Assembly (NCBI GenBank): GCA_950295325.1
Contig: OX485806.1
Location: 35,156,001-35,220,000 of the forward strand
DNA: 64,000 nucleotides
DNA from: Polytrichum commune
Taxonomy: Eukaryota > Streptophyta > Polytrichopsida > Polytrichales > Polytrichaceae
Direction of reading: 5' to 3'
The notes beneath the pieces were generated by a model. It searched no databases. It was not told the DNA's origin and worked only from the letters and a program-made list of their open reading frames with translations. Shown here piece after piece: positions 1 to 64,000 of the stretch (positions within the stretch are counted from its first letter, which is position 1; the number at the start of each line of letters is the position of its first letter). Position numbers and translations under genes: made by a program.

Positions 1-2081
1 TATTCATAGCATAATTATTCACTAATAGTACCGACATCATTCATCCCGACATTATTCATCAACAATCATATGTTCGCATAGTTTTTTTTTAATCATTCTA
101 CAAGCACCTTAGAGCACACACTAATTTCCTTGAAATGTATGGTAAGTGAGCATGTATTCATGAATTTAGTATCATTCCTTCAAAATTTCAGCCCGTGCTA
201 ATTTTGAGATTTGGCAAAATAGTGTATGTTAACAAGAAACAGTACCAAACACACCAATTGAGATTATCGGTGAAGGACCCAAATTTGGGGTCTTTGATAC
301 TATTTATAAATTATAACTAAATTAATAGTCGTTTATATAGGTTGTAACATTATTCACTATGTTTTCACCTCACAGTGGATGTGATTAAACAGGTGCCACA
401 AAGCCCTAGCCTTTAAAATGGGGTGAGGGAATTATCGTATGCAAGCACACATCTCATTCGCCCAACATAAAACCTTGAAACATTATGGAGCATGGAGGTT
501 ATTATTTTAGTTTATTTGACACCCATAATTAGCTTTAAAGGCCATGAATTAGTCTACGCCAAGTCATTTAATATGAATCGACCACAAACTTATAGGAGAT
601 CAAAGTTTTATGTTGGATGGATGAGAAGTATGCTTGTATGCAATAATTCTCTCTCCCCCCTAAAAACATGGTGACATTTTTGCTATGTTAATAACTCGTA
701 TGGCCTTTTTGTGGAATACCCATTTTTTTTACCTTTTTTATGTTCCTTTCTTTTCTTTTCTTAATCTATTATCTTGTGGGGGAGATTTGAAGTAAATGGA
801 TATGCCAAAATTAGGGGGGTAAATCTCCATTGGAGGTGAAAGAAGTTACCCTTGCAAAGCATCTCACCGGCACACCATATTCTAAGATAACCAACTTCAA
901 CTTCAAGAGCCACTTGGTTGTCCACATTATGGATTAGATTATCCTCAAGGACAGAGAGGCCCAAGCATGGTTACTTGACCATTTTGGCGGCCTCTTCCTC
1001 TTGACCCTCCAATCATGGAGATCGACAACCTGGATTGAGGCAAGGGAGGGAGAGGGTTATGCTATGGGGTAGTCATTCTCTTCCCCCAGTCCAAATTTGT
1101 TGCCTCAATGCATACACCAAATGATTATGTGTATGGTAAGGTAGGCACAATCCCTTGACCAGCTTGAAGGACAAACATGAAATCCATTGTTGATAAGTAT
1201 ATTATACTCCAAAATCCTCATGCTGGGAATATGTGCTACAAAAGCCCACCCAAACTACAATTATTCCTAAATAGAGCAGAGGTGACCATAATTGATTAAT
1301 TAAGAGATTATGCGCTAAATTTGGGATAGTACAAGGTGATGAAAAAAATCCCCATGCAGGAAGATAGAAACTAGGAGGATTGCAAAAAAATTGGTAATTT
1401 TATTCCTTTAAATTTAAATTATTGTGAATTTTGAAGCCAAAAGTTGGCCCAAACATATTACCAATGTCTAGAGACTACCATAACTCATTCCTCCTCACTT
1501 TAGCACTCAAAACGAGGTCATGTGTCATGACCCTATTGGTTCTAGCCTAATCGAAATCCAATCCAAGCCTGATCAATATTCCGATACCCTATAGATTGCC
1601 GGTGGGATTCTAATCGGGAATAGGCGCCTCTACTAGTGTGTGTGTGTTTTTCTCCCCATAGGAAACAAAGGCATTACGGGTGGTTTGGAATGCTCCATTT
1701 AATATGCCTCGTGCCTTATGCATGTAAAGGCCCAGAGGGCAGGGCTTTCCAAAAAAAAAATGGAGCTTTCCTTAAAGGATCCCTTCATTTTTGCAAAGCC
1801 CGAGTCTCCTCAAGGCACCCTTCCCCTATGTCCACAATTCTCATTTTGCTCACAAGAAGCATGGAGGTGAGGGTGTTATCGGGCATAAAGCACAAAACGG
1901 AGAGTATTTATACGTTATAACACACGTATAGATAATCATGGGAATTTTGGGGCGGGGTTTTACATCCATGTAAAGTCATCCATTGCAAGTGGAAGAGGCT
2001 CTAGGAAAACAAATCACTTGTAGGCCAAGGGCTAATTCATGGTAACGACTAATTTAAACTCTACTAGATTAAATTGGGGTT
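1..2081. other. non-genic AT-rich DNA
   Basis: No reading frame here resembles a known family or has convincing exon structure. The stretch at 720-1100 has a more even base composition and may be an old transposon relic, but its frames are broken by stops and I cannot assign it. A dispersed repeat at about 1290-1570 is listed separately. Confidence 0.5.
1290..1570 (+). repeat. dispersed repeat, copy A (inverted partner at 32.9 kb)
   Basis: This segment is recognisable in reverse complement at about 32850-33130. Shared landmarks include the 'agagattatgcgctaaattt' stretch, the 'gatagaaa' block, 'ccaaaagttggcccaaacat', and the 'cattcctcctcac...catgtgtcatgac' end. Several frames look like decayed protein but no domain is recognisable. 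It is most likely a fragment of an old transposable element of unknown class. Confidence 0.6.
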
Positions 2082-2526
2082 AGGTAGAAATACCATAATC
2101 CGTGCACTACCCTCTACTCGTGTACATAGACTTCTGTCAAAATAGTGAAGTGCCATTCTTGAAACCGATAATTGCAAGGTTAGCAGCTTGATATGCGTGT
2201 ACATCCAGTTTAGCCAAATTTAGTCATGTTTGACTACCATCGATCATGATTTAATGTACTCGTGAGTTAACCGGTTTGGGTGATATTCTGTGTGGATATG
2301 AGCATTATTGTGTTCGGTTCAAGGAGAATCTAGTGAACAAGTAAGGGGTTTGACAAACTTCCCACTTTGAAAATTGTATAATTATTTTTTATGGGGAATA
2401 AAAATATGAAACAACTTGCATTCTTCATGAATCCTTCTCTTCTATCTTGGGAAATTATCTAATGATTTTAACACCATATCTTCAATGCGAATCACCTTAT
2501 TTTCACGGTTTATGGTATTTCTACCT
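2082..2526. mobile_element. MITE-like element, family 1, copy A
   Basis: The segment begins AGGTAGAAATACCATAA and ends with the reverse complement (TTATGGTATTTCTACCT, allowing one mismatch), giving terminal inverted repeats of about 20 bp around a 445-bp non-coding body. A second copy in the same orientation lies at 43999-44419, with conserved internal blocks such as 'gaaacaacttgcattcttca' and 'ggagaatctagtgaac'. No transposase is encoded, so it would move in trans. I could not settle the target duplication, so the superfamily is open. Confidence 0.75.
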
Positions 2527-4959
2527 CATTTGATGCCACATTTGAAGTCATTTCATCTTAAAGTGGTTGTGTGAATATAGGACGGTTCATTGCGTTTTCA
2601 CCTTCCTAATGAATGAGAGATCATGATTTCTTTGGTAATGCCCTTTTGGAAAGATATTAAGAGGGAGAGAGTTTGGAGCAACTACCATCACCAACTTCTT
2701 GCACATGTACCTAGGTCACGACCTAGGTTTCTAGTGGTTAGTATGTATTCTACATGGCGGCTTATCCTAAAGGCCATGAAACTTGGGCCAAGGATTTGTG
2801 TTGCCTAGATAACCTCATCCGTTTTGAAGATGAGAATGCAACAAATTGTTCTATATCTTGAATACCGGTGTATTTGAGTGACTTGACAATGAAAATGGTA
2901 GCCATGAAAGACCTTGTCATCGGTCTCGCTCGATTACACGCATGCTATCTAAGAGCACTTGTAGATGCATGACTTTGAACATGTATATAGAACATGCTTT
3001 TAGTAAAGCCTCTTCATCCCTAATGGATGGGTTTACAAAGACGCCACAAACGACAAGTTGTACGTGGTGTCTAGGCAAACTCCATGATTGGGAATTAGGT
3101 GAAAACATAACAATACATTCTATAGCGTAAAGGCTATATTACATGTAGCCTTAAATTTGATTCAATGAAGTTTGTTGGAATGAATCAACCCTTAGTCTAA
3201 ATACAGGGGACATTTGGTTTTACTAAAGCCCCTAGTTCACCCACAATGGGGGTTCACCTAACAATAAAGAAGCCCGAGCATTGGATGGGAAAATTGTGAG
3301 CAAAATGATTTGTGCCATCCATGTAGGAGGTTGAATGTCAAAACATTGGGAAACCCTTATGGCTTGAAGATCTATTTGTTTAGAAAATTTGACTCCATAA
3401 GGTTAGCTAAATTGACTCCACGTTACTAGACCAATGAACATAAGTTGGCATGCAACGTATTTTAACTTAAACGGGGTAGGTTATGAGCAAAACCTGGGCT
3501 TTCAACATGAATGACACAAAATCATATGCCAACTTTGTGGTATTTGTATCAACTTACCCAAACTAGATGAAGAGGCCATAGTAGCTCCAAACAACTCTTG
3601 GTAGGTTCTAATAATCTCGTATTGAAGTAAATATGGACATATTCCTCAATATTTCAAGTTTTGGTTGCTTCAAATCTATGGGTTGACCCATCAATCCATC
3701 AACCCATTAAATATCACATGAGAGATGTGAATTCTTAGTTGTTACTTGTTTTGTGATATTAACATTTGATAGACAAAATGCATATATCTATTTTTGATGT
3801 TGAATATAGATATCTCAATGATACTATTAATGAAAACATACTAATAAAAGAACCGAGATATTAATATTTTCATATTTGATTGGAGGAGCCTATGATACAA
3901 ATTTGCATCTTGTAACTTTGGACTTAAACTTATTTCAATTTTACTTACATATTTGTTTGTGTCGGTTCTTTTTTTCAATTGGGCCCTACTAGACTAATTT
4001 TGGGTCTCTTATGCCAAAATTTATGTGTAGGAAAAAACGATTATGCAAGAATAGAGGGGGTTTTGAGTAAACAAATGGTCCATAACATTTTTATCATCAT
4101 AACGGAAGACTTTAAATTAACACCGCAACCTCTAGCCATTTTCTATACCACCACTACACCGATATGAAATTATAATCGCCGTGATTGAAATTTTGATACA
4201 TACCACTCATTATGGCCAAATATCAATAAGATTGATTACTTTAGCATAGTGATTGTACTTTTGTACTAAACATGCATACACTTATTCAAATGATGTTTCT
4301 TGTTCAAATGAGGTTCATACGGGCAACAAAGGTGACCCGGCCCGGCCATGGCACACAGTAGGCCTGGTGGGTAGGAATGTAGGCCTAGCCATGACGTGGC
4401 CTCCACAATTGTGGGCCCGACTCATGCATGCTAGCCTCGGTGCAACCGACAACCAATTCTAGGCTTTGACGGCATGGAGCTCAATACCAAGTTGCCAGGT
4501 AGTTGCAGCATACCTTGCCAACCCACTCATATTCCAAATCCAGTCTAAGACCCTCCACAAATGCAGATCCTAGGCTATATCCGGGGATCTTCACCATGGA
4601 AGCGAGGCCCATATATAAAACCTTCCGTGAATAATCTTGTGTGATGTAGTTAGTGATATTTGGAGTACACTACTAGGTAGAAATATACTACATTATTCCA
4701 TTAATTTTGGATCTATATATGTAACCCATATTTAGTAATTAATCATGGTGGATATGTCACTTATAATGTCATTGAAGAGTCTTGTCAACATGTCTTAGGG
4801 CCTCTCCCCATGCTCAACTCAACCCACGCTCTTGAGTGGGTGGGGGACTCCCCATGGGCTAACATTGACACTTGCACATGCTTTCAAAAAAAATTCAAAT
4901 ATATACTATTTCATATTCAATCCATCATTTGGTTATATACAATGAATGGGAAGAACATA
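2527..4959. other. non-genic DNA
   Basis: Only short frames occur. The 2620-3130 region has several overlapping open frames on both strands with no recognisable domain. A slightly GC-richer patch at 4320-4600 also lacks a recognisable product. No RNA gene was recognised. Confidence 0.5.
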
Positions 4960-5150
4960 GTGATGGTTACAAATGAACCAGTTGAGATTGAGAAATAACC
5001 GGTAGAGTTTGGGTAGTATTTGGTTGAAGTTCATGACTTCAAGAAAATTACCAACCATTTTAAAGGAACCTACAAAATATACCTCAAATTAGTAAAGAAA
5101 ACTAAAAGATCACAACATGTAATTGGTTAGACTTGGAAAAATTCGGAAAT
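4960..5150 (+). repeat. half of a foldback-type element, copy 1
   Basis: The block running from 'aatgaaccagttgagattga' through 'gagaaataacc', 'atatacctcaaa' and 'caacatgtaa' recurs at 35365-35525 and as the left arm of the complete inverted-repeat element at 37825-38172. Only one arm is recognisable here, so this is a truncated or decayed copy. Confidence 0.65.
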
Positions 5151-8119
5151 TTTTTGACCGATTTTGCTTAAAAATCTCATTTGACACTCGTTAGATAGTT
5201 CTAACCTCTAATCATATAATAAATGTACTATAATAATATCAACTTTTCATATTTTATCGGAATATCATAAAATAAAATTCAGAAATATATGATAATGAAG
5301 TTGGGCTTAGCGTAACGATGCTTAAACATTGATGTTAAATTAGAAACTTACAAGGGGTAATACTAACATTTCAACCTCGGGCCCGGGCAGGTGTCAAAAA
5401 ACTTTACCCTATGAGGCCTGCCACGGACTTTTGGGTTCCAATTTGTGATACTTATCAAGATCAATCTCAAGTTTGGACTTTGAGGATCCTCGTGACTTAT
5501 AGCCAGACTAGTCAACCATGCAGAAGCAAGATATGTTTTCATCAATTTTTTTAATTTTTTTAATTTTTTTTATAGCGATCTTGTTCATGCAACATGACTG
5601 ATTGCATGATGACAGTACACTACGGCCATCACGTTTCCTTGCCATTGGTTTTCTTCAAATGGATAGTGTTATGATCTACTATGACGATAGATTTTTCTAT
5701 TTATATTCTCATATTTGGAAACCCGTATAAGGGCCACTTCACACACGAGCCAAGAGCCGTGACCATGAAATTGTGAGAGCCCAAAAGAAAGTGTCCAAAG
5801 GCCATCCCAACACACTTCCAAACTCATGTACTGTGGTCACGGACCCTCAAGTGTGTAGTGTGAAGTCATATGTGACCGGGCCCTCAACCAAATGCTATGT
5901 CAATGAATTTCTATTCATGCGGGTCCTCGTGCATGATAAAATAGAATAAATCAACGGTTCTCAGTGTTCGGAGTGTAATGGTCTCCCGGCTTTGTGTTAG
6001 ACCTATTTCCAGGAGGTGGTTTTTTAAAATAATCCAAGTGACCATGAAACATGATCCATTCGATGCCATGTAGGAAACCACGTAGACTTTACATCCATCT
6101 TGCATTCACATACTCCGTTGGGCCCTCAAGCGTAGTGTGAAGCGAACTTGGACATGCTCGACCTTTTCCACCAATGAGAGTGCTTGAAGTGTAATGGTCA
6201 CGGGCTCTCGGTCTCGTGTGTGATGTGGCCCTAATGGAAGAGAACCAATGGCAAGGAACTCTGATTAATGTAGTGGTACATCAAATCGTTGCCTTGCATA
6301 TAACTCTCTTGTATGTGAGGTAGGTGGTGCTATTGTGGCCATTTCCAACTCCATAGAATATAAGAGGAATTGTTTGAAATGGCTAGCAATTGTGAGTCAC
6401 GAAGATTGTCCATTTGAAGTTGCAGAATTGGATTTCAAATCCAGATGTTCTAAGAATTCAAACTAGAACTCCTTTTTTTAATTATTCTTTCTCTTTTTGT
6501 ATAACACTTGAAAGACAAGTTTTTATTCAAAAAAAAATTCAATGCTCAAATGTTGTTCACACAAAATAAAAGTATTTACAAATTGCCTAAATTGTTAACC
6601 CTTAAACCTCCAAGAGGCCTAGAGTGGGCCTCTCCATCCACTAGAACAACTATTTGAGATATGTACATCCATATTTAGCTAACTATGTTAGAAGTGTCCC
6701 TATCTAAAATTAAAATTTTCTTCAAGTGCACTTTTAGAATTGGTTGAATATTTGATGTTATTAAGTATTTAAGTTCAAATATGCAACATGGGTGCCCTTG
6801 GATGCAAATATATACTTCACATCATTAATTTCAACTACGAGGATATTTAAATATTTTCTATGACATAAGATATTGTATAAATCGGTGACTCAAACCCATA
6901 AATAATTGAAGGAGACTGTTCAGCCAACCACACACTACTTAAATCGACCATAAAGACCATACAAAAGCATTGGCCAAGTTGTTTAATTCATTTAGTTGGC
7001 CAAGTTCATTGATTTTAACACGTAGTTGATAGCTTGCTTCTCTTCATGTGTGCGATGAAAAATATGTTTTTTAACATGTCATGTGACCGCATGACACTTC
7101 TCTGTGGTCGTTTTAACAAACTACGTGGTCAATTAACAATCCCTATTTAAAATATGATTTTTGAACTTGGTGAGGACCCATGTAAACTGTGTATATGAAT
7201 ATGATATTTAAGTAAAACTAGACTTTGTCCAGGTTCTAAATAATAACATGTTGAATTCTACTACATGTTCTTATGAGAGGATTGTATGCTAAGGACCTCC
7301 AATAGAATATGCATAGTTGATTATGACTATATTATAGCAGCCGTTTTGATTATATTTTGATTATTCAACATTTAACAATGTAGATCTAACATCAAAAAAC
7401 CAAAACTTTCTTTTCTCATCATATGAAAATAGCATAACATTCAAGCAATCACTAAGGATTCACATATCGTCCACAAAACTTAGGCATATCATAAGTGCAT
7501 CGACACATCCGCCCATAGTATTGAAGCAACCAAAAAGTCCACATTTACTTCAATACGAGTTATTGCCATATATCGAGTTCTTGTGCCAAGGCTTTTGAGA
7601 TATATGATGAGTTTTTGTTGTTGTTGACTTTAATTGTGCTAATTTATTAGAAAATCATTCCTTTTTTAAATAATTTTATAAGTCCTTCTAGTGAGATTCT
7701 ATGATTAAATAAATGAGTTGAATATATGGTGCAAACAAGATAAAACACACAAAGAATAAAATGTACAACTCAATGTAATCTTTAGTATTTTTGGTGGTCA
7801 TTTCTACATTTGATTGTATTTTTCCCATTCCTTCAAAATCACATATTTAAGTGATACCGAACTAAGTCCAAGTCCAAGATTATAACATGTTGTATTCGAT
7901 CATATCATTCATTTTGATTTCCAGTCAAATCAAATTTATCAAGTTGGATACTTTCAAATATTTAAGCCAAGACACGAGTGATTGGCTAGTGTGTAACAAC
8001 ATCAAAAGCAATAGAGTTAGGGTTAGATATCTTCATCTACGATTGCTTTGACCTAGGCCCACCACCAAGTTTACCAAGGTAAAAGGGGTCTAGTAACTAT
8101 CTACCCTCCATATGTTTGT
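5151..8119. other. non-genic DNA
   Basis: No supported coding region. A motif around 5750-5790 ('agccgtgaccatgaaattgt') is seen again near 9110-9130, suggesting shared repeat ancestry. Base composition is strongly AT-rich throughout and no domain is recognisable in any frame. Confidence 0.5.
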
Positions 8120-9100
8120 AGAGAATTATCCTAGTGCTTTTCACCCACTAATTTGGAGACTCAATGGATTTAGTCTACTGTATTACTTGGTAAGATTTGT
8201 GAGGGCCCAACTCCAAAAGCAAAGCATGATCGAGCCTTAGCCAAGAAGTGAATTGGATTCAATTGATGGAGTAGGTGGGAATGGCCCTGGGCCATTTGTT
8301 TTTGCTCCATTGGCAATCTAACGTAAGGTGAAAATACGGTACACGAAATTTCTCTTGATGGTTTGAGTACGGAAGTAGCACCAAACATCATGACTTAGTC
8401 TTGTGAGACCTACCCATATGAATAAATCACATGCCTATTAAGGGACATGTTTTCACTACATAACTTTTTCTTTTGGTAGGATTGGTGATTGCCCCACTCA
8501 AAGAGTAAGACATCTAGCCATGACCAAGAGATGACTTAAGTGGGTTGATGATGAATATGGGAATTGGACAACTTCAATGTCTTGTTATTTGAGTTGCTAA
8601 GGTGAAAGTGTATTCGGCCATTTTAGGACACATGACCGTACTTTTTTGAGTTGGTTCAACTACAATATTAACATCAAAGGCCGAATTAGTCTAGTAGAAT
8701 AAATTTGGGATGAATTAACGTAAATTTAAGGGCATTTTTTACTAGGCCATCTTTAACTCAATAGACTGGTGGGGGCCCAACTCAAAGAGCAAGATGTCTA
8801 GCCAACCCTGACCCATGACAACTATTTGAATTCTAAGACATGAGAGATAAACTATGAATAACAACAATAAAAGTAGTAACTTGGGTAGGTGATGCTTAAT
8901 TGATGACTTGCGTGAGTACGAAGAAGACAAAACCAACAAGAATCCAACTTAGGTGATTCAACTTCAAAATCAATGTTGCAACCCTGTACTAGTCCAGTGA
9001 GATCCATTTGGGATGAACTAGCCACAAACATGTGAGGTTCAAATTTTACTAAAGTCCTTTACCTGAGAAAGAATTATGGGGTCCAACTCAAAGAGCCAAG
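8120..9100 (+). repeat. diverged tandem array, ~285-bp unit, about four copies
   Basis: The landmark 'gcccaactcaaagagcaag' and its variants occur at about 8205, 8491, 8775 and 9080, a spacing of 286, 284 and 305 bp. Around each landmark the same order of words recurs (ggtgaaaat..., gatgaattaac/gatgaacta, tttactaaag/ttactaggcc). Copies are well diverged. The array ends just outside the 3' end of the large retrotransposon, so it predates or is independent of that insertion. Confidence 0.7.
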
Positions 9101-9248
9101 CATCCAAGGGTTGTGACCATGAAATTGTGAGCCCCCCCCCCCTCGAGTCTTATCCAAAGTCCGTATCATGAGGAATTGAAATTTGCATTTGTGCAATCAC
9201 AACCTTCAAATGTAGTTTCAAGTCCTTCGGGCTCTCAATTAATTGCTA

Positions 9249-9260
9249 TGTCTTGATCAA
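9249..9260. repeat. target-site duplication, 3' side of LINE
   Basis: The 12-mer TGTCTTGATCAA is identical to 23843-23854. It abuts the (TAA)n run that forms the 3' tail of the minus-strand element. A perfect 12-bp match exactly at both predicted ends is the expected footprint of target-primed reverse transcription. Confidence 0.85.
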
Positions 9261-9478
9261 TAATAATAATAATAACAACTTCGGTCTCCGAAGGAGATCG
9301 ACGTGAATTAAGTGTCTGTTCGATCTACCTTCAATCCCAAGCCCACAGGACAGAGGTATGAAGGAGAAGATCTACTCCCCCCTTTCGAGAGTAGACACTT
9401 TAGACACAAGAAACCATTAATGTAAACTATGCCTAATATAATACCCCTTGCCCCTTACCCTAACTTTTAAGTTATGAG
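9261..9478 (-). other. LINE 3' UTR with hairpin and (TTA)n tail
   Basis: About 218 nt follow the restored-frame stop of ORF2. Near the extreme 3' end a hairpin with an 8-bp stem (CGGTCTCC, loop GAA, GGAGATCG on the plus strand, 9281-9299, one G-T pair) lies next to the TAA/TTA repeats at 9261-9275. A second possible stem pairs 'atctact' with 'agtagac' at about 9369-9397. Stem-loops followed by short 3' repeats are known recognition elements for LINE reverse transcriptases; that role here is inference. Confidence 0.6.
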
Positions 9479-10154
9479 TTATGGGGGGTCTGGATTTTGG
9501 GGGAGTGGTTGGTGGTTTTCAATTCTCCTTTTATGGAGGAGAATAGACATAGCATATTGTATTGCAATGGTGTTAATATTTTTGAAAGTATTTTTGATGG
9601 TGGCCATAGGTATTTTGAAGTTGGTCTCTAGTGCTTTCATAGATGGGATGTGGGCAGTCGCTCTGGCACCAGCAGTGATGACAATAAGTGGTTCGATTTT
9701 CCATCCTTTGGAAGCAATGCTAGCAATTAGTGGGCTGTATTTGTTATTTTTTGCTTCAATTGTTTCTGGGGAGAATCTGTCATTGCAGTATGTGAATTCA
9801 ATTTAATTGTATGGTAAGGTTAGGGTCGACATCGCTGGGAGGGGCATTTTGATAGGGGAGTCCTTTAACACAAAGGATATCAGGTCTAAATCTTGCGTTG
9901 CAGTGACATCTTTGTGTACTACATGTGCAGGGGAGTAGCCAATTGGGGACTGTGTTTTCTTGGGGGTTGTTATTGAAGGTGCCAGCATTCATGAGAGTAA
10001 AGCATCGGGATTTTTCTGATGAGATTAGGAGCTTCCTAATTTCTCCGACTACTTTGTTATGTCTTTTAACTCTAAGTGAGTGTATATGTTGGTGTTTACA
10101 TGTAAGTAATACATGTATCCATGTATCTGGTTCATTTGAGTTGCATATGGGGCA
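9479..10154 (-). pseudogene. CCHC knuckle and R2-like restriction-type endonuclease domain
   Basis: A CPIC-x9-H-x4-C knuckle (10098-10154) is followed by an LRVKRHNKVV segment, a second Cys cluster (CTC...CHC) and RFRPDIL with the RPD aspartate at 9879-9881. The frame then breaks at about 9803, where one extra T in the plus strand shifts it. In the next frame the domain continues as IEFTYCNDRFSPETIEAKNN, then KYSPL, ending at TAA 9479-9481. The order knuckle, RH(N/D), RPD, E/D-rich strand, K..KY is that of the restriction-like endonuclease of R2-type LINEs. An antisense open frame at 9474-9806 on the plus strand is just its shadow. The Cys cluster before RPD is conserved in the second copy at 58.2-58.9 kb. 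Confidence 0.82.
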
Positions 10155-10499
10155 CGTGATAGTGGGAAATCTTTGGTGGCCAAAAAACATTTGTTTTCTC
10201 GCATTACCCATGTAGGTTCCTGTGCGGAATTTGATGAGGCATGATTTTTGTTTGTCGGTGATAGCGGGATTTGTCCAGAATTCGTTCGACAACTCGTTGT
10301 CTATATCTATGTTTTCTGTCCATTTACAGGTGTTGGGGGTTTGTGTGGCCATAATTGCTAGGTTCGTTTCCCTATCATATTTTTTAATTTGTTTTTCTAA
10401 GAATCTAACTGGGCCTTTGTCCGGAACGTCTTCCATCGAGGCCCATACGTCTTTTTGGTAATAGTAAGGGGTGGCGTGGGCATGTTCGTATGGGTGGGC

Positions 10500-10943
10500 G
10501 GCAATTCTGTGCTCTAATTCTAATCCTTCTTTTGCTAGTTTGTTTGCTTTTTCATTGCCGTCAATGTTGACATGTGCTCTAACTTTGTATAGTGTAATTG
10601 GTTGTATCATTTTTTGAAGAATTTTTACCATGGAGGCTAGTGTGGTTTGGTCTGGGTGACTATTATGAAGTGTGGGGTGTTTAATTTGAGTGTTAAGTAG
10701 GTATAATACATTTAGACTGTCTGTGAATATGAATGCGGGTTCGTTGGGATATTGTGTGTTGATGATGCTTAGTGTTTCGTGTATAGCAATCATTTATGCT
10801 CGTAATATGTTTTGATGTCCATGTAATCTATTGGCGATGTTTAGCCCTTTGGGGCTGTAGATACCGTATCCAGCTCTTTCTCTTCTCCATTCCCCAGGGG
10901 TTAAATCTGTGGGTTTCATAAAGGAGCCATCAGTGTAGTAGCT
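10500..10943 (-). pseudogene. LINE RNase H domain, catalytic sites damaged
   Basis: Motifs of RNase HI are in order: YYTDGSF (first Asp, about 10929-10934), LRA-stop-MIAIHE (second acidic position), FIFTDSLNVLYLL (third Asp) and KVRAHVNIDGNEKANKLAKE. In functional enzymes the second motif carries a Glu exactly where this copy has TAA at 10794-10796, and the last motif reads GNExAD where this copy has Asn (10542-10544). Two of the four metal-binding acidic residues are therefore lost, one by a nonsense and one by a D-to-N change. RNase H is found in I, Dualen and some plant L1 elements. Confidence 0.88.
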
Positions 10944-11633
10944 AAATTGGGGGTGGAATTTTAGTGGTCGGTTCATTTGGTAGTTTGGGAGTTGTGGGGT
11001 GAGGGTGTTATTGTTTGGGGGTATCTTTGGGTAGTTTGATTTAGACAATTTTTTACTAGAATTTACTATGATGTTTGAAGGGGTGGGTGGTGCAATTTGG
11101 GTGTGGCTTTGTAATATGTGGAGATTGTCTGCTATGTCCTTTAGTAATTTCATTTGTTCATAGGTGCCTATGTTATTGTTTTGGTGGTGGATACAAAATA
11201 TTTGTAGGGTAGACGGTTCTTTTCTTGTAATATTGAGTTCGGGGGGTATTGTGGGTTCTTCATATGCAATCGTATCGGCTGCAAAGTGGGCAATGATGTG
11301 TGTGTCCAGGAATGGACCTATGTGTGGGTTTGGATTTTTGTACCAGTCAGTATCCGGAGATATAAGTATAGTGATTGTATATGGATCATTTTGGGCCGCC
11401 ATGCGAGCCCAGTGAATGGCTTGTTGTAAGTCTGTTGCGTTGTGGGGGTGAGCGTATCCTATTTCTTGCCATTTGTGGTCAAATGTTTTCCCTAAGGATC
11501 CAAATATTATGTCACGCGAGAATGGCGAGTAGAATTGGGTGAGTTGCGTGGGGCATGTCACTGGGGATGAGAAGTATGACTGGTTGATATTGAATGTGGT
11601 TATTAGGAGATCTAATATTGGGGTTGGTATTGT

Positions 11634-13109
11634 CTATTGGGCACGTTTGAGTGGATCATTTTTCGGGATTCGGTATTTGTATCTTTGATATAACCAAACC
11701 ATTTCGGTTTCAAAAGATTGGGTGGGCGGTTCTAGACCATGTGTGGTATTTTTTGCCAATTGGTATTGTTTCCATAACCACATTAGTCTGGTTTTCGGGA
11801 TGGTGATGAGGTGCCTACCATTATCTTCGTATATGTGAGCGATGTCAAATTGTATTTGGATAGTATCGGAGTTGGTTTCGATGTCATATTCTGGGTTACA
11901 TTCATTAATAGAGATATGTGCTAGTGGGATTATTGTGGTAGGTATGACATATCTCGTGTCTCTTTGTTGTTCGGTGGAGAAGTAGGCATTAATAATGTTT
12001 GAGAAGTGTTTGTGTTGTCTTTCCGTGTAGTAGTGGGTAAGTAGGATGGTGTTGTGGTTGCATGTGGTGGCATCACAATAGGGGTATAGGTCCCTTGGAG
12101 TTTGCCATTTGTTGTATGTGTGGTTATTTGTTGTAGTCCATTGACATAGGTATGACGTGACTGTTCTTTTTATTCCGTTATGGTTGGCAGATTGTTTTTG
12201 TTTGTGATCAAGTATTTTGTATATAGGATATTGTCGGGGGTCCTTAAGTATATTGTTGGGGGGAGGGGGTAGAGGGGGGATGAGAGGGTTTGGGGGGTGT
12301 ATGGGGGGAGTCGGTAGGTGAGGTAGAATGTTGTGGTGTCTTAGTATATATTTGTCTTTGAGGGATCTGGGTGGATGGTGTCGTTGGCATGGTAGGAGGC
12401 ATTCGAGATTACATAGAGGTTGGCAAAATAATTGATTAGCGATGTTTAGGGCACTTTGGATGAGTTTGGAAGGGGTGGAGTGGTAGATTTTGAATTCATC
12501 TAGGTTCATTAGTGTGGTGCCATTAGGCATGGTGATTTGGTCTAGTGTTGTTATATTATGTATGAGCAATTTGTGTAATAGTTTAAGTGAGGTGGTAGAA
12601 TTTAGACCCTGTAGCATTTGTGCTTCTTGCATCCACGCGTTTTCGAGTGGGGATGAGTGTAGGAGGAAGTTGTTTATTGTACTTTTAAGGTGGACTCCGG
12701 CTTCATGCTTGAGCAGAAATAATGTTCTAGTGATAGGTGATCTAACACAGTGGTGGTATTTAATACGGGTAATTTCTTTGGAACCTCCGTATTTGGCAAG
12801 TATAAATTGCGTTAGGCCGGTATAAATTTTGTCAATTCGGCCTTTATCGTTAAGGGCGTTTTGTAGTTGCTCTTCAATGCACCGTAGGTAGGCATTTTGT
12901 AGTGAAAATGCTTCAATTCCAAATAGGTTGTGGGGAAGTTGTGTAGTAATATTAGATGTGCATTTGGGTATTCCGCATATTGTTTTATGGAGTGCGATGA
13001 TTTTTTTGTTATGTTTTTTTATGGCTGGTATGAAGTATGGTACTGCATAAAAGCTATATGCTATTCCAGCGCGTATGACTGTATCAGCCATGTTGATTTT
13101 TTGTTTCAT
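11634..13109 (-). pseudogene. LINE ORF2 thumb/connection region
   Basis: A 491-residue open stretch between the RT palm and RNase H, continuous in frame with both sides through TAA 13173 and TAG 11634. The N-terminal part (INMADTVIRAGIAYSFYAVP, then a QNAYLRCIEEQLQNALND helix) resembles the thumb/linker of LINE reverse transcriptases. A Pro/His-rich insert near 12230-12380 is probably a flexible linker. No independent catalytic domain was recognised in the C-terminal half. Confidence 0.75.
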
Positions 13110-13172
13110 AGTAGCTGGGCATGCTACGAGGGCTTGACATTGTTTGAGTACTTTAGCTGTAGTGGTATTTAT

Positions 13173-14163
13173 TTATGTTTTCCACTTGAGTGATGGTGCA
13201 AGATTTATTCCTAGGTATGTGTAGGATTCATGTTGGTTTAGGACTGGTATAGGTTGGTTTCTATAGTTTATGTTGGTGGATTGGATTAGGGCCTTGAAGG
13301 TTGTGGGGTTAAGTTTAGATTTGTTTGGGCATCCAGTTACTACGCATTTTGGTATTCCTAGGTCCATTCTTGCCCATTCGCAGAATTTGTCTAGTTTATT
13401 TAATTGTATTTGTAGTGTCTCTAGTTTATTAGCGATTGCTGCAAGGTCGTCTGCTTATGCTGCTGATGAGATTTTAACTCTGGACGTACCGAAAGTATAT
13501 CCATTGTTTCCTTGTTGTAGCCATCTAAGTAGGAGTTCTAGAAATATGATGAATAAGTATGGGCTAAGGGTATCGCCTTGTATTGTACCTCTTTGGATGT
13601 GGATTGGTAAGGTTTTTCCGAAGTGTTCGCCAGTGAATATGATTGAAAATTGTGAGTATATGTTTCCTATGAGGTTTATTGAGTCATTGGGGTAACCCAA
13701 GTCTTTCATTATGGCTAAGAGTCTGGCGTGGTCAATGGAGCCAAAGGCGTTTTTGAAGTCAATGTAAAGAATGTATATATCTTGGTTTGTGAGTCTTGCG
13801 TCTTCAAGCGCTGCAATTAGTATTTGGATTTGTCTGGAGGTGTTTTTTTCTGCTCTGAACCATTCTTGGCTATCGTGTAGGATTTGGTATCTTTCTCTGT
13901 ATGCTGATAAGATAGAGGTTAGTGTACTTGTGTAAAGTTTATATATGGTGTTAGCTAGTGCAATAGGTCTGTGATTTGTTAGTTGTGATGGGTTACCTTT
14001 TTTATATAATAAAACTTTTAGGCTAATTTTCCATGATGCGGGAATTTGTTTTTGTTTATAGCAGTGCTTAAAAAATAGGAAAAGTAATTGCTGAAAGTGC
14101 CGAGGCATATTTTTTAGAATTGAGTTGGGAATCTTGTCTGGGCCTGGGCTTTGTTATTACTTA
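13173..14163 (-). pseudogene. LINE reverse transcriptase palm and fingers
   Basis: Recognised RT blocks in order: SPGPDKIPNSILK (just downstream of a one-base deletion at about 14150), PASWKISLKVLLYKKGN, NHRPIALANTIYKLYT, the palm A motif YIDFKNAFGSIDH, the B motif QRGTIQGDTLSPYLF, the C box and the YTYLGINL block. In the C box the residue before ADD is a TAA stop (13455-13457); family members carry Tyr or Phe there. Another TAA at 13173 lies just after SLKWKT. The upstream region (14163-14860) is the RT N-terminal extension, readable with a frameshift in the T-run 14470-14477 and a TAA at 14357. Confidence 0.92.
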
Positions 14164-15105
14164 GGTTTTTAAGACAGAAGTCGTAGGTTTCTTGATCAAA
14201 GTATGTGTGTAAGGGGATTTGGGATTCTCCTCGTTTGTCAATTGTGTATCTTTCTAAGTCGTGCCATGGGTATTGTCTGACTTCACATGTGCAGTATAGT
14301 AGGTGTGTATTTTGATGGTGGCATGTGGGGACTGTTGGGCGGTTACTGATAGATTGTTACGCGTAAATTTCTGATGCAATGTCTTCAGGGTTAGTTAGTA
14401 TATTATTTTGTCTATCAATGATGGAGTCAAGAGGTGAGGTTTCAGTGTTTTTGAAGATTTTACGGTTTATTTTTTTTGGCTTTTTTCATACATTTGGCGG
14501 TATTTTGATACGGCTTTTAGAATGCAGTCTTTGGTGTATTTTGTGGTGATTTTCCTGGCTTCTTTATTTGCAGTTTTTGCGATGACTGCTATGGTGTCAA
14601 TCCATTCAGCAGGAGATGTTGTTATAGAGGGTGGGTGCGGGATGTTGACGTGTTGGTGATTTCGGATATCATTTAGAATGGGGTGCGCTTGCCAGTGTGG
14701 GTCATGTTGTGCTATGTATATGATTTTTCTGATGAGGTGATATGTGTTGAGGTGTCTTTTCCATTCTCTAGCTAGTTTGCATGGTAGAAAACCACCTTGG
14801 TGTGATGTTCTGTTTGTAAGGCTGGGTAATGGGTCTGCTTTGCAGGTTTTTTCAATTGTTTATGAGATTTTGTTTATAATATAATCCAATGATGTACAGG
14901 CTTCTTGCCATTGATCAGATATTAAGTGTTGGTGATTTTCTAGTAGTGTGGTAAGTGCTTTTAGTTGTATAGTGTTTTCTTCAAAGAATGTTCTGTTGAA
15001 TTTTTCTAGGTTTTCTGGTGGTATCGGGTTCAGTATTCTAGTTGGTAAGGTGTTTGTAGGGGATGGGGGTCTGGCTATAAGTGTGTTGTGCGGAATGTGT
15101 AATAT

Positions 15106-15855
15106 GACTGGATAATGGTCTGAATTTAGATTCATGTTTGTGTTTGTAGTGGAGATGAATTTGCTGTTGTCTGGGGAGTGAATGTAGAAGCCATCTATTA
15201 GGCTAGTTGATGTGTAGTTATAGCCTCATTGTCTGGAAAGACTAGTGTTGGTTGGAATATATTCAAGGTTGAGGGATGTAGTGAAGTTTTTCCATTGAAA
15301 GTCTTCTTCTTGTGGGGGGGTGTTAGTGTTGTTATTTTGTCTACCCCTAAGTGCAATGTCTCGGTTAAAGTCACCGCATAATGTGTATGTATGATTATTG
15401 TGTATAGTGATTTGGTTGGTGATTTCGTTCTTAAGGTGTGGGATGAGACATGTGTCTTCTAAGTGTGTAGGCATGTACATGTGTATGATTAGCCAAGGTA
15501 TTTGTGGATGGTTATTTATTTTTATTATTTGTAGGTACGGTGAGATGTTTGCTGGTGTTGGAATTTTGGTGATATTTCCAGAGAATGCATATTTATTGTG
15601 GATAAGTGTGAGTAGACCGCCTCTTCCAGGGGTGTAGGGCATTCTTTGTTGAATGCACCTTGTGAGTGCATGTGTGTTGTTAAAGATGAGTTTGTATTCT
15701 GGGAATAGATTTTGTATATATTTTGTAGATTTGTTTGCAGTAAGTTTGGTTTCTTAAATATGTATGATTGTTGTGTTGTTTAGAAAGTTATTTATTAGGC
15801 TTTGTAAGTTTGGTAATGACGTGTTGAGTGATGACGCATTCCATGTTATTATGTT
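15106..15855 (-). pseudogene. LINE APE-type endonuclease domain
   Basis: The AP-endonuclease-like fold is shown by ITWNASSL at its N-terminus, IIHI-stop-ETKL (the Gln of the conserved QET motif replaced by TAA at 15754-15756; the Glu remains), GRGGLLTL, WLIIHMYMPT, LCGDFNRDI, SLIDGFYIHS and NSDHYPVIL. All expected metal- and DNA-binding motifs are therefore present apart from two stops (15754 TAA, 15226 TGA after SRQ). This domain nicks target DNA to prime reverse transcription in L1-type elements; here it coexists with a second, C-terminal endonuclease. Confidence 0.92.
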
Positions 15856-16503
15856 TGTTTTGTGTTCGGTGTTGGTGTTGATTCTTGTGATTGGTGTGGG
15901 AGCGGCTGGGAGTGGAGGTGGGTGTGAGTATTCGTTAATGTTTTCTAGACATCTGAGTGCTTCGGTTATCAATTGGTTTGGGAGGAAAGGAAATTCTTTC
16001 TTGAGGGTGATTGATGTGGGTGTGGTTACTTGGTTGTGGATGAATTCGTATATTTTTATGTGTATTGAGTTCTGAGGAAGTATTATATTTTGATTGTTTT
16101 CTATAAATATTGTGTAGGGGTGTGGTGTCAGTATGTGTCGTTCGGGGGGGTTGGTGAGGTTAGCTAATCTAATGATTAATGTGTTGGTCCATATGTTATT
16201 AAAGTGGTAGGTTTGGGGTTGGGCTAGTATGTTATTGCATGTGTCTATTGAGGGGTGGATGGTAATGATTAGAGCGTATAGCATATGGGTTGGTGGTAAT
16301 TGGCTTTGTATTTGGATATATTGGTATAGATGTGGGTATGTATTGATTGCCTGGGGGTGTAGTGGGTGTGTGTGTTTTAGTATGGAGGCGAATGTATTTG
16401 CTATGTATTGGTATTCAGGTTGTAATTTTATAGTATTAGGAATAAAATATGTGTTGGCTCTTTTTTTGTGTGTAGCAGGGTGTGTACGTAAGATATCAGG
16501 CAT

Positions 16504-16548
16504 TGGTCCAGGGTTGAGTTCGATGTCCCCGCATTGTAGTAGATCTAG
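16504..16548 (-). other. 2A ribosome-skipping peptide in LINE ORF
   Basis: The residues LDLLQCGDIELNPGP precede MPDILRTH in the main ORF2 frame. This matches the full D(V/I)ExNPG-P consensus and the usual LL-x-x-G context upstream. In 2A peptides the ribosome fails to form the last Gly-Pro bond and continues, giving two proteins from one frame. Here it would separate the Lys/His/Pro-rich repeat protein from the APE-RT-RNase H-RLE polyprotein. 2A-like sequences are known in some animal and trypanosome non-LTR retrotransposons, usually near the ORF N-terminus, so the placement makes sense. Activity is not proven by sequence alone. Confidence 0.9.
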
Positions 16549-16559
16549 TTTATTAATGA

Positions 16560-19500
16560 AGTAGTATCCGTAGAATTGAAGTGTTTTTGGTTTCCTCATA
16601 TTTATTTTTAGATATATCATAAGTGTGAATTTGGTTGTGGTGAAGAGGTTGGGCATAGCGGGTATGATTTTTTCTACTAGTGTGGGTGAGAAGTGTGACG
16701 TTGTATTATTTGTAGGTATTGAGTTTGTTACTGAGTTAGGTTTCCATTTGTTTATAAGGTGGTATGTGACGTTGTTTGTATGGCGAGGCCGATAGGCCGA
16801 GGCCGTTTTGTTTATTGGGTAGGAATTATATTTTGAGTAATGGTAGTTGTGTTTTTGGTGGGGTTTGTATTTAGGGTGTGTGTGGTGATTTGAGTGGGGG
16901 TGGGGTGTGGGGTTAGGATGCAAGTTGTTTGTAAGATGAAGCTTGTGAGATTTTGAGTTAGATTGGGTTTCTTGTTTTGGATGAGAACTATACATTGGTT
17001 GGTATTTGTGTTTTGAATATATTTTGGTTTTTGGATGAAGTTTGTGTTTTAGATGGACTCTATAATTTGGATGGAGCTTTCCCCGTGGATGGAGATTGTG
17101 CTTTGGGTGAGGACTATATCTTGGATGAGACTTGTATGGGTGGAGCCGGGGTATTTTTTGTTTTGAGTAGGTATCGTGTTGTAGGGCGGGTGTTATATTT
17201 CCTAATTGGTTGGGTAAAGGGCGTGTTTTGTTTGTATTTAGGTTTTTCATGCATACGGTTTTAGTTGTGGTGATCGGGTTGGGTAGGGTGTGTGTAATGT
17301 TGCTTGGTAGTTTAGGTGTGAGGGGGGGGGGGGGGGGGGTTAATTTTTGGTTGTGTTTTTTGTTTTGGATGTAGACTATGTTTTGGGTGTGGTTTAGATT
17401 TAGGATGAAGTCCATTTCTTGGTGAGTACTTATATTGTGATAGAAGCCGGTGTATTTTGAGTTTTGGATGAGAGGTAAAATTTGGGTGTGTAGTGTATTT
17501 TGTTCGGGGATTATATTTTGGGTAGTTGTTAGTTAGTTTTGTTGTAGAAGAAATGTGGTGTAGGGCGGGTATTATGTTTTCTTGTTGTTTGGGTAGGGGG
17601 TGTGAGTTCGCGTAGTATTTGGGTGTTTGATCTGTCATTAAGGTAGGTTTCCAATTAGTAAGGTGGTATTTGCGGTTAGTTTTGTGGCGAGGCTGGTAGG
17701 CCGAGGCCATTTTGTTTGTTGGGCATTGTTTGTATTTTAAGTGGGGGTTGGGTTGTGAGTGGGGGTAAAGTATGGGTTTTGGGTGGAGTTTGTGTTTAGT
17801 ATGTAATTTATTTTGTTGGTATATCTTTAGGTTAGGATAGGTTCCTTGTTCATGGTGTGGGTTATGTTTTGAATGCGATATGTGTTTTGAGTAATTTACG
17901 TACTTTGGATGAAATTTGTGTCTTGGATGAAAGTAGTTCGTTGGATTTGGTATATGTTTTGGGTACTTTCCGAATTTCGGGGTGTGTGTAATGTTACTTG
18001 ATTGTTTCGATGTGAGGGGGGGATTTAGTTTTGGGTGTGTTTTGTGTTTTGGATGTAGACTATGCGGTTTGGATATAGGGTGAAGTTCGTTTCTTGGGAA
18101 GTTCCTATATTGTGAGTGAAGCCAGTGTATTTTGTGTTTTGGATGAGAGATATAATTTGGATGTGTGGTGTATTTTGTTCGGAGAGTATGTTTTGGGTGG
18201 TTGTTGTTGTGTGGGTGGTTAGTGTAGTTTGGTTTATTTATATTTGATGTACTTGAGGTAGAGGGGTAGTATCTGTATAGGTTAATTGTTTTGGGTTTTA
18301 GGTATTTAATGAGTGCTAGTTTTGTTGTAGAAGAAATGTGATGTAGGGCGGGTATTGTGTTTTCTTGTTGTTTGGTTAAGGGGTGTGAGTTCGCATAGTA
18401 TAAATTAGGTATTTGATTTGTTATTGGGGTAGGTTCCCAATTAGTGAGGTGGTATTTTCGGTTGGTTTTGTGGCGCGGCCGGTAGGCCAAGGTCATTTTG
18501 TTTGTTGAGTATTGTTTGTACTTTGAGTGGGGGTTGGGTTGTGAGTGGGGGTAGGGTATGGGTTTTGGGTGGGGTTTGTGTTTAGGATGTAATTTATTTT
18601 GTTGGTATGTCTTTACGTTAGGATAGGTTCTTTGTTTATGGTGTGGATTATGTTTTGGATGGGATATGTGTTTTGAGTAAAGTATGTGCTTTGGGTGAGG
18701 TCCGTGTCTTGGATGAATGTAGTTTGTTGGATGTAGTAAGTGTTTTGGGAACTTTCCATATTTCCGGGTGTGTGTAATGTTACTTGAATGTTTAGGTGTG
18801 AGGGGGGGATTTAGTTTTGGGTGTGGTTTTTGTTTTGGTTGTAGACTATGTTTTAGATGCGGTTTGGATTTAGGATGAGGTCCATTTCTTGGGAAGTACC
18901 TATATTGAGAGAGAAGCCGGTGTATTTTGTGTTTTGGGTGGGAAGTATAATTTGGTTGTGTAGTGTGTTTTGTTCGGAGAGTGTGTTTTGGGTGATTGTT
19001 GTTGTGTGTGTGGTTAGTGTAATTTGGGTTATTTGTAAGTTTTTTTATTTATACTTGATGTACTTGAGGTAATGGGGTAGTATCTATATAGGTTATTTGT
19101 TTTTGGTTTTGTCATTTTTGATTTATGATTTTTAATGCGTGCTTGTTTTGTTGTAGGAAGAGTGTGGTGTAGGCGCGGGTAGATCACTCCATTGTCAAGT
19201 TGAACATCACGTGAGACCAAAAAAAATCTTCTTTTGGTAAGTTGCACCACCAAAATGGGTCAAAATTTTATCAATTTTTTTTCATGAGTAGATATACACA
19301 GTACCTATGACATAGTCAAAAGTGGTAACTAAATTTGATGATTTGTTTTTTTCATAAAACATACCATTTCTAACTAGAATGACACAAAATTGAACTAAAA
19401 CAATTACTAAAATAAATAAAGATGACTATAAATTTTCAAAAAGTATACAAAAGATACTATCAATGGTTATGTATATGTAGAAAAAATATCATAAATTTTA

Positions 19501-20388
19501 AAATTATATATGGCATGTAATATAGGGGTAGCAAACTTTGTCCGCACGTGGTGTCAACTTGACAATGAAGTGACCTCCCCGTGGGTGTAGGGCGGGTATT
19601 ATGCTTTCTTGTTGTTTGAGTAAGGGGTGTGAGATTGCATAGTATTTAGGTATTTGATTTGTTATTGGGGTAGGTTTCCAAGTAATGAGGTGGTATTTGT
19701 GGTTAGTTTTGTGGCGAGGCCGGTAGGCCGAGGCCATTTTGTTTTTTGGGTATTGTTTGTACTTTGAGTGGGGGTTGGGTTTTGAGTGGAGATAAAGTTT
19801 AGGTTTTGGGTGTGCGTTGTGTTTAGGATGAAGTTTATTTTGTTGGTTTGTCTTTAGGTTAGGATGGGTTCCTTGCTCATTTAGCGGGTTATGTTTTGGA
19901 TGAGATATGTGTTTTGAGTAAAGCATGTGTTTCGGATGAAGTCCATGTATTGGATGGGAGTAGTTGGTTGGATGAAGTATGTGTTTTGTGTACTTTCCGT
20001 ACTTCGTATGAAGGTTGTTTGTTGTATGAAGATTGTGCCTAAGATGATAATTATATTTTGGGTGAAGTTGGTGTATTTTACCACTTGGATGTATATTGTA
20101 TTTTATACGGGGTTTGTATTTTGTATGTGATATGTTATATGATTGGTATTTGTAGTTTGGCATGTGTATTGGGTGAGTGGTTTGTTGGGGTATACCGTAT
20201 TGGAGTAGATGTGAGGTATGTTTGTATTCCTCATACGTTGTTTGACATCGTATGTTGCTTTGTATGATATTAAGGTATAGTATGTTTATACTAGTATGTA
20301 TTTGTATTCTACTATATCTATATACTTCTATGTATCTAGGGTAGTATTGTAGTAAATACTTTTGTTTTTCTTGGCGGTTTGTGGTCAC
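16560..20388 (-). pseudogene. hexapeptide-repeat (HPKxxx) linker ORF upstream of 2A
   Basis: Three open stretches (20388-19504, 18496-17312 and the upstream part of 17415-15754) encode highly basic, His/Pro/Lys/Tyr-rich sequence with a loose six-residue period such as HPKHKL HPKTKI YSKHKY, i.e. an 18-bp DNA period. On a larger scale the block beginning MASAYRPRHKTN...YHL and ending ...IPALH..S.TTKL recurs about four times; its 'taggccgagg' landmark lies at 16793, 17697, 18483 and 19724 (904, 786 and 1241 bp, the last including a 410-bp insertion). The last unit leads directly into the 2A. Frames change at the G18 run (17322-17339), at the nested MITE and elsewhere. The first stretch has no ATG near its start: it opens with GTG overlapping the ORF1 TGA. 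Function unknown; low complexity and basic charge suggest nucleic-acid binding. Confidence 0.7.
19174..19583. mobile_element. 410-bp MITE nested in the LINE, 8-bp target duplication
   Basis: Terminal inverted repeats of about 39 bp share the core CATTGTCAAGTTGA and a CACGTG inner end. The outer ends are CGCGGGTAGATCACT on the left and CACGGGGAGGTCACT as the reverse complement of the right. GGTGTAGG flanks both sides (19166-19173 and 19584-19591). Paralogous repeat units of the LINE (for example near 18340) show the uninterrupted target 'gatgtagggcgggta', confirming the insertion. The interior is AT-rich and non-coding. An 8-bp duplication fits the hAT superfamily, although the inverted repeats are long for hAT. 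Confidence 0.85.
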
Positions 20389-23318
20389 TCCACATTTGGT
20401 TGGTCTTTAAGCATGAGGTTTGGGTTTACCAATCCCGTGATTTGTTGCATTCCGGCAAGTGCTAAGGTTAAAGTACCTTGGATGTCTAGCATTTGCTTTT
20501 TTAAATTTTCATTTATTTCATCCGCATATATGTGTGCTTCTCTTACTATATCATTTTTTAACTCCTTCATGTCTTTGTGGAGCTCAAGTTTGAGTTTTTT
20601 GTTACCTTCCTCTATTGCTTCCTTCATGACGGTAAGAACGTCCCCTTTTGTAGCACTTTCCTCCCCTTGAGTTTGGTTTTGAATGGCTTCAATAGTGTTT
20701 ACCAAACACGTATTGGTATCTTCAAATCCAAATTTGATTAGTAATTCCTTGGGGGGTTTGTCAACTCCTTCAATACTCCGGCGGTGTGGGGTAATTTCCA
20801 CATGGTAAGTTCCGATTTTTACCTCTTTCCCTACAAATTTCCTATACACAAAGGGGTTAAGGCATTCCACGTTGGCACTACCGTTATGCCTCAAACCATC
20901 TTGCTTGTGGAACCATATAGAAACAACATTCCTGGTTCCTAGTATTTTGCAAATTTCTAATGAGGTGTCATCAATATTCATCAATATTGGGAGGTTGTAA
21001 AAGGTTAGAATAAGGGCCTCTTTCCTTGCCTTTTGCTCCAATGTGAGAGAGGGGCCGTTCTTCACTTGACCTTCAAGGATTTGGTGGTGGGTAGTAACTT
21101 GGAGAGTTTGGATTTTTTTGGCTTGAAGGGGGGTAGGGGCAACAAGATAGGCATGATTGTTAGTGGTGCTCTTTTGAACTTCAACAATCTCAAAATTGTG
21201 ACCTCTTCTAAAGCTATTTTCTAGGACATCAAGAAAGAGAGCATGAGATGTCAATCCAATCAATGCATCATTTGAGATTTTGGTAGAAAGATTGTTGCTC
21301 CTAGCAATGGAGTGGTATGACTTGCATACCTTGCCAAGGCTTCCACCATTGGAGTGAGGTTCAAGATGAAGGATGAAGGGTCTAAGACCCGTGAGTAGGG
21401 CTACTCCATCTGTTTGGAGGTTAAGGAGGTGAAGTTTAACTATCCTAGCCCACACTCCCTTGACCCCTCCTCTCTTAATACTCATGCATAAAACTGAGAT
21501 AGGTTCAATGAGGTTAGTACCAAGTGGAATATGCATGTCATTTAGCCTTTCTTTAACAAGCTCTTTGATGTGGTTGTGGAATAAGGGGTTGTTAGGGAGC
21601 TGAAAATGAATGGCAATTTGGAAATCTAGCGACATGCGAGAGATGGGGTCAGTTTCAATTTCAGATGGGAGTTGAGTGAGGTTAAGGTGCTGCCCCGGGA
21701 GTCCATCACTTCTCTCATTTGGATACAATATTTGTGGCACTCTTGGGTAGGAAATACTTACGTTTTCAAGTTCCTCGGCTTCCTTACGAGGGATGCCCCT
21801 TGTAATTCTATCAGCAATGGTTTCATCTGAAAACAACTCTTCAATCCCTTGCTCTATGGCAAGGTTTTCCATGGATTCAAAGTCTAACCAAAGCTTGAGT
21901 TTTTGGTTCGGTGAGGGCTCTGTGGCATGGGTCCCAATGCGGGGGGAGGTCACCTGCTGGGTGTTCGAAGGAGGGGACGTTCCGGCCCGGTCCCTGGATC
22001 TCTTCCCGCTGGCTACTGCTCTTGAATTTGCCTTAGCTTTCTCGGCCAGTAGCTTTTTTAGGCTCAGTGATGGGGAGTCTATCTCCATGGTGTCTTCCTC
22101 CTCCCCGAAGACCTTAGCTAGGGCCTTAGGGATCATCTCTCTTCCAGCTCCGATGTTGCTGTCTCGGTGGGAGGCTGCTAAGGCAAATTCAAGAGCAGTA
22201 GTCATCTGGATCTGCACTGTGTTGCGGGGGCGGTAGTAGTTAGTTAGACCTGCAGGGTTAGTTTCATAGGGGATCTGGTGTAGCACTGCACAGTCTTCTT
22301 CAATACGGCTTCTTTTGCTGGGTCGATGATGATAGTTCGGCGATGTAGTTCGGAGGCGGTGTTTGCTGTGTAGACTTGCAGGGTTAGTTTCGAAGGGGAT
22401 CTGGTGTAGCACTGCACAGTCTTCTTCACAGCTCTCTTCAATCCGGCTTCTCTTGCTGGGTCGGTGATGATGGTTTGGCGATGTGGTTCGGAGGCGGTGT
22501 TTGTTATGTAGACCTGTAGGGTTAGTTACGTAGGGGATCTGGTGTAGCGCTGCACATTCTTCCTCACAATTTTCTTTAATCCAGCTTCTCTTGCTGGGTC
22601 GATGTGGATGGTTCGGCGATGTAGTTCGGAGGCGGTGTGAGCCTGCAGGGTTAGTTTCGTAGGGAATCTGATGTAGCGTTGCGCAGTTTTCTTCAATCCG
22701 GCTTCTCTTGCTGGGTCGATGGTGATAATTCAGCGATGTAGTTCGGAGGCGGTGATTGCCATGTGAACCTGCAGGGTTAGTTTCGTAGGGGATCTGATGT
22801 AGCGCTGCGCATTTTTCTTCAATCCGGCTTCTCTTGCTGGGTCGATGGTGATAATTCGACGATGTAGTTCGGAGGCGGTGATTGCTGTGTAGACCTGCAG
22901 GGTTAGTTTCGTAGGGGATCTGGTGTAGCACTTCACAGTCTTTTTCTTCAATCCGGCTTCTCTTGCTGGGTCGGTGATGATAATTCGGCGGTGTAGTTCG
23001 GAGGCGGTGTTTGCTATGAGTTCTTACTGTACCCTTGCCTCTCTGATCTGCTTCTTTAGGGTGAAGTCCGGGTGTGTCTGTGCTCTTAGATGTAGATCTT
23101 TGATGTAGATATGGGCAGTGTTGCTTTGCTGGATCCCCTCCTTTTTTACCGCCACCTCGATCTTCCGCTACGACCCCTTCACTGCTTCGTATGTTGGTGT
23201 TGTATGGTTCTCCTCCACATGTGGCTGAACCCTCCACCTGCAGATCTCCTTTGTGCTGAAGATGTGGTTCTAGACCTAGTTGACATGCATCTATGCTATG
23301 TGTATGAAGCAAGGACAA
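20385..23318 (-). CDS. LINE ORF1 protein, RRM-like domain and C-terminal coiled coil
   Basis: The open frame is uninterrupted for 977 codons, but it opens with TTG and the first in-frame ATG is at 22203-22205, giving a 606-residue Met-initiated protein. After an acidic/Ser-rich N-terminal part, a region near the C-terminus (ALILTFYNLPILMNIDDTSL ... RHNGSANVECLNPFVYRKFV ... TYHVEITPH) has the strand-helix pattern of an RRM fold. The last ~90 residues (DVLTVMKEAIEEGNKKLKLE, HKDMKELKND..., KKQMLDIQG) form a predicted coiled coil. RRM plus coiled coil is the usual make-up of LINE ORF1 RNA chaperones. The intact frame contrasts with the wrecked ORF2. The TGA stop overlaps a GTG opening the next frame. 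Confidence 0.8.
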   Translation of the reverse strand: MSLLHTHSIDACQLGLEPHLQHKGDLQVEGSATCGGEPYNTNIRSSEGVVAEDRGGGKKGGDPAKQHCPYLHQRSTSKSTDTPGLHPKEADQRGKGTVRTHSKHRLRTTPPNYHHRPSKRSRIEEKDCEVLHQIPYETNPAGLHSNHRLRTTSSNYHHRPSKRSRIEEKCAALHQIPYETNPAGSHGNHRLRTTSLNYHHRPSKRSRIEENCATLHQIPYETNPAGSHRLRTTSPNHPHRPSKRSWIKENCEEECAALHQIPYVTNPTGLHNKHRLRTTSPNHHHRPSKRSRIEESCEEDCAVLHQIPFETNPASLHSKHRLRTTSPNYHHRPSKRSRIEEDCAVLHQIPYETNPAGLTNYYRPRNTVQIQMTTALEFALAASHRDSNIGAGREMIPKALAKVFGEEEDTMEIDSPSLSLKKLLAEKAKANSRAVASGKRSRDRAGTSPPSNTQQVTSPRIGTHATEPSPNQKLKLWLDFESMENLAIEQGIEELFSDETIADRITRGIPRKEAEELENVSISYPRVPQILYPNERSDGLPGQHLNLTQLPSEIETDPISRMSLDFQIAIHFQLPNNPLFHNHIKELVKERLNDMHIPLGTNLIEPISVLCMSIKRGGVKGVWARIVKLHLLNLQTDGVALLTGLRPFILHLEPHSNGGSLGKVCKSYHSIARSNNLSTKISNDALIGLTSHALFLDVLENSFRRGHNFEIVEVQKSTTNNHAYLVAPTPLQAKKIQTLQVTTHHQILEGQVKNGPSLTLEQKARKEALILTFYNLPILMNIDDTSLEICKILGTRNVVSIWFHKQDGLRHNGSANVECLNPFVYRKFVGKEVKIGTYHVEITPHRRSIEGVDKPPKELLIKFGFEDTNTCLVNTIEAIQNQTQGEESATKGDVLTVMKEAIEEGNKKLKLELHKDMKELKNDIVREAHIYADEINENLKKQMLDIQGTLTLALAGMQQITGLVNPNLMLKDQPNVE
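22013..22201. repeat. 25-bp perfect inverted repeat at the ORF1 ATG
   Basis: The 25 bp at 22013-22037 are the exact reverse complement of 22177-22201, with a loop of 139 bp. On the minus strand the stem begins three bases after the first in-frame ATG of ORF1 (22205), so the transcript could fold a 25-bp stem over the start of the Met-initiated reading frame. Both arms are coding (TTALEFALA and KAKANSRAV). Confidence 0.8.
22240..23020 (-). repeat. in-frame tandem repeats at the LINE 5' end
   Basis: About six to seven copies of a 126-bp unit. The landmark 'tgcagggtta' or variant lies at 22251, 22377, 22515, 22644, 22770 and 22896: spacings 126, 138, 129, 126 and 126, every one a multiple of three. 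In the ORF1 frame each unit reads roughly HRLRTTSPNYHHRPSKRSRI followed by EE..CAVLHQIPYETNPAG. 5' tandem repeats in LINEs usually act as promoter monomers, yet the length constraint suggests translation. Either role is possible. Confidence 0.85.
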
Positions 23319-23842
23319 TGTAATAACAATGTGTATTAAGAAAAGAAGGAGCCTTCGGCTCCTCCTATGTGATTCTCTGTCTATTCTGAAAAGTGTATTC
23401 CTGGCTCAGTGTGGCGATTTAGAGTATCAGTATATTTGAGTCCTTCGTGCTTGTTTCCTCTCTCCAATGTGATGCGTACAGTTTCAGATCCAGGCAAATA
23501 TCAGTGGCGAAATGTGGTAATCACAACCAAACAAAGCCCCAGCTCTTCAGAGTGCTCTCCCCTTAAGATAACTGACATTTCCACACACCTAAATCACCAG
23601 ATCTAAAACTGAACTTACACAGTACCCCTCAACACTGCCAAGCACCTCTTCAAACACTCTGACCGTCTGGTTCCTAATGGGCGCGGGGTCACTGCAAGGC
23701 CAGCTCCTTAGCAGCACACACATAAGTCTCCAGTGGCTACCTCTTTCGTCGCTCACCTCACCAGGAATTACGGAGCTCTCAGCAGCTCTCTCTCATCTCT
23801 CTAACCGACTCCGTTCGGTCTTAAAAACACCTTTCTAACAGT
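23319..23842 (-). promoter_or_regulatory. LINE 5' UTR with hairpin
   Basis: The element begins ACTGTTAGAAAGGTGTTTTT immediately after the target duplication. The region has no long ORF and presumably holds the internal promoter that LINEs need. A perfect 6-bp-stem hairpin (GGAGCC-TTC-GGCTCC on the plus strand, 23349-23363) sits about 30 bases upstream of the ORF1 open frame. It resembles, in loop sequence, the hairpin at the element's 3' end. Confidence 0.5.
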
Positions 23843-23854
23843 TGTCTTGATCAA
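23843..23854. repeat. target-site duplication, 5' side of LINE
   Basis: TGTCTTGATCAA, identical to 9249-9260, immediately precedes the first base of the minus-strand element. It fixes the 5' end at 23842 and shows that this copy is full length rather than 5'-truncated. Confidence 0.85.
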
Positions 23855-23999
23855 CATCCTACTACAAGAGCCCCTTCATAATAACAAGTTGTAATAATTA
23901 AGAGTTTTGAAGTTTTGAAGTGTCTTGGTCTCATAGTTTTGTGTTAGACCCCACCTCTTCAAGATAGCTTGACACAAAATTCAATAGACTACATATCCA

Positions 24000-25560
24000 T
24001 GAAACATTGCACATTGAATGCCATCTAGAACATACATCAATAGACATGTGTTCAAAAAAGATTGGACTACGTGCTCAAGATTTGTTAATCATTCAAGGCT
24101 CGATTGCCAACATACTTGGTGGGGACCTATACAATCATTTAAGAAGAGAAAGAATCTTCACTTTAATAATGAATAAGATATCTATTTGATCTCTAATTCA
24201 TACAAGGAAAAATAAAAAATGGGCACAATTTGGATTTGCTAATCATCTTGCACAAATTTCGTGTTTCATGTCCTACAAGAAGTGAGTGCATAGCTAGAAG
24301 TGGCCCACTTAATGTAAATGTGGCTAATTCGGTTATGTATCTTAATCGGACACTCATAATTGAGTGGCATGTGGTTTGATGTGAATCTAAGAATACACTT
24401 CAAATATACATGTGTTTAAAAGAGGTTAGACTATGTGCTCAAACCAATCAAGGCTCGATAGTGAACATTAATGATGAGGACCCACATGATCATTTAATAA
24501 GAAGAGATGACTTTGATAACATATTCATATGAGCTCCAATTCATAAGAGGAAAATGACTATGGGCACAAATTGAATTTGCTAATCATCTTGCACTAACTT
24601 CATGATCATTCCTATGAGTAGTTGGTGCGAATTTAACTTAGTGACATGCTTAAGGTAAACATGATTAATTCAATTATTTACCTTAATCAGTCACCTCTAT
24701 TTGAGTGGTATGTAATTTGGTGTGGGTCTAAGAATAAATCCAAAAAGACATGAAGCACGTGCAAAGCTAAAAGTGACCCACTTAAAAGTGAACATGTATG
24801 CTTCGGTTACTTAATTTAATCGAATACCTACATTTGAGTGGCATGTGGTCTGGTGTGGATGTAAGAACAAAAACCCAAAAGACAAAAGATAGACTACGTT
24901 CTCTAAACTTGTTGATCATTCTAGGCCAACAAAATTGGAAGGGGGGGGGGGGGGGGGGGGGGAAATACCTTAGTCATCTTTATAGCTCTGGCACAATTAC
25001 CTTTATGAAAACATAGCAACATGGGAGCTCAAAAAATTCCACCGATTGCTACTAATATGTCATATCACATTCGTGGATTTCAGGAAAATCCTAACTATGA
25101 AATCCAAGTTGAGATTCATGGAAAACACCAACAAACAACCACTTTAAAAGCAGACATGCCTAAGTCGGTGTTTTTGGTCTTAAAGGGACACCTAATGTAT
25201 TTGAGTTGTGTATGATTAGGTGTGAATCCAAGACGGTCATCATAAAGAGATTTGCTAAAAATGAGATTAGACTACAAGCTAGAGATCCACCAACCATTCT
25301 AAACGCTACAGTAGACATAATTTTGAAGCCTATACGATCATTTAATAACTTAGAGAATTCTCACTTTGATAGTGAATAAGAGATTCATACGAGCCCCAAA
25401 AATTACTATGGAAGTGGCTACATGCACAATTTGGACTTGCTAATAGCATCCTGCACTAATTGTGAAGTGCTTCATATCCTACGAGAAGTGTGTGAAGAGG
25501 GAAAAGTGTCCGTTTACAACCCATGTACCTTAGCACACGTTTACATTACCTTAACAACAC
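24000..25560 (+). repeat. diverged ~370-460-bp tandem repeats, about four copies
   Basis: The phrase 'agactatgtgctcaa' and its variants occurs near 24066, 24430, 24893 and 25270. Around each, the same order recurs: 'gttgatcatt', 'gacctatacaatcatttaa', 'gaatttgctaatcatcttgcac', 'gagtggcatgtggtttgatgtg' and 'aatctaagaata'. Copies are diverged and no protein is encoded. A reverse-complement copy is recognisable at about 47330-47600, so the unit is dispersed as well as tandem. Confidence 0.75.
24941..24962 (+). repeat. G22 homopolymer
   Basis: An uninterrupted run of 22 G inside the third unit of the tandem array; the other units lack it, so it expanded locally. Such a tract can form G-quadruplexes and is prone to sequencing length error. 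Confidence 0.95.
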
Positions 25561-28100
25561 CGAAAGCATGACCAAAAAGAACTTACATTTGAAGAACACT
25601 TGTCCATTGCAACCATCCGTTGCGACTCACAACAAGAAAGTGCATAAAGTAATCATTGCAAATACTAAAACTCACAGATAATCGTGCGAAAACTGCAGCC
25701 AAAAACCTCCGATTGACAACCAAAATGATTCATTTATGCATTTTCTTGTGATGAGTTGCAATGGCCAAGTCGCCACATATGGTTGTTATGGACGAGTTTT
25801 CTTCTAGTGCTACATAGTTAGTACACAACATAGTTTGGGTTGGAGGGAAATTGGAATGGGTCAAAAGGCGGCGGCTAGCCTACTACACTAAAATCTAGTG
25901 TACTAATAAGCTAGAGTCCACCAACTTACAAGTTCATCCCAAAATCAATCACTTGATCAGAAACTTCAGAGCTCCTTCGCTTCACTCCTCACTGCCTCCC
26001 AACACGCCACCCCGCCTTGCTTACTTGATAGTTGGCACGCCATAATTCATACCAACTCAGCAGATACAGACAGATTCAGCTTCACTCCTAAGTTGGATTG
26101 CACTGAAGTGCTGAAGTATCAACTCCAGTTGTGTGGCGGGATTGAACAGAAACTTAGGTTCAGTGACTGGACCTTCATTGCTTGGAACTCAAGGCAGGAG
26201 GAGGTTCATCCAGCAGTTGAGTCGGTGGACAGGTTTCGGGTGGAGTAATTTGGAGTTGTTCCTGTTCGGTGGGCAGGCGTAGAACTTGTGGATTAAGTTT
26301 TTTGGTTCGTCAGATTCTGCCCAGGTATGGTTGCAATTCTTCCCTTTCAGAGCAGTTTCTGCAAAATCATTTGTGATGCTTTCTTATAATGGACTGACGC
26401 GGAGGTGGGACTCAAGAGGGCATTGACAGGGATTTTATTGACAGCATTTGTGTGTGTGTGTGTGTGTTGGAAAAGGTTTACATTTTCAAGTGCTGTTCTT
26501 AGACTACTTAGAAGCAAATGGTTTCTAAAGCAGGGTGTAGTCGGCACCAGCCAAACCCCCTAGTAGGTATTTATTTGCACTTGTAAAAGGAGGTTCAGAA
26601 GTATTTCTCTTAAGAATTTAGAGTCTTGGAAATGCTTACAGCAGCAATATTCTTGGAGTCAAGGCGGGAAGTGAGAGGATTCCATTGATACCATTCTGTG
26701 TATGTATTGGATAAGGTTCACATTTTCAAATGCTGTTCTTAGAAGCCAGTCAGAAGCAGTTTTTTTTCTAGATAGTCACCAGCCAAACCCCCTATTAGGT
26801 ATCGGTTTTCACTTGGAGAAAGATTGAAGTGTGTTTCCTTCGATTTTTTTTTCCTACAATTTTAGAGTCTTATAAATTCTATGCTCATTGTATGTTGAAA
26901 GAAGCACCATGTCTGAAATCTTGACACGCTCCTTAAAAATGTTACAGATACGTTCAAAGTTGGTTGCCACCTCAGGAGTCAGGCATTGATAGAAAGTCTA
27001 ACTTTTGAAGCAAGCTTGCCTTGCTCAGATATCAGAGTTGGAGGCAAATGTTTTATTTTTTTATTTTTGGTTGCTTATGGAAAGCTAGCTTAGTGTTGAA
27101 GGTGGCAAGTTCATTTTGAAACTCTCCATCATCACCTCTCATCATTGAAGCGAAAATCCTAGTTTAATCCATTTTTGGGTTGCCCATCGTACTCAAGAGT
27201 CAACCCCACAAATCCTGCCAGTTTGTGGGTGCTCTGAGAATCATTAGCTTGTTAAGTCATCGGACTTGAAAATTCTACAAGTCAAAGTTTGGGTTTGAAC
27301 TTGAAAACTAATCCGCCATCCAATTCACACATGAGGGTTGAAAATCTCGAGTTTGAGCTCGAGATATGTGTGGTTGTTTTTGAGATGCTGACCAAATAGG
27401 TAGTTGCCACCCTAGGAGATTTTCTGCAATTTGTGGGTGCTTTGAGAACCTGTAAACAACAATAGATGTGGAGACACCCATTTCTTTTCCACGGCATTCG
27501 AGTGATTTAGAATAACTGCAGTTTGACATTTAAATAAAAAGCGCACAGTGCAGATTCACTTTCAATTGAATCCGAAGCGGATAGAAGAGAGAACAAAATA
27601 GGCTTAACTAGGTTTAGAAAGAGAAGCTTCATAGCCAAAAGAACTCTACATTTTGATACTTCAGAACAATATGGATGCATATGTTGAGTGGACGGTGCGG
27701 GATGGCCTTGGACATTTATTTCATATGCCCAAATTAGTTAGCACCTAATGAAATTGTGGTTAGGGGTCGGATGGTTGACCTCCTAACACTTGATTTCCAG
27801 TGCACCCTACCAAGCTATGGTCCACCCAATCATAATGGGGGTATATGTTTTCACCTCACATGTGGGAACCTAGGAGCTTGGGGGAGATATGTGCTAGCTG
27901 ACATGTCCGCGCTTCGAAAGGAGGCAATAGTCTTCGGCGGTCCTTTAATTCTCGCAATGCCTGTTTGAAGATTAAATATACACTTCCACTAACCTCGAAA
28001 ATCAAGCAACACCATCATCCACCGGCCGGTGGCAACATCAGAGTCTTTTCTTTCTTAGGGTTAGGGGTTATCACACTCATAAAGATGTGTTTATTTTGCA
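25561..28100. other. intergenic DNA upstream of the C2 gene
   Basis: No supported protein. Base composition rises toward neutral from about 25970, with two local duplications: a ~240-bp unit around 26430-26880 (landmark 'cattttcaagtgctgttctt' at 26481 and 26721, both followed by 'caccagccaaaccccct') and a ~211-bp pair ('tttgtgggtgctctgagaa' near 27222 and 27432). A (TG)n run lies at 26449-26467. The region may include the promoter and a 5' UTR intron of the C2 gene: 'ttattttgcag' ending at 28101 looks like a 3' splice site. Confidence 0.5.
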
Positions 28101-28159
28101 GGACTCAAGAAGAGAGTAATTTGGGAGGGGGATTGGTATAGTGCCGTTACTTAGTTGTG

Positions 28160-30149
28160 ATGGCAACTACGTATTACCGGGAGATCGAGCTGACCATTTT
28201 CACGGCGCAAGAGCTGCGGGATGTGCGGATTTTCGGGGGGAAGATGAGTCCGTACGCGATCGCGTGGGTGAACTCGGGGGCGAAAGTGAAGGGCCCCGTG
28301 GACGAGAAGGGCGGGATCGACCCCAAGTGGAACTACAAGTTCCAGTTGTACGCAGAGGAGCGGCAAGTGCACGAGGAGCCCAAGAGCGTGGTGGTGCACA
28401 TCGAGCTCTTTGATGCGGGCGTGCATTGGGGCTCCAAGATCGGCATGCTTTCGTTCGCGTTGGGCGACTTGCCGGAGCGGAAGGGCAAGCCCGTGATGAG
28501 CGAGACCGAAGCCGTGTTCCTAACTCTCCCGGTAAGTCTCAACAACCCCATTCCCGAGTATTCGATTGTGTTCAAATCCATGCTACCTTGGAGTTGTAGG
28601 GTTTTGGATCTTGGGTTTCATCACAAACCTATTAAAATCCGAAGTCCGAAGGCAAAACAGTTCTGCTGAAATGTCCTTTTATGAATGGATACAAGGAGGC
28701 ACAATAACACCCCTAATTGATGACCCTCACTCACGAAATTGTTGGCTATGGCATCTATTGTGTTCAAATTTATAGTGCCTTGGAGTCGCAGGGTTTAAGG
28801 TTTAGGACTTTGGGGTTCATCGTAACCTTTAAGTTTGTGGCATTGACCATCTTGGATCTCGCTGATGTGTCATGTCTTCATTGGACACGAATGTGACGAA
28901 TATAGAGCCTACTAAATAGCCCTCGCGACATGGTTAATGTTACGTCTTATATCGTAAATGTGTCATCCTGCTATGGGTTATAGCAGGGTTCCTTGTGTAC
29001 GTACCTCGTCTTTCCCATGACTTAGAAGGCCCTGCTATAACCCATAGAAAGGTTCCTTGCATACAATATCTAGCATGTAATGAATAGGTGAAATAATTTT
29101 GTTGATGTGTTTTTTTACGATTGGATACAAGGAGGTACAATATCACCTGTAATTGATGGCCCTACCATAGCTTGACCACTACATCCAATAATGGACATGT
29201 GTCCCCCCTGCCATATAGCTACAGTAGGCACCTGATACCCACTTCACTGTAGTGAGGTAGGTTTTGGTTGTGTGCTTAGTTTCCAACAAGAAGAGATCAT
29301 GGTGCTGCTCTCCACCTCACTTACAAAATATCATATAATCTATCATATTGTCCACAAAGTTCTAAAGCTCAGTTTATAACATCGATTACTGCCATGGCGT
29401 TTGTTGTGTGCGTAATTTCCATATAAAAAATAGATTATTGTGTTGTCCACCCGAAGTTTCTTAGGGTAAACCATACATTCAAGCCCATCAACCTCACTTA
29501 AGTTTAAGTTACAATCGGTGTATACTGTTCTAAACGATGTGCATAATCTGTTCCTGATAGAAATTACCTTAGATAATGGTCTAGTGCTGCTGTTTGAAAA
29601 GCCCTTACCTCGCATTATGAATTTGATTGGGCACTAGAACTGAAAACAAGACATAAAGAAAGTCCTCCATTTTCATTTAATATTTTTTGACGTCCCACTA
29701 CAAATGCTTATTTACACAAATATTACTCAATGAAATCTCTCGGTTTTGACCCAAAATGTTGCCCTACACACTTGCTACCATTTGACGTTTTTGGTCAGAT
29801 TCACTTACTTCCAAAGTTATTTCTTGCAACCTATTAAGCTCAGATATTTGATTGACAAACCACCCAATCAGCAACCTGCAAGTAACGAAGCATCGCAAGT
29901 TAATTGTTTCTGGTGGTGGGACTCTTTTTGCAAATATTTACAAAGATTCTTACCTCGTACTTACAATCGCAGGTTCTTAGGCCGTCAGGTCACACACAGG
30001 GCACCCTGAATTTTTCAGTGATGCTCGGAGACATCACTGACACCCCTGTGGCTGTTCAAAGGGCAGAGTCCAACAGTTTCCGGGACTTTGCAATGGGCCG
30101 AACATGTTGTAGTCTTCCTCTACTTAAAGGGGGAGGAGAGTACTCATAA
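28160..30149 (+). CDS. C2-domain protein, SRC2-like, two exons
   Basis: Exon 1 (28160-28531, 124 codons) starts at ATG in 'gtgATGGCAACT' and ends at a GT donor (CCG|gtaagt). Exon 2 (29973-30149) follows an AG acceptor (cgcag|GTTCTT) and ends at TAA; both junctions are phase 0, giving 182 residues. Exon 1 encodes a C2 sandwich: REIELTIFTAQELRDV, then YAIAWVNSG, DPKWNYKFQL, VVVHIELFD and GMLSFALGDL. Exon 2 supplies the final strands, VLRPSGHTQGTLNFSVMLG, characteristic of plant C2 proteins related to SRC2 and BAP. This group binds membranes, often Ca2+-dependently, in stress and defence signalling. Unlike long SRC2 proteins there is no Gly/Pro-rich or membrane tail. Exon 1 is strongly GC-rich at third positions, unlike its surroundings. 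An upstream 3' splice site (28101) hints at a 5' UTR intron. Confidence 0.87.
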
Positions 30150-30317
30150 CCTTCGCTTGAAACTTCCGACCGTCACTACTTATTAAAAAGCATTATACAG
30201 AAATTTTGGCAACAGACTTGAAACGATCACGCAATTATGTAATGGACAATCTGAAAATGTCACAGATTCTTCTGCCATCAACCAAATGAGGCATTGACTA
30301 AAGCCCTAAATCTTCTT

Positions 30318-30361
30318 AAACCCTACCCTACACCCTACACCCTACACCCTAAACCCTAAAC
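30318..30361 (+). repeat. short interstitial telomere-like tract
   Basis: About six units of CCCTA/CCCTACA/CCCTAAA in tandem, ending with two perfect plant-type CCCTAAA units; another 'ccctaaa' lies 30 bp further on and one just upstream at 30304. Such tracts may mark repaired breaks, or may be telo-box-like promoter elements; the degenerate order favours a small relic. Confidence 0.75.
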
Positions 30362-31345
30362 TTAACTAGGAATAGCTAGTTCAATGTAAACCCTAAAGGT
30401 TTTTTACACACTGGAAGCCTCGACATAAAATTTGTTAGCACAATTACCTGTTCACTTCTCAGAGAAATTGGGTTAGATAGATGCTGGTAGATGCTAGAAC
30501 CAACCGGTCTGAATTTTCTGTCTGCAACGAACGAGGACCGGGTTTTACTATGAAGAGAAACTGAACATTGAGCGTGGCTGAAGAATGTTACGAATTTCTA
30601 CAAATGATGTGTAATAGTGGACTGCCGGGTTACGGCAACTCCAACACAAGATGGGTTATATTTCAAGGAAACAGCAGCCCGACCATCATGCTTTGAGCAG
30701 CCATGTTAATAGATGTGAATAGGCCCTACAATGAGGGTATCGGTTTTTAGTAGCAGACAGAGAACAATATACCCATTATGGAAGATAATTCTTAATGATG
30801 AGGTGATATCCTTGAGTTTATTTGGCCCAAGTAATTTAGCATTTGGATAATGTTACAGTGATTCTGGCAAGTTTACAATATTTGACCTCTTTCCTGGTCC
30901 ACAAATGCACACATTGTTTCTTTCCGTACGATTCTATGGAGTATTCTTGGCTGTAATCACCCGGATTTCTTAGTACATTGCAGTGATGCTCCGATTCACT
31001 TTCCTCTTGATATGCTTGTTGGATTAATTTATGTGAGCCCATATTGGACACTTTGACCCTTGGATAGGATCGCGAATTGCCTCATCCGATCAGCAATTGT
31101 GAATTGTGAAGATTGTTGTGTGGAAGCGTTAAAAAGCGGAGTTGAGGTGAAAGTGTAGATTCTCTTTCTTTAATTGATCAAAGAGGCCTTCCCAATTGTG
31201 TTAACTACTGAACCTAGAATGGTGTCTTTGTTTGAGGATGTAGTCCAATCCCATTGTAAGTTGCAATACATGTCTTTTTGGTGTCCCTTCTTAACTACAA
31301 GCCTTGCCATATAATTTACCCCTCAAATATATTCATATGTATAAG

Positions 31346-31621
31346 ACTACACTATTTCGTCTAATTAGTGTGGGTGGGAGATTCATGTGGATTGGAATTC
31401 AGTGTGGCCTGCATTAAATTTATAGTACTTTCCTTGGTTGACATTAGTAATTTCATGATACTTGCCTTGCCTTGAACTTTCATCCAAATATGTAGACCAA
31501 AAAAATGCACTAAGTTTTCAGTCTGGAAATTACAGTGGGCCACTTCAAAATATAATAAAAAAATCAGTGTGGGTACTTGAGAATTAGTGAGGTCCACACT
31601 AATTAGACCAAACAGTGTAGT
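31346..31621. mobile_element. 276-bp MITE-like element
   Basis: Terminal inverted repeats of about 28 bp: the left begins ACTACACTATTT and the right reverse-complements to ACTACACTGTTT; both continue into GTCTAATTAGTGTGG with one mismatch. The interior is non-coding. A clear target duplication was not found, so the superfamily is unassigned. Confidence 0.7.
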
Positions 31622-32123
31622 GTTTGATCGAGGTCTACATACCTTAGCTCTAAGATCGATTGTTGTTGATTAGTTAGTCGATCATTGAATATGGTAGGAT
31701 TTAGGGTTTAGAGTTTTCATTGAGCCTTCTTTGGAATCTCTGTATATATGATGATAGAAAAAGAGTTCCAACAGGATGCCAGAAGCAAAATCCTGACTTG
31801 CTCGTGATGCTCCAACTTGCTCTTTCCAATATGCCATTTCCAATTTGTGCTGATTTCACTGCACGCTATGCAATTTATGGAATTCATATACATGTTATGC
31901 TGGTGAACCTCACCTTGGAACTGCAATGAAACCTTTTCGAGTTTGAATTCACTATGTCCATCTGTGAAAGCAGATCACATTGATGCCGGCAAGAAAATAG
32001 AATTACAAATATGTAAAAATCTCTCACCACAATGACAGAGTTTGGTGAATTGCTCAGTTTTTGTAAAACCCAGTCATGAGGTGTTGTGGGTTCTTCTTTG
32101 TTCTGTTAATTATATTCGTTGCT

Positions 32124-32144
32124 TATATATATATATATATATAT
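32124..32144. repeat. (TA)n microsatellite
   Basis: About ten uninterrupted TA dinucleotides in the 3' flank of CFAP100. Confidence 0.95.
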
Positions 32145-32482
32145 GTTTCATCCTCCATGGCTCCAAAATTCTCTGGAAGCATTGAAGTTACTTTGAGGTG
32201 CAAGCATTCATTGTGCGTCTGCCTTGCGTGAATATTGAAAAGTTATGAACCTTGGCAACCAAGAGAGGCACACGCTCGAGGTAAATCATGCAATCTGTAA
32301 GTTTATAAATTTCAATCTGTGAAGAGGATAAATTTCTGACACATATTTGCAGGTTTTCCATTAGGGGAACCATGGATGTGTTGCAGCCTACACTTTTTTG
32401 CTCTCTTAATTTCTCAACTATACACTAGTGATGCTAAGAGACAAAGTTACATTTATGTCCTTACAAACCTTCACACGAGGAG

Positions 32483-35400
32483 CTAATAATCTCGTGCCAA
32501 AAACTCGAGGAGCTCCGCATCTTCCTTTGCATTCCCACCATCTCCAGCAGTTCTCTTCTTCCTTATCTTGAGTATCGATTTAAACATCGGCGGCTTTCCT
32601 ATCCTCTTGAAGATTGGCGCCTGTTCACATTCATGTCACCATTTCAAACTTTATTGATTAATGGAACGTGACTTTAATTGACTGGTCAGTTTCTCGTCCT
32701 TGGTGATGTGTATCGGGCATCAATAAGGGTATGTGTACAGATATAAAATACTCAACACAGATGCTACTATAGAAGAGGCGCCTGTTCCCGATCATAACCC
32801 CATCGGCAATTTATAAGGTATTGGAATTTCAATCAAGCTGAGACAAAATTTCGATTAGGCCATAACCAATAGTGTCATGACACATGTTTTGATTTTGAAT
32901 GTTGAAGTGAGGAGGAATGAGCAGTTAAACCGAGTGGTTATGGCAAGCTCTAGTCATTGGTAATATGTTCGGGCCAACTTTTGGCTTCAAAAATTTAGAA
33001 AATTTTCAATTCGAGGAATAAAATTATCGAAATATTTGCAATCCTCATGATTTCTATCTTCCTACACGGAAAAAAATTGCACTGTCTTATACTTCTCCAG
33101 ATTTAGCGCAAAATCTCTTAAGTGATTAGTTATGGACGTGTCTACTCTACATCCTTTAATATTTGTTGTTGATACCCACTTGACATTTTCACACATGTCA
33201 TTGCAAAACTTCATAATATCACATGTATGTGCTCGAGCACTTTACAAATGTATTGTATAGCATGACCTACTGGGTACCATAGTGCGAGTTATCTTTCAAT
33301 ATCCTCACGCACCGGTATGTGGGAAAATATTATATTCGCTCAACACTTGAGGTTGTTAAAGAGGTGTTGAAACATAACTATAAGGAAGTGCTAGAGAAGT
33401 TCAATGCCATGTGGGGGAATGAGGCGGTCTACGTTAGTATAGCAACGATCTTGGATCAATAGAAGTGCCCTTTTGTAGGGTTCTTGTGTACAAGAAGTCA
33501 CCCTTCTTGGGGTCATTTGCTTCCACTTTGTTCACCCTAGAATCGTATCCCTCTTTCTATTTTGAATCTTGATGGCCTTGTATGTTGTTCAGACAATGAA
33601 ATAATTGTTGCATTTGTCGTAGAGGGCTCTCTATTTCATCTTTATATGTGCCAAGATGTAGTTCCCACATGAGATGCAAGTGGTCTTAGCGAATGTGAGT
33701 ATGACACGTAGCAAATCTTGAGGAAAAATAATTCTTTTGTGTTGGAATAGAGAGCCCTCTACGGTATCTCAAAAAAACATACAAACACATATTACCCTCT
33801 CTAAAGGTCACTGCAAATTACAAAATGATCAATGTTAAACTACAAAGTCCTTAGTATTCATTGGAGGGAGAAATTAGAAATCCAATGGATTCAATATAGG
33901 TACCCAATGATGTGATGAGGAAAGTTACAAGTAACATAGGATATTCCAAAACAAACAATCTTGAGATATTCCCATTATATTCTCTAAATGGATAGAATAT
34001 TCTCATAGTATGCCACTATATCACACGCCTCCACAAAATACCCCGTGAATGCAAATGGTTTATAAGTGCGTACCCGAGCACGTTCTAGGCTCCGAACACG
34101 GCGCTCCTCCGATTCCCTTCGAAGAGTTTCCATGTTATTTTCTCGAGCCACCTTGCGCCTCTCCTTCTCCCGGGCTTTCTCTGTTGCTTTCACAAACTCG
34201 GGAGGCATACTCTTTATTGCTACAAAGCCTTCTTCCATTTTGGCCTGTCCAGTTTACACATTGAGCAATGGAATATAACTTACTACCGATCCGAAATACT
34301 TTGAAATCTACCGAAATACCTTGATCGCAATAATTTGTAGCTCTGAGTTGATTGCTTGAGCTTGTAGATGGACCCCATGAGCGTGTGCATGTAAGAGGCC
34401 TAAATGGACATTTGCCACTCCTCCAAAAATAATAAGGGATGTGCACTAGTGGGGAAAATTTTAAAAATCAAATCAAAAGACAGCAACAAAAAGCAACAAC
34501 ATAAACAATCACAACTTCGAATGTTTGTATTTCATGTTTGCCAACCATCATATTTGTGTAGTTTTGTAATCTAGGGTACGTCATAATGGTAGTTGGAATT
34601 GTTCAAACTTCATGCATAAATCCAAATATGCTTAAATCTTAGTTCTTAGGCCCCTGTCTAATCCTTGACATGCACAAAAGCTTGTAATATTTGAGTTGCA
34701 TACTTTAATTTTCAACTAATTGTATCAAAAGTGACCAAACATCTCAAATTAATGCATCCATCAATTTATTTATTTATTTATGTTCAAGAAATCAATGTTA
34801 ATATTAAAGATTTGGGTTCACATACAAAAACTTGGATACTCTTGTGGATGCATATCTAATATGCCGATCATCAATGTCACACATGACTATATTATTCTTA
34901 CCTTCTCCTTGACATAAGACAATGCGCTAAATAAAGTTTCAAACCCATAAGTGTTTTTGTGATGTGATTTTAAAACCTTGGTGAGGACTCGTAGAAATGT
35001 GGTCGAGTAGGTTGAACATTGGCCCCTGTCATCTAAGAACTTAAAAGGTTAATAAGTTGATGCGTGCATTGGATACCTCGATCATGGTGAGCATTTGGAG
35101 TGTGGTAAGGCTTGGGTCAGCATCCATCCCGCATCGCAAGTATGTCGCCAAAACCTTGGCAGTCAAGTCTTCGAACGAAATCTCGTGTTTCTTGTCATTC
35201 ACATTCATGTTCGTTTTGACCTTGAGCGCGATTTGTTTCTCTTCTTCCAGCTTCACCTGGCTTTGCAATATCTGCAACAACAAAAATGCAATGTTCAAGG
35301 GCCATGTTTGGTGTTAAATTTCTCATCGTTAGTTTACTAATAGTCCCAAGCTTCACAACATTGCTTGGGGAGAACGAGTGGTTAGTTACAGATGATGAAC

Positions 35401-38400
35401 CGGCTGAGTTTGAGAAATAACCTGTTGAAGTTGGAGACTTCAGGAGAATTACCCATCTTTTTAGAGGAATCTCTAGAATATACCTCAAATGAATGAAAGC
35501 AAAACCAGAAGATGTCAACATGTAAGATTTAGAATCACTAGGATCTTGATCGACCAGTGATTCTAATCACCAGAATCACTAGGCACTGCTTCACAACATA
35601 ATGAAGGAGGGCGTTTACTAACCCTTATCCTTTCCCTGTAAGACCCAACCCTTTCACTGTACACTACATGAACAATGTTTGTGTCATATAATCCCTTGGA
35701 TTCTTCACAGTTCAAGGAGGCCTCAAAGTATCATATTTGATTAGATCTTCAAACCGAAGATGGAGAACATTACTAAATATTTGGGAAGAACGAAAGTGGT
35801 GCTTATTCTCATGGGTGAAGACACACCCTATTAAAGCATAATATGTCAGCAATAATGGCCTTCATAAAGTAGATTGGATTCAATCGGGTCAGTGGTACTT
35901 CAAGATTTATGATTTCTTGTGCGTGGGCCTATCAAGCTCATCATTTTCGTTCGAGTGAAAGGTTTGCAGTAAGAGAAAACTCAAAGATTGGACAAAGCAA
36001 AACCTTTCATCCTGGGGCCAGCATTTCTTCAAGATTTCTACTTGTTGTTTCAAAGGCTTCTGATGGACTCGCCATTTCCGCCAAGTCCAAAGGATTGTAG
36101 TTTAAAGATTGGAGAAAGCAAAGGTCCCTGGGTCGGTGTAGATCCGACATTTGTGTTTGTTGCATTTAGGGATCTCAATCTCATTGCATTTGGCACGTTC
36201 CAAAGATTGTGATAGATGAGAACTCGGAGATAATTGGACAAAAGCCTGTGATTGTAAACCCTGATGAATTTGGCTTCAATTTACACAAAGAATCATGCAT
36301 AATATCTTGACCGCCGCATTGTTTGTAACCCGGGGGGGAGGGGTGGATTCTTTATTGGAAACCTAAATAATGTGCGTGGGTCATTGTGAAATTGAACCCC
36401 TAGATACAAGAAGTTTATAGAGAAAACAAATGTACACATACTAATGACAAGTTAGAAAATGGACTCATGCATTTACATTAAGCTCTTCTATTAATGTGAT
36501 AAATGCCTTCAAATTCATGAATTAAATAGGCCTTCATTGCATATAAAATCCATTGTCACTCTCCAATGAGAAAGTCATTGAACATTTTGTCATTCATAGC
36601 ATGTAGCTCAACAATTGTATGAAACAAATAAAGACAAGAGCGCAATAACTTTAAGCACAATCCGGAGAGAAAAACTTAAGGAAGCCCATGAGGGCACCAA
36701 GAGCCTCAATTTGTAAGAACCTAGAATCCAAACACAAACCCTAATAAGAACATACATGATAGTCATCGAGGATTATTACATATGACAACAATGGATGATA
36801 ATGTGAGTGGATGAAACTAACACATCAATTGTTCATTCTCTCTCTAAATCTTAGGGCCCCCTTTTGTAAATCTATCATTACTTCAATATTCATAATGACC
36901 TTTTCAAATATACACACTAGAGAAAAATAATACCTCTTCCTTATGCATACTATGTATGCTAATGCCTCAAATAACACCCCTTCTTACACTCACATTAGTT
37001 CATACATGGTATGAAGAGTCCAACCCCTGGGGTTTGTAACTCATAATTAAGTAAAACCAAACATATTTTCAATCTTTGTGCTTTTTGGTTACCTCAATTC
37101 CATTGGTGGATTTGTCAATGCACTTTCCACATATCTAGATTTCATGGGAGATGAGTGATATACCTAAAAGATAAATGAGTGTTTACGATATTGCTATGTG
37201 ATGAAAACAAATTCCTTTTTGATGTTAAATCTATATAATCAACCGATAAGCAATCAATTGATATTATCATGATCAACTTTGCATGTCTTATTAGCGGTTC
37301 TTCCCATATATTTCTATTAAAAGGATCCTACCAATTTAAACACGTTGTTTTAAATGGACTAGGTTTTAGTCTACTTTCACTTAAATATAAGTTTTTAGAA
37401 TGTGGGATACTCTCAACAAACGTATTGAGCGTCACAACTCTAAATACTGATTTCTTAGGCACCATTTAGTAGGCACTAGGCAACCCAACTTGGCCCAACC
37501 CTTTTTAATTGCATGAAAAATTCAAGTAGCCTAGAAATAAACTCACATAACATTGCCAAGGTTTGTGCTCCTTGGCCATTTCTAAATAAAAGAGATTTCA
37601 TGTTTCACGGGGACCTTGCTGCAACACTAAAACTCAAGGTCGTTGTTTTTTTGAGAATCACAACATGTTTGTTCCCAACCCTTAGCCATATTATTCTCAT
37701 GCCTAGAGTGAGAAAACATGAAACTTAGCAATTTTATGCAATTTGGGGAAACAAAGTGTTGAAACTTAAAAAGGTACTAACAGAAATAATGTAAGTAGAA
37801 GAACTAGAGGTCGTGGCATTTAAGTCAATGAACGGGGAGAACCAGGTGCTAGTTCCAGATGAACCAGTTGAGTTTGAGAAATAACCGCTTGAAGTTCAAG
37901 ACTGCAGGAAAACTACTAATCATTTTGAAGGAATATACCTCAAAATATTAAAGAACAACCGGAAGATGACAACATGTAACCAGTTGGACTTGGAAACACT
38001 CGGATTTTGTCCGATTTTGAGATCCTAGTGTTTCCAATGCCAATCGTTTACATGTTGACATCTTTCAGTTTTCCAGGCATAATCTGTAAATTTTCTGAAG
38101 TCTTGAATTTGAACTGGTTGTTTCTGAAACTCAACCGATTCATCTGGAACCAGCGGTCGGTTCTCCCCATTCATTGCCGCTTTCACTGATTTTTAAGTTT
38201 GATGATTTGGCTTCACTGGAAGAACGCACATGGAGAGTGGAGAGTAGAGTCTTGATCTCGGCATCATTTGTGGTGCGCGTCTCTCGGAGCTTCGCTTTTA
38301 AAGACTCCAATGAGCCCTCCACGTCTTGGCTTTGCTGCAACAATGCTAGGTTTGCCACCTCAATGTCGCTGAAAATCTCCAGCAGCTGCAAATTTTAGTT

Positions 38401-41400
38401 CAACATCCCACCACATCACCGCAAACTCTTGGCGTCAGTTTCATGAAACCCTAAAGGCCGAAGCGTTATCTTCCCAAAATCACTTAAAGCAGTTTAGTTT
38501 AGTTCTTCAACTTTTTGCAGAGAGGCAACATCTCTTATGGTAGATCCGATCATACAGATAATATCTTTGTAAAGTTATGGGTGATTATAAAATATTTCAA
38601 TCATTCATGTATTTAAAAATCAGAAGATTATGAGTAAATTTGTATGCTAATATGGTCGGATAGCAATGACCGTTGGACAAAAACGTTTGCTTCAACTTTT
38701 AGGAGTAGGCTTAAGTTCAACATGGTATATTATGGTGAAGAGTGTGATGACTACAACATTGTAGTACATTTTCTTTTCCAATTTGGAGCCAACGTGATGT
38801 TCATTGGTGAGAGTCTAGACCTGTCTAGGATGCTGAAAGAATGTGACCTCTTCATCCTCGTACTCATCGAGGTTCACTTCCCTTCCTGGCAATGTGTGCA
38901 ACAAATTCGTTTCAGTTTGTTTGGGACGAGAAAAAAACGAAGAGGGTGAGGTGTTGCATTATTTTGACGTGGTCCTTCATATTAGAGGTGAAACATGGGA
39001 ATCAAATATTGATGCGACATTCTTTATTCGGTAGTCAAGGTTTATGAAGAAAAGTACCAAATTATGATCACATCCACAAAGTCTAATCATATTGTCTATT
39101 GTTACATTGCACCAAGTGTAATGTAGTTTGATATTAATTTGATGTAGTGTAATAGTTTCTTTGTGGTATTCAAACACGTATTAGGGTGTGCTCTAAAACA
39201 CATTGAATAAAAAAGAACACTTGCGTTAACACTTGAATACCAAAATGCATGTAGATTTTTCGTATTTGGTGACGTAGCTCACCCTCTTGAGAGGCGAGAT
39301 CTCGCCTTTGTGCATCTCGTTGGGCTTTTGCGATGGCTTGCTCTTCAAACCACTCGAGAGGGGTGAGGCTCACCAAGAACTCCTTGTACTTCTTGCACTC
39401 TTCTAATTGCTCCTCATACTGCAATCTTTGGCCCCATCATAGAGCACCAAGAAACTTTATAATGATAACTCATTCGATTTCCTTTGTCAAGAAAACAATC
39501 TACATGTTCACTTGCTTTTGTCAATACTAACATGTATCATGGGAATCTCTCCGTCCAAAGGCTACTCCTCCAAAGGTCGGGCACTTTCTAATGGTCATAA
39601 TTGGGGCAACTTCATTGTCCGTTTTTCTCCCTTATTAGGCTCACCGAGATCCTTCAATGCATGCCGACTTTTAGGAAGACCGATTGACCAATGACCAACC
39701 CACAATTATTGGAGAGACCATCACGGGTAAAGACATCACAAATCGAGGGAGAACGGAACCTGTGCAACTTATATTGCATCTATCAAGAAATTGTCAATTC
39801 ACAAAAATTGGATTTTCTAGTATGAATGATCTGTTAGTTTTTATTGATACTTCTGTGTTGTATTATTCAGGTTTTGTTGTACAACTTACTTATGAGAAAG
39901 GTCATAATCAGGTAAGAGTAGACTCACCTTGCTTGCTTCAGCTTTCACAACTCCAATTTCTATGTTGAGTTTCTTGATCTCAATCACCTGCAATGTGAAT
40001 ACCTAAAAGGTAAGAAAATTTGGCATGGACAGCACATAGATCTTTGCAATCGCGTTTCCCTAGCTTTCCTTTGTCTAAGTGTTGCAATAAAAAAAATTTG
40101 CATGAAATTGGATAGAATTTAAATGATTCTACGTGAGTATTTAACAGGTGAGATGAGACCTTGTCTTGCTTCAGTTTGGTGTTTCTCTCTGCTTTTCTGA
40201 GCGCTTCTTGCAACTAGATTCATGTGAAATCCAACACACATGTGTCACCATAATATCTTTGAAGAAAATCGTAGACCAATATTTGTATTGGAAAATCATC
40301 TATCATCAGCAGTGAGTAGATTTTAAAACATGCAGAACTTATAGTTCTGTTTATTATTATTGTCAAGCTCCTGTGAAATGAAATGAAATTGATTTTAAAG
40401 TCCAAGAAGCCGAAAAGGCTAATAGGACTGAAATTACATCACGATGGTTTCAAACCAACTAATTCTCTTGAGTGGTGGAGTGCAGTAGCCTCCATGAGAC
40501 AAAGGCTAATATTAGCTTGGTGGTCCAATTGAAAGAAAGACTTGAGGCGTCCTAGGACTACATTCTCAAACAATGATGGAAACTTATCTCTAATGGGCTT
40601 ATATAAGGGACATTCCAACATGAAATGTGCCTCATTTTCAACTACATTATTAAGAGCAAAAGTGACCATCGTCCAGGTGCAATGGCTAATCCATGATTCG
40701 AGGTGTGATAAGTGGCAATCATCTTGCGTTGTGGTGGTGTCAGTGATTGCTTCAAGTATAATTCACATTCGTATTTGAGAAAATCCTTGAGGTGGAGGTA
40801 ATCTAGTTTCTTCCCTAAGAGATGGAAAGAGCTCTATTCTTTAACAAGAAAGGCCTTCTTGATATCATCATCATATGGTATTAAATGTGGTTGGGTTGTC
40901 ATGGATGTCCCAATGAGATAGACCCCATGATGTTTTCCACATCGTTGTCAATTTGTGCCAAGTGTTAAATCCTTGTTCGCCCAAGTGTTGGGAAAGTAAG
41001 GTTGCTTTGCTGACTAACCAAGAGGGGGATACATGGAGGAGTCATACTTATCAATTATAGGTATAGGTGTGTGAATGTGACTTATCTACCTTCTCATCAT
41101 TTTTCTTCAAGAATGCATCAAACTCTTGAGTATCCTCCTCTAACATTTCATCGCTTTTTCTTAGTGCCTGCTTGTTTCCAAAAGTCTCAAAAGTTTGGAG
41201 AAATCAATAATTAACCTTAAACTTTCAGTGTCAAAATAGGGCGAGATAAGCATAAAATGACCTACCTACAATAAAAACGACATGTCCATATAACACTGAA
41301 TCCGTTGAATCAGGCAAATGGAAAATTCACTGGAGAGAAGCATTGATTGGTTCACAAATCACATGGTCCCACAACTGAGATGGTATTGAGAGCCAATTTT

Positions 41401-44400
41401 AAGAACTAAAGTTCCCTTAAAAAGAATTCTAGATTGAGTTTCACCTAGGAGTTTTTAATGAATCAACCTCAAATGGCCTTTCACATGGAAATATTTTCCA
41501 AGGGAAAACCTCTAGCAGATGGAATTCACTACACTACATAATGCACTAGTCCTAGTACATTTCAAGCAAGAGAATATCCCAGCTCAAACTCTATGAAATT
41601 ATTATAGTATATTCATTACCATGTAGTGCTACGCATTTGATGACAAATCCAACTTTGAGTTGCTTTTAAAGCTACAAATCAGTCCAATCATATATTATGC
41701 CAAGGATTCAACGTTGTGTAACTAAGAGGAACCTCTTCACGTTGAAAAATCCGTTCTTCAAGCTTGCGTATTTCTGCTCGCTTGGTGTCCAGACTCATTT
41801 GCACAAAGAAGATCTCTCTCTTTTTGGCAACATATTCTTGTAGATTTTCCTACACGTGTGGAACAAACAATCAGCACAATTCATCTCCTGACATGTTAAC
41901 TGCATTGCGAAACATGATTTGAACATCAGACTGCAAACATATATATATATACACTCTTCAGATCATTGTGCAATTTACTAGGACTATTCTAGGTCACCAC
42001 ACCATTCTTCACTTATAAATGCAAAGTAAGCAATCGCAAAAGCATTGAAGAAGCCAGCATGAGTGGTAATACATTTCTACAAAAGTGATCATTAAAACCT
42101 CATTTCATTCAATCCTATTGAACATGTCAACTTTTTTTAAATGATCGAGCATAGTTTTGCATGTTTTATATATGGAGTAATGATTTACTTTAGAATTTCA
42201 AGATCTGCTTGACAAATGCACAAAACAAAGAAGTAGTGAGAACTTTGTTATGCTCATCATAATCTATGATAGAAACAATTGAAAAAGGATAAGGAACGTT
42301 AGTGCAGTACACTGGCATCAATGACATGCGGTTTCCATTCACCACCTTTAAGCATGGTAGATAATTGGTGACAACCAAAACTTTACCTTTTCACGGTGAT
42401 AGAAGCAGGTTTGAAGCATGGGAGGTGCTTGCTTCAATTCCAACAACAAGTTCTCCATGGCTCTATCCATGTCTTTAAGTTGCTGCAACAACCATACATG
42501 CCAATCTCATGAGCATTAGGACACAATTTGAGCAATTTTTGAAAGGAAGGCAACACACACTAACCATATATCAAGGGAAACCTCTTGAGCATATTAGTAT
42601 TACCATCTTACCTAGGCGGCTTTCATGGAATTTTTTTTGAATACACCAAAATTTATGACAATTATAGAAATATAACAAGAAATTTTAACAAGGATTTGTT
42701 TTGGGGGAAAACATAATTTTCTAGCTTGTTAAAATAGAGTGTTTGAAAATGAATAAAAAATGTGGTTCTTAGATTCAAAACTGGCCGAGTCATATGAGTA
42801 TTGATCTCAAATCATGTCAATGAAAATATCAATGTTAGATATTCCTATCCTATTCTTAAACAATTTTCATGCAATTCTAGCATACTTGACTAGGTTGTTG
42901 GATATTATTATATACAAGGGTACCTCTCATGCATCCAATGTAGATATTTCAAACTTGGAATTTCGTTATTCAAATAGATTTGACTTCAAAGATGAGTTCA
43001 AAGACCTTCAAGGCAACGTGTTGGGAGAACAACCAAGATGAAACGTCCTCACACTATTCGAGGTATGTTTTGGTTTGGACAAATGAAAAGACACTGACAT
43101 TCAATGTTCGTTGACCACCTCCTACCCATGGCTATGCGACGGTTTGGACAGATGAAATTTATATTTGTTTACAACGATTATAACTCTTGTGCACAAAAAA
43201 AACGCAAAGACTTATTCCATACAAACACCTCCAATTCATCCATTGAAAGGTTGGGAACCATTTCTATCTCATATTTTATCTATATTCTAAAAACATGAGT
43301 GATATGAGTTTGAAATCAACTTCAAAGACCCCAAATTAATGTGGTGAATCCAATTGAGATAGATTTACCACGAACTTGTGAAGGATTGTCTTTAAATTTG
43401 GATAGTTGAGAGATATGCTTGTGTGCTTGATCTTAAAATGGCCATGGGGAATTACGATGTCCAATAATACCTTTCAATTCATCTAGTTGTAATGTTGAAA
43501 AGCACCTATAAAATCATTTGAAAATCCTTCGAGCTCAGTTGAAATTAGAGTTACAGCTTCAAAATATTAGTAAAGCAAGCCTCAAGGTAAGAGCACCTTA
43601 CACCGAGAAGTAAGGTATTTAGCATACATGTGGCAACCATATGAACTGAAATTTTTAATTCCCAAGTAGAAAAAAGAAACATGGTGCACTACAAAAAAGT
43701 ATAATTTCTCTCAATATTGAAATACATACAACTTTTTGAAGTGAAAACTATGTTGTCATCCAAAATTGTGTGTGTATGTGTGTGTGTGGGGTGGGGGGGT
43801 GTCTAATGTTGATATGGTGAACATTCATTCTCAAAATCAACATGTATTGCTTATGTAAGATTTCGGGGGTGTTGGTTTTGGTGTTGTCTCGGTTTAAGGT
43901 GCTCCGACCTCACATATGCATGTTGTTGGCCACTTTCTAAAGAAATCAAAGATGGAGCCAACGTTTAGGTTGGCGTGGATGAAAGACACTTCACCCTAAG
44001 GTAGAAATACCATAACCCGTTAACCACCCTCTAGCCGTGCTCTAGACCGTCGTCATAATGGTGAAGTGCCATTTCTAAAATTGGTCATGGCTCAGCGGCA
44101 ACTTCAATGCATGCACACTTAGTGTAGCCAATGGGAGTCAAGTGTTAATGTACTCATGAGGTAACCGATTTAAGCGATGTTCTGTATGGAAATGCAGATT
44201 ACAATGTTCGGTGTAGGGAGAATCTAGTGAACGAGTAGGGGTTTGGACAACTTTCCACTTTGAAAAATTGTAGCGTTTTTTGTATAGGGCAGAAAAATAT
44301 GAAACAACTTGCATTCTTCATGAATCCTTCTCGTCTATCTTGGAAAATTATCTCATGATTGTCAGACCAGATCTTCAATGTGAATCACCTTATTTTCACG

Positions 44401-47400
44401 GGTTATGGTATTTCTACCTTATATCAAAGCCTCATTAAGAAAATGAAGATCACCTTCCGCAATTTCTCAGAGCCGACAATTCCACCTGACCTTGAAGCAA
44501 ATGTGGTCTTTTCCACGACGGATCGCAAGCAATCCTTCTTGAAATCTTCCCGCTCCTTCTTTTTTTGGAGGGCACGAATGTGGAACACCTTCTCATCGGA
44601 GGGCATCACAAACGGGTGCTTTGACCACTCGCTGCAAAAACCATCAGTATTTCATGTCATTTGGTAATGGCATGGAAAGTGGGGCATATAATTCAACAAC
44701 CATTGAGGGGGGGGGGGGGGGTCACTAAATGGCGAATAAGTTGACATGAGCATGCTCATACCAGGGCCACACCAAAAACCCCAGCAGCTCCAGTCACCAA
44801 AAACACCAGTCCTACGTATTCTCCGGAAATATAGGGTTGGGATTTTAGTTGGCTGGAGCTACTGGAGTGGCTGGAAGAAGGGGGGTAGCCTGCAACCAGC
44901 AGCTCCAGCCAACTTGAAATCCCAACCCTATATTTTCGAAGAATACGTAGGGCTGGTGTTTTTGGCTGGGCCGCCCGGTGTGGCCTTGGTATCACATCAT
45001 ACCCCTCTGCAGTAGGTTTTATAAGCCCCAGGGGTGGTTTGGCCCTTGCATGTAGGAGGTCATGAGGTTTAAGGCATGGCTGCTCAAAAACTTTTCATGA
45101 GAATGTCCCATCCTAGAAACCCACTTAAAGTTCAAATGAAAAGAAGATGCTACACCAATCAGTGTGGATAACCTATTATAATGACCATGTGATGTATATA
45201 TATTTAAAGTATTTATCACCACTTTGTTACGTTTCTATAAGACGCATGCTACACTAAATATGATATTTAGTGTCACCAATTCTAATTGTCTTGCTCAATA
45301 TGGGTTGTACACCGCGGTATAGTGTCACCGACACTAATTGTTTAACCCAACATTATTTGTCATTCCTTGTAAGACTTTTGGGGGATTACAGATTTACAGT
45401 GTTGCCATTACTGTCGCTTCCCAAGTGATTCTTCATCCAAATTTCAATCATCCATGACAATATTTCATCACGAGTTAATGACAGGAGAAGGCGAGATTTT
45501 GTCCAATGGAAGAACTCATCCATGATAATAGTCGTTCACTTATTTATAAGAAGTGTCATCTGAAATGTTTGCATAGTGACACTAAATACCATATGACACT
45601 AAATACCATATTTAGTGTACTATCTATACGTAAATCCAAATAGTAGCCCACACTAACTAAAATAAAAGGCACATTTGTTAGTGGAGGTAGGCTTGCGTCC
45701 TTAAATTCATAGCTAGGCACATGACATGCCATTGGTCATCTGTAAAGGCAATGACACTCTAAAAGAAACTTAGGGTTTGTCTGGGTTCCATTGAGCGATA
45801 GAGAATAGCACAATACATTAAATCTTCACTCACTTCATTTCAAAGACTTTATAAACATCACAAGAATTTGACTCAAAGTGAGTCACCATGATAACATAGG
45901 TTGATAGCCAGTCCAACAGAGCTGTGTTTAATGAACAATTATGTAAATCACCAAAAGTCGGTCCAACATTTTAAAATAATAATTTTAAATTTTTTTAACA
46001 CTTTTCTTAGGATTTTCTCACAATTCTTGTTGGTTTAGATATACCCAATCAATAGGTATGAGGCATTCATATTACGCATTACATTTCTGGTATGTTTTAT
46101 TATATAATTTCTCCCAATGAGATGTCCACAATCCATGTGGGATATCTTTTGTATAAGACCTTCAAACTACACTTTTATTTGTTGGAGGTGGTACTTTGTT
46201 TGATTGTCTAAGTTTTCTAAGTTTAACATAACTCGAAAAAAGCTTTCTTCTTAGCACAATCAAGCTCCAACAATTTGTTCATAATACATTTTCTTTTCAC
46301 ACCTCCTCACTTCTTGAAAATGCTTGTTGACATTTGTTCATATCTTTTGCAAAAATACTTGAAATCACAAAGTTATTCTTGGACGTAGTACTATGTTTCA
46401 TGTACCAACTTTCTCTACTTGGACACAATTCCAAATAAGTGCATCTTCTATGTGGAATTGAAGTCCAAATATGTATTAAGGACATAGACCAAGTTCTTAG
46501 TACATAATCTTTTAATTTCATGTTCACCAATATTCTTTGCGATGACTAAGGACGATTTGACATATAATGCAAACCCCTCCTCTATAAAAGTACCTTATAG
46601 TGGATTATTAGCACTACAAAAGCTTGTGTAGAGTGAGAATTTACCATATTTTGGCAAATGCATAAGGTGAATCAAAGCAAATCTAACAATTTATGTTGAT
46701 TATTTTCAAAGTAATTCAACAACTATTTTAAGAATTGGTTTTTTGTGTTGGATTGGCTAACAACCTAAGGTATCCAAACAGTTGAATTCCACAAAAATGT
46801 GACCATACCAAATATTTATTTATGGTAACGTTTGTGAGTAAAAATTGGTGAATGGGCATTGCATGTCAACTATAAAAAGACGCCGACGTTCCTTTATTCT
46901 TTTGTTTTCTTTTGTAATGTTTGAGGTTGATGCGAATCACTAACATACAAACATCGTCAAGCTCCTCCGGGGGTGGTGTTTTCATTTTGATGCCTTCACC
47001 AACAAGCTCAGCTGCCTTTTGGTCAACACCTGCTTGCGTCTCTTTCGCCACACTCTAGCCCATGACCCACAAAATTGCTTCCAATCAATATTATATTTTT
47101 GGAACACATGGGGCATGTGGCCACCTGGCTAGTTTTTTGTCAAGTAGAGAGAAGATTTCATGATTGGGAATCAAACCACCAACTCATTTGGTTTTGGGTA
47201 CCTCTCCACTATCCACCAATAGTTTAGGATCACCTTGGATCATTTCCAATTAATGTTGAATGTAAAGTAAAGTGGGCCTTAAACGGGCTCTTTTTGCTTT
47301 GCATCCATTTCTCATATGCTATGTAAATGTAACACACAATTAGTGCAAGATGATTAGCAAATCCAAATCATGTTTGTTGCCAATTTTCTCATAACTTTTT

Positions 47401-49624
47401 GAATTTAGATGAATGTTTTATTCATTATGAAATTGAAAATTCTCTTTTTCATTGAATGATCATATAGGCCTTTCCGATTATGTTCGAGATTGAGCTTAGA
47501 ATGGTTGACACATTTTGAGCACATAGTTCAAACTTTTCTTAAAACATCTCTTTTTGTTATTCGTTCTTAGATCCTCACATCACTCAAAAAGGTGGCTCTT
47601 CAAGAGGACAATTCGAATTATATCCACTTATCTTATTCCAAAAGCGTTTGGGGTTTGAGACAACACATTGTTTTTTTTTTTAAATAACCACATGTTGGTA
47701 ATAACATTGGTGATTTCAAGTCAATGCACGCTTGCGTGCATGGGAGTGGTGAAGATGTAAGGTCGAGGCATCCATAGTCGACCAAGTCCATTCATTGGGG
47801 TCCATAGTTGATCATTGGGGTCGTGTAATGCCAACATGGATGCGATCTATGTTTTTTAGGTGAACAAAGTGAAGGTTTATGTGGTGGCGGTTTGTAATTG
47901 ATTATCCACATAAGGGTTTTGACAAGTGATGTAGCCAAGCATCAACATTTAAATGAGTGGTTATGGGTTAACCTATAAATTGATTGCTTTGTTGGGTTAT
48001 CCTAAACTTTGTTGCTTCAAATTTTGTAGCAAAATATCTTATTTTATTAGTTATAGATGCCTCAACCTTAGTGCGCTTACTTCAATAGAACATTCCGATG
48101 ATGAGTCCTTTTGCTTTTCAAAAGGAGGCTCCCTTTTAAACACCTGCCAATAGCATAGGAACATGAGATTATTCAACCACCCTACCATGTTCTGTGGGCC
48201 CAACGAATAGTCCACACCCATGTGCCCCCATTCTAAACCGAATTCAGGCGGAATATAAGTTTTCTAGTGAGCCCAGTCCAACAAGTGTGCAATGTGCACT
48301 ATCCTTGAAATAGAATTAGAAACTATAATTCCCAAACAAATAATGTTACAAGTGATTATAGGTATCATGACATGTAAACAAATAACTAAGTACAAATTTT
48401 TTAAACCTATTAATTTAGGTACCTATGTTATGTTCCACTTCAACTTCAAGATGCAAGATTATGTGGATCTCAAAGCTAAATTTGGATACTATGATAATTT
48501 GTTCTAAAAGGTCTCTCACACCATGGATCAATCACGATAACTCAAATCAATCCTCAAATATATGGGTTTAGCTCAACATAACATGAATAAGTAGCTTATA
48601 GTGACTCTTCATCTCCTTTAATAGAAGACATCCCCACGATTACTATAGAGCATATATGCAAGCCTCAAGACAATTTGTCCAAGTGTTCCCACAATAAGTA
48701 GATATGGACATGTGTGTCAATCTCAACCTACGCGATCTGATCATCAGTTGGTCCATGCTTGAATGTCTTCCTTCTTGAGTGCACTATTATTGTTCTCCAA
48801 AGAGAGTAGGCTCTTGTCACTACATGTGGTTGTAGTTTTGCCTCATGTATATATGAGGCAAAATTGCCACACATTTGGCGAATCAAAAAAGTACCGGGAA
48901 ACCCAATTTAATGATTGTAATCACAATCGTCATCATTTAATTTGAAGTCATACAAATTTGGTTGACGCAAGGATTCCAAAAATTATGTCAAGGACATGTA
49001 TGAGCGAATGTTCTCTCAATGGATTTCTACGTTCTTGGAAGCACAAAACCTCACACTTAACTCACCCACAAAGCCCAAATGTTTTCCAAGTGTTGTATTG
49101 CCCACCACCCTCTAACACATTCACAAATGCATGAAATTTCATGAACTAATTTCTCCCCATGAATATACATTAAGACTCGGATGCAATCGCCTTCAAAATA
49201 TCTTGGAACCTTACATCACAATGACATGATACTTAAATGAGTATAAATCTCGAATGTTGATATATCAATGGAGGTTTTAGTTGATTCCTTGTAGGAACAA
49301 AGCATCAAACCCCTCCATCACAACAATTACATGATAAATTAATACTTATACATGAATATACACCTCAAATGTTGATCCGCCAACGACGTCATTCTAGGGT
49401 TCTTGGTGGTAGATTAGTACGTGTAGGAACGAAGCATCGGGCACGAGGGCCTTGAGGAATGCGTGGCCTTCGCTTGCGGTGCGGTCACGAATGTATGCAT
49501 CGGCTTTGCTCAAGCTCCGCTCCTTGAACAACGTTTGCACTTGGCTCACACTCCGGATCTTGAGCCCCCCGGACTTCTTCGTGGCCTTCGCCGGCGGCTT
49601 TGGTGCCGTTGACGCGTTTGCCAT
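32483..49624 (-). CDS. CFAP100: CFAP100 (CCDC37/MIA1) axonemal protein, 15 exons
   Basis: Exons in order: 49421-49624, 48081-48143, 46953-47054, 44454-44627, 42387-42482, 41733-41849, 41090-41167, 40160-40213, 39928-39987, 39283-39418, 38821-38885, 38230-38385, 35077-35271, 34074-34244 and 32483-32620 (TAG). All junctions are GT-AG; the spliced length is 1,809 nt, 602 residues, close to animal CFAP100. Family signatures: HPFVMPSDEKVF; the DUF4200 coiled coil with FFVQMSLDTKRAEIRKLEER, ALRKSDEMLEED and FDAFLKKND; YKEFLVSLTPLEWFEEQ; LLEIFSDIEVANLALLQQSQ; LTTLQMLTMIE; and the C-terminal GKPPMF patch. In Chlamydomonas CFAP100 and CFAP73 form the MIA complex that anchors and regulates inner-arm dynein I1. 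The gene therefore implies motile sperm. Start: the first ATG of a GC-rich opening exon. No stop or frameshift was seen. The exon 1 donor (CAC|gtacta) is the weakest junction, and a small exon between exons 4 and 5 could be missing. Confidence 0.92.
32850..33130 (-). repeat. dispersed repeat, copy B
   Basis: Reverse-complement match to 1290-1570 over roughly 280 bp ('gtcatgacacatg', 'gaggaggaatgag', 'tcgggccaacttttggcttc', 'gcgcaaaatctctta'). It lies inside the last CFAP100 intron, more than 200 bp from the terminal exon. Confidence 0.6.
33617..33763. mobile_element. ~147-bp inverted-repeat element
   Basis: The left end CGTAGAGGGCTCTCTATT is the perfect reverse complement of the right end AATAGAGAGCCCTCTACG, enclosing ~105 bp of non-coding DNA in the last intron of CFAP100. 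Size and structure fit a very short MITE; no target duplication was identified. Confidence 0.7.
35365..35525 (+). repeat. half of a foldback-type element, copy 2
   Basis: Matches the left arm of the element at 37825-38172 ('gatgaaccggctgagtttga', 'gagaaataacc', 'atatacctcaaat', 'gatgtcaacatgtaa'). It lies upstream of CFAP100 exon 13 in the same intron as the complete copy. Confidence 0.65.
36345..37100 (+). repeat. dispersed repeat, partner of 61.97-63.05 kb
   Basis: Blocks such as 'ttctttattgga', 'caagctctt/aagcttta', 'ccattgtcactctcc', 'cttagggccccctttt', 'cttatgcatactatgt' and 'cttacactcacattagttc' recur in the same order and orientation at 61965-63050. The copies differ by many indels, so this is an old transposable-element relic of unknown class, here in the intron between CFAP100 exons 12 and 13. 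Confidence 0.65.
37825..38172. mobile_element. foldback/MITE with long inverted arms
   Basis: The left arm (GGGGAGAACC..., GATGAACCAGTTGAGTTTGA, gaaataacc, gaagttcaagac) is inverted in the right arm (GTCTTGAATTTGAACTGGTT..., CTCAACCGATTCATCTGGAA, ..GGTTCTCCCC). Arms exceed 130 bp and occupy most of the 348 bp. Its right end is only ~57 bp from the 5' splice site of CFAP100 exon 12. Two partial relatives lie at 4960 and 35365. Confidence 0.8.
39928..42482 (-). CDS. CFAP100: CFAP100 exons 5-9, DUF4200 coiled coil
   Basis: Five small phase-0 exons (96, 117, 78, 54 and 60 nt) encode a continuous coiled coil starting QLKDMDRAMENLLLELKQ and ending VIEIKKLNIEIGVVKAEASK. Every exon length is a multiple of three and every junction falls between codons, so exon skipping would keep the frame. 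The invariant ALxxSxxMLEED/FDxFLKxND motif of the family is in exon 7. Confidence 0.92.
40439..40760 (-). pseudogene. retroelement C-terminal fragment in CFAP100 intron 7
   Basis: The translation VENEAHFMLECPLYKPIRDK followed by FPSLFENV matches the knuckle-like tail found after the RT/RNase H region of many non-LTR retroelements (E-x-E-x-H-F-x-x-E-C-P-x-Y-x-x-x-R). The usual upstream CxxC pair is not visible and no RT is present, so this is a small decayed remnant. It is not from the same family as the 14.6-kb LINE, whose knuckle reads differently. Confidence 0.6.
43999..44419. mobile_element. MITE-like element, family 1, copy B
   Basis: The same terminal repeats as the copy at 2082-2526 (AGGTAGAAATACCATAAC start; GGGTTATGGTATTTCTACCT end). 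Its end lies about 30 bp from the 5' splice site of CFAP100 exon 4 (donor 44448-44453), so almost no original intron sequence separates exon and element. Confidence 0.78.
44707..44721 (+). repeat. G15 homopolymer
   Basis: Fifteen consecutive G in CFAP100 intron 3; on the transcribed strand this is C15. It sits between exon 4 and the foldback element at 44757. Confidence 0.95.
44757..45000. mobile_element. foldback element, ~110-bp arms
   Basis: Near-perfect palindrome. The left arm carries CCAGGGCCACACC, 'caccagtcctacgtattct', 'aaatatagggttgggatttt' and 'ttggctggagct'; the right arm carries the inverse of each, ending GGTGTGGCCTTGG. A TA dinucleotide flanks both ends, as for Tc1/mariner-type MITEs, though that superfamily is only a suggestion. 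It is unusually GC-rich for this intron. Overlapping open frames on both strands arise from the symmetry and are not genes. Confidence 0.85.
45245..45635. mobile_element. possible MITE with AT-rich inverted ends
   Basis: The left end 'acactaaatatgatatttag' is nearly self-complementary and resembles the right end 'acactaaataccatatttag' near 45600-45625; 'gtgtcac' motifs recur inside. Non-coding. The symmetry of the motif makes the exact ends uncertain. Confidence 0.4.
46953..49624 (-). CDS. CFAP100: CFAP100 exons 1-3, N-terminal region
   Basis: Exon 1 encodes an Ala/Lys/Pro-rich start then KIRSVSQVQTLFKERSLSKA. Exon 2 (cag|GTGTTT ... GAA|gtaagc) gives 21 residues, and exon 3 (tag|AGTGTG ... 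GAT|gtttgt) gives 34 residues. This part is poorly conserved in the family, so these exons rest on splice signals, matching phase 0 and open frame rather than on strong motif matches. Exons 2 and 3 are less certain than the others. Confidence 0.7.
47330..47600 (-). repeat. inverted copy of the 24-25.6 kb repeat unit
   Basis: Read on the minus strand it shows the same landmarks as the tandem array: 'gatctaagaac', 'gtgctcaaa', 'gcctatatgatcattcaatg', 'gaatttt', and 'gatttgctaatcatcttgcac'. It lies in CFAP100 intron 2. Confidence 0.65.
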
Positions 49625-52600
49625 CGCTCAAATGGTGTGGTTTCTTTTGTGTGCGATGGCCGCTTTTTGCCGAATCGTGATTGTTTTGTCGAGAAACTAT
49701 GTGGGGTTTTTGACGAAGTTTGGGATTCAAATCAAGTGTTCAAAGTATGTTTGCTTGTGTCGTGCTCATTATTAGGGTTACCAAAAGTGGGGACCCATTC
49801 CCCCGCTTTGGAAGGAAGCTCGGGCCATAAACGCCACCCCCGTCAATGATGTAAAGAATGCATGATCAATTGAAGACAAACAAGCTCTTATTCAAGCAGC
49901 TGCTAAGGAACTTTCTATGCATCACGTCATTCACGTGACTTGACTCGTGTATAGCAAATAAGTGTGTCTTGTTGCACTTGAAATGATGGACCACGGCCAA
50001 GATTGGCATCCGCATTTCGCCATTTTAGCCTCTCCATGTTTCAACCTAATATGGATGATGCGGGAGGGGGCATCGTGTTGGCTTCCTCAAAAGCCACCTC
50101 TTCCACCCTACCGCGTGAATGTAGGTCAAATTATGATCCATGTATTCTATGGACTCACAACACTAGAGAAGGTGGGTCAATTGTTTTTCATCAAATTTTT
50201 GATAGTGCATGTAGATGATAGCCACTTGCAAAGTCTTATTTGACGATTCCCCCGAATTTGTCACATTTATGTTGTGAGAGTAATAACTCTTGAGTCTTGC
50301 GATCCTTTGTTTTGTATCTAATTTTGGTATTTAAGTAACATGTTTGAGATATGCGGGTTAGCTTTTCAAAGTCTAATTAGCTCAACATACAACTTGTATA
50401 TAAAAAACAATGAATTCTATGTGACAGTGATGAAATAAAACTGAAGTATCATTTGGCATAAATTTTTTTTTTGTAACTCCTAGATATTGTGTGACGTTGT
50501 GAGCATATTTCTCCAATAAAATTGTGCTTTTATACTTATAAAATTTTATTGTGCATACAAATTAACATTTTACATTGAAATAGGCTATAGGCCATTTTCT
50601 TTAAAAACTTCAAAGTTTAACCTAATTGCATTATCTGGAGTACATGAAGTTTAACCTAATGATCATCAACTTTACTACACCATTTATGGCATTTAGGGAC
50701 AGCTCACATGGGGTCTCAGGTCTCCAAGTCCCACTCATGTTAGCACGTCCCAACATGGAGGCAAAGCCCCAACTTTTGAGCCTCAAGAAACCATTAAAAT
50801 ATGGTCAATTATCATTAAGGTTAGATCTTGATTATTTTATGCAAAAATATTCATGAGTTTTGTGTTGAGGGTTGGGTCTAGCTTTTTGCTCAACCCAACT
50901 CTTAACACAAGTCTCAAGCCTCATCTCCAAAATGTGCTGCCATGTAGGCATTCATGTCATATTTGGGACTTGGGACTTAGGACTTGGGACCATGTGTGAA
51001 CCGATCCTTATTGTCACATGCGTAATAATGTCACTTACCCTATTTGGACGCATATACTAGGTTACACTAATGATCAACAACTTCACCATTAGTGTCATGG
51101 CATGATACTTGGTGTTGAAGTGCGATTACTAACATCTTGGCATGAGTATATTTAATAGTGTTATGCAGTGTATGCCTATCTTAAACAATGGTCTAAAAGT
51201 TAACTAAAGTGATACGTGGCGTTAGTATGCTCAAGATATCTTCCTCTTGCATACTAACGTGTAAGCACATGACACTTGCTATTATGCTCATTAATACCTT
51301 CCCCTTGCATACTAGAATGAAAAACTGTCAAATTTGACAATTAGCGGACATGACACTTTGAAACCTTTATGAATCTACTTGTAACCCTTCACAAATAGTG
51401 TATGTGACACTAAATACCCTAAACAATGTACTCTTTTATTTGTTAAAAATGATTTAATGTATGTAAAGAATGATTCAAATTTAATCTTGTGATGCAATTT
51501 CATATTCTATGAAACTATTGTCCATGTCCTATCCAACCCAGATGGTTTTGAGTCCAATTATTGAGTTCATTTCCAAAGATAGATTTTACAAATCCAAGAA
51601 TGTGTTTTCCAGAAAATTTTGCTATTAAAAGAAATAGCACATTCTCTATCGAAGCCATATGGGTAGGATGGTATATGAGTTGTCTCCCTTTTCCCAAGTT
51701 CAATTGAGGACATAATGTTACTCAGCTTATGAGTTGTGTTTAACTACCCTGACTTCAAATCCAATCTGAAGCAATGGATTTCCGACATCCGGAGTCTTTG
51801 TTTTTGAATCTATTATTGGGTGCATGAACACAACTCATCAGTTAAGTAATGTTATGGTGTATGACATTCTATAATGAACTTTAAAACTACTTGGAAGTGA
51901 CTATGTTGGCCATGGGAGCCCGGGTAGGGCACTCGCGAAATTTTATTAAACCATGTGAGAAAGAATGTAGGGTATTTTTTATTCATTAGTGAGAAAATTT
52001 GTACAATTCTTCGATATAATGAAGCACCTCTTCAATTACAAAGTTGTGTGTATAAAAAAATAAGGGTACCATATAATGTATCAATTTATCTAATTCTTTC
52101 AATCTAAAATAGGGTTGGGAATAGTAGGTAGAGAAAAAAATATTGAGGTAGAGATATACAATGCATGTTATGGTGGTCAATGGATGAAAAAATATCCATT
52201 TTCAATCCAAATTCCCGAATGAAAAATTTGGATGACGAGGGTTTTGGTGTTCTTTGCTTCGTGAGTTGTATCTTTGGGTTGCTTGCTTCAAGTTTGTTTG
52301 ATTTGAACATTATTTGATGTATGTTTTGGAACAATAGGAGGTCCTAATAATGCTTCAAGTTTTTATGTTTTGGTACATTGTTTGATGTCTTCAGTCTAGA
52401 CATGGTTTATTGAATTTTCACTACAAACTTTCAAGAGTCCAATGATTCGTCATTCATGGGGTCAAATATAAAAATTATAAGGAACATAGGGTACTAGAAA
52501 CTAGTTCACTTGCGACTTTATAAATACAAAATAGGGTCATCTAAAATGACAAAATTTAGATTTATCTGTACTGATAGGGTGTAAAGAATTCCAATTTCTT

Positions 52601-53100
52601 AAATAAATAGCCCCATGATAAATACCCCTCCGTCGCAGATGGGTTATTAAATACATGTATGAGTGCCCTACCCGGGCATGGAAGTTGCCTCTTGCTTGTA
52701 TTTTAAGTACATTTATCTGATATTGTGTATAGAAGTTTGGTACAGTATATTTGGTCATATGAACGTGCCTTCACTTTTCTTTTCAATAGGTTGTATGACA
52801 TTGGATTTGGTAAAGATCCTTAGCAACCTTTTTTCTTCCAGCTACTAGTAGCCATTTTGCTACGGTGAAGTGATTCATTTACACACACATGTTAAAAAAA
52901 AAATGGAATTTTGCCATGAAAGGTGCCACCTCCACTTTTAGTGGGTAAGAGGTGGCACCAACTACACATTGGTGGAGTGGAGTCACCTACAAATTGGGAC
53001 CCACTAGTAAGCTGCATTATTGAGAGTAGCCAATGGGATCCATTGTGAGCCGTGGATGGAGTCCATCCTCTCATCCAGGGGCTCACATCCACTGGGATTT
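49625..53100. other. upstream region of CFAP100 and non-genic DNA
   Basis: The CFAP100 promoter must begin just above 49624; no TATA box is obvious. Open frames over 49450-49850 mostly overlap exon 1 antisense. A rough inverted pair at about 50694-51004 ('cacatggggtctcag...' and '...ggaccatgtgtg') may be another MITE. No other gene is supported. Confidence 0.45.
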
Positions 53101-56100
53101 ACAGGGGGAAAGGGGGGGGGGGGGGGTGTCACCACTTTCTCCTCCATTCTCCACCCCTTTGACCGCCACCCTCTTGCTCTCTCAACTCGCACCTTGTAGC
53201 CTCTTTGCTCTGGAAGTGGTGATTAGTGGCACCTCCTTGTGATTTTAGTAGATGTCTTCAAGTCTTGTTTTGGGTACAAGACTTGAAGTTTGGGAGTGGA
53301 GTGGAATGGAGTTGATGGGTTTGAAGGTGGCGTATGGAGGACAATGGAGGTCAAGGATTGCTCATCGTGCCCCAAGGTCTCATGCATGGTTGAGTTAAGC
53401 ATGTTGCACCTTCTTAAGCTCAAATTTGAGTTCCCTCTCAATCTTGATGATTTCCCTTATGATGACGTTTTTTTATTCATGATGGGAGGCATAGAACTCC
53501 GACAATATGGAATTGAGAGTTGAGTTTAAATAGTAGGTAATTCTAACACCTACTAGTAGCATCAAATTTTGTGGCCACAATTGGACCTTTTGATGCAATT
53601 ATGTTGATACAAAGGCCAACCTCCTCCTTATGTATTTGCACTTGTATATGGATTGTATGAGTGATCTTTTTAAGCAAGCAATGATGTTCATTTTGAGTGT
53701 ATTCTTTTGTTTAAGTGGGATGGTCCCTTTTTTTGGGTGTAGATTTGCATTAGGTACTTCAAGTGTATGATGTTTCAATGTTGTCGCTCTTATATGTGTG
53801 CAAACAAGTTCAATTTGGGTGCACATTGATGTTTTAGAGGGCTGGTACAATACTTGTTGGCCCAAGATGTTGTTAAGTGCTTCAAATGTGTTGATCATTT
53901 CATATATTTCAATTTGGTTCAATTCGGAAGCCTCTAGAGGTTTAATGGGCTAGTGAAATTTTATGCGTAGCTAATTTGAATGGGCTTGCTCAATTCAATA
54001 CTTAGCCAACTTTCCCTTACTTTGTGGTGTGTGTGGGGCCATATGTAGACTACGAATATAAATATGGGGCCACCTATTGACTTGTTGTTTTATATAAGGG
54101 GTCATTGTTCACCTTATCAGAACATACATGTAGTCTTAGAATTTTATATGTATAATTAGAAGTTGCCACCCAAGTTGACACTTAGGTTCCATGCATTTGC
54201 CATATTCTCCCTAAATTCATTTAAATGTCACCACCCCAAACTCCACATTAAAATCCCAAGCTTGCCACCTTGGCCGCTTGTGAACTCAACATGTAGCCAA
54301 ATCTACTCTTTTGATTAAAAAAAAAGGTCAATCCTTAGGCAACTTGATAAACATGAGATTATTATTTAGTGAGGTCTCGTACATAGGTCGTACATCCTTT
54401 GGGGGTCACTTAATAACTTCTTTAGAAGAAAGAAAGAAAGAAAGAAAAACAATGTTGGTTGACCATCATAATGATGATCCATTAACACTCGTTCAACATT
54501 TTCGCACGGAAATGAAAGTAGGGAATGGTGTAATGCCTTTCTTTCAATAGGTGCACCCATCAGTAACCTTGGAGCTCACTTAGTCATTAATTTAATAGAA
54601 TCGAGGCTTGGTGTTTTGTGAGGTCATGTTTGTTGAGTACGATGTATGTGAAGTATTTGGTGGTGTTTGTGTAATGTTTCCCGTGAGGGATCTGATTTTG
54701 GTGGTGGGGATATTGAGGTCAAGTAGGTGATCAATGGAGGGTTGGTGAATGGTTCCTTTGATTTCAGTTGTAACACTGATGGGAGGAAGGGTGTTCCAAC
54801 CAAGATTTTGAAGTGGGGGACAATAATATCATATTTGGCATGTTTTCAGGTGGTAGCAGATGACAAGAATTGGTCATAATTACAATATGTTAATTAAATG
54901 AAATAAACGGTGAGGGCATGGTGAGGGGAGAACGAGGATTTATATAGAAGGGTCAAGCTTTTCATACAAAGATATTTGGACAAAGTCTTGCAATGCAACA
55001 ATAACATGGGAGATCGCACGTACAAGAGAGTAACCGTGAATGGGTTGTGTTTTACGAGGGTGTATTGTGGTGTGTGCCCATGTGTATTCACCGTTAACTT
55101 CTTCAAATCTTTTATGTTCACACATGTGAATTAGGGGTTGCCCACCAATGTATTCCGCATTGCAAATTATGAGTGGATCGATGAAACAAGTTATGAAAAA
55201 TATGCAAAGGCTATAAAAATTCCCAAATGACACCAATTGAATGAGGTTTCTCTCTCTACTCTCTTTGGAATAAGCCTAGAAGAAAATTTTGTTATGCACA
55301 CAAAAGAAAATGCCAATGAATTAGCAATTGATGTTAGAGGGGCCCGAGGTTTGGACAATTGTGGTTGATACACTTTCTTTTGGGGGGGGGGGAGGGTGTT
55401 AACATAGCCTATAATGTTGTACCATGTTGGTGTATTAAAGGATGTTCAATTAGTGTTTGGCTCACAAAATAAACATACGGGATGGGTATGATTCCAACAA
55501 GTTTTATGGATATAATTACGCAATATGAATTTGGGGAAGAGAATTTTATTTCATCAAAATATGCATTATACGCCCATGATGCCAGAAACTATATCCCCTG
55601 ACGTTCAAAAAAACGTGGATCATGTGAACATAGTTGAGGCACAGTACTCTATGAGTTCAAAATTGTCGTATATCTAGCATACAACGAAAGACATGGTGGT
55701 GGTGGTGGTGGTGGGGAGGCCACCAATGTCTTCACTTCTCGAAAAACGTTTCCAAAGAAAAAAGGGCCATTGCCAAAGATCCCCCCCCCCAACCCAAAAA
55801 AAGACAAAAAGAAAAATGTGACAAAAGAAAGAGGATACATATGTTGAAAGTTGGCAAAACTATGAATGCAAAAGGTAGGTATGGCGTGGGAAACCCAAGG
55901 AAGGCGGCATGCATGGAGCCAAGGTGGACATGGCATGGGCGGAGGTTGGGGGGGGGGGTGGGGGGGGGGGACATGGCGGCAGATCATGAAAGGCTTATGA
56001 CTGGGCATGGGCACATGGTTGCATGGTTGCATGGGGTTGGGTTGATTCATGATATAAATTCATTTGCATGGGTGCAACGGGGCGGAATGAGCATTATAGG

Positions 56101-58244
56101 TTTGCCATGATACTAATTTATATTCATGGGTGCAAGCTAGTATATGTATAATTGAAGACATGGTGGTGATGGCGAGGCCATCATCTTGTCATTCCTCATT
56201 GTTTAAAAAAAAAAAGGGGGACCATGTTAAAGTGATGTATGCACAGGTGAAAAAGGGCAGGAGGGGACGGATCCAAACTAGTAAATATAAGTGAGATTAT
56301 AATTTATTCTATAGAACTTTTATATATCCAAGGGTTTTAATAAGGGGTCCTACATGCAAATGGCTCATGTTGTCACATTGTAAAGACATGCATATTGTGA
56401 AAAAATGATAAGTGTTTTTTTGGAATGTTAATTTAAAGTTTAAGACACTAAAAATGCAGAGTGTGTGATTAATAAGGGAATAAAACAAAAATGGAGAGGT
56501 CGTGGTGAAAAACCACGAATTTATCTTGGTACGGTAGCGGCAATTAGGAGATTGGCTTATTTTTCTTGCTTGCTTACTAGCAATACCAAATCGCACTCCC
56601 CACAAATCAGTCTATGAGTCTGGCATGGTTCAAACCTGGACCAACAACATGGTGCGTGGATTTAATTTACCAACATGATTCCTGTGATTTGACAAATCAA
56701 GGTGAACCTTGCAGTGTTTTTAAACCCGTTGCTAAAATTTATTCTTGATTAAGATAAACATTTATGTTAGGTTTGGTTTGGATTCATTTATTTTTGAAAT
56801 TTTAATTTCTATTAAGTTAAAGATTTTATCAGCAAACTATAATGTAATATAAACATGTAAGAATGTTTACATTAATACTTGATGGTAATTTAAGTCTAAA
56901 TGAAGAGAAATCAAACTAATCTAGAAGTGTTCACATATAAAATTGGAAATCATCGATGAACGATTAATATAGCTTCCTAAAGGAAACCCCTTGTGTCAAG
57001 TTCCAGTGGGAAAAGATTCGGCCTAGTAGTTAGTATGAGTTGGAGGAGAATTTACTTAGGTTGGGGACTCAAAGAAACTTTGTCTAAAAAGAAAATAAAG
57101 AGAAAAGACTAGTTTGATTGGTAAATGGTATTGGCAATGAACTATATTTTGCTTGTACAAATTTTTTTTTGGTGATGATTTGAAATAAAACCCACTTAAT
57201 GCTAGAATAATGCCGAATAGTGCTAAAAATCGCTAAAATAAGTGTTGATTTGATTAAAATTTGATTTCTATTTGATTTCTATATATGTATTGAAATGGTG
57301 AAAATTATTAGATTTGCACTTGATGTGTCTACAATCATCACTTGATGTTTGGAAATAGTATTGGGATTGAAAAATTAATTATTTGATATCTTAAAATGGG
57401 GGTTAAGTATGCAAAATGAATCTAATGAAACTGAACATTGAGAAGAGAAAAATGAAGTTGCTAGATGATAAGAGTGTTGAGTGATATAATTTATTGATGA
57501 TAGGTTGTAAAATGTCTTTCAGAAGTGAAAGAGCTTGCAAGCAAGTACCATGTGTTCCTCTAAACCTGACACCACTCTCAATGAAGAGTGCTCCCTCCTT
57601 GAAGTTGAAACTTGATGGTAATTAGATAGGGGTATTAATTCAAGGGTGTAAGGTACCAAACAATTAATACACTAGGGATATTCCTCTTTGGATGACTATA
57701 AACATACCATATTAGGCTAGATTTAAGTATATTGAACCAACTATATAAATTGCATATTGATTATAAAGATATACAATTTAGAGATTTCTAAGTGATTTTC
57801 TTGAGTAAATTTTAATTTACACCTTCATATCTTCTTGTTTTGCTTCCATCTCTTGGAAGTTGGCTCAGGTCGTCTTTAGAGAGTTATGATTAATGCAACT
57901 CTAGTGATTGGGATATGAAAGCGGTAGAACTAATGCAAGTTTTAAAAATTATATTGTGTCCACACTTGAAGCCAATAACTTTCAACTTTCGTATATTTTG
58001 AAATAAGAGCATATATGTTCTTGCACCGGAGTAAATATGAGCCTCTCATGCTTTCATTGATCATGGTGTCCAGTAATTAGAAAAAGGTGCATTGCCTTCG
58101 TTTCAAAAGGGTGGGATTTATAGATTGGGGAGCAAGGTCATGGTGTTGTGATGAGTTATAAAGAGGGAGAGTGTAAGAGGTGTTTGTAGGTTGTCCATCT
58201 TTTCTTATAGATTATGATATTTTGGTGTATGGATTTCATTAGAT
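53101..58244. other. non-genic DNA with G-tracts and small duplications
   Basis: No supported protein. Contains G15 at 53112-53126, G11 at 55382-55392, C10 at 55781-55790 and two G11 runs split by a T (55948-55970). A (GGT)n stretch at about 55694-55715 and its surroundings ('gacatggtggtg...gaggcca') recur near 56157-56190. A G/T-rich patch at 54600-54860 resembles the base bias of the LINE but no domain could be read. Confidence 0.5.
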
Positions 58245-58935
58245 TTTTTTGGTTTGTTTGGGAATGTTCATTTTTTTGAGTTTCTCATGATCAGTTTAAT
58301 GAATTCATGTATAGCATCTCTCACTTTTACCATGATGGTTACAATGGGTAAAATTACTTTACATTATTTCTGTTTCAATCAATCTAGTATTGGGTCACAT
58401 TTTTTAAGTTTGTTCTTGATGGCCATTTTCAAGTAATTTTGGTAGTATGTGAAGTGAATGAATTGGAGTGTATGGATTGGAGTCATGGTTATTGGAGGTT
58501 GGCTTTGGTTGTGGGCTCCTATTATTTGCATGTTGTGTTGTTACATGTGCAATTAGGCCTATGTGGTATTTTTTAAGCTTCAGAGGTTTGTTATCGATGG
58601 TTCTTGGATATATGAATGTGAAGAATTAGGTGAATTTGTTGGCTTGTAGAGGTTGGACTATTAAGCGGACGGCTTCTATGTGTCTAGCTATTCTTAGTTC
58701 TTTGATTTGTTGGTTTGCGCACGTGGATAAGAAATATGACCATGTGTCTTTATCGTTGTTGGGGCATACTATGCAAGGGGGGTTTGGGTGGTCAAAATAT
58801 ATATTCTTATGTGATTACCCATGCACTGCATGTATCTAAATTTCAAAGATCTGGTGGTTTGTGCCCTGGATTACTTTGTCAACATATGGTAATCTGTATT
58901 TGTCAATGTTTCTCTAGTCCTATGTCTTTTTGTTG
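58245..58935 (-). mobile_element. degenerate 3' fragment of a second Dualen-like LINE
   Basis: On the minus strand, with several frameshifts, the fragment reads KFRYMQCMGNH, then CIVCPNNDKDTWSYFLSTC and LRIARHIEAV. It continues with a Cys cluster (NCTCNNTTC) and LQFIHFTYY. These align in order with KFRTGTYMGN, the CPIC...DTWIHVLLTC knuckle, LRVKRHNKVV, PCTCSTQRC and IEFTYC of the 14.6-kb element. It therefore covers the end of RNase H through the restriction-like endonuclease of a diverged relative. No intact ORF remains. Confidence 0.72.
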
Positions 58936-59692
58936 ATAAATGCGTATAAAATTTACAAATTTGGATATATGTTGGATATATCCTTGAGATATTTTGAATA
59001 CATACATGGACCTATTGTATGAATCTCAACAATGCATGTGTCAAGGTACCCCATCAACTTACCTCTATATAAATATGTAGAAAGAGGCATCTATTACGTA
59101 CTTAGAACACATGCACATATTTCCAAGGTTCACAAACATAGTTAATTACCTTTGCAAGAGTAAGGCTTGGTCAGGTATAAATTACACTAGATGTGAGAGC
59201 CAATGCACACAAAGTCCATTTCTTTCTTTCTTTGAGACGTTGTTTTCCACCGCCCCCCTCCCCCCTTTCTATAGGCATACCTAGTGGGCTCCCAAATGTT
59301 AGACTTGCTCATGTCCCTTGACCCGGCTAGCTTGTATGAAGTGCCCATAAATCGTTGAGCATCCAAGGCAACCACCCAATGTCTCCTCACCAAGAATGTG
59401 ACATCCACTTATTGTATCTAGGGTGGGTGTAGGCTCCACATACTCTTTGACACTTTGGACTTATAAGGTTATCGTGTAGCATAAATAAGCTCATGATCGC
59501 AACTTTTGCCCCCGGACTCAATGATCTTTGGAATCCAATGGGACAATTATTGGCCATCATGATGTAAATGGGGTATGGTGACAAGATGGCTTTCTATACT
59601 TCCACGGCCACTTAAAATTGTCAACCGATATGCATATACATGATCCTAACATTATTTAGATTGTGAAGGTTGTACTCTTTCCCGGTGATGGA

Positions 59693-59939
59693 GGCCAGGG
59701 ATTCGTGGCACTCACTAAAAATCATCCGTGCGGATGAAAAAAACACAGGAATCATCTAAATGGCTATTTTTGGGCAATTTGATTCCGGAAATAGAGTCAA
59801 AGGCCCCGAATTAGTCTAGTGACGTCACATTCGAATGAATCGGCCCTCAACCCCATAGGGGGGCTTTTTTTATTGGAGCCACTTCATCCACGATATCTTG
59901 GATGGATGATTTTTAGTGAGTGCCACGAATCCCCAGCCC
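59693..59939. mobile_element. 247-bp MULE-type MITE with 9-bp target duplication
   Basis: Terminal inverted repeats of about 36 bp share GGGATTCGTGGCACTCACTA and then AAAATCATCC. The perfect 9-mer GGTGATGGA flanks both ends (59684-59692 and 59940-59948). A 9-bp duplication with long inverted repeats beginning with G is diagnostic of Mutator-like elements. The interior is non-coding, so it relies on a transposase elsewhere. Confidence 0.88.
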
Positions 59940-59948
59940 GGTGATGGA

Positions 59949-61010
59949 CTCTTCATACCACGTACAAACAAACGCGAGTGTAGAAAGGGGTATTCTTTGG
60001 TGTATTAGCGTATATTTTATACATAAGGAAGGGGTCTTGTTTTTCTCCAGTGTGTATAATTACAAAGGTCATTTAAGAATTTTAAGGTAAAGATAGATGT
60101 ACAAAAAGGGGCCTACCGTTTCGGGATTTTTTTTGATAACATATGTGCTAGTTTCATCCAAATGTATGTTTCCATTCATTGTTGTTTATTGCCTTAGCTT
60201 CAACACCGTGTGTTTTGCAATCATATTATTATGAGTTACATCTATGGATGAAGAAGTGTTTGATGACGTTCTCATTGGAAAGTGAAAAGCGTGTATGTAA
60301 CAAAGGCCTATTTAATTTATGATTCGTATTATGTGTATGTAGTGGAGGCATTTATCACAGTAAAATAAAAAGCTTAGTATAGATACACGACTCCATTTTC
60401 TAGCCTACTATTAGTATGTTTAAATTTCTTTTTATTTATAAATTTATCGTGTATAGGATGATTTATTTCACAATCACCCATGCACATTGTTTAAATTTCC
60501 AATGAAGAGTCCATGCCCATGGGTTCTATTTCTGAATGAGGTGATTTATATTGAGTCTCGAGTCTCTTTTTCATCCAAATTAAACTAGAAAAAATTACAT
60601 AGACATAGGCTATATCTTTGCAACTAGAGGATATAGCCTATTGTGCCAACACGTTGATGTCATGATAACCGTGTGGTAGATTCTTGAGACTAGTTGCCCG
60701 GTCCACGGGAAGATGAAGGTGGTGACTACAATTGTGAAGATTTGCATGATGGTTGTAAGTTGATTAAGAAAATTTAATTTTGAGATTATTGCAAGCATAA
60801 TTCATGGAATTTAAAGACTATATGATTACTCAAAGCCACTACCCCAGACTTTGTCTCGATGATGAGCCATTGACTACGTGCCAAGCTCTTTAGTTGTATG
60901 ACTGACATAGTGAATGCGTATTAGAGTGATAAATGTCCACACACATAGGATGGACTCACATATAATTGAGAAAGCATCAATGAACCATAAGAGAATATGA
61001 ATTAAGCCTA

Positions 61011-61045
<35 letters not shown>

Positions 61046-61964
61046 AAAGACATAGATTTATATTAGAAATCTTAATCCAATGTGACATTAATCCTCCCAT
61101 TCTTGCAGTCAATTTGCCCCTCATACTATCGCCAAGTTTTCCTTCATCAACTTCCACATCAGCTCCCCTAGCCTTTAGCTTCTCGCCTCCTCTTCGACAA
61201 ACCAAATGTCTTCCATGTCATTGTTTCCATGATAACTTTCTTAATCACAACTTTGATTATATTTCCATCTTGACCGCCATCATTTCTTCAACTCACCCAC
61301 TCAATCTTTCTCTCTCTGATTATTGTCTTAGATTAACTTGACTACACTCAACTTTAATTTTAGCAATCTCTAATTGCTTTGCTTATAGCCTCAAACATTC
61401 GCTCACATAACTCAATGCCCATAGCTTATGTTACTACATATTCCACCATTTTATTGACTTTGAATTGTATAGTTCAACAATCAATCTTACTTACACCAAG
61501 TCAATTGCAAAGTTCAATAATCAATCTTACATACACCAAGTCACTTGCAAAAAATACTTATCCATTCACTCTCGTATCATAGTTCAATCATAAAACTTCG
61601 GATTTTGAATCACTTGGCTTAATCAACCTATATCTATCCTCAAGACTTGGGATTAATCCTATGACTATACCATTGATCTCAATCTCTGAGTTTTGGGGTT
61701 CAAAAAGGCTATTGCTTTGCTCTACTAAGACTATGCCTGATACGGCATATGTAAATAACATGTCTCTTCCACGGCCAACCTTCTCCTTATTGAGCCAAAA
61801 GGAAGGAGAAGGTGGTTATAGGCAATAACGGACTTGAAGTGGCAATAGCCTCCTAATCCCATTATGGATGAGAATCTAACTACCAATTGTCAGATGACAA
61901 CCACAAAATTTTGAAATTTTCCCGCTTTCGCTAGACTATGACCAAAGAATGTGGCTTCCATAGA
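59949..61964. other. non-genic DNA
   Basis: No supported gene. A (GA)n run lies at 61014-61043, followed by a C/T-rich stretch to about 61600 with an imperfect duplication ('aattgtatagttcaacaatcaatcttac' region repeated with changes about 45 bp later). Open frames in this stretch are low-complexity Ser/Leu sequence. Confidence 0.5.
61014..61043 (+). repeat. (GA)n microsatellite
   Basis: About fifteen GA dinucleotides without interruption. Confidence 0.95.
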
Positions 61965-63050
61965 TGTATTCTTTATTGGAATTATAATTGGCGTGAATGG
62001 GTGACTGTGAAATAAAACCCCTTGTATGCTTTACTAATTTATGGAGGAAAGTAATGTATACATTCTAATGGTATGCTAGATAATAGAGTCATGTATTTAT
62101 TTAAGCTTTACAAAACGATGTGAAAAATGTTTGCTCTACATACACAAAATATGAAACTTGAAACAAATTGGCCTTTCTTACGTATACAATCCACTATCAC
62201 TTTTTTATTATTGGAAAGTTATTGAAGAGTCATCCATATCATGAGACTCATAATAATTTGAACTTAGAACATGTGTTAGTGAAGCTTATGCAATAATAGC
62301 AACTAGATTCACCATCATATCAACAAAAGCAATCCAAATGACTTTATAACCTTATCTCCATATGCTATGGGCGGGCCATTAGGATAATAGGTTCTTTATA
62401 TTCTACCCACTTATCATCAAGTTTTTGGTGCATTTTACGGAGTCTTTCCAATGTACCAAGTATTGGTAGTCGAATGCTTTGTAGATTTAGATGATCTTCC
62501 ATGGCAATGGCGCTATCCAAATAGCACAATAGAAGAGAGCCGAAGAGCGCTCAAAAGAGCCTCTAGTTTGGAACATCCTAGAACACAAAAGCAAAACTTA
62601 ACAAGAATAGACCAGGTAGTCGATGGGGATGGTATTAAACCAAATGGGAACAATGGATGAAATCTTAAATTAGATGGATCTAGCATATCTATTATCAATT
62701 TTTTACTTGACTAAAGCTTAGGACCCCCTTTTGTATCTATCTCTACTCTAAAGTCCTCAATAGCCTTTTTATTTGTATACATCAGACGGTAAACAATACC
62801 TATAACCTCCCCCTTATGTATACTATGTACGGTAATGTCTTAGATAATAGTACTTCTTACACTCACATTAGCTCGTACATGGTATTGTATGACCAAGAGT
62901 CCATCCCCCATGTTATGAATCCCTCTTACATCATATACTTATCCTATGGCCTTTATCTCATGGACTTTGTTTCCTTGTGTTTTATTCTTCAGCTTATGTA
63001 TATTTTATTTATGGTACAAATGGGCTATAAGGGGCTTTAGGGACCCTATG
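61965..63050 (+). repeat. dispersed repeat, partner of 36.3-37.1 kb
   Basis: Shares ordered blocks with 36345-37100, such as 'attctttattgga', 'aatccactatcac', 'cttaggacccccttttgta', 'ccttatgtatactatgta', 'cttacactcacattagctc' and 'gtacatggta'. About 300 bp longer than its partner between the two conserved ends. Confidence 0.65.
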
Positions 63051-64000
63051 AATGCACATGTTTCAAAAAATTAAAAAGACATGCACCGTACGGGGTGCAA
63101 AGAAGGGGTATAAATCATGACTGTGGATTACAATGTATACATAGCATGTTAGGGTGTTCATTGTCCTGGAAATATAGATATGTTATGCCCAATGCAACAT
63201 TGGAACCCTAAAAAACGTACAACAAGGACATACATGCATGTAGGAGATTACAGAAAGTTAGGTAGGGCTTCAGTTAGAGATAGTCACCTAACATCTCCAT
63301 GTTTCTTTCAATCTATGGTGGCTCATCCACTATCATTGCCCATCCTCGATCCAACACCCTAGTAATCAAAATATACCTTTTACCTCATGTTGTCATTGTC
63401 ATCCCCTGTCATTTAATTAAAATGGAGTATGTACACACAATCAAGACAATTATCACGAGGTCAAAATTGTCGTATATGTACATGAGACTATTATTTCATT
63501 TATGATTTGAATGTGTATTTCAATAGAACAACAGTTAACCAAACTTTATTATCTTAAAAACTCATGATTAAGTCTAAAATTACTTGCAACCCAAAAAATT
63601 CATTTTAAAGTCAGGTTAAAGTTGAATCATGATTATGCATTTTTCATTTTCATTTTAAAATCAAAGAGAAACCATCTAATAAAATACTTAGAAAAAATTA
63701 AAATTAAAAATAAAACTCTCCCCACTCCATAATGCTATGCATCAAAAACATAAAGAAATTTTTGACAATGAGTGAACTTGTTAGGAAATTGGGTCGGGTA
63801 TATAGTGCTATACGATAACATCCAGATGCCATGACCACGTTTTGGATGTTTGTTGGTTGCAATGGACAAAACCCTAAAACTCAATATTCCATGCATGACT
63901 AAAATGAAAAGTGGATTATGGGAAGGTTTCCAAATAACAAGATCCATGTCATTGCATTGGTTGATCGTGTCAAACTTATATCATATACATAAAAAAATAC
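63051..64000. other. non-genic DNA
   Basis: AT-rich with only short open frames of no recognisable family. Confidence 0.5.

What the first reader, a model, noticed from the sequence alone, without database searches (positions are those of the whole stretch)
9261..23842. Full-length LINE carrying two unrelated endonucleases in a land-plant-like genome
Sequence shows an APE domain (ITWN, GDFNRD, SDHYPV), RT, RNase H, CCHC and an R2-like RLE (RHN, RPD, IEFTYC, K..KY) in one element with a perfect 12-bp target duplication. Dual endonucleases define the Dualen/RandI group, known from green algae. A 14.6-kb member beside a CFAP100 gene and plant-type C2 gene suggests a little-known land-plant lineage. 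Species and clade are inference.
Basis: partly seen in the sequence, partly recalled or inferred. Interest (0 to 1): 0.92.

Follow-up and report, generated by a model that had tools for sequence, protein, structure and literature searches.

The report
Plant jumping gene with two DNA cutters
A decayed 14.6-kb copy of a jumping gene in a plant-like genome belongs to a large, recently active family whose main protein carries two unrelated DNA-cutting enzymes and, unexpectedly, a relative of an mRNA-cap methylating enzyme and a self-splitting 2A-type signal.

Summary

Best label: a new variant of the Dualen/RandI kind. No named Dualen sequence was in reach, so membership rests on architecture. The host is plant-like, perhaps a moss, but unnamed.

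The parts
9249..9260 (.). target-site duplication, 3' side of the element
23843..23854 (.). target-site duplication, 5' side of the element
9261..23842 (-). whole element, 14,582 bp
20388..23405 (-). ORF1 open frame, 1006 aa (977 aa from a TTG); C-terminal part at about 20463-21956 shared with ORF1 of other copies at 26-38% identity; no Pfam family
22435..23018 (-). tandem repeat of period 126 inside ORF1
16755..20388 (-). low-complexity, HPK-rich upstream part with 18-nt periodicity and larger diverged repeat units; a frame open at 20406-19507 overlaps the end of ORF1
16504..16530 (-). 2A/StopGo-type motif GDIELNPGP
15100..15858 (-). APE endonuclease domain (two in-frame stops)
13203..14191 (-). 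reverse transcriptase (YADD reads stop-ADD at about 13460-13449; frame break near 14130)
12018..12254 (-). chromodomain-like stretch, inconclusive
11187..11819 (-). PCIF1-like domain; AHPH at 11442-11453 stands at the place of catalytic NPPF
10515..10949 (-). RNase H
10098..10154 (-). CCHC-type finger CPICNSNEPDTWIHVLLTC
9509..10064 (-). R2-type restriction-like endonuclease (RHN, RPD, EFT, K..KY; frame break near 9803)
9281..9301 (-). 3' stem-loop next to the tail; other subfamilies keep the stem with different paired letters
9261..9277 (-). (ATT)n tail

Best explanation
A decayed full-length copy of a large, recently active family of dual-endonuclease LINEs in a plant-like genome. Shown: ORF1; a long ORF2 with 2A motif, APE, RT, PCIF1-like domain, RNase H, finger and R2-type RLE; dispersed insertion with 10-13-bp target duplications; a 3' stem-loop and short-repeat tail; strong purifying selection on every ORF2 module compared. 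Inferred: ORF2 is read from a frame that overlaps ORF1, and 2A skipping frees a protein of about 2,340 aa. With ORF1p it binds the element's RNA; one endonuclease nicks the first strand, the RT primes there from the RNA 3' end (target-primed reverse transcription), the other endonuclease cuts the second strand 10-13 nt away, and RNase H clears the RNA. The PCIF1-like domain, lacking its catalytic Asn, most likely reads RNA (perhaps the cap) rather than methylates it. Which endonuclease cuts which strand is unknown.
Against: The window copy is dead. The RLE is not found in the PDB by single sequence. No activity was measured. Three copies carry K instead of E in the 2A motif and one has no motif. 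The copies studied were chosen for long frames or high identity. A against B, too close to judge, gives dN/dS 0.49 overall and 1.42 for RT on very few changes. Copies C and I gave no decided target duplication.
Confidence: 0.85

Rival explanations
1. Composite locus: two or more unrelated LINEs nested or fused, so that the endonucleases belong to different elements.
For: The window copy is broken into several frames, and at least one copy of the subfamily seems to have inserted into another copy's ORF1 (L043).
Against: Copies A-E carry APE, RT, PCIF1-like, RNase H and RLE in one open frame of 2,625-2,924 aa; ten places show the same open frame in the RT and the PF12237 lists; database proteins have the same order.
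Confidence: 0.02
2. Only one endonuclease works; the other is a relic on its way out.
For: No activity was measured; other LINE groups manage with one endonuclease (established knowledge).
Against: dN/dS 0.07 (APE) and 0.13 (RLE) between A and E, 0.13 and 0.12 against F, although dS is saturated there; motif residues of both are kept in A, E and F.
Confidence: 0.12
3. The PCIF1-like domain is still an active methyltransferase with a changed motif, modifying the element's own capped RNA.
For: Fold kept and dN/dS 0.10.
Against: The Asn of NPPF is absent in 16 of 16 sequences that cover it; NPPF is given as PCIF1's motif (passages of PMC8868631).
Confidence: 0.15
4. The host is not a land plant but a green alga, where Dualen is known.
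For: No name is given for the genome; RandI/Dualen is listed from green algae (passages of PMC3747384 and PMC8226300); plant-type telomeres also occur in algae (recalled).
Against: 408 Mb in seven large contigs, a C2 gene that looks like plant SRC2 (likeness recalled).
Confidence: 0.15

Closest known systems
Dualen/RandI group of non-LTR retrotransposons
   Same: APE and RLE in one element, RNase H, (ATT)n-type tail (passages of PMC4640811 and PMC3747384)
   Different: PCIF1-like domain and 2A motif (not compared with a named Dualen sequence); plant-like rather than green-algal genome; 12-14.6 kb
P0037, P0038, P0039 (unnamed database proteins)
   Same: APE, RT, PCIF1-like, RNase H, finger and RLE in the same order; one RT clade with the window, 100/98
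   Different: about 20-23% identity in the PCIF1-like region; no NPGP motif; P0038 also has a sub-cut-off Josephin match
R2 non-LTR retrotransposon
   Different: R2 has no APE or RNase H and inserts into 28S rDNA (established knowledge); here 20 of 20 fetched flanks differ
PCIF1/CAPAM cap-specific adenosine methyltransferase
   Same: fold and sequence profile
   Different: part of a LINE protein; catalytic Asn of NPPF absent in 16 of 16
2A-bearing non-LTR retrotransposons of trypanosomes and sea urchin
   Same: 2A-like motif in a LINE protein (passages of PMC4981915)
   Different: here within a long upstream frame of a dual-endonuclease element in a plant-like genome

Membership tests
Dualen/RandI | APE and RLE in one element | tested here: met
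Dualen/RandI | RNase H domain | tested here: met
Dualen/RandI | 3' tail of (ATT)n or similar short repeat | tested here: met
   (window subfamily, 20 of 20 fetched of 40 listed); for the literature; the A-type subfamily has (CTAT)n instead
Dualen/RandI | RT groups with named Dualen sequences | not testable with these tools
   no named Dualen sequence was in reach; RT joins 31 other RTs (26 of them from proteins with both endonucleases) at 80/59, not firm
plant L1 | RT inside plant L1 | tested here: not met
   three Hibiscus LINE RTs as references
R2 clade | insertion into a fixed rDNA target | tested here: not met
   dispersed, unrelated flanks
PCIF1/CAPAM | PCIF1 methyltransferase fold | tested here: met
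PCIF1/CAPAM | catalytic NPPF motif | tested here: not met
   Asn absent in 16 of 16
2A/StopGo elements | (D/G/C/N)(V/I)ExNPGP motif | tested here: met
   window and 7 of 11 copies read (3 have K for E, one none); motif as given in passages of PMC12846837
2A/StopGo elements | ribosome skipping | not testable with these tools
   needs a translation assay
chromodomain | significant match to Chromo or to its fold | tested here: inconclusive
   Chromo in 2 of 5 members, best E 0.012; no PDB hit by profile; the model was filled by the PCIF1 match

The most novel reading that the evidence does not exclude
A land-plant LINE whose ~2,340-aa enzyme, freed by a naturally used 2A signal, divides the two strand cuts between APE and RLE and uses a captured, catalytically dead cap-methyltransferase fold to recognise the 5' cap of its own RNA, so that full-length capped transcripts are preferred as template.
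Probability: 0.25. Interest if true: 0.9.

Novelty: new variant of a known kind. Interest (0 to 1): 0.78.

Why it matters
Why a retrotransposon should keep two unrelated endonucleases is, to my knowledge, unanswered. Here is a multicopy family with several long-frame, nearly identical copies and strong selection on both cutters, so the division of labour can be assayed. The conserved PCIF1-like pseudo-methyltransferase between RT and RNase H is an unexpected module that hints at RNA-cap recognition during retrotransposition. The 2A motif would be a natural use of StopGo in a plant-like genome; a 2026 study found no evidence for it in plant viruses (passages of PMC12846837).

Tried and rejected
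Alternative genetic code for the in-frame stops: rejected, since the eight stops stand where copy A has Q, G, E, Q, Y, Q, Y, E. Composite of two elements: rejected by open frames. PCIF1-like domain as a general Dualen feature: by eye it seemed present in P0003, but profile-profile comparison found nothing significant in five groups of other dual-endonuclease proteins. Chromodomain: suggestive only. RLE by single-sequence PDB search: no R2 hit. Relatives of P0001 in viral contigs: 4 pattern matches, none a relative. A fixed ORF1-to-ORF2 frameshift: the frames overlap by 22, 77 and 88 nt in A-C, E and F, but the relative frame differs (A and F one way, E the other; worked out by hand from positions). 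Target duplications: 12-nt matches also turn up away from the ends (a second one in B, one of two in C), so only matches abutting the tail were counted; C keeps one undecided candidate. Dualen or dual-endonuclease LINEs in land plants, and PCIF1 in LINEs, in print: nothing found in the listings (open-licence library only; one search listed 15 of 2,668 papers, none of which held the word Dualen; Kojima and Fujiwara 2005 is not held). A survey of eukaryotic adenine methylases that may mention transposon-borne ones is recalled but was not checked. A search for a moss genome paper settled nothing about the host. A genome-wide count of 2A motifs and a LEAFY test of the host did not complete. VIA-align lists are capped and filled by one domain, so families missing there are not excluded.

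Full report
WHAT IS THERE. The element lies on the minus strand. The 12-bp sequence TGTCTTGATCAA at 9249-9260 and 23843-23854 bounds 14,582 bp. From its 5' end run ORF1 (open 23405-20388), a low-complexity HPK-rich stretch with an 18-nt period, a 2A-like motif GDIELNPGP (16530-16504), then APE, RT, a PCIF1-like domain, RNase H, a CCHC finger, RLE, a 3' stem-loop and an (ATT)n tail. In the ORF2 part joined for searching (16800-9482) there are 8 in-frame stops and 3 frame breaks, so this copy is dead.

DOMAINS. Pfam on window pieces: RVT_1 2.3e-18; below the curated cut-offs RNase_H 3.8e-5, PCIF1_WW 1.9e-6, Exo_endo_phos_2 0.027. The closest database relatives of the first search are P0001 (59% identity, C-terminal half) and P0002 (55%, N-terminal half); they are open where the window is broken and bear out the joins. 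P0001 has PCIF1_WW 1.1e-8 and RNase_H 3.1e-15, both over the cut-off. Profiles seeded from these and a few other proteins and grown on the set found both APE and RLE at E < 1e-3 in 30 of 46 sequences (45 database proteins and the window); E-values of included rows are circular. Of eight LINE-type proteins not expected to hold an RLE, seven (P0004, P0007-P0009, P0043-P0045) gave none under 1e-3, and P0006 gave 8e-3, at a stretch beginning with its finger.

RT TREE. 48 RT rows including three R2 chains. The window and P0002 are sisters (100/99); with P0037-P0039 they form a clade at 100/98. This joins 31 other RTs at 80/59, which is not firm; 26 of the 31 come from proteins with both endonucleases at E < 1e-3, and the other five lack a hit for one or both. 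Three Hibiscus LINE RTs lie apart. The intended outgroup of four was not one side of a branch (P0005 fell elsewhere), and several end branches are long. No named Dualen, RTE or I row was present.

THE FAMILY IN ITS OWN GENOME. The genome has 407.8 Mb in 64 contigs, seven of 42-78 Mb. The RT query gave 150 scored matches of 1,568 candidates; 149 besides the window itself, at 77-93% identity. PF12237 gave 150 matches over its cut-off, 150 scored of 697 candidates, and rang in 0 of 14 control genomes; ten places show the same open frame in both lists. Ten places were fetched, chosen for long open frames or high identity. Copies A (C1), B (C2) and C (C5) each have a 747-aa ORF1 frame overlapping by 22 nt a 2,625-aa ORF2 frame, and are 99.0-99.1% identical over 10.7-12.0 kb. 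Copy E has 1,833 and 2,924 aa overlapping by 77 nt; F has 1,310 and 2,919 aa overlapping by 88 nt; the other copies have more broken frames. In F the APE profile gave no hit under 1e-3, though QET, GDFNRD and SDH are there. ORF1s share a C-terminal part at 26-38% identity with the window's and match no Pfam family.

INSERTION. Duplications of 10-13 bp abutting the tail were found for A, B, D, G and J, giving elements of 11,965-13,794 bp, besides the window's 12 bp; for A, D, G and J the 5' end is set by the match itself. C gave two 12-nt candidates, undecided; I only AT-rich or distant matches; E and H were cut off at the 3' side; F was not tested. Of 40 listed 3'-end matches of the window subfamily, 20 were fetched: all 20 begin with short TTA/ATT-type repeats followed by unrelated sequence. 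L043 runs into what looks like another copy's ORF1. Copies A-E, H and I end in (CTAT)n, G in (TTC)n, J in (ATT)n. The 3' stem-loop of A, E, J and the window pairs with different letters. This is what target-primed reverse transcription without a fixed target leaves.

SELECTION. Nei-Gojobori dN/dS between A and E: before 2A 0.57 (163 codons), 2A plus linker 0.14, APE 0.07, RT 0.05, PCIF1 0.10, RNase H 0.05, RLE 0.13, whole post-2A 0.09 (2,340 codons). Against the more distant F: 0.84 before 2A, 0.04-0.13 in the five domains, 0.28 in the linker, but dS of 1.3-3.1 is saturated. A against B is too close to judge (0.49 post-2A, 1.42 for RT on very few changes). Both endonucleases and the PCIF1-like domain have thus been needed by replicating copies. 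The drop at the 2A motif suggests that the working protein starts there.

2A. NPGP stands in the right place in 10 of 11 copies read; D-I-E-x-NPGP in 7, D-I-K-P-NPGP in 3, none in G. Of 165 database proteins, most of which do not cover this part, only P0009 has an NPGP.

HOST. Plant-type telomere repeats at 5 of 7 contig ends looked at; of the others one reads N and one shows none. C2 domain 3.9e-8 at 28142-28666; DUF4200 0.0037, below cut-off, in an exon of the CFAP-like gene. Seven chromosomes and 408 Mb would suit a moss such as a Polytrichaceae species (recalled, not shown). The 120 listed relatives of the C-terminal part come from ENA, JGI and one further source, without organism names.

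MECHANISM. Shown: domains, open frames, selection, insertion marks. Inferred: 2A release; division of the two cuts; cap or RNA reading by the PCIF1-like domain. If the order follows R2, the RLE would make the first nick; if it follows L1, the APE (established knowledge of those elements). Nothing here decides it.

NOVELTY. A dual-endonuclease LINE is a known kind. Not found in the listings, in an open-licence library: such a family in a plant-like genome, the PCIF1-like module, or a 2A motif in a dual-endonuclease element. Papers were seen as listings or passages only: PMC4640811, PMC3747384, PMC5348765, PMC8226300, PMC8868631, PMC4981915, PMC12846837.

Noticed in passing
window 22435-23018: Tandem repeat of period 126 bp inside the N-terminal part of ORF1.
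   Followed up: no
window 16755-19938: Diverged repeat units upstream of the 2A motif that resemble the stretch just before 2A, like monomers of a 5' region.
   Followed up: partly
window 30317-30361: Interstitial telomere-like (CCCTAAA)n repeat.
   Followed up: no
P0016, P0018, P0022, P0024, P0025, P0031, P0032, P0034, P0036, P0038, P0042: Other long RT proteins of the same set carry SET, Ulp1-type protease, PHD, ZZ or MYND domains (precomputed Pfam), and P0038 a weak Josephin match.
   Followed up: no
L043 (G000 C6 near 16700942): One 3' end of the window subfamily is followed by sequence that looks like ORF1 of another copy.
   Followed up: no
G000 contigs C36 and C24: Matches on these small contigs repeat those on C6 and C3 with the same scores, so some counted copies may be assembly duplicates.
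   Followed up: no
P0009 residue 86: An APE-type LINE protein from an unnamed source also has an NPGP near its N-terminus.
   Followed up: no
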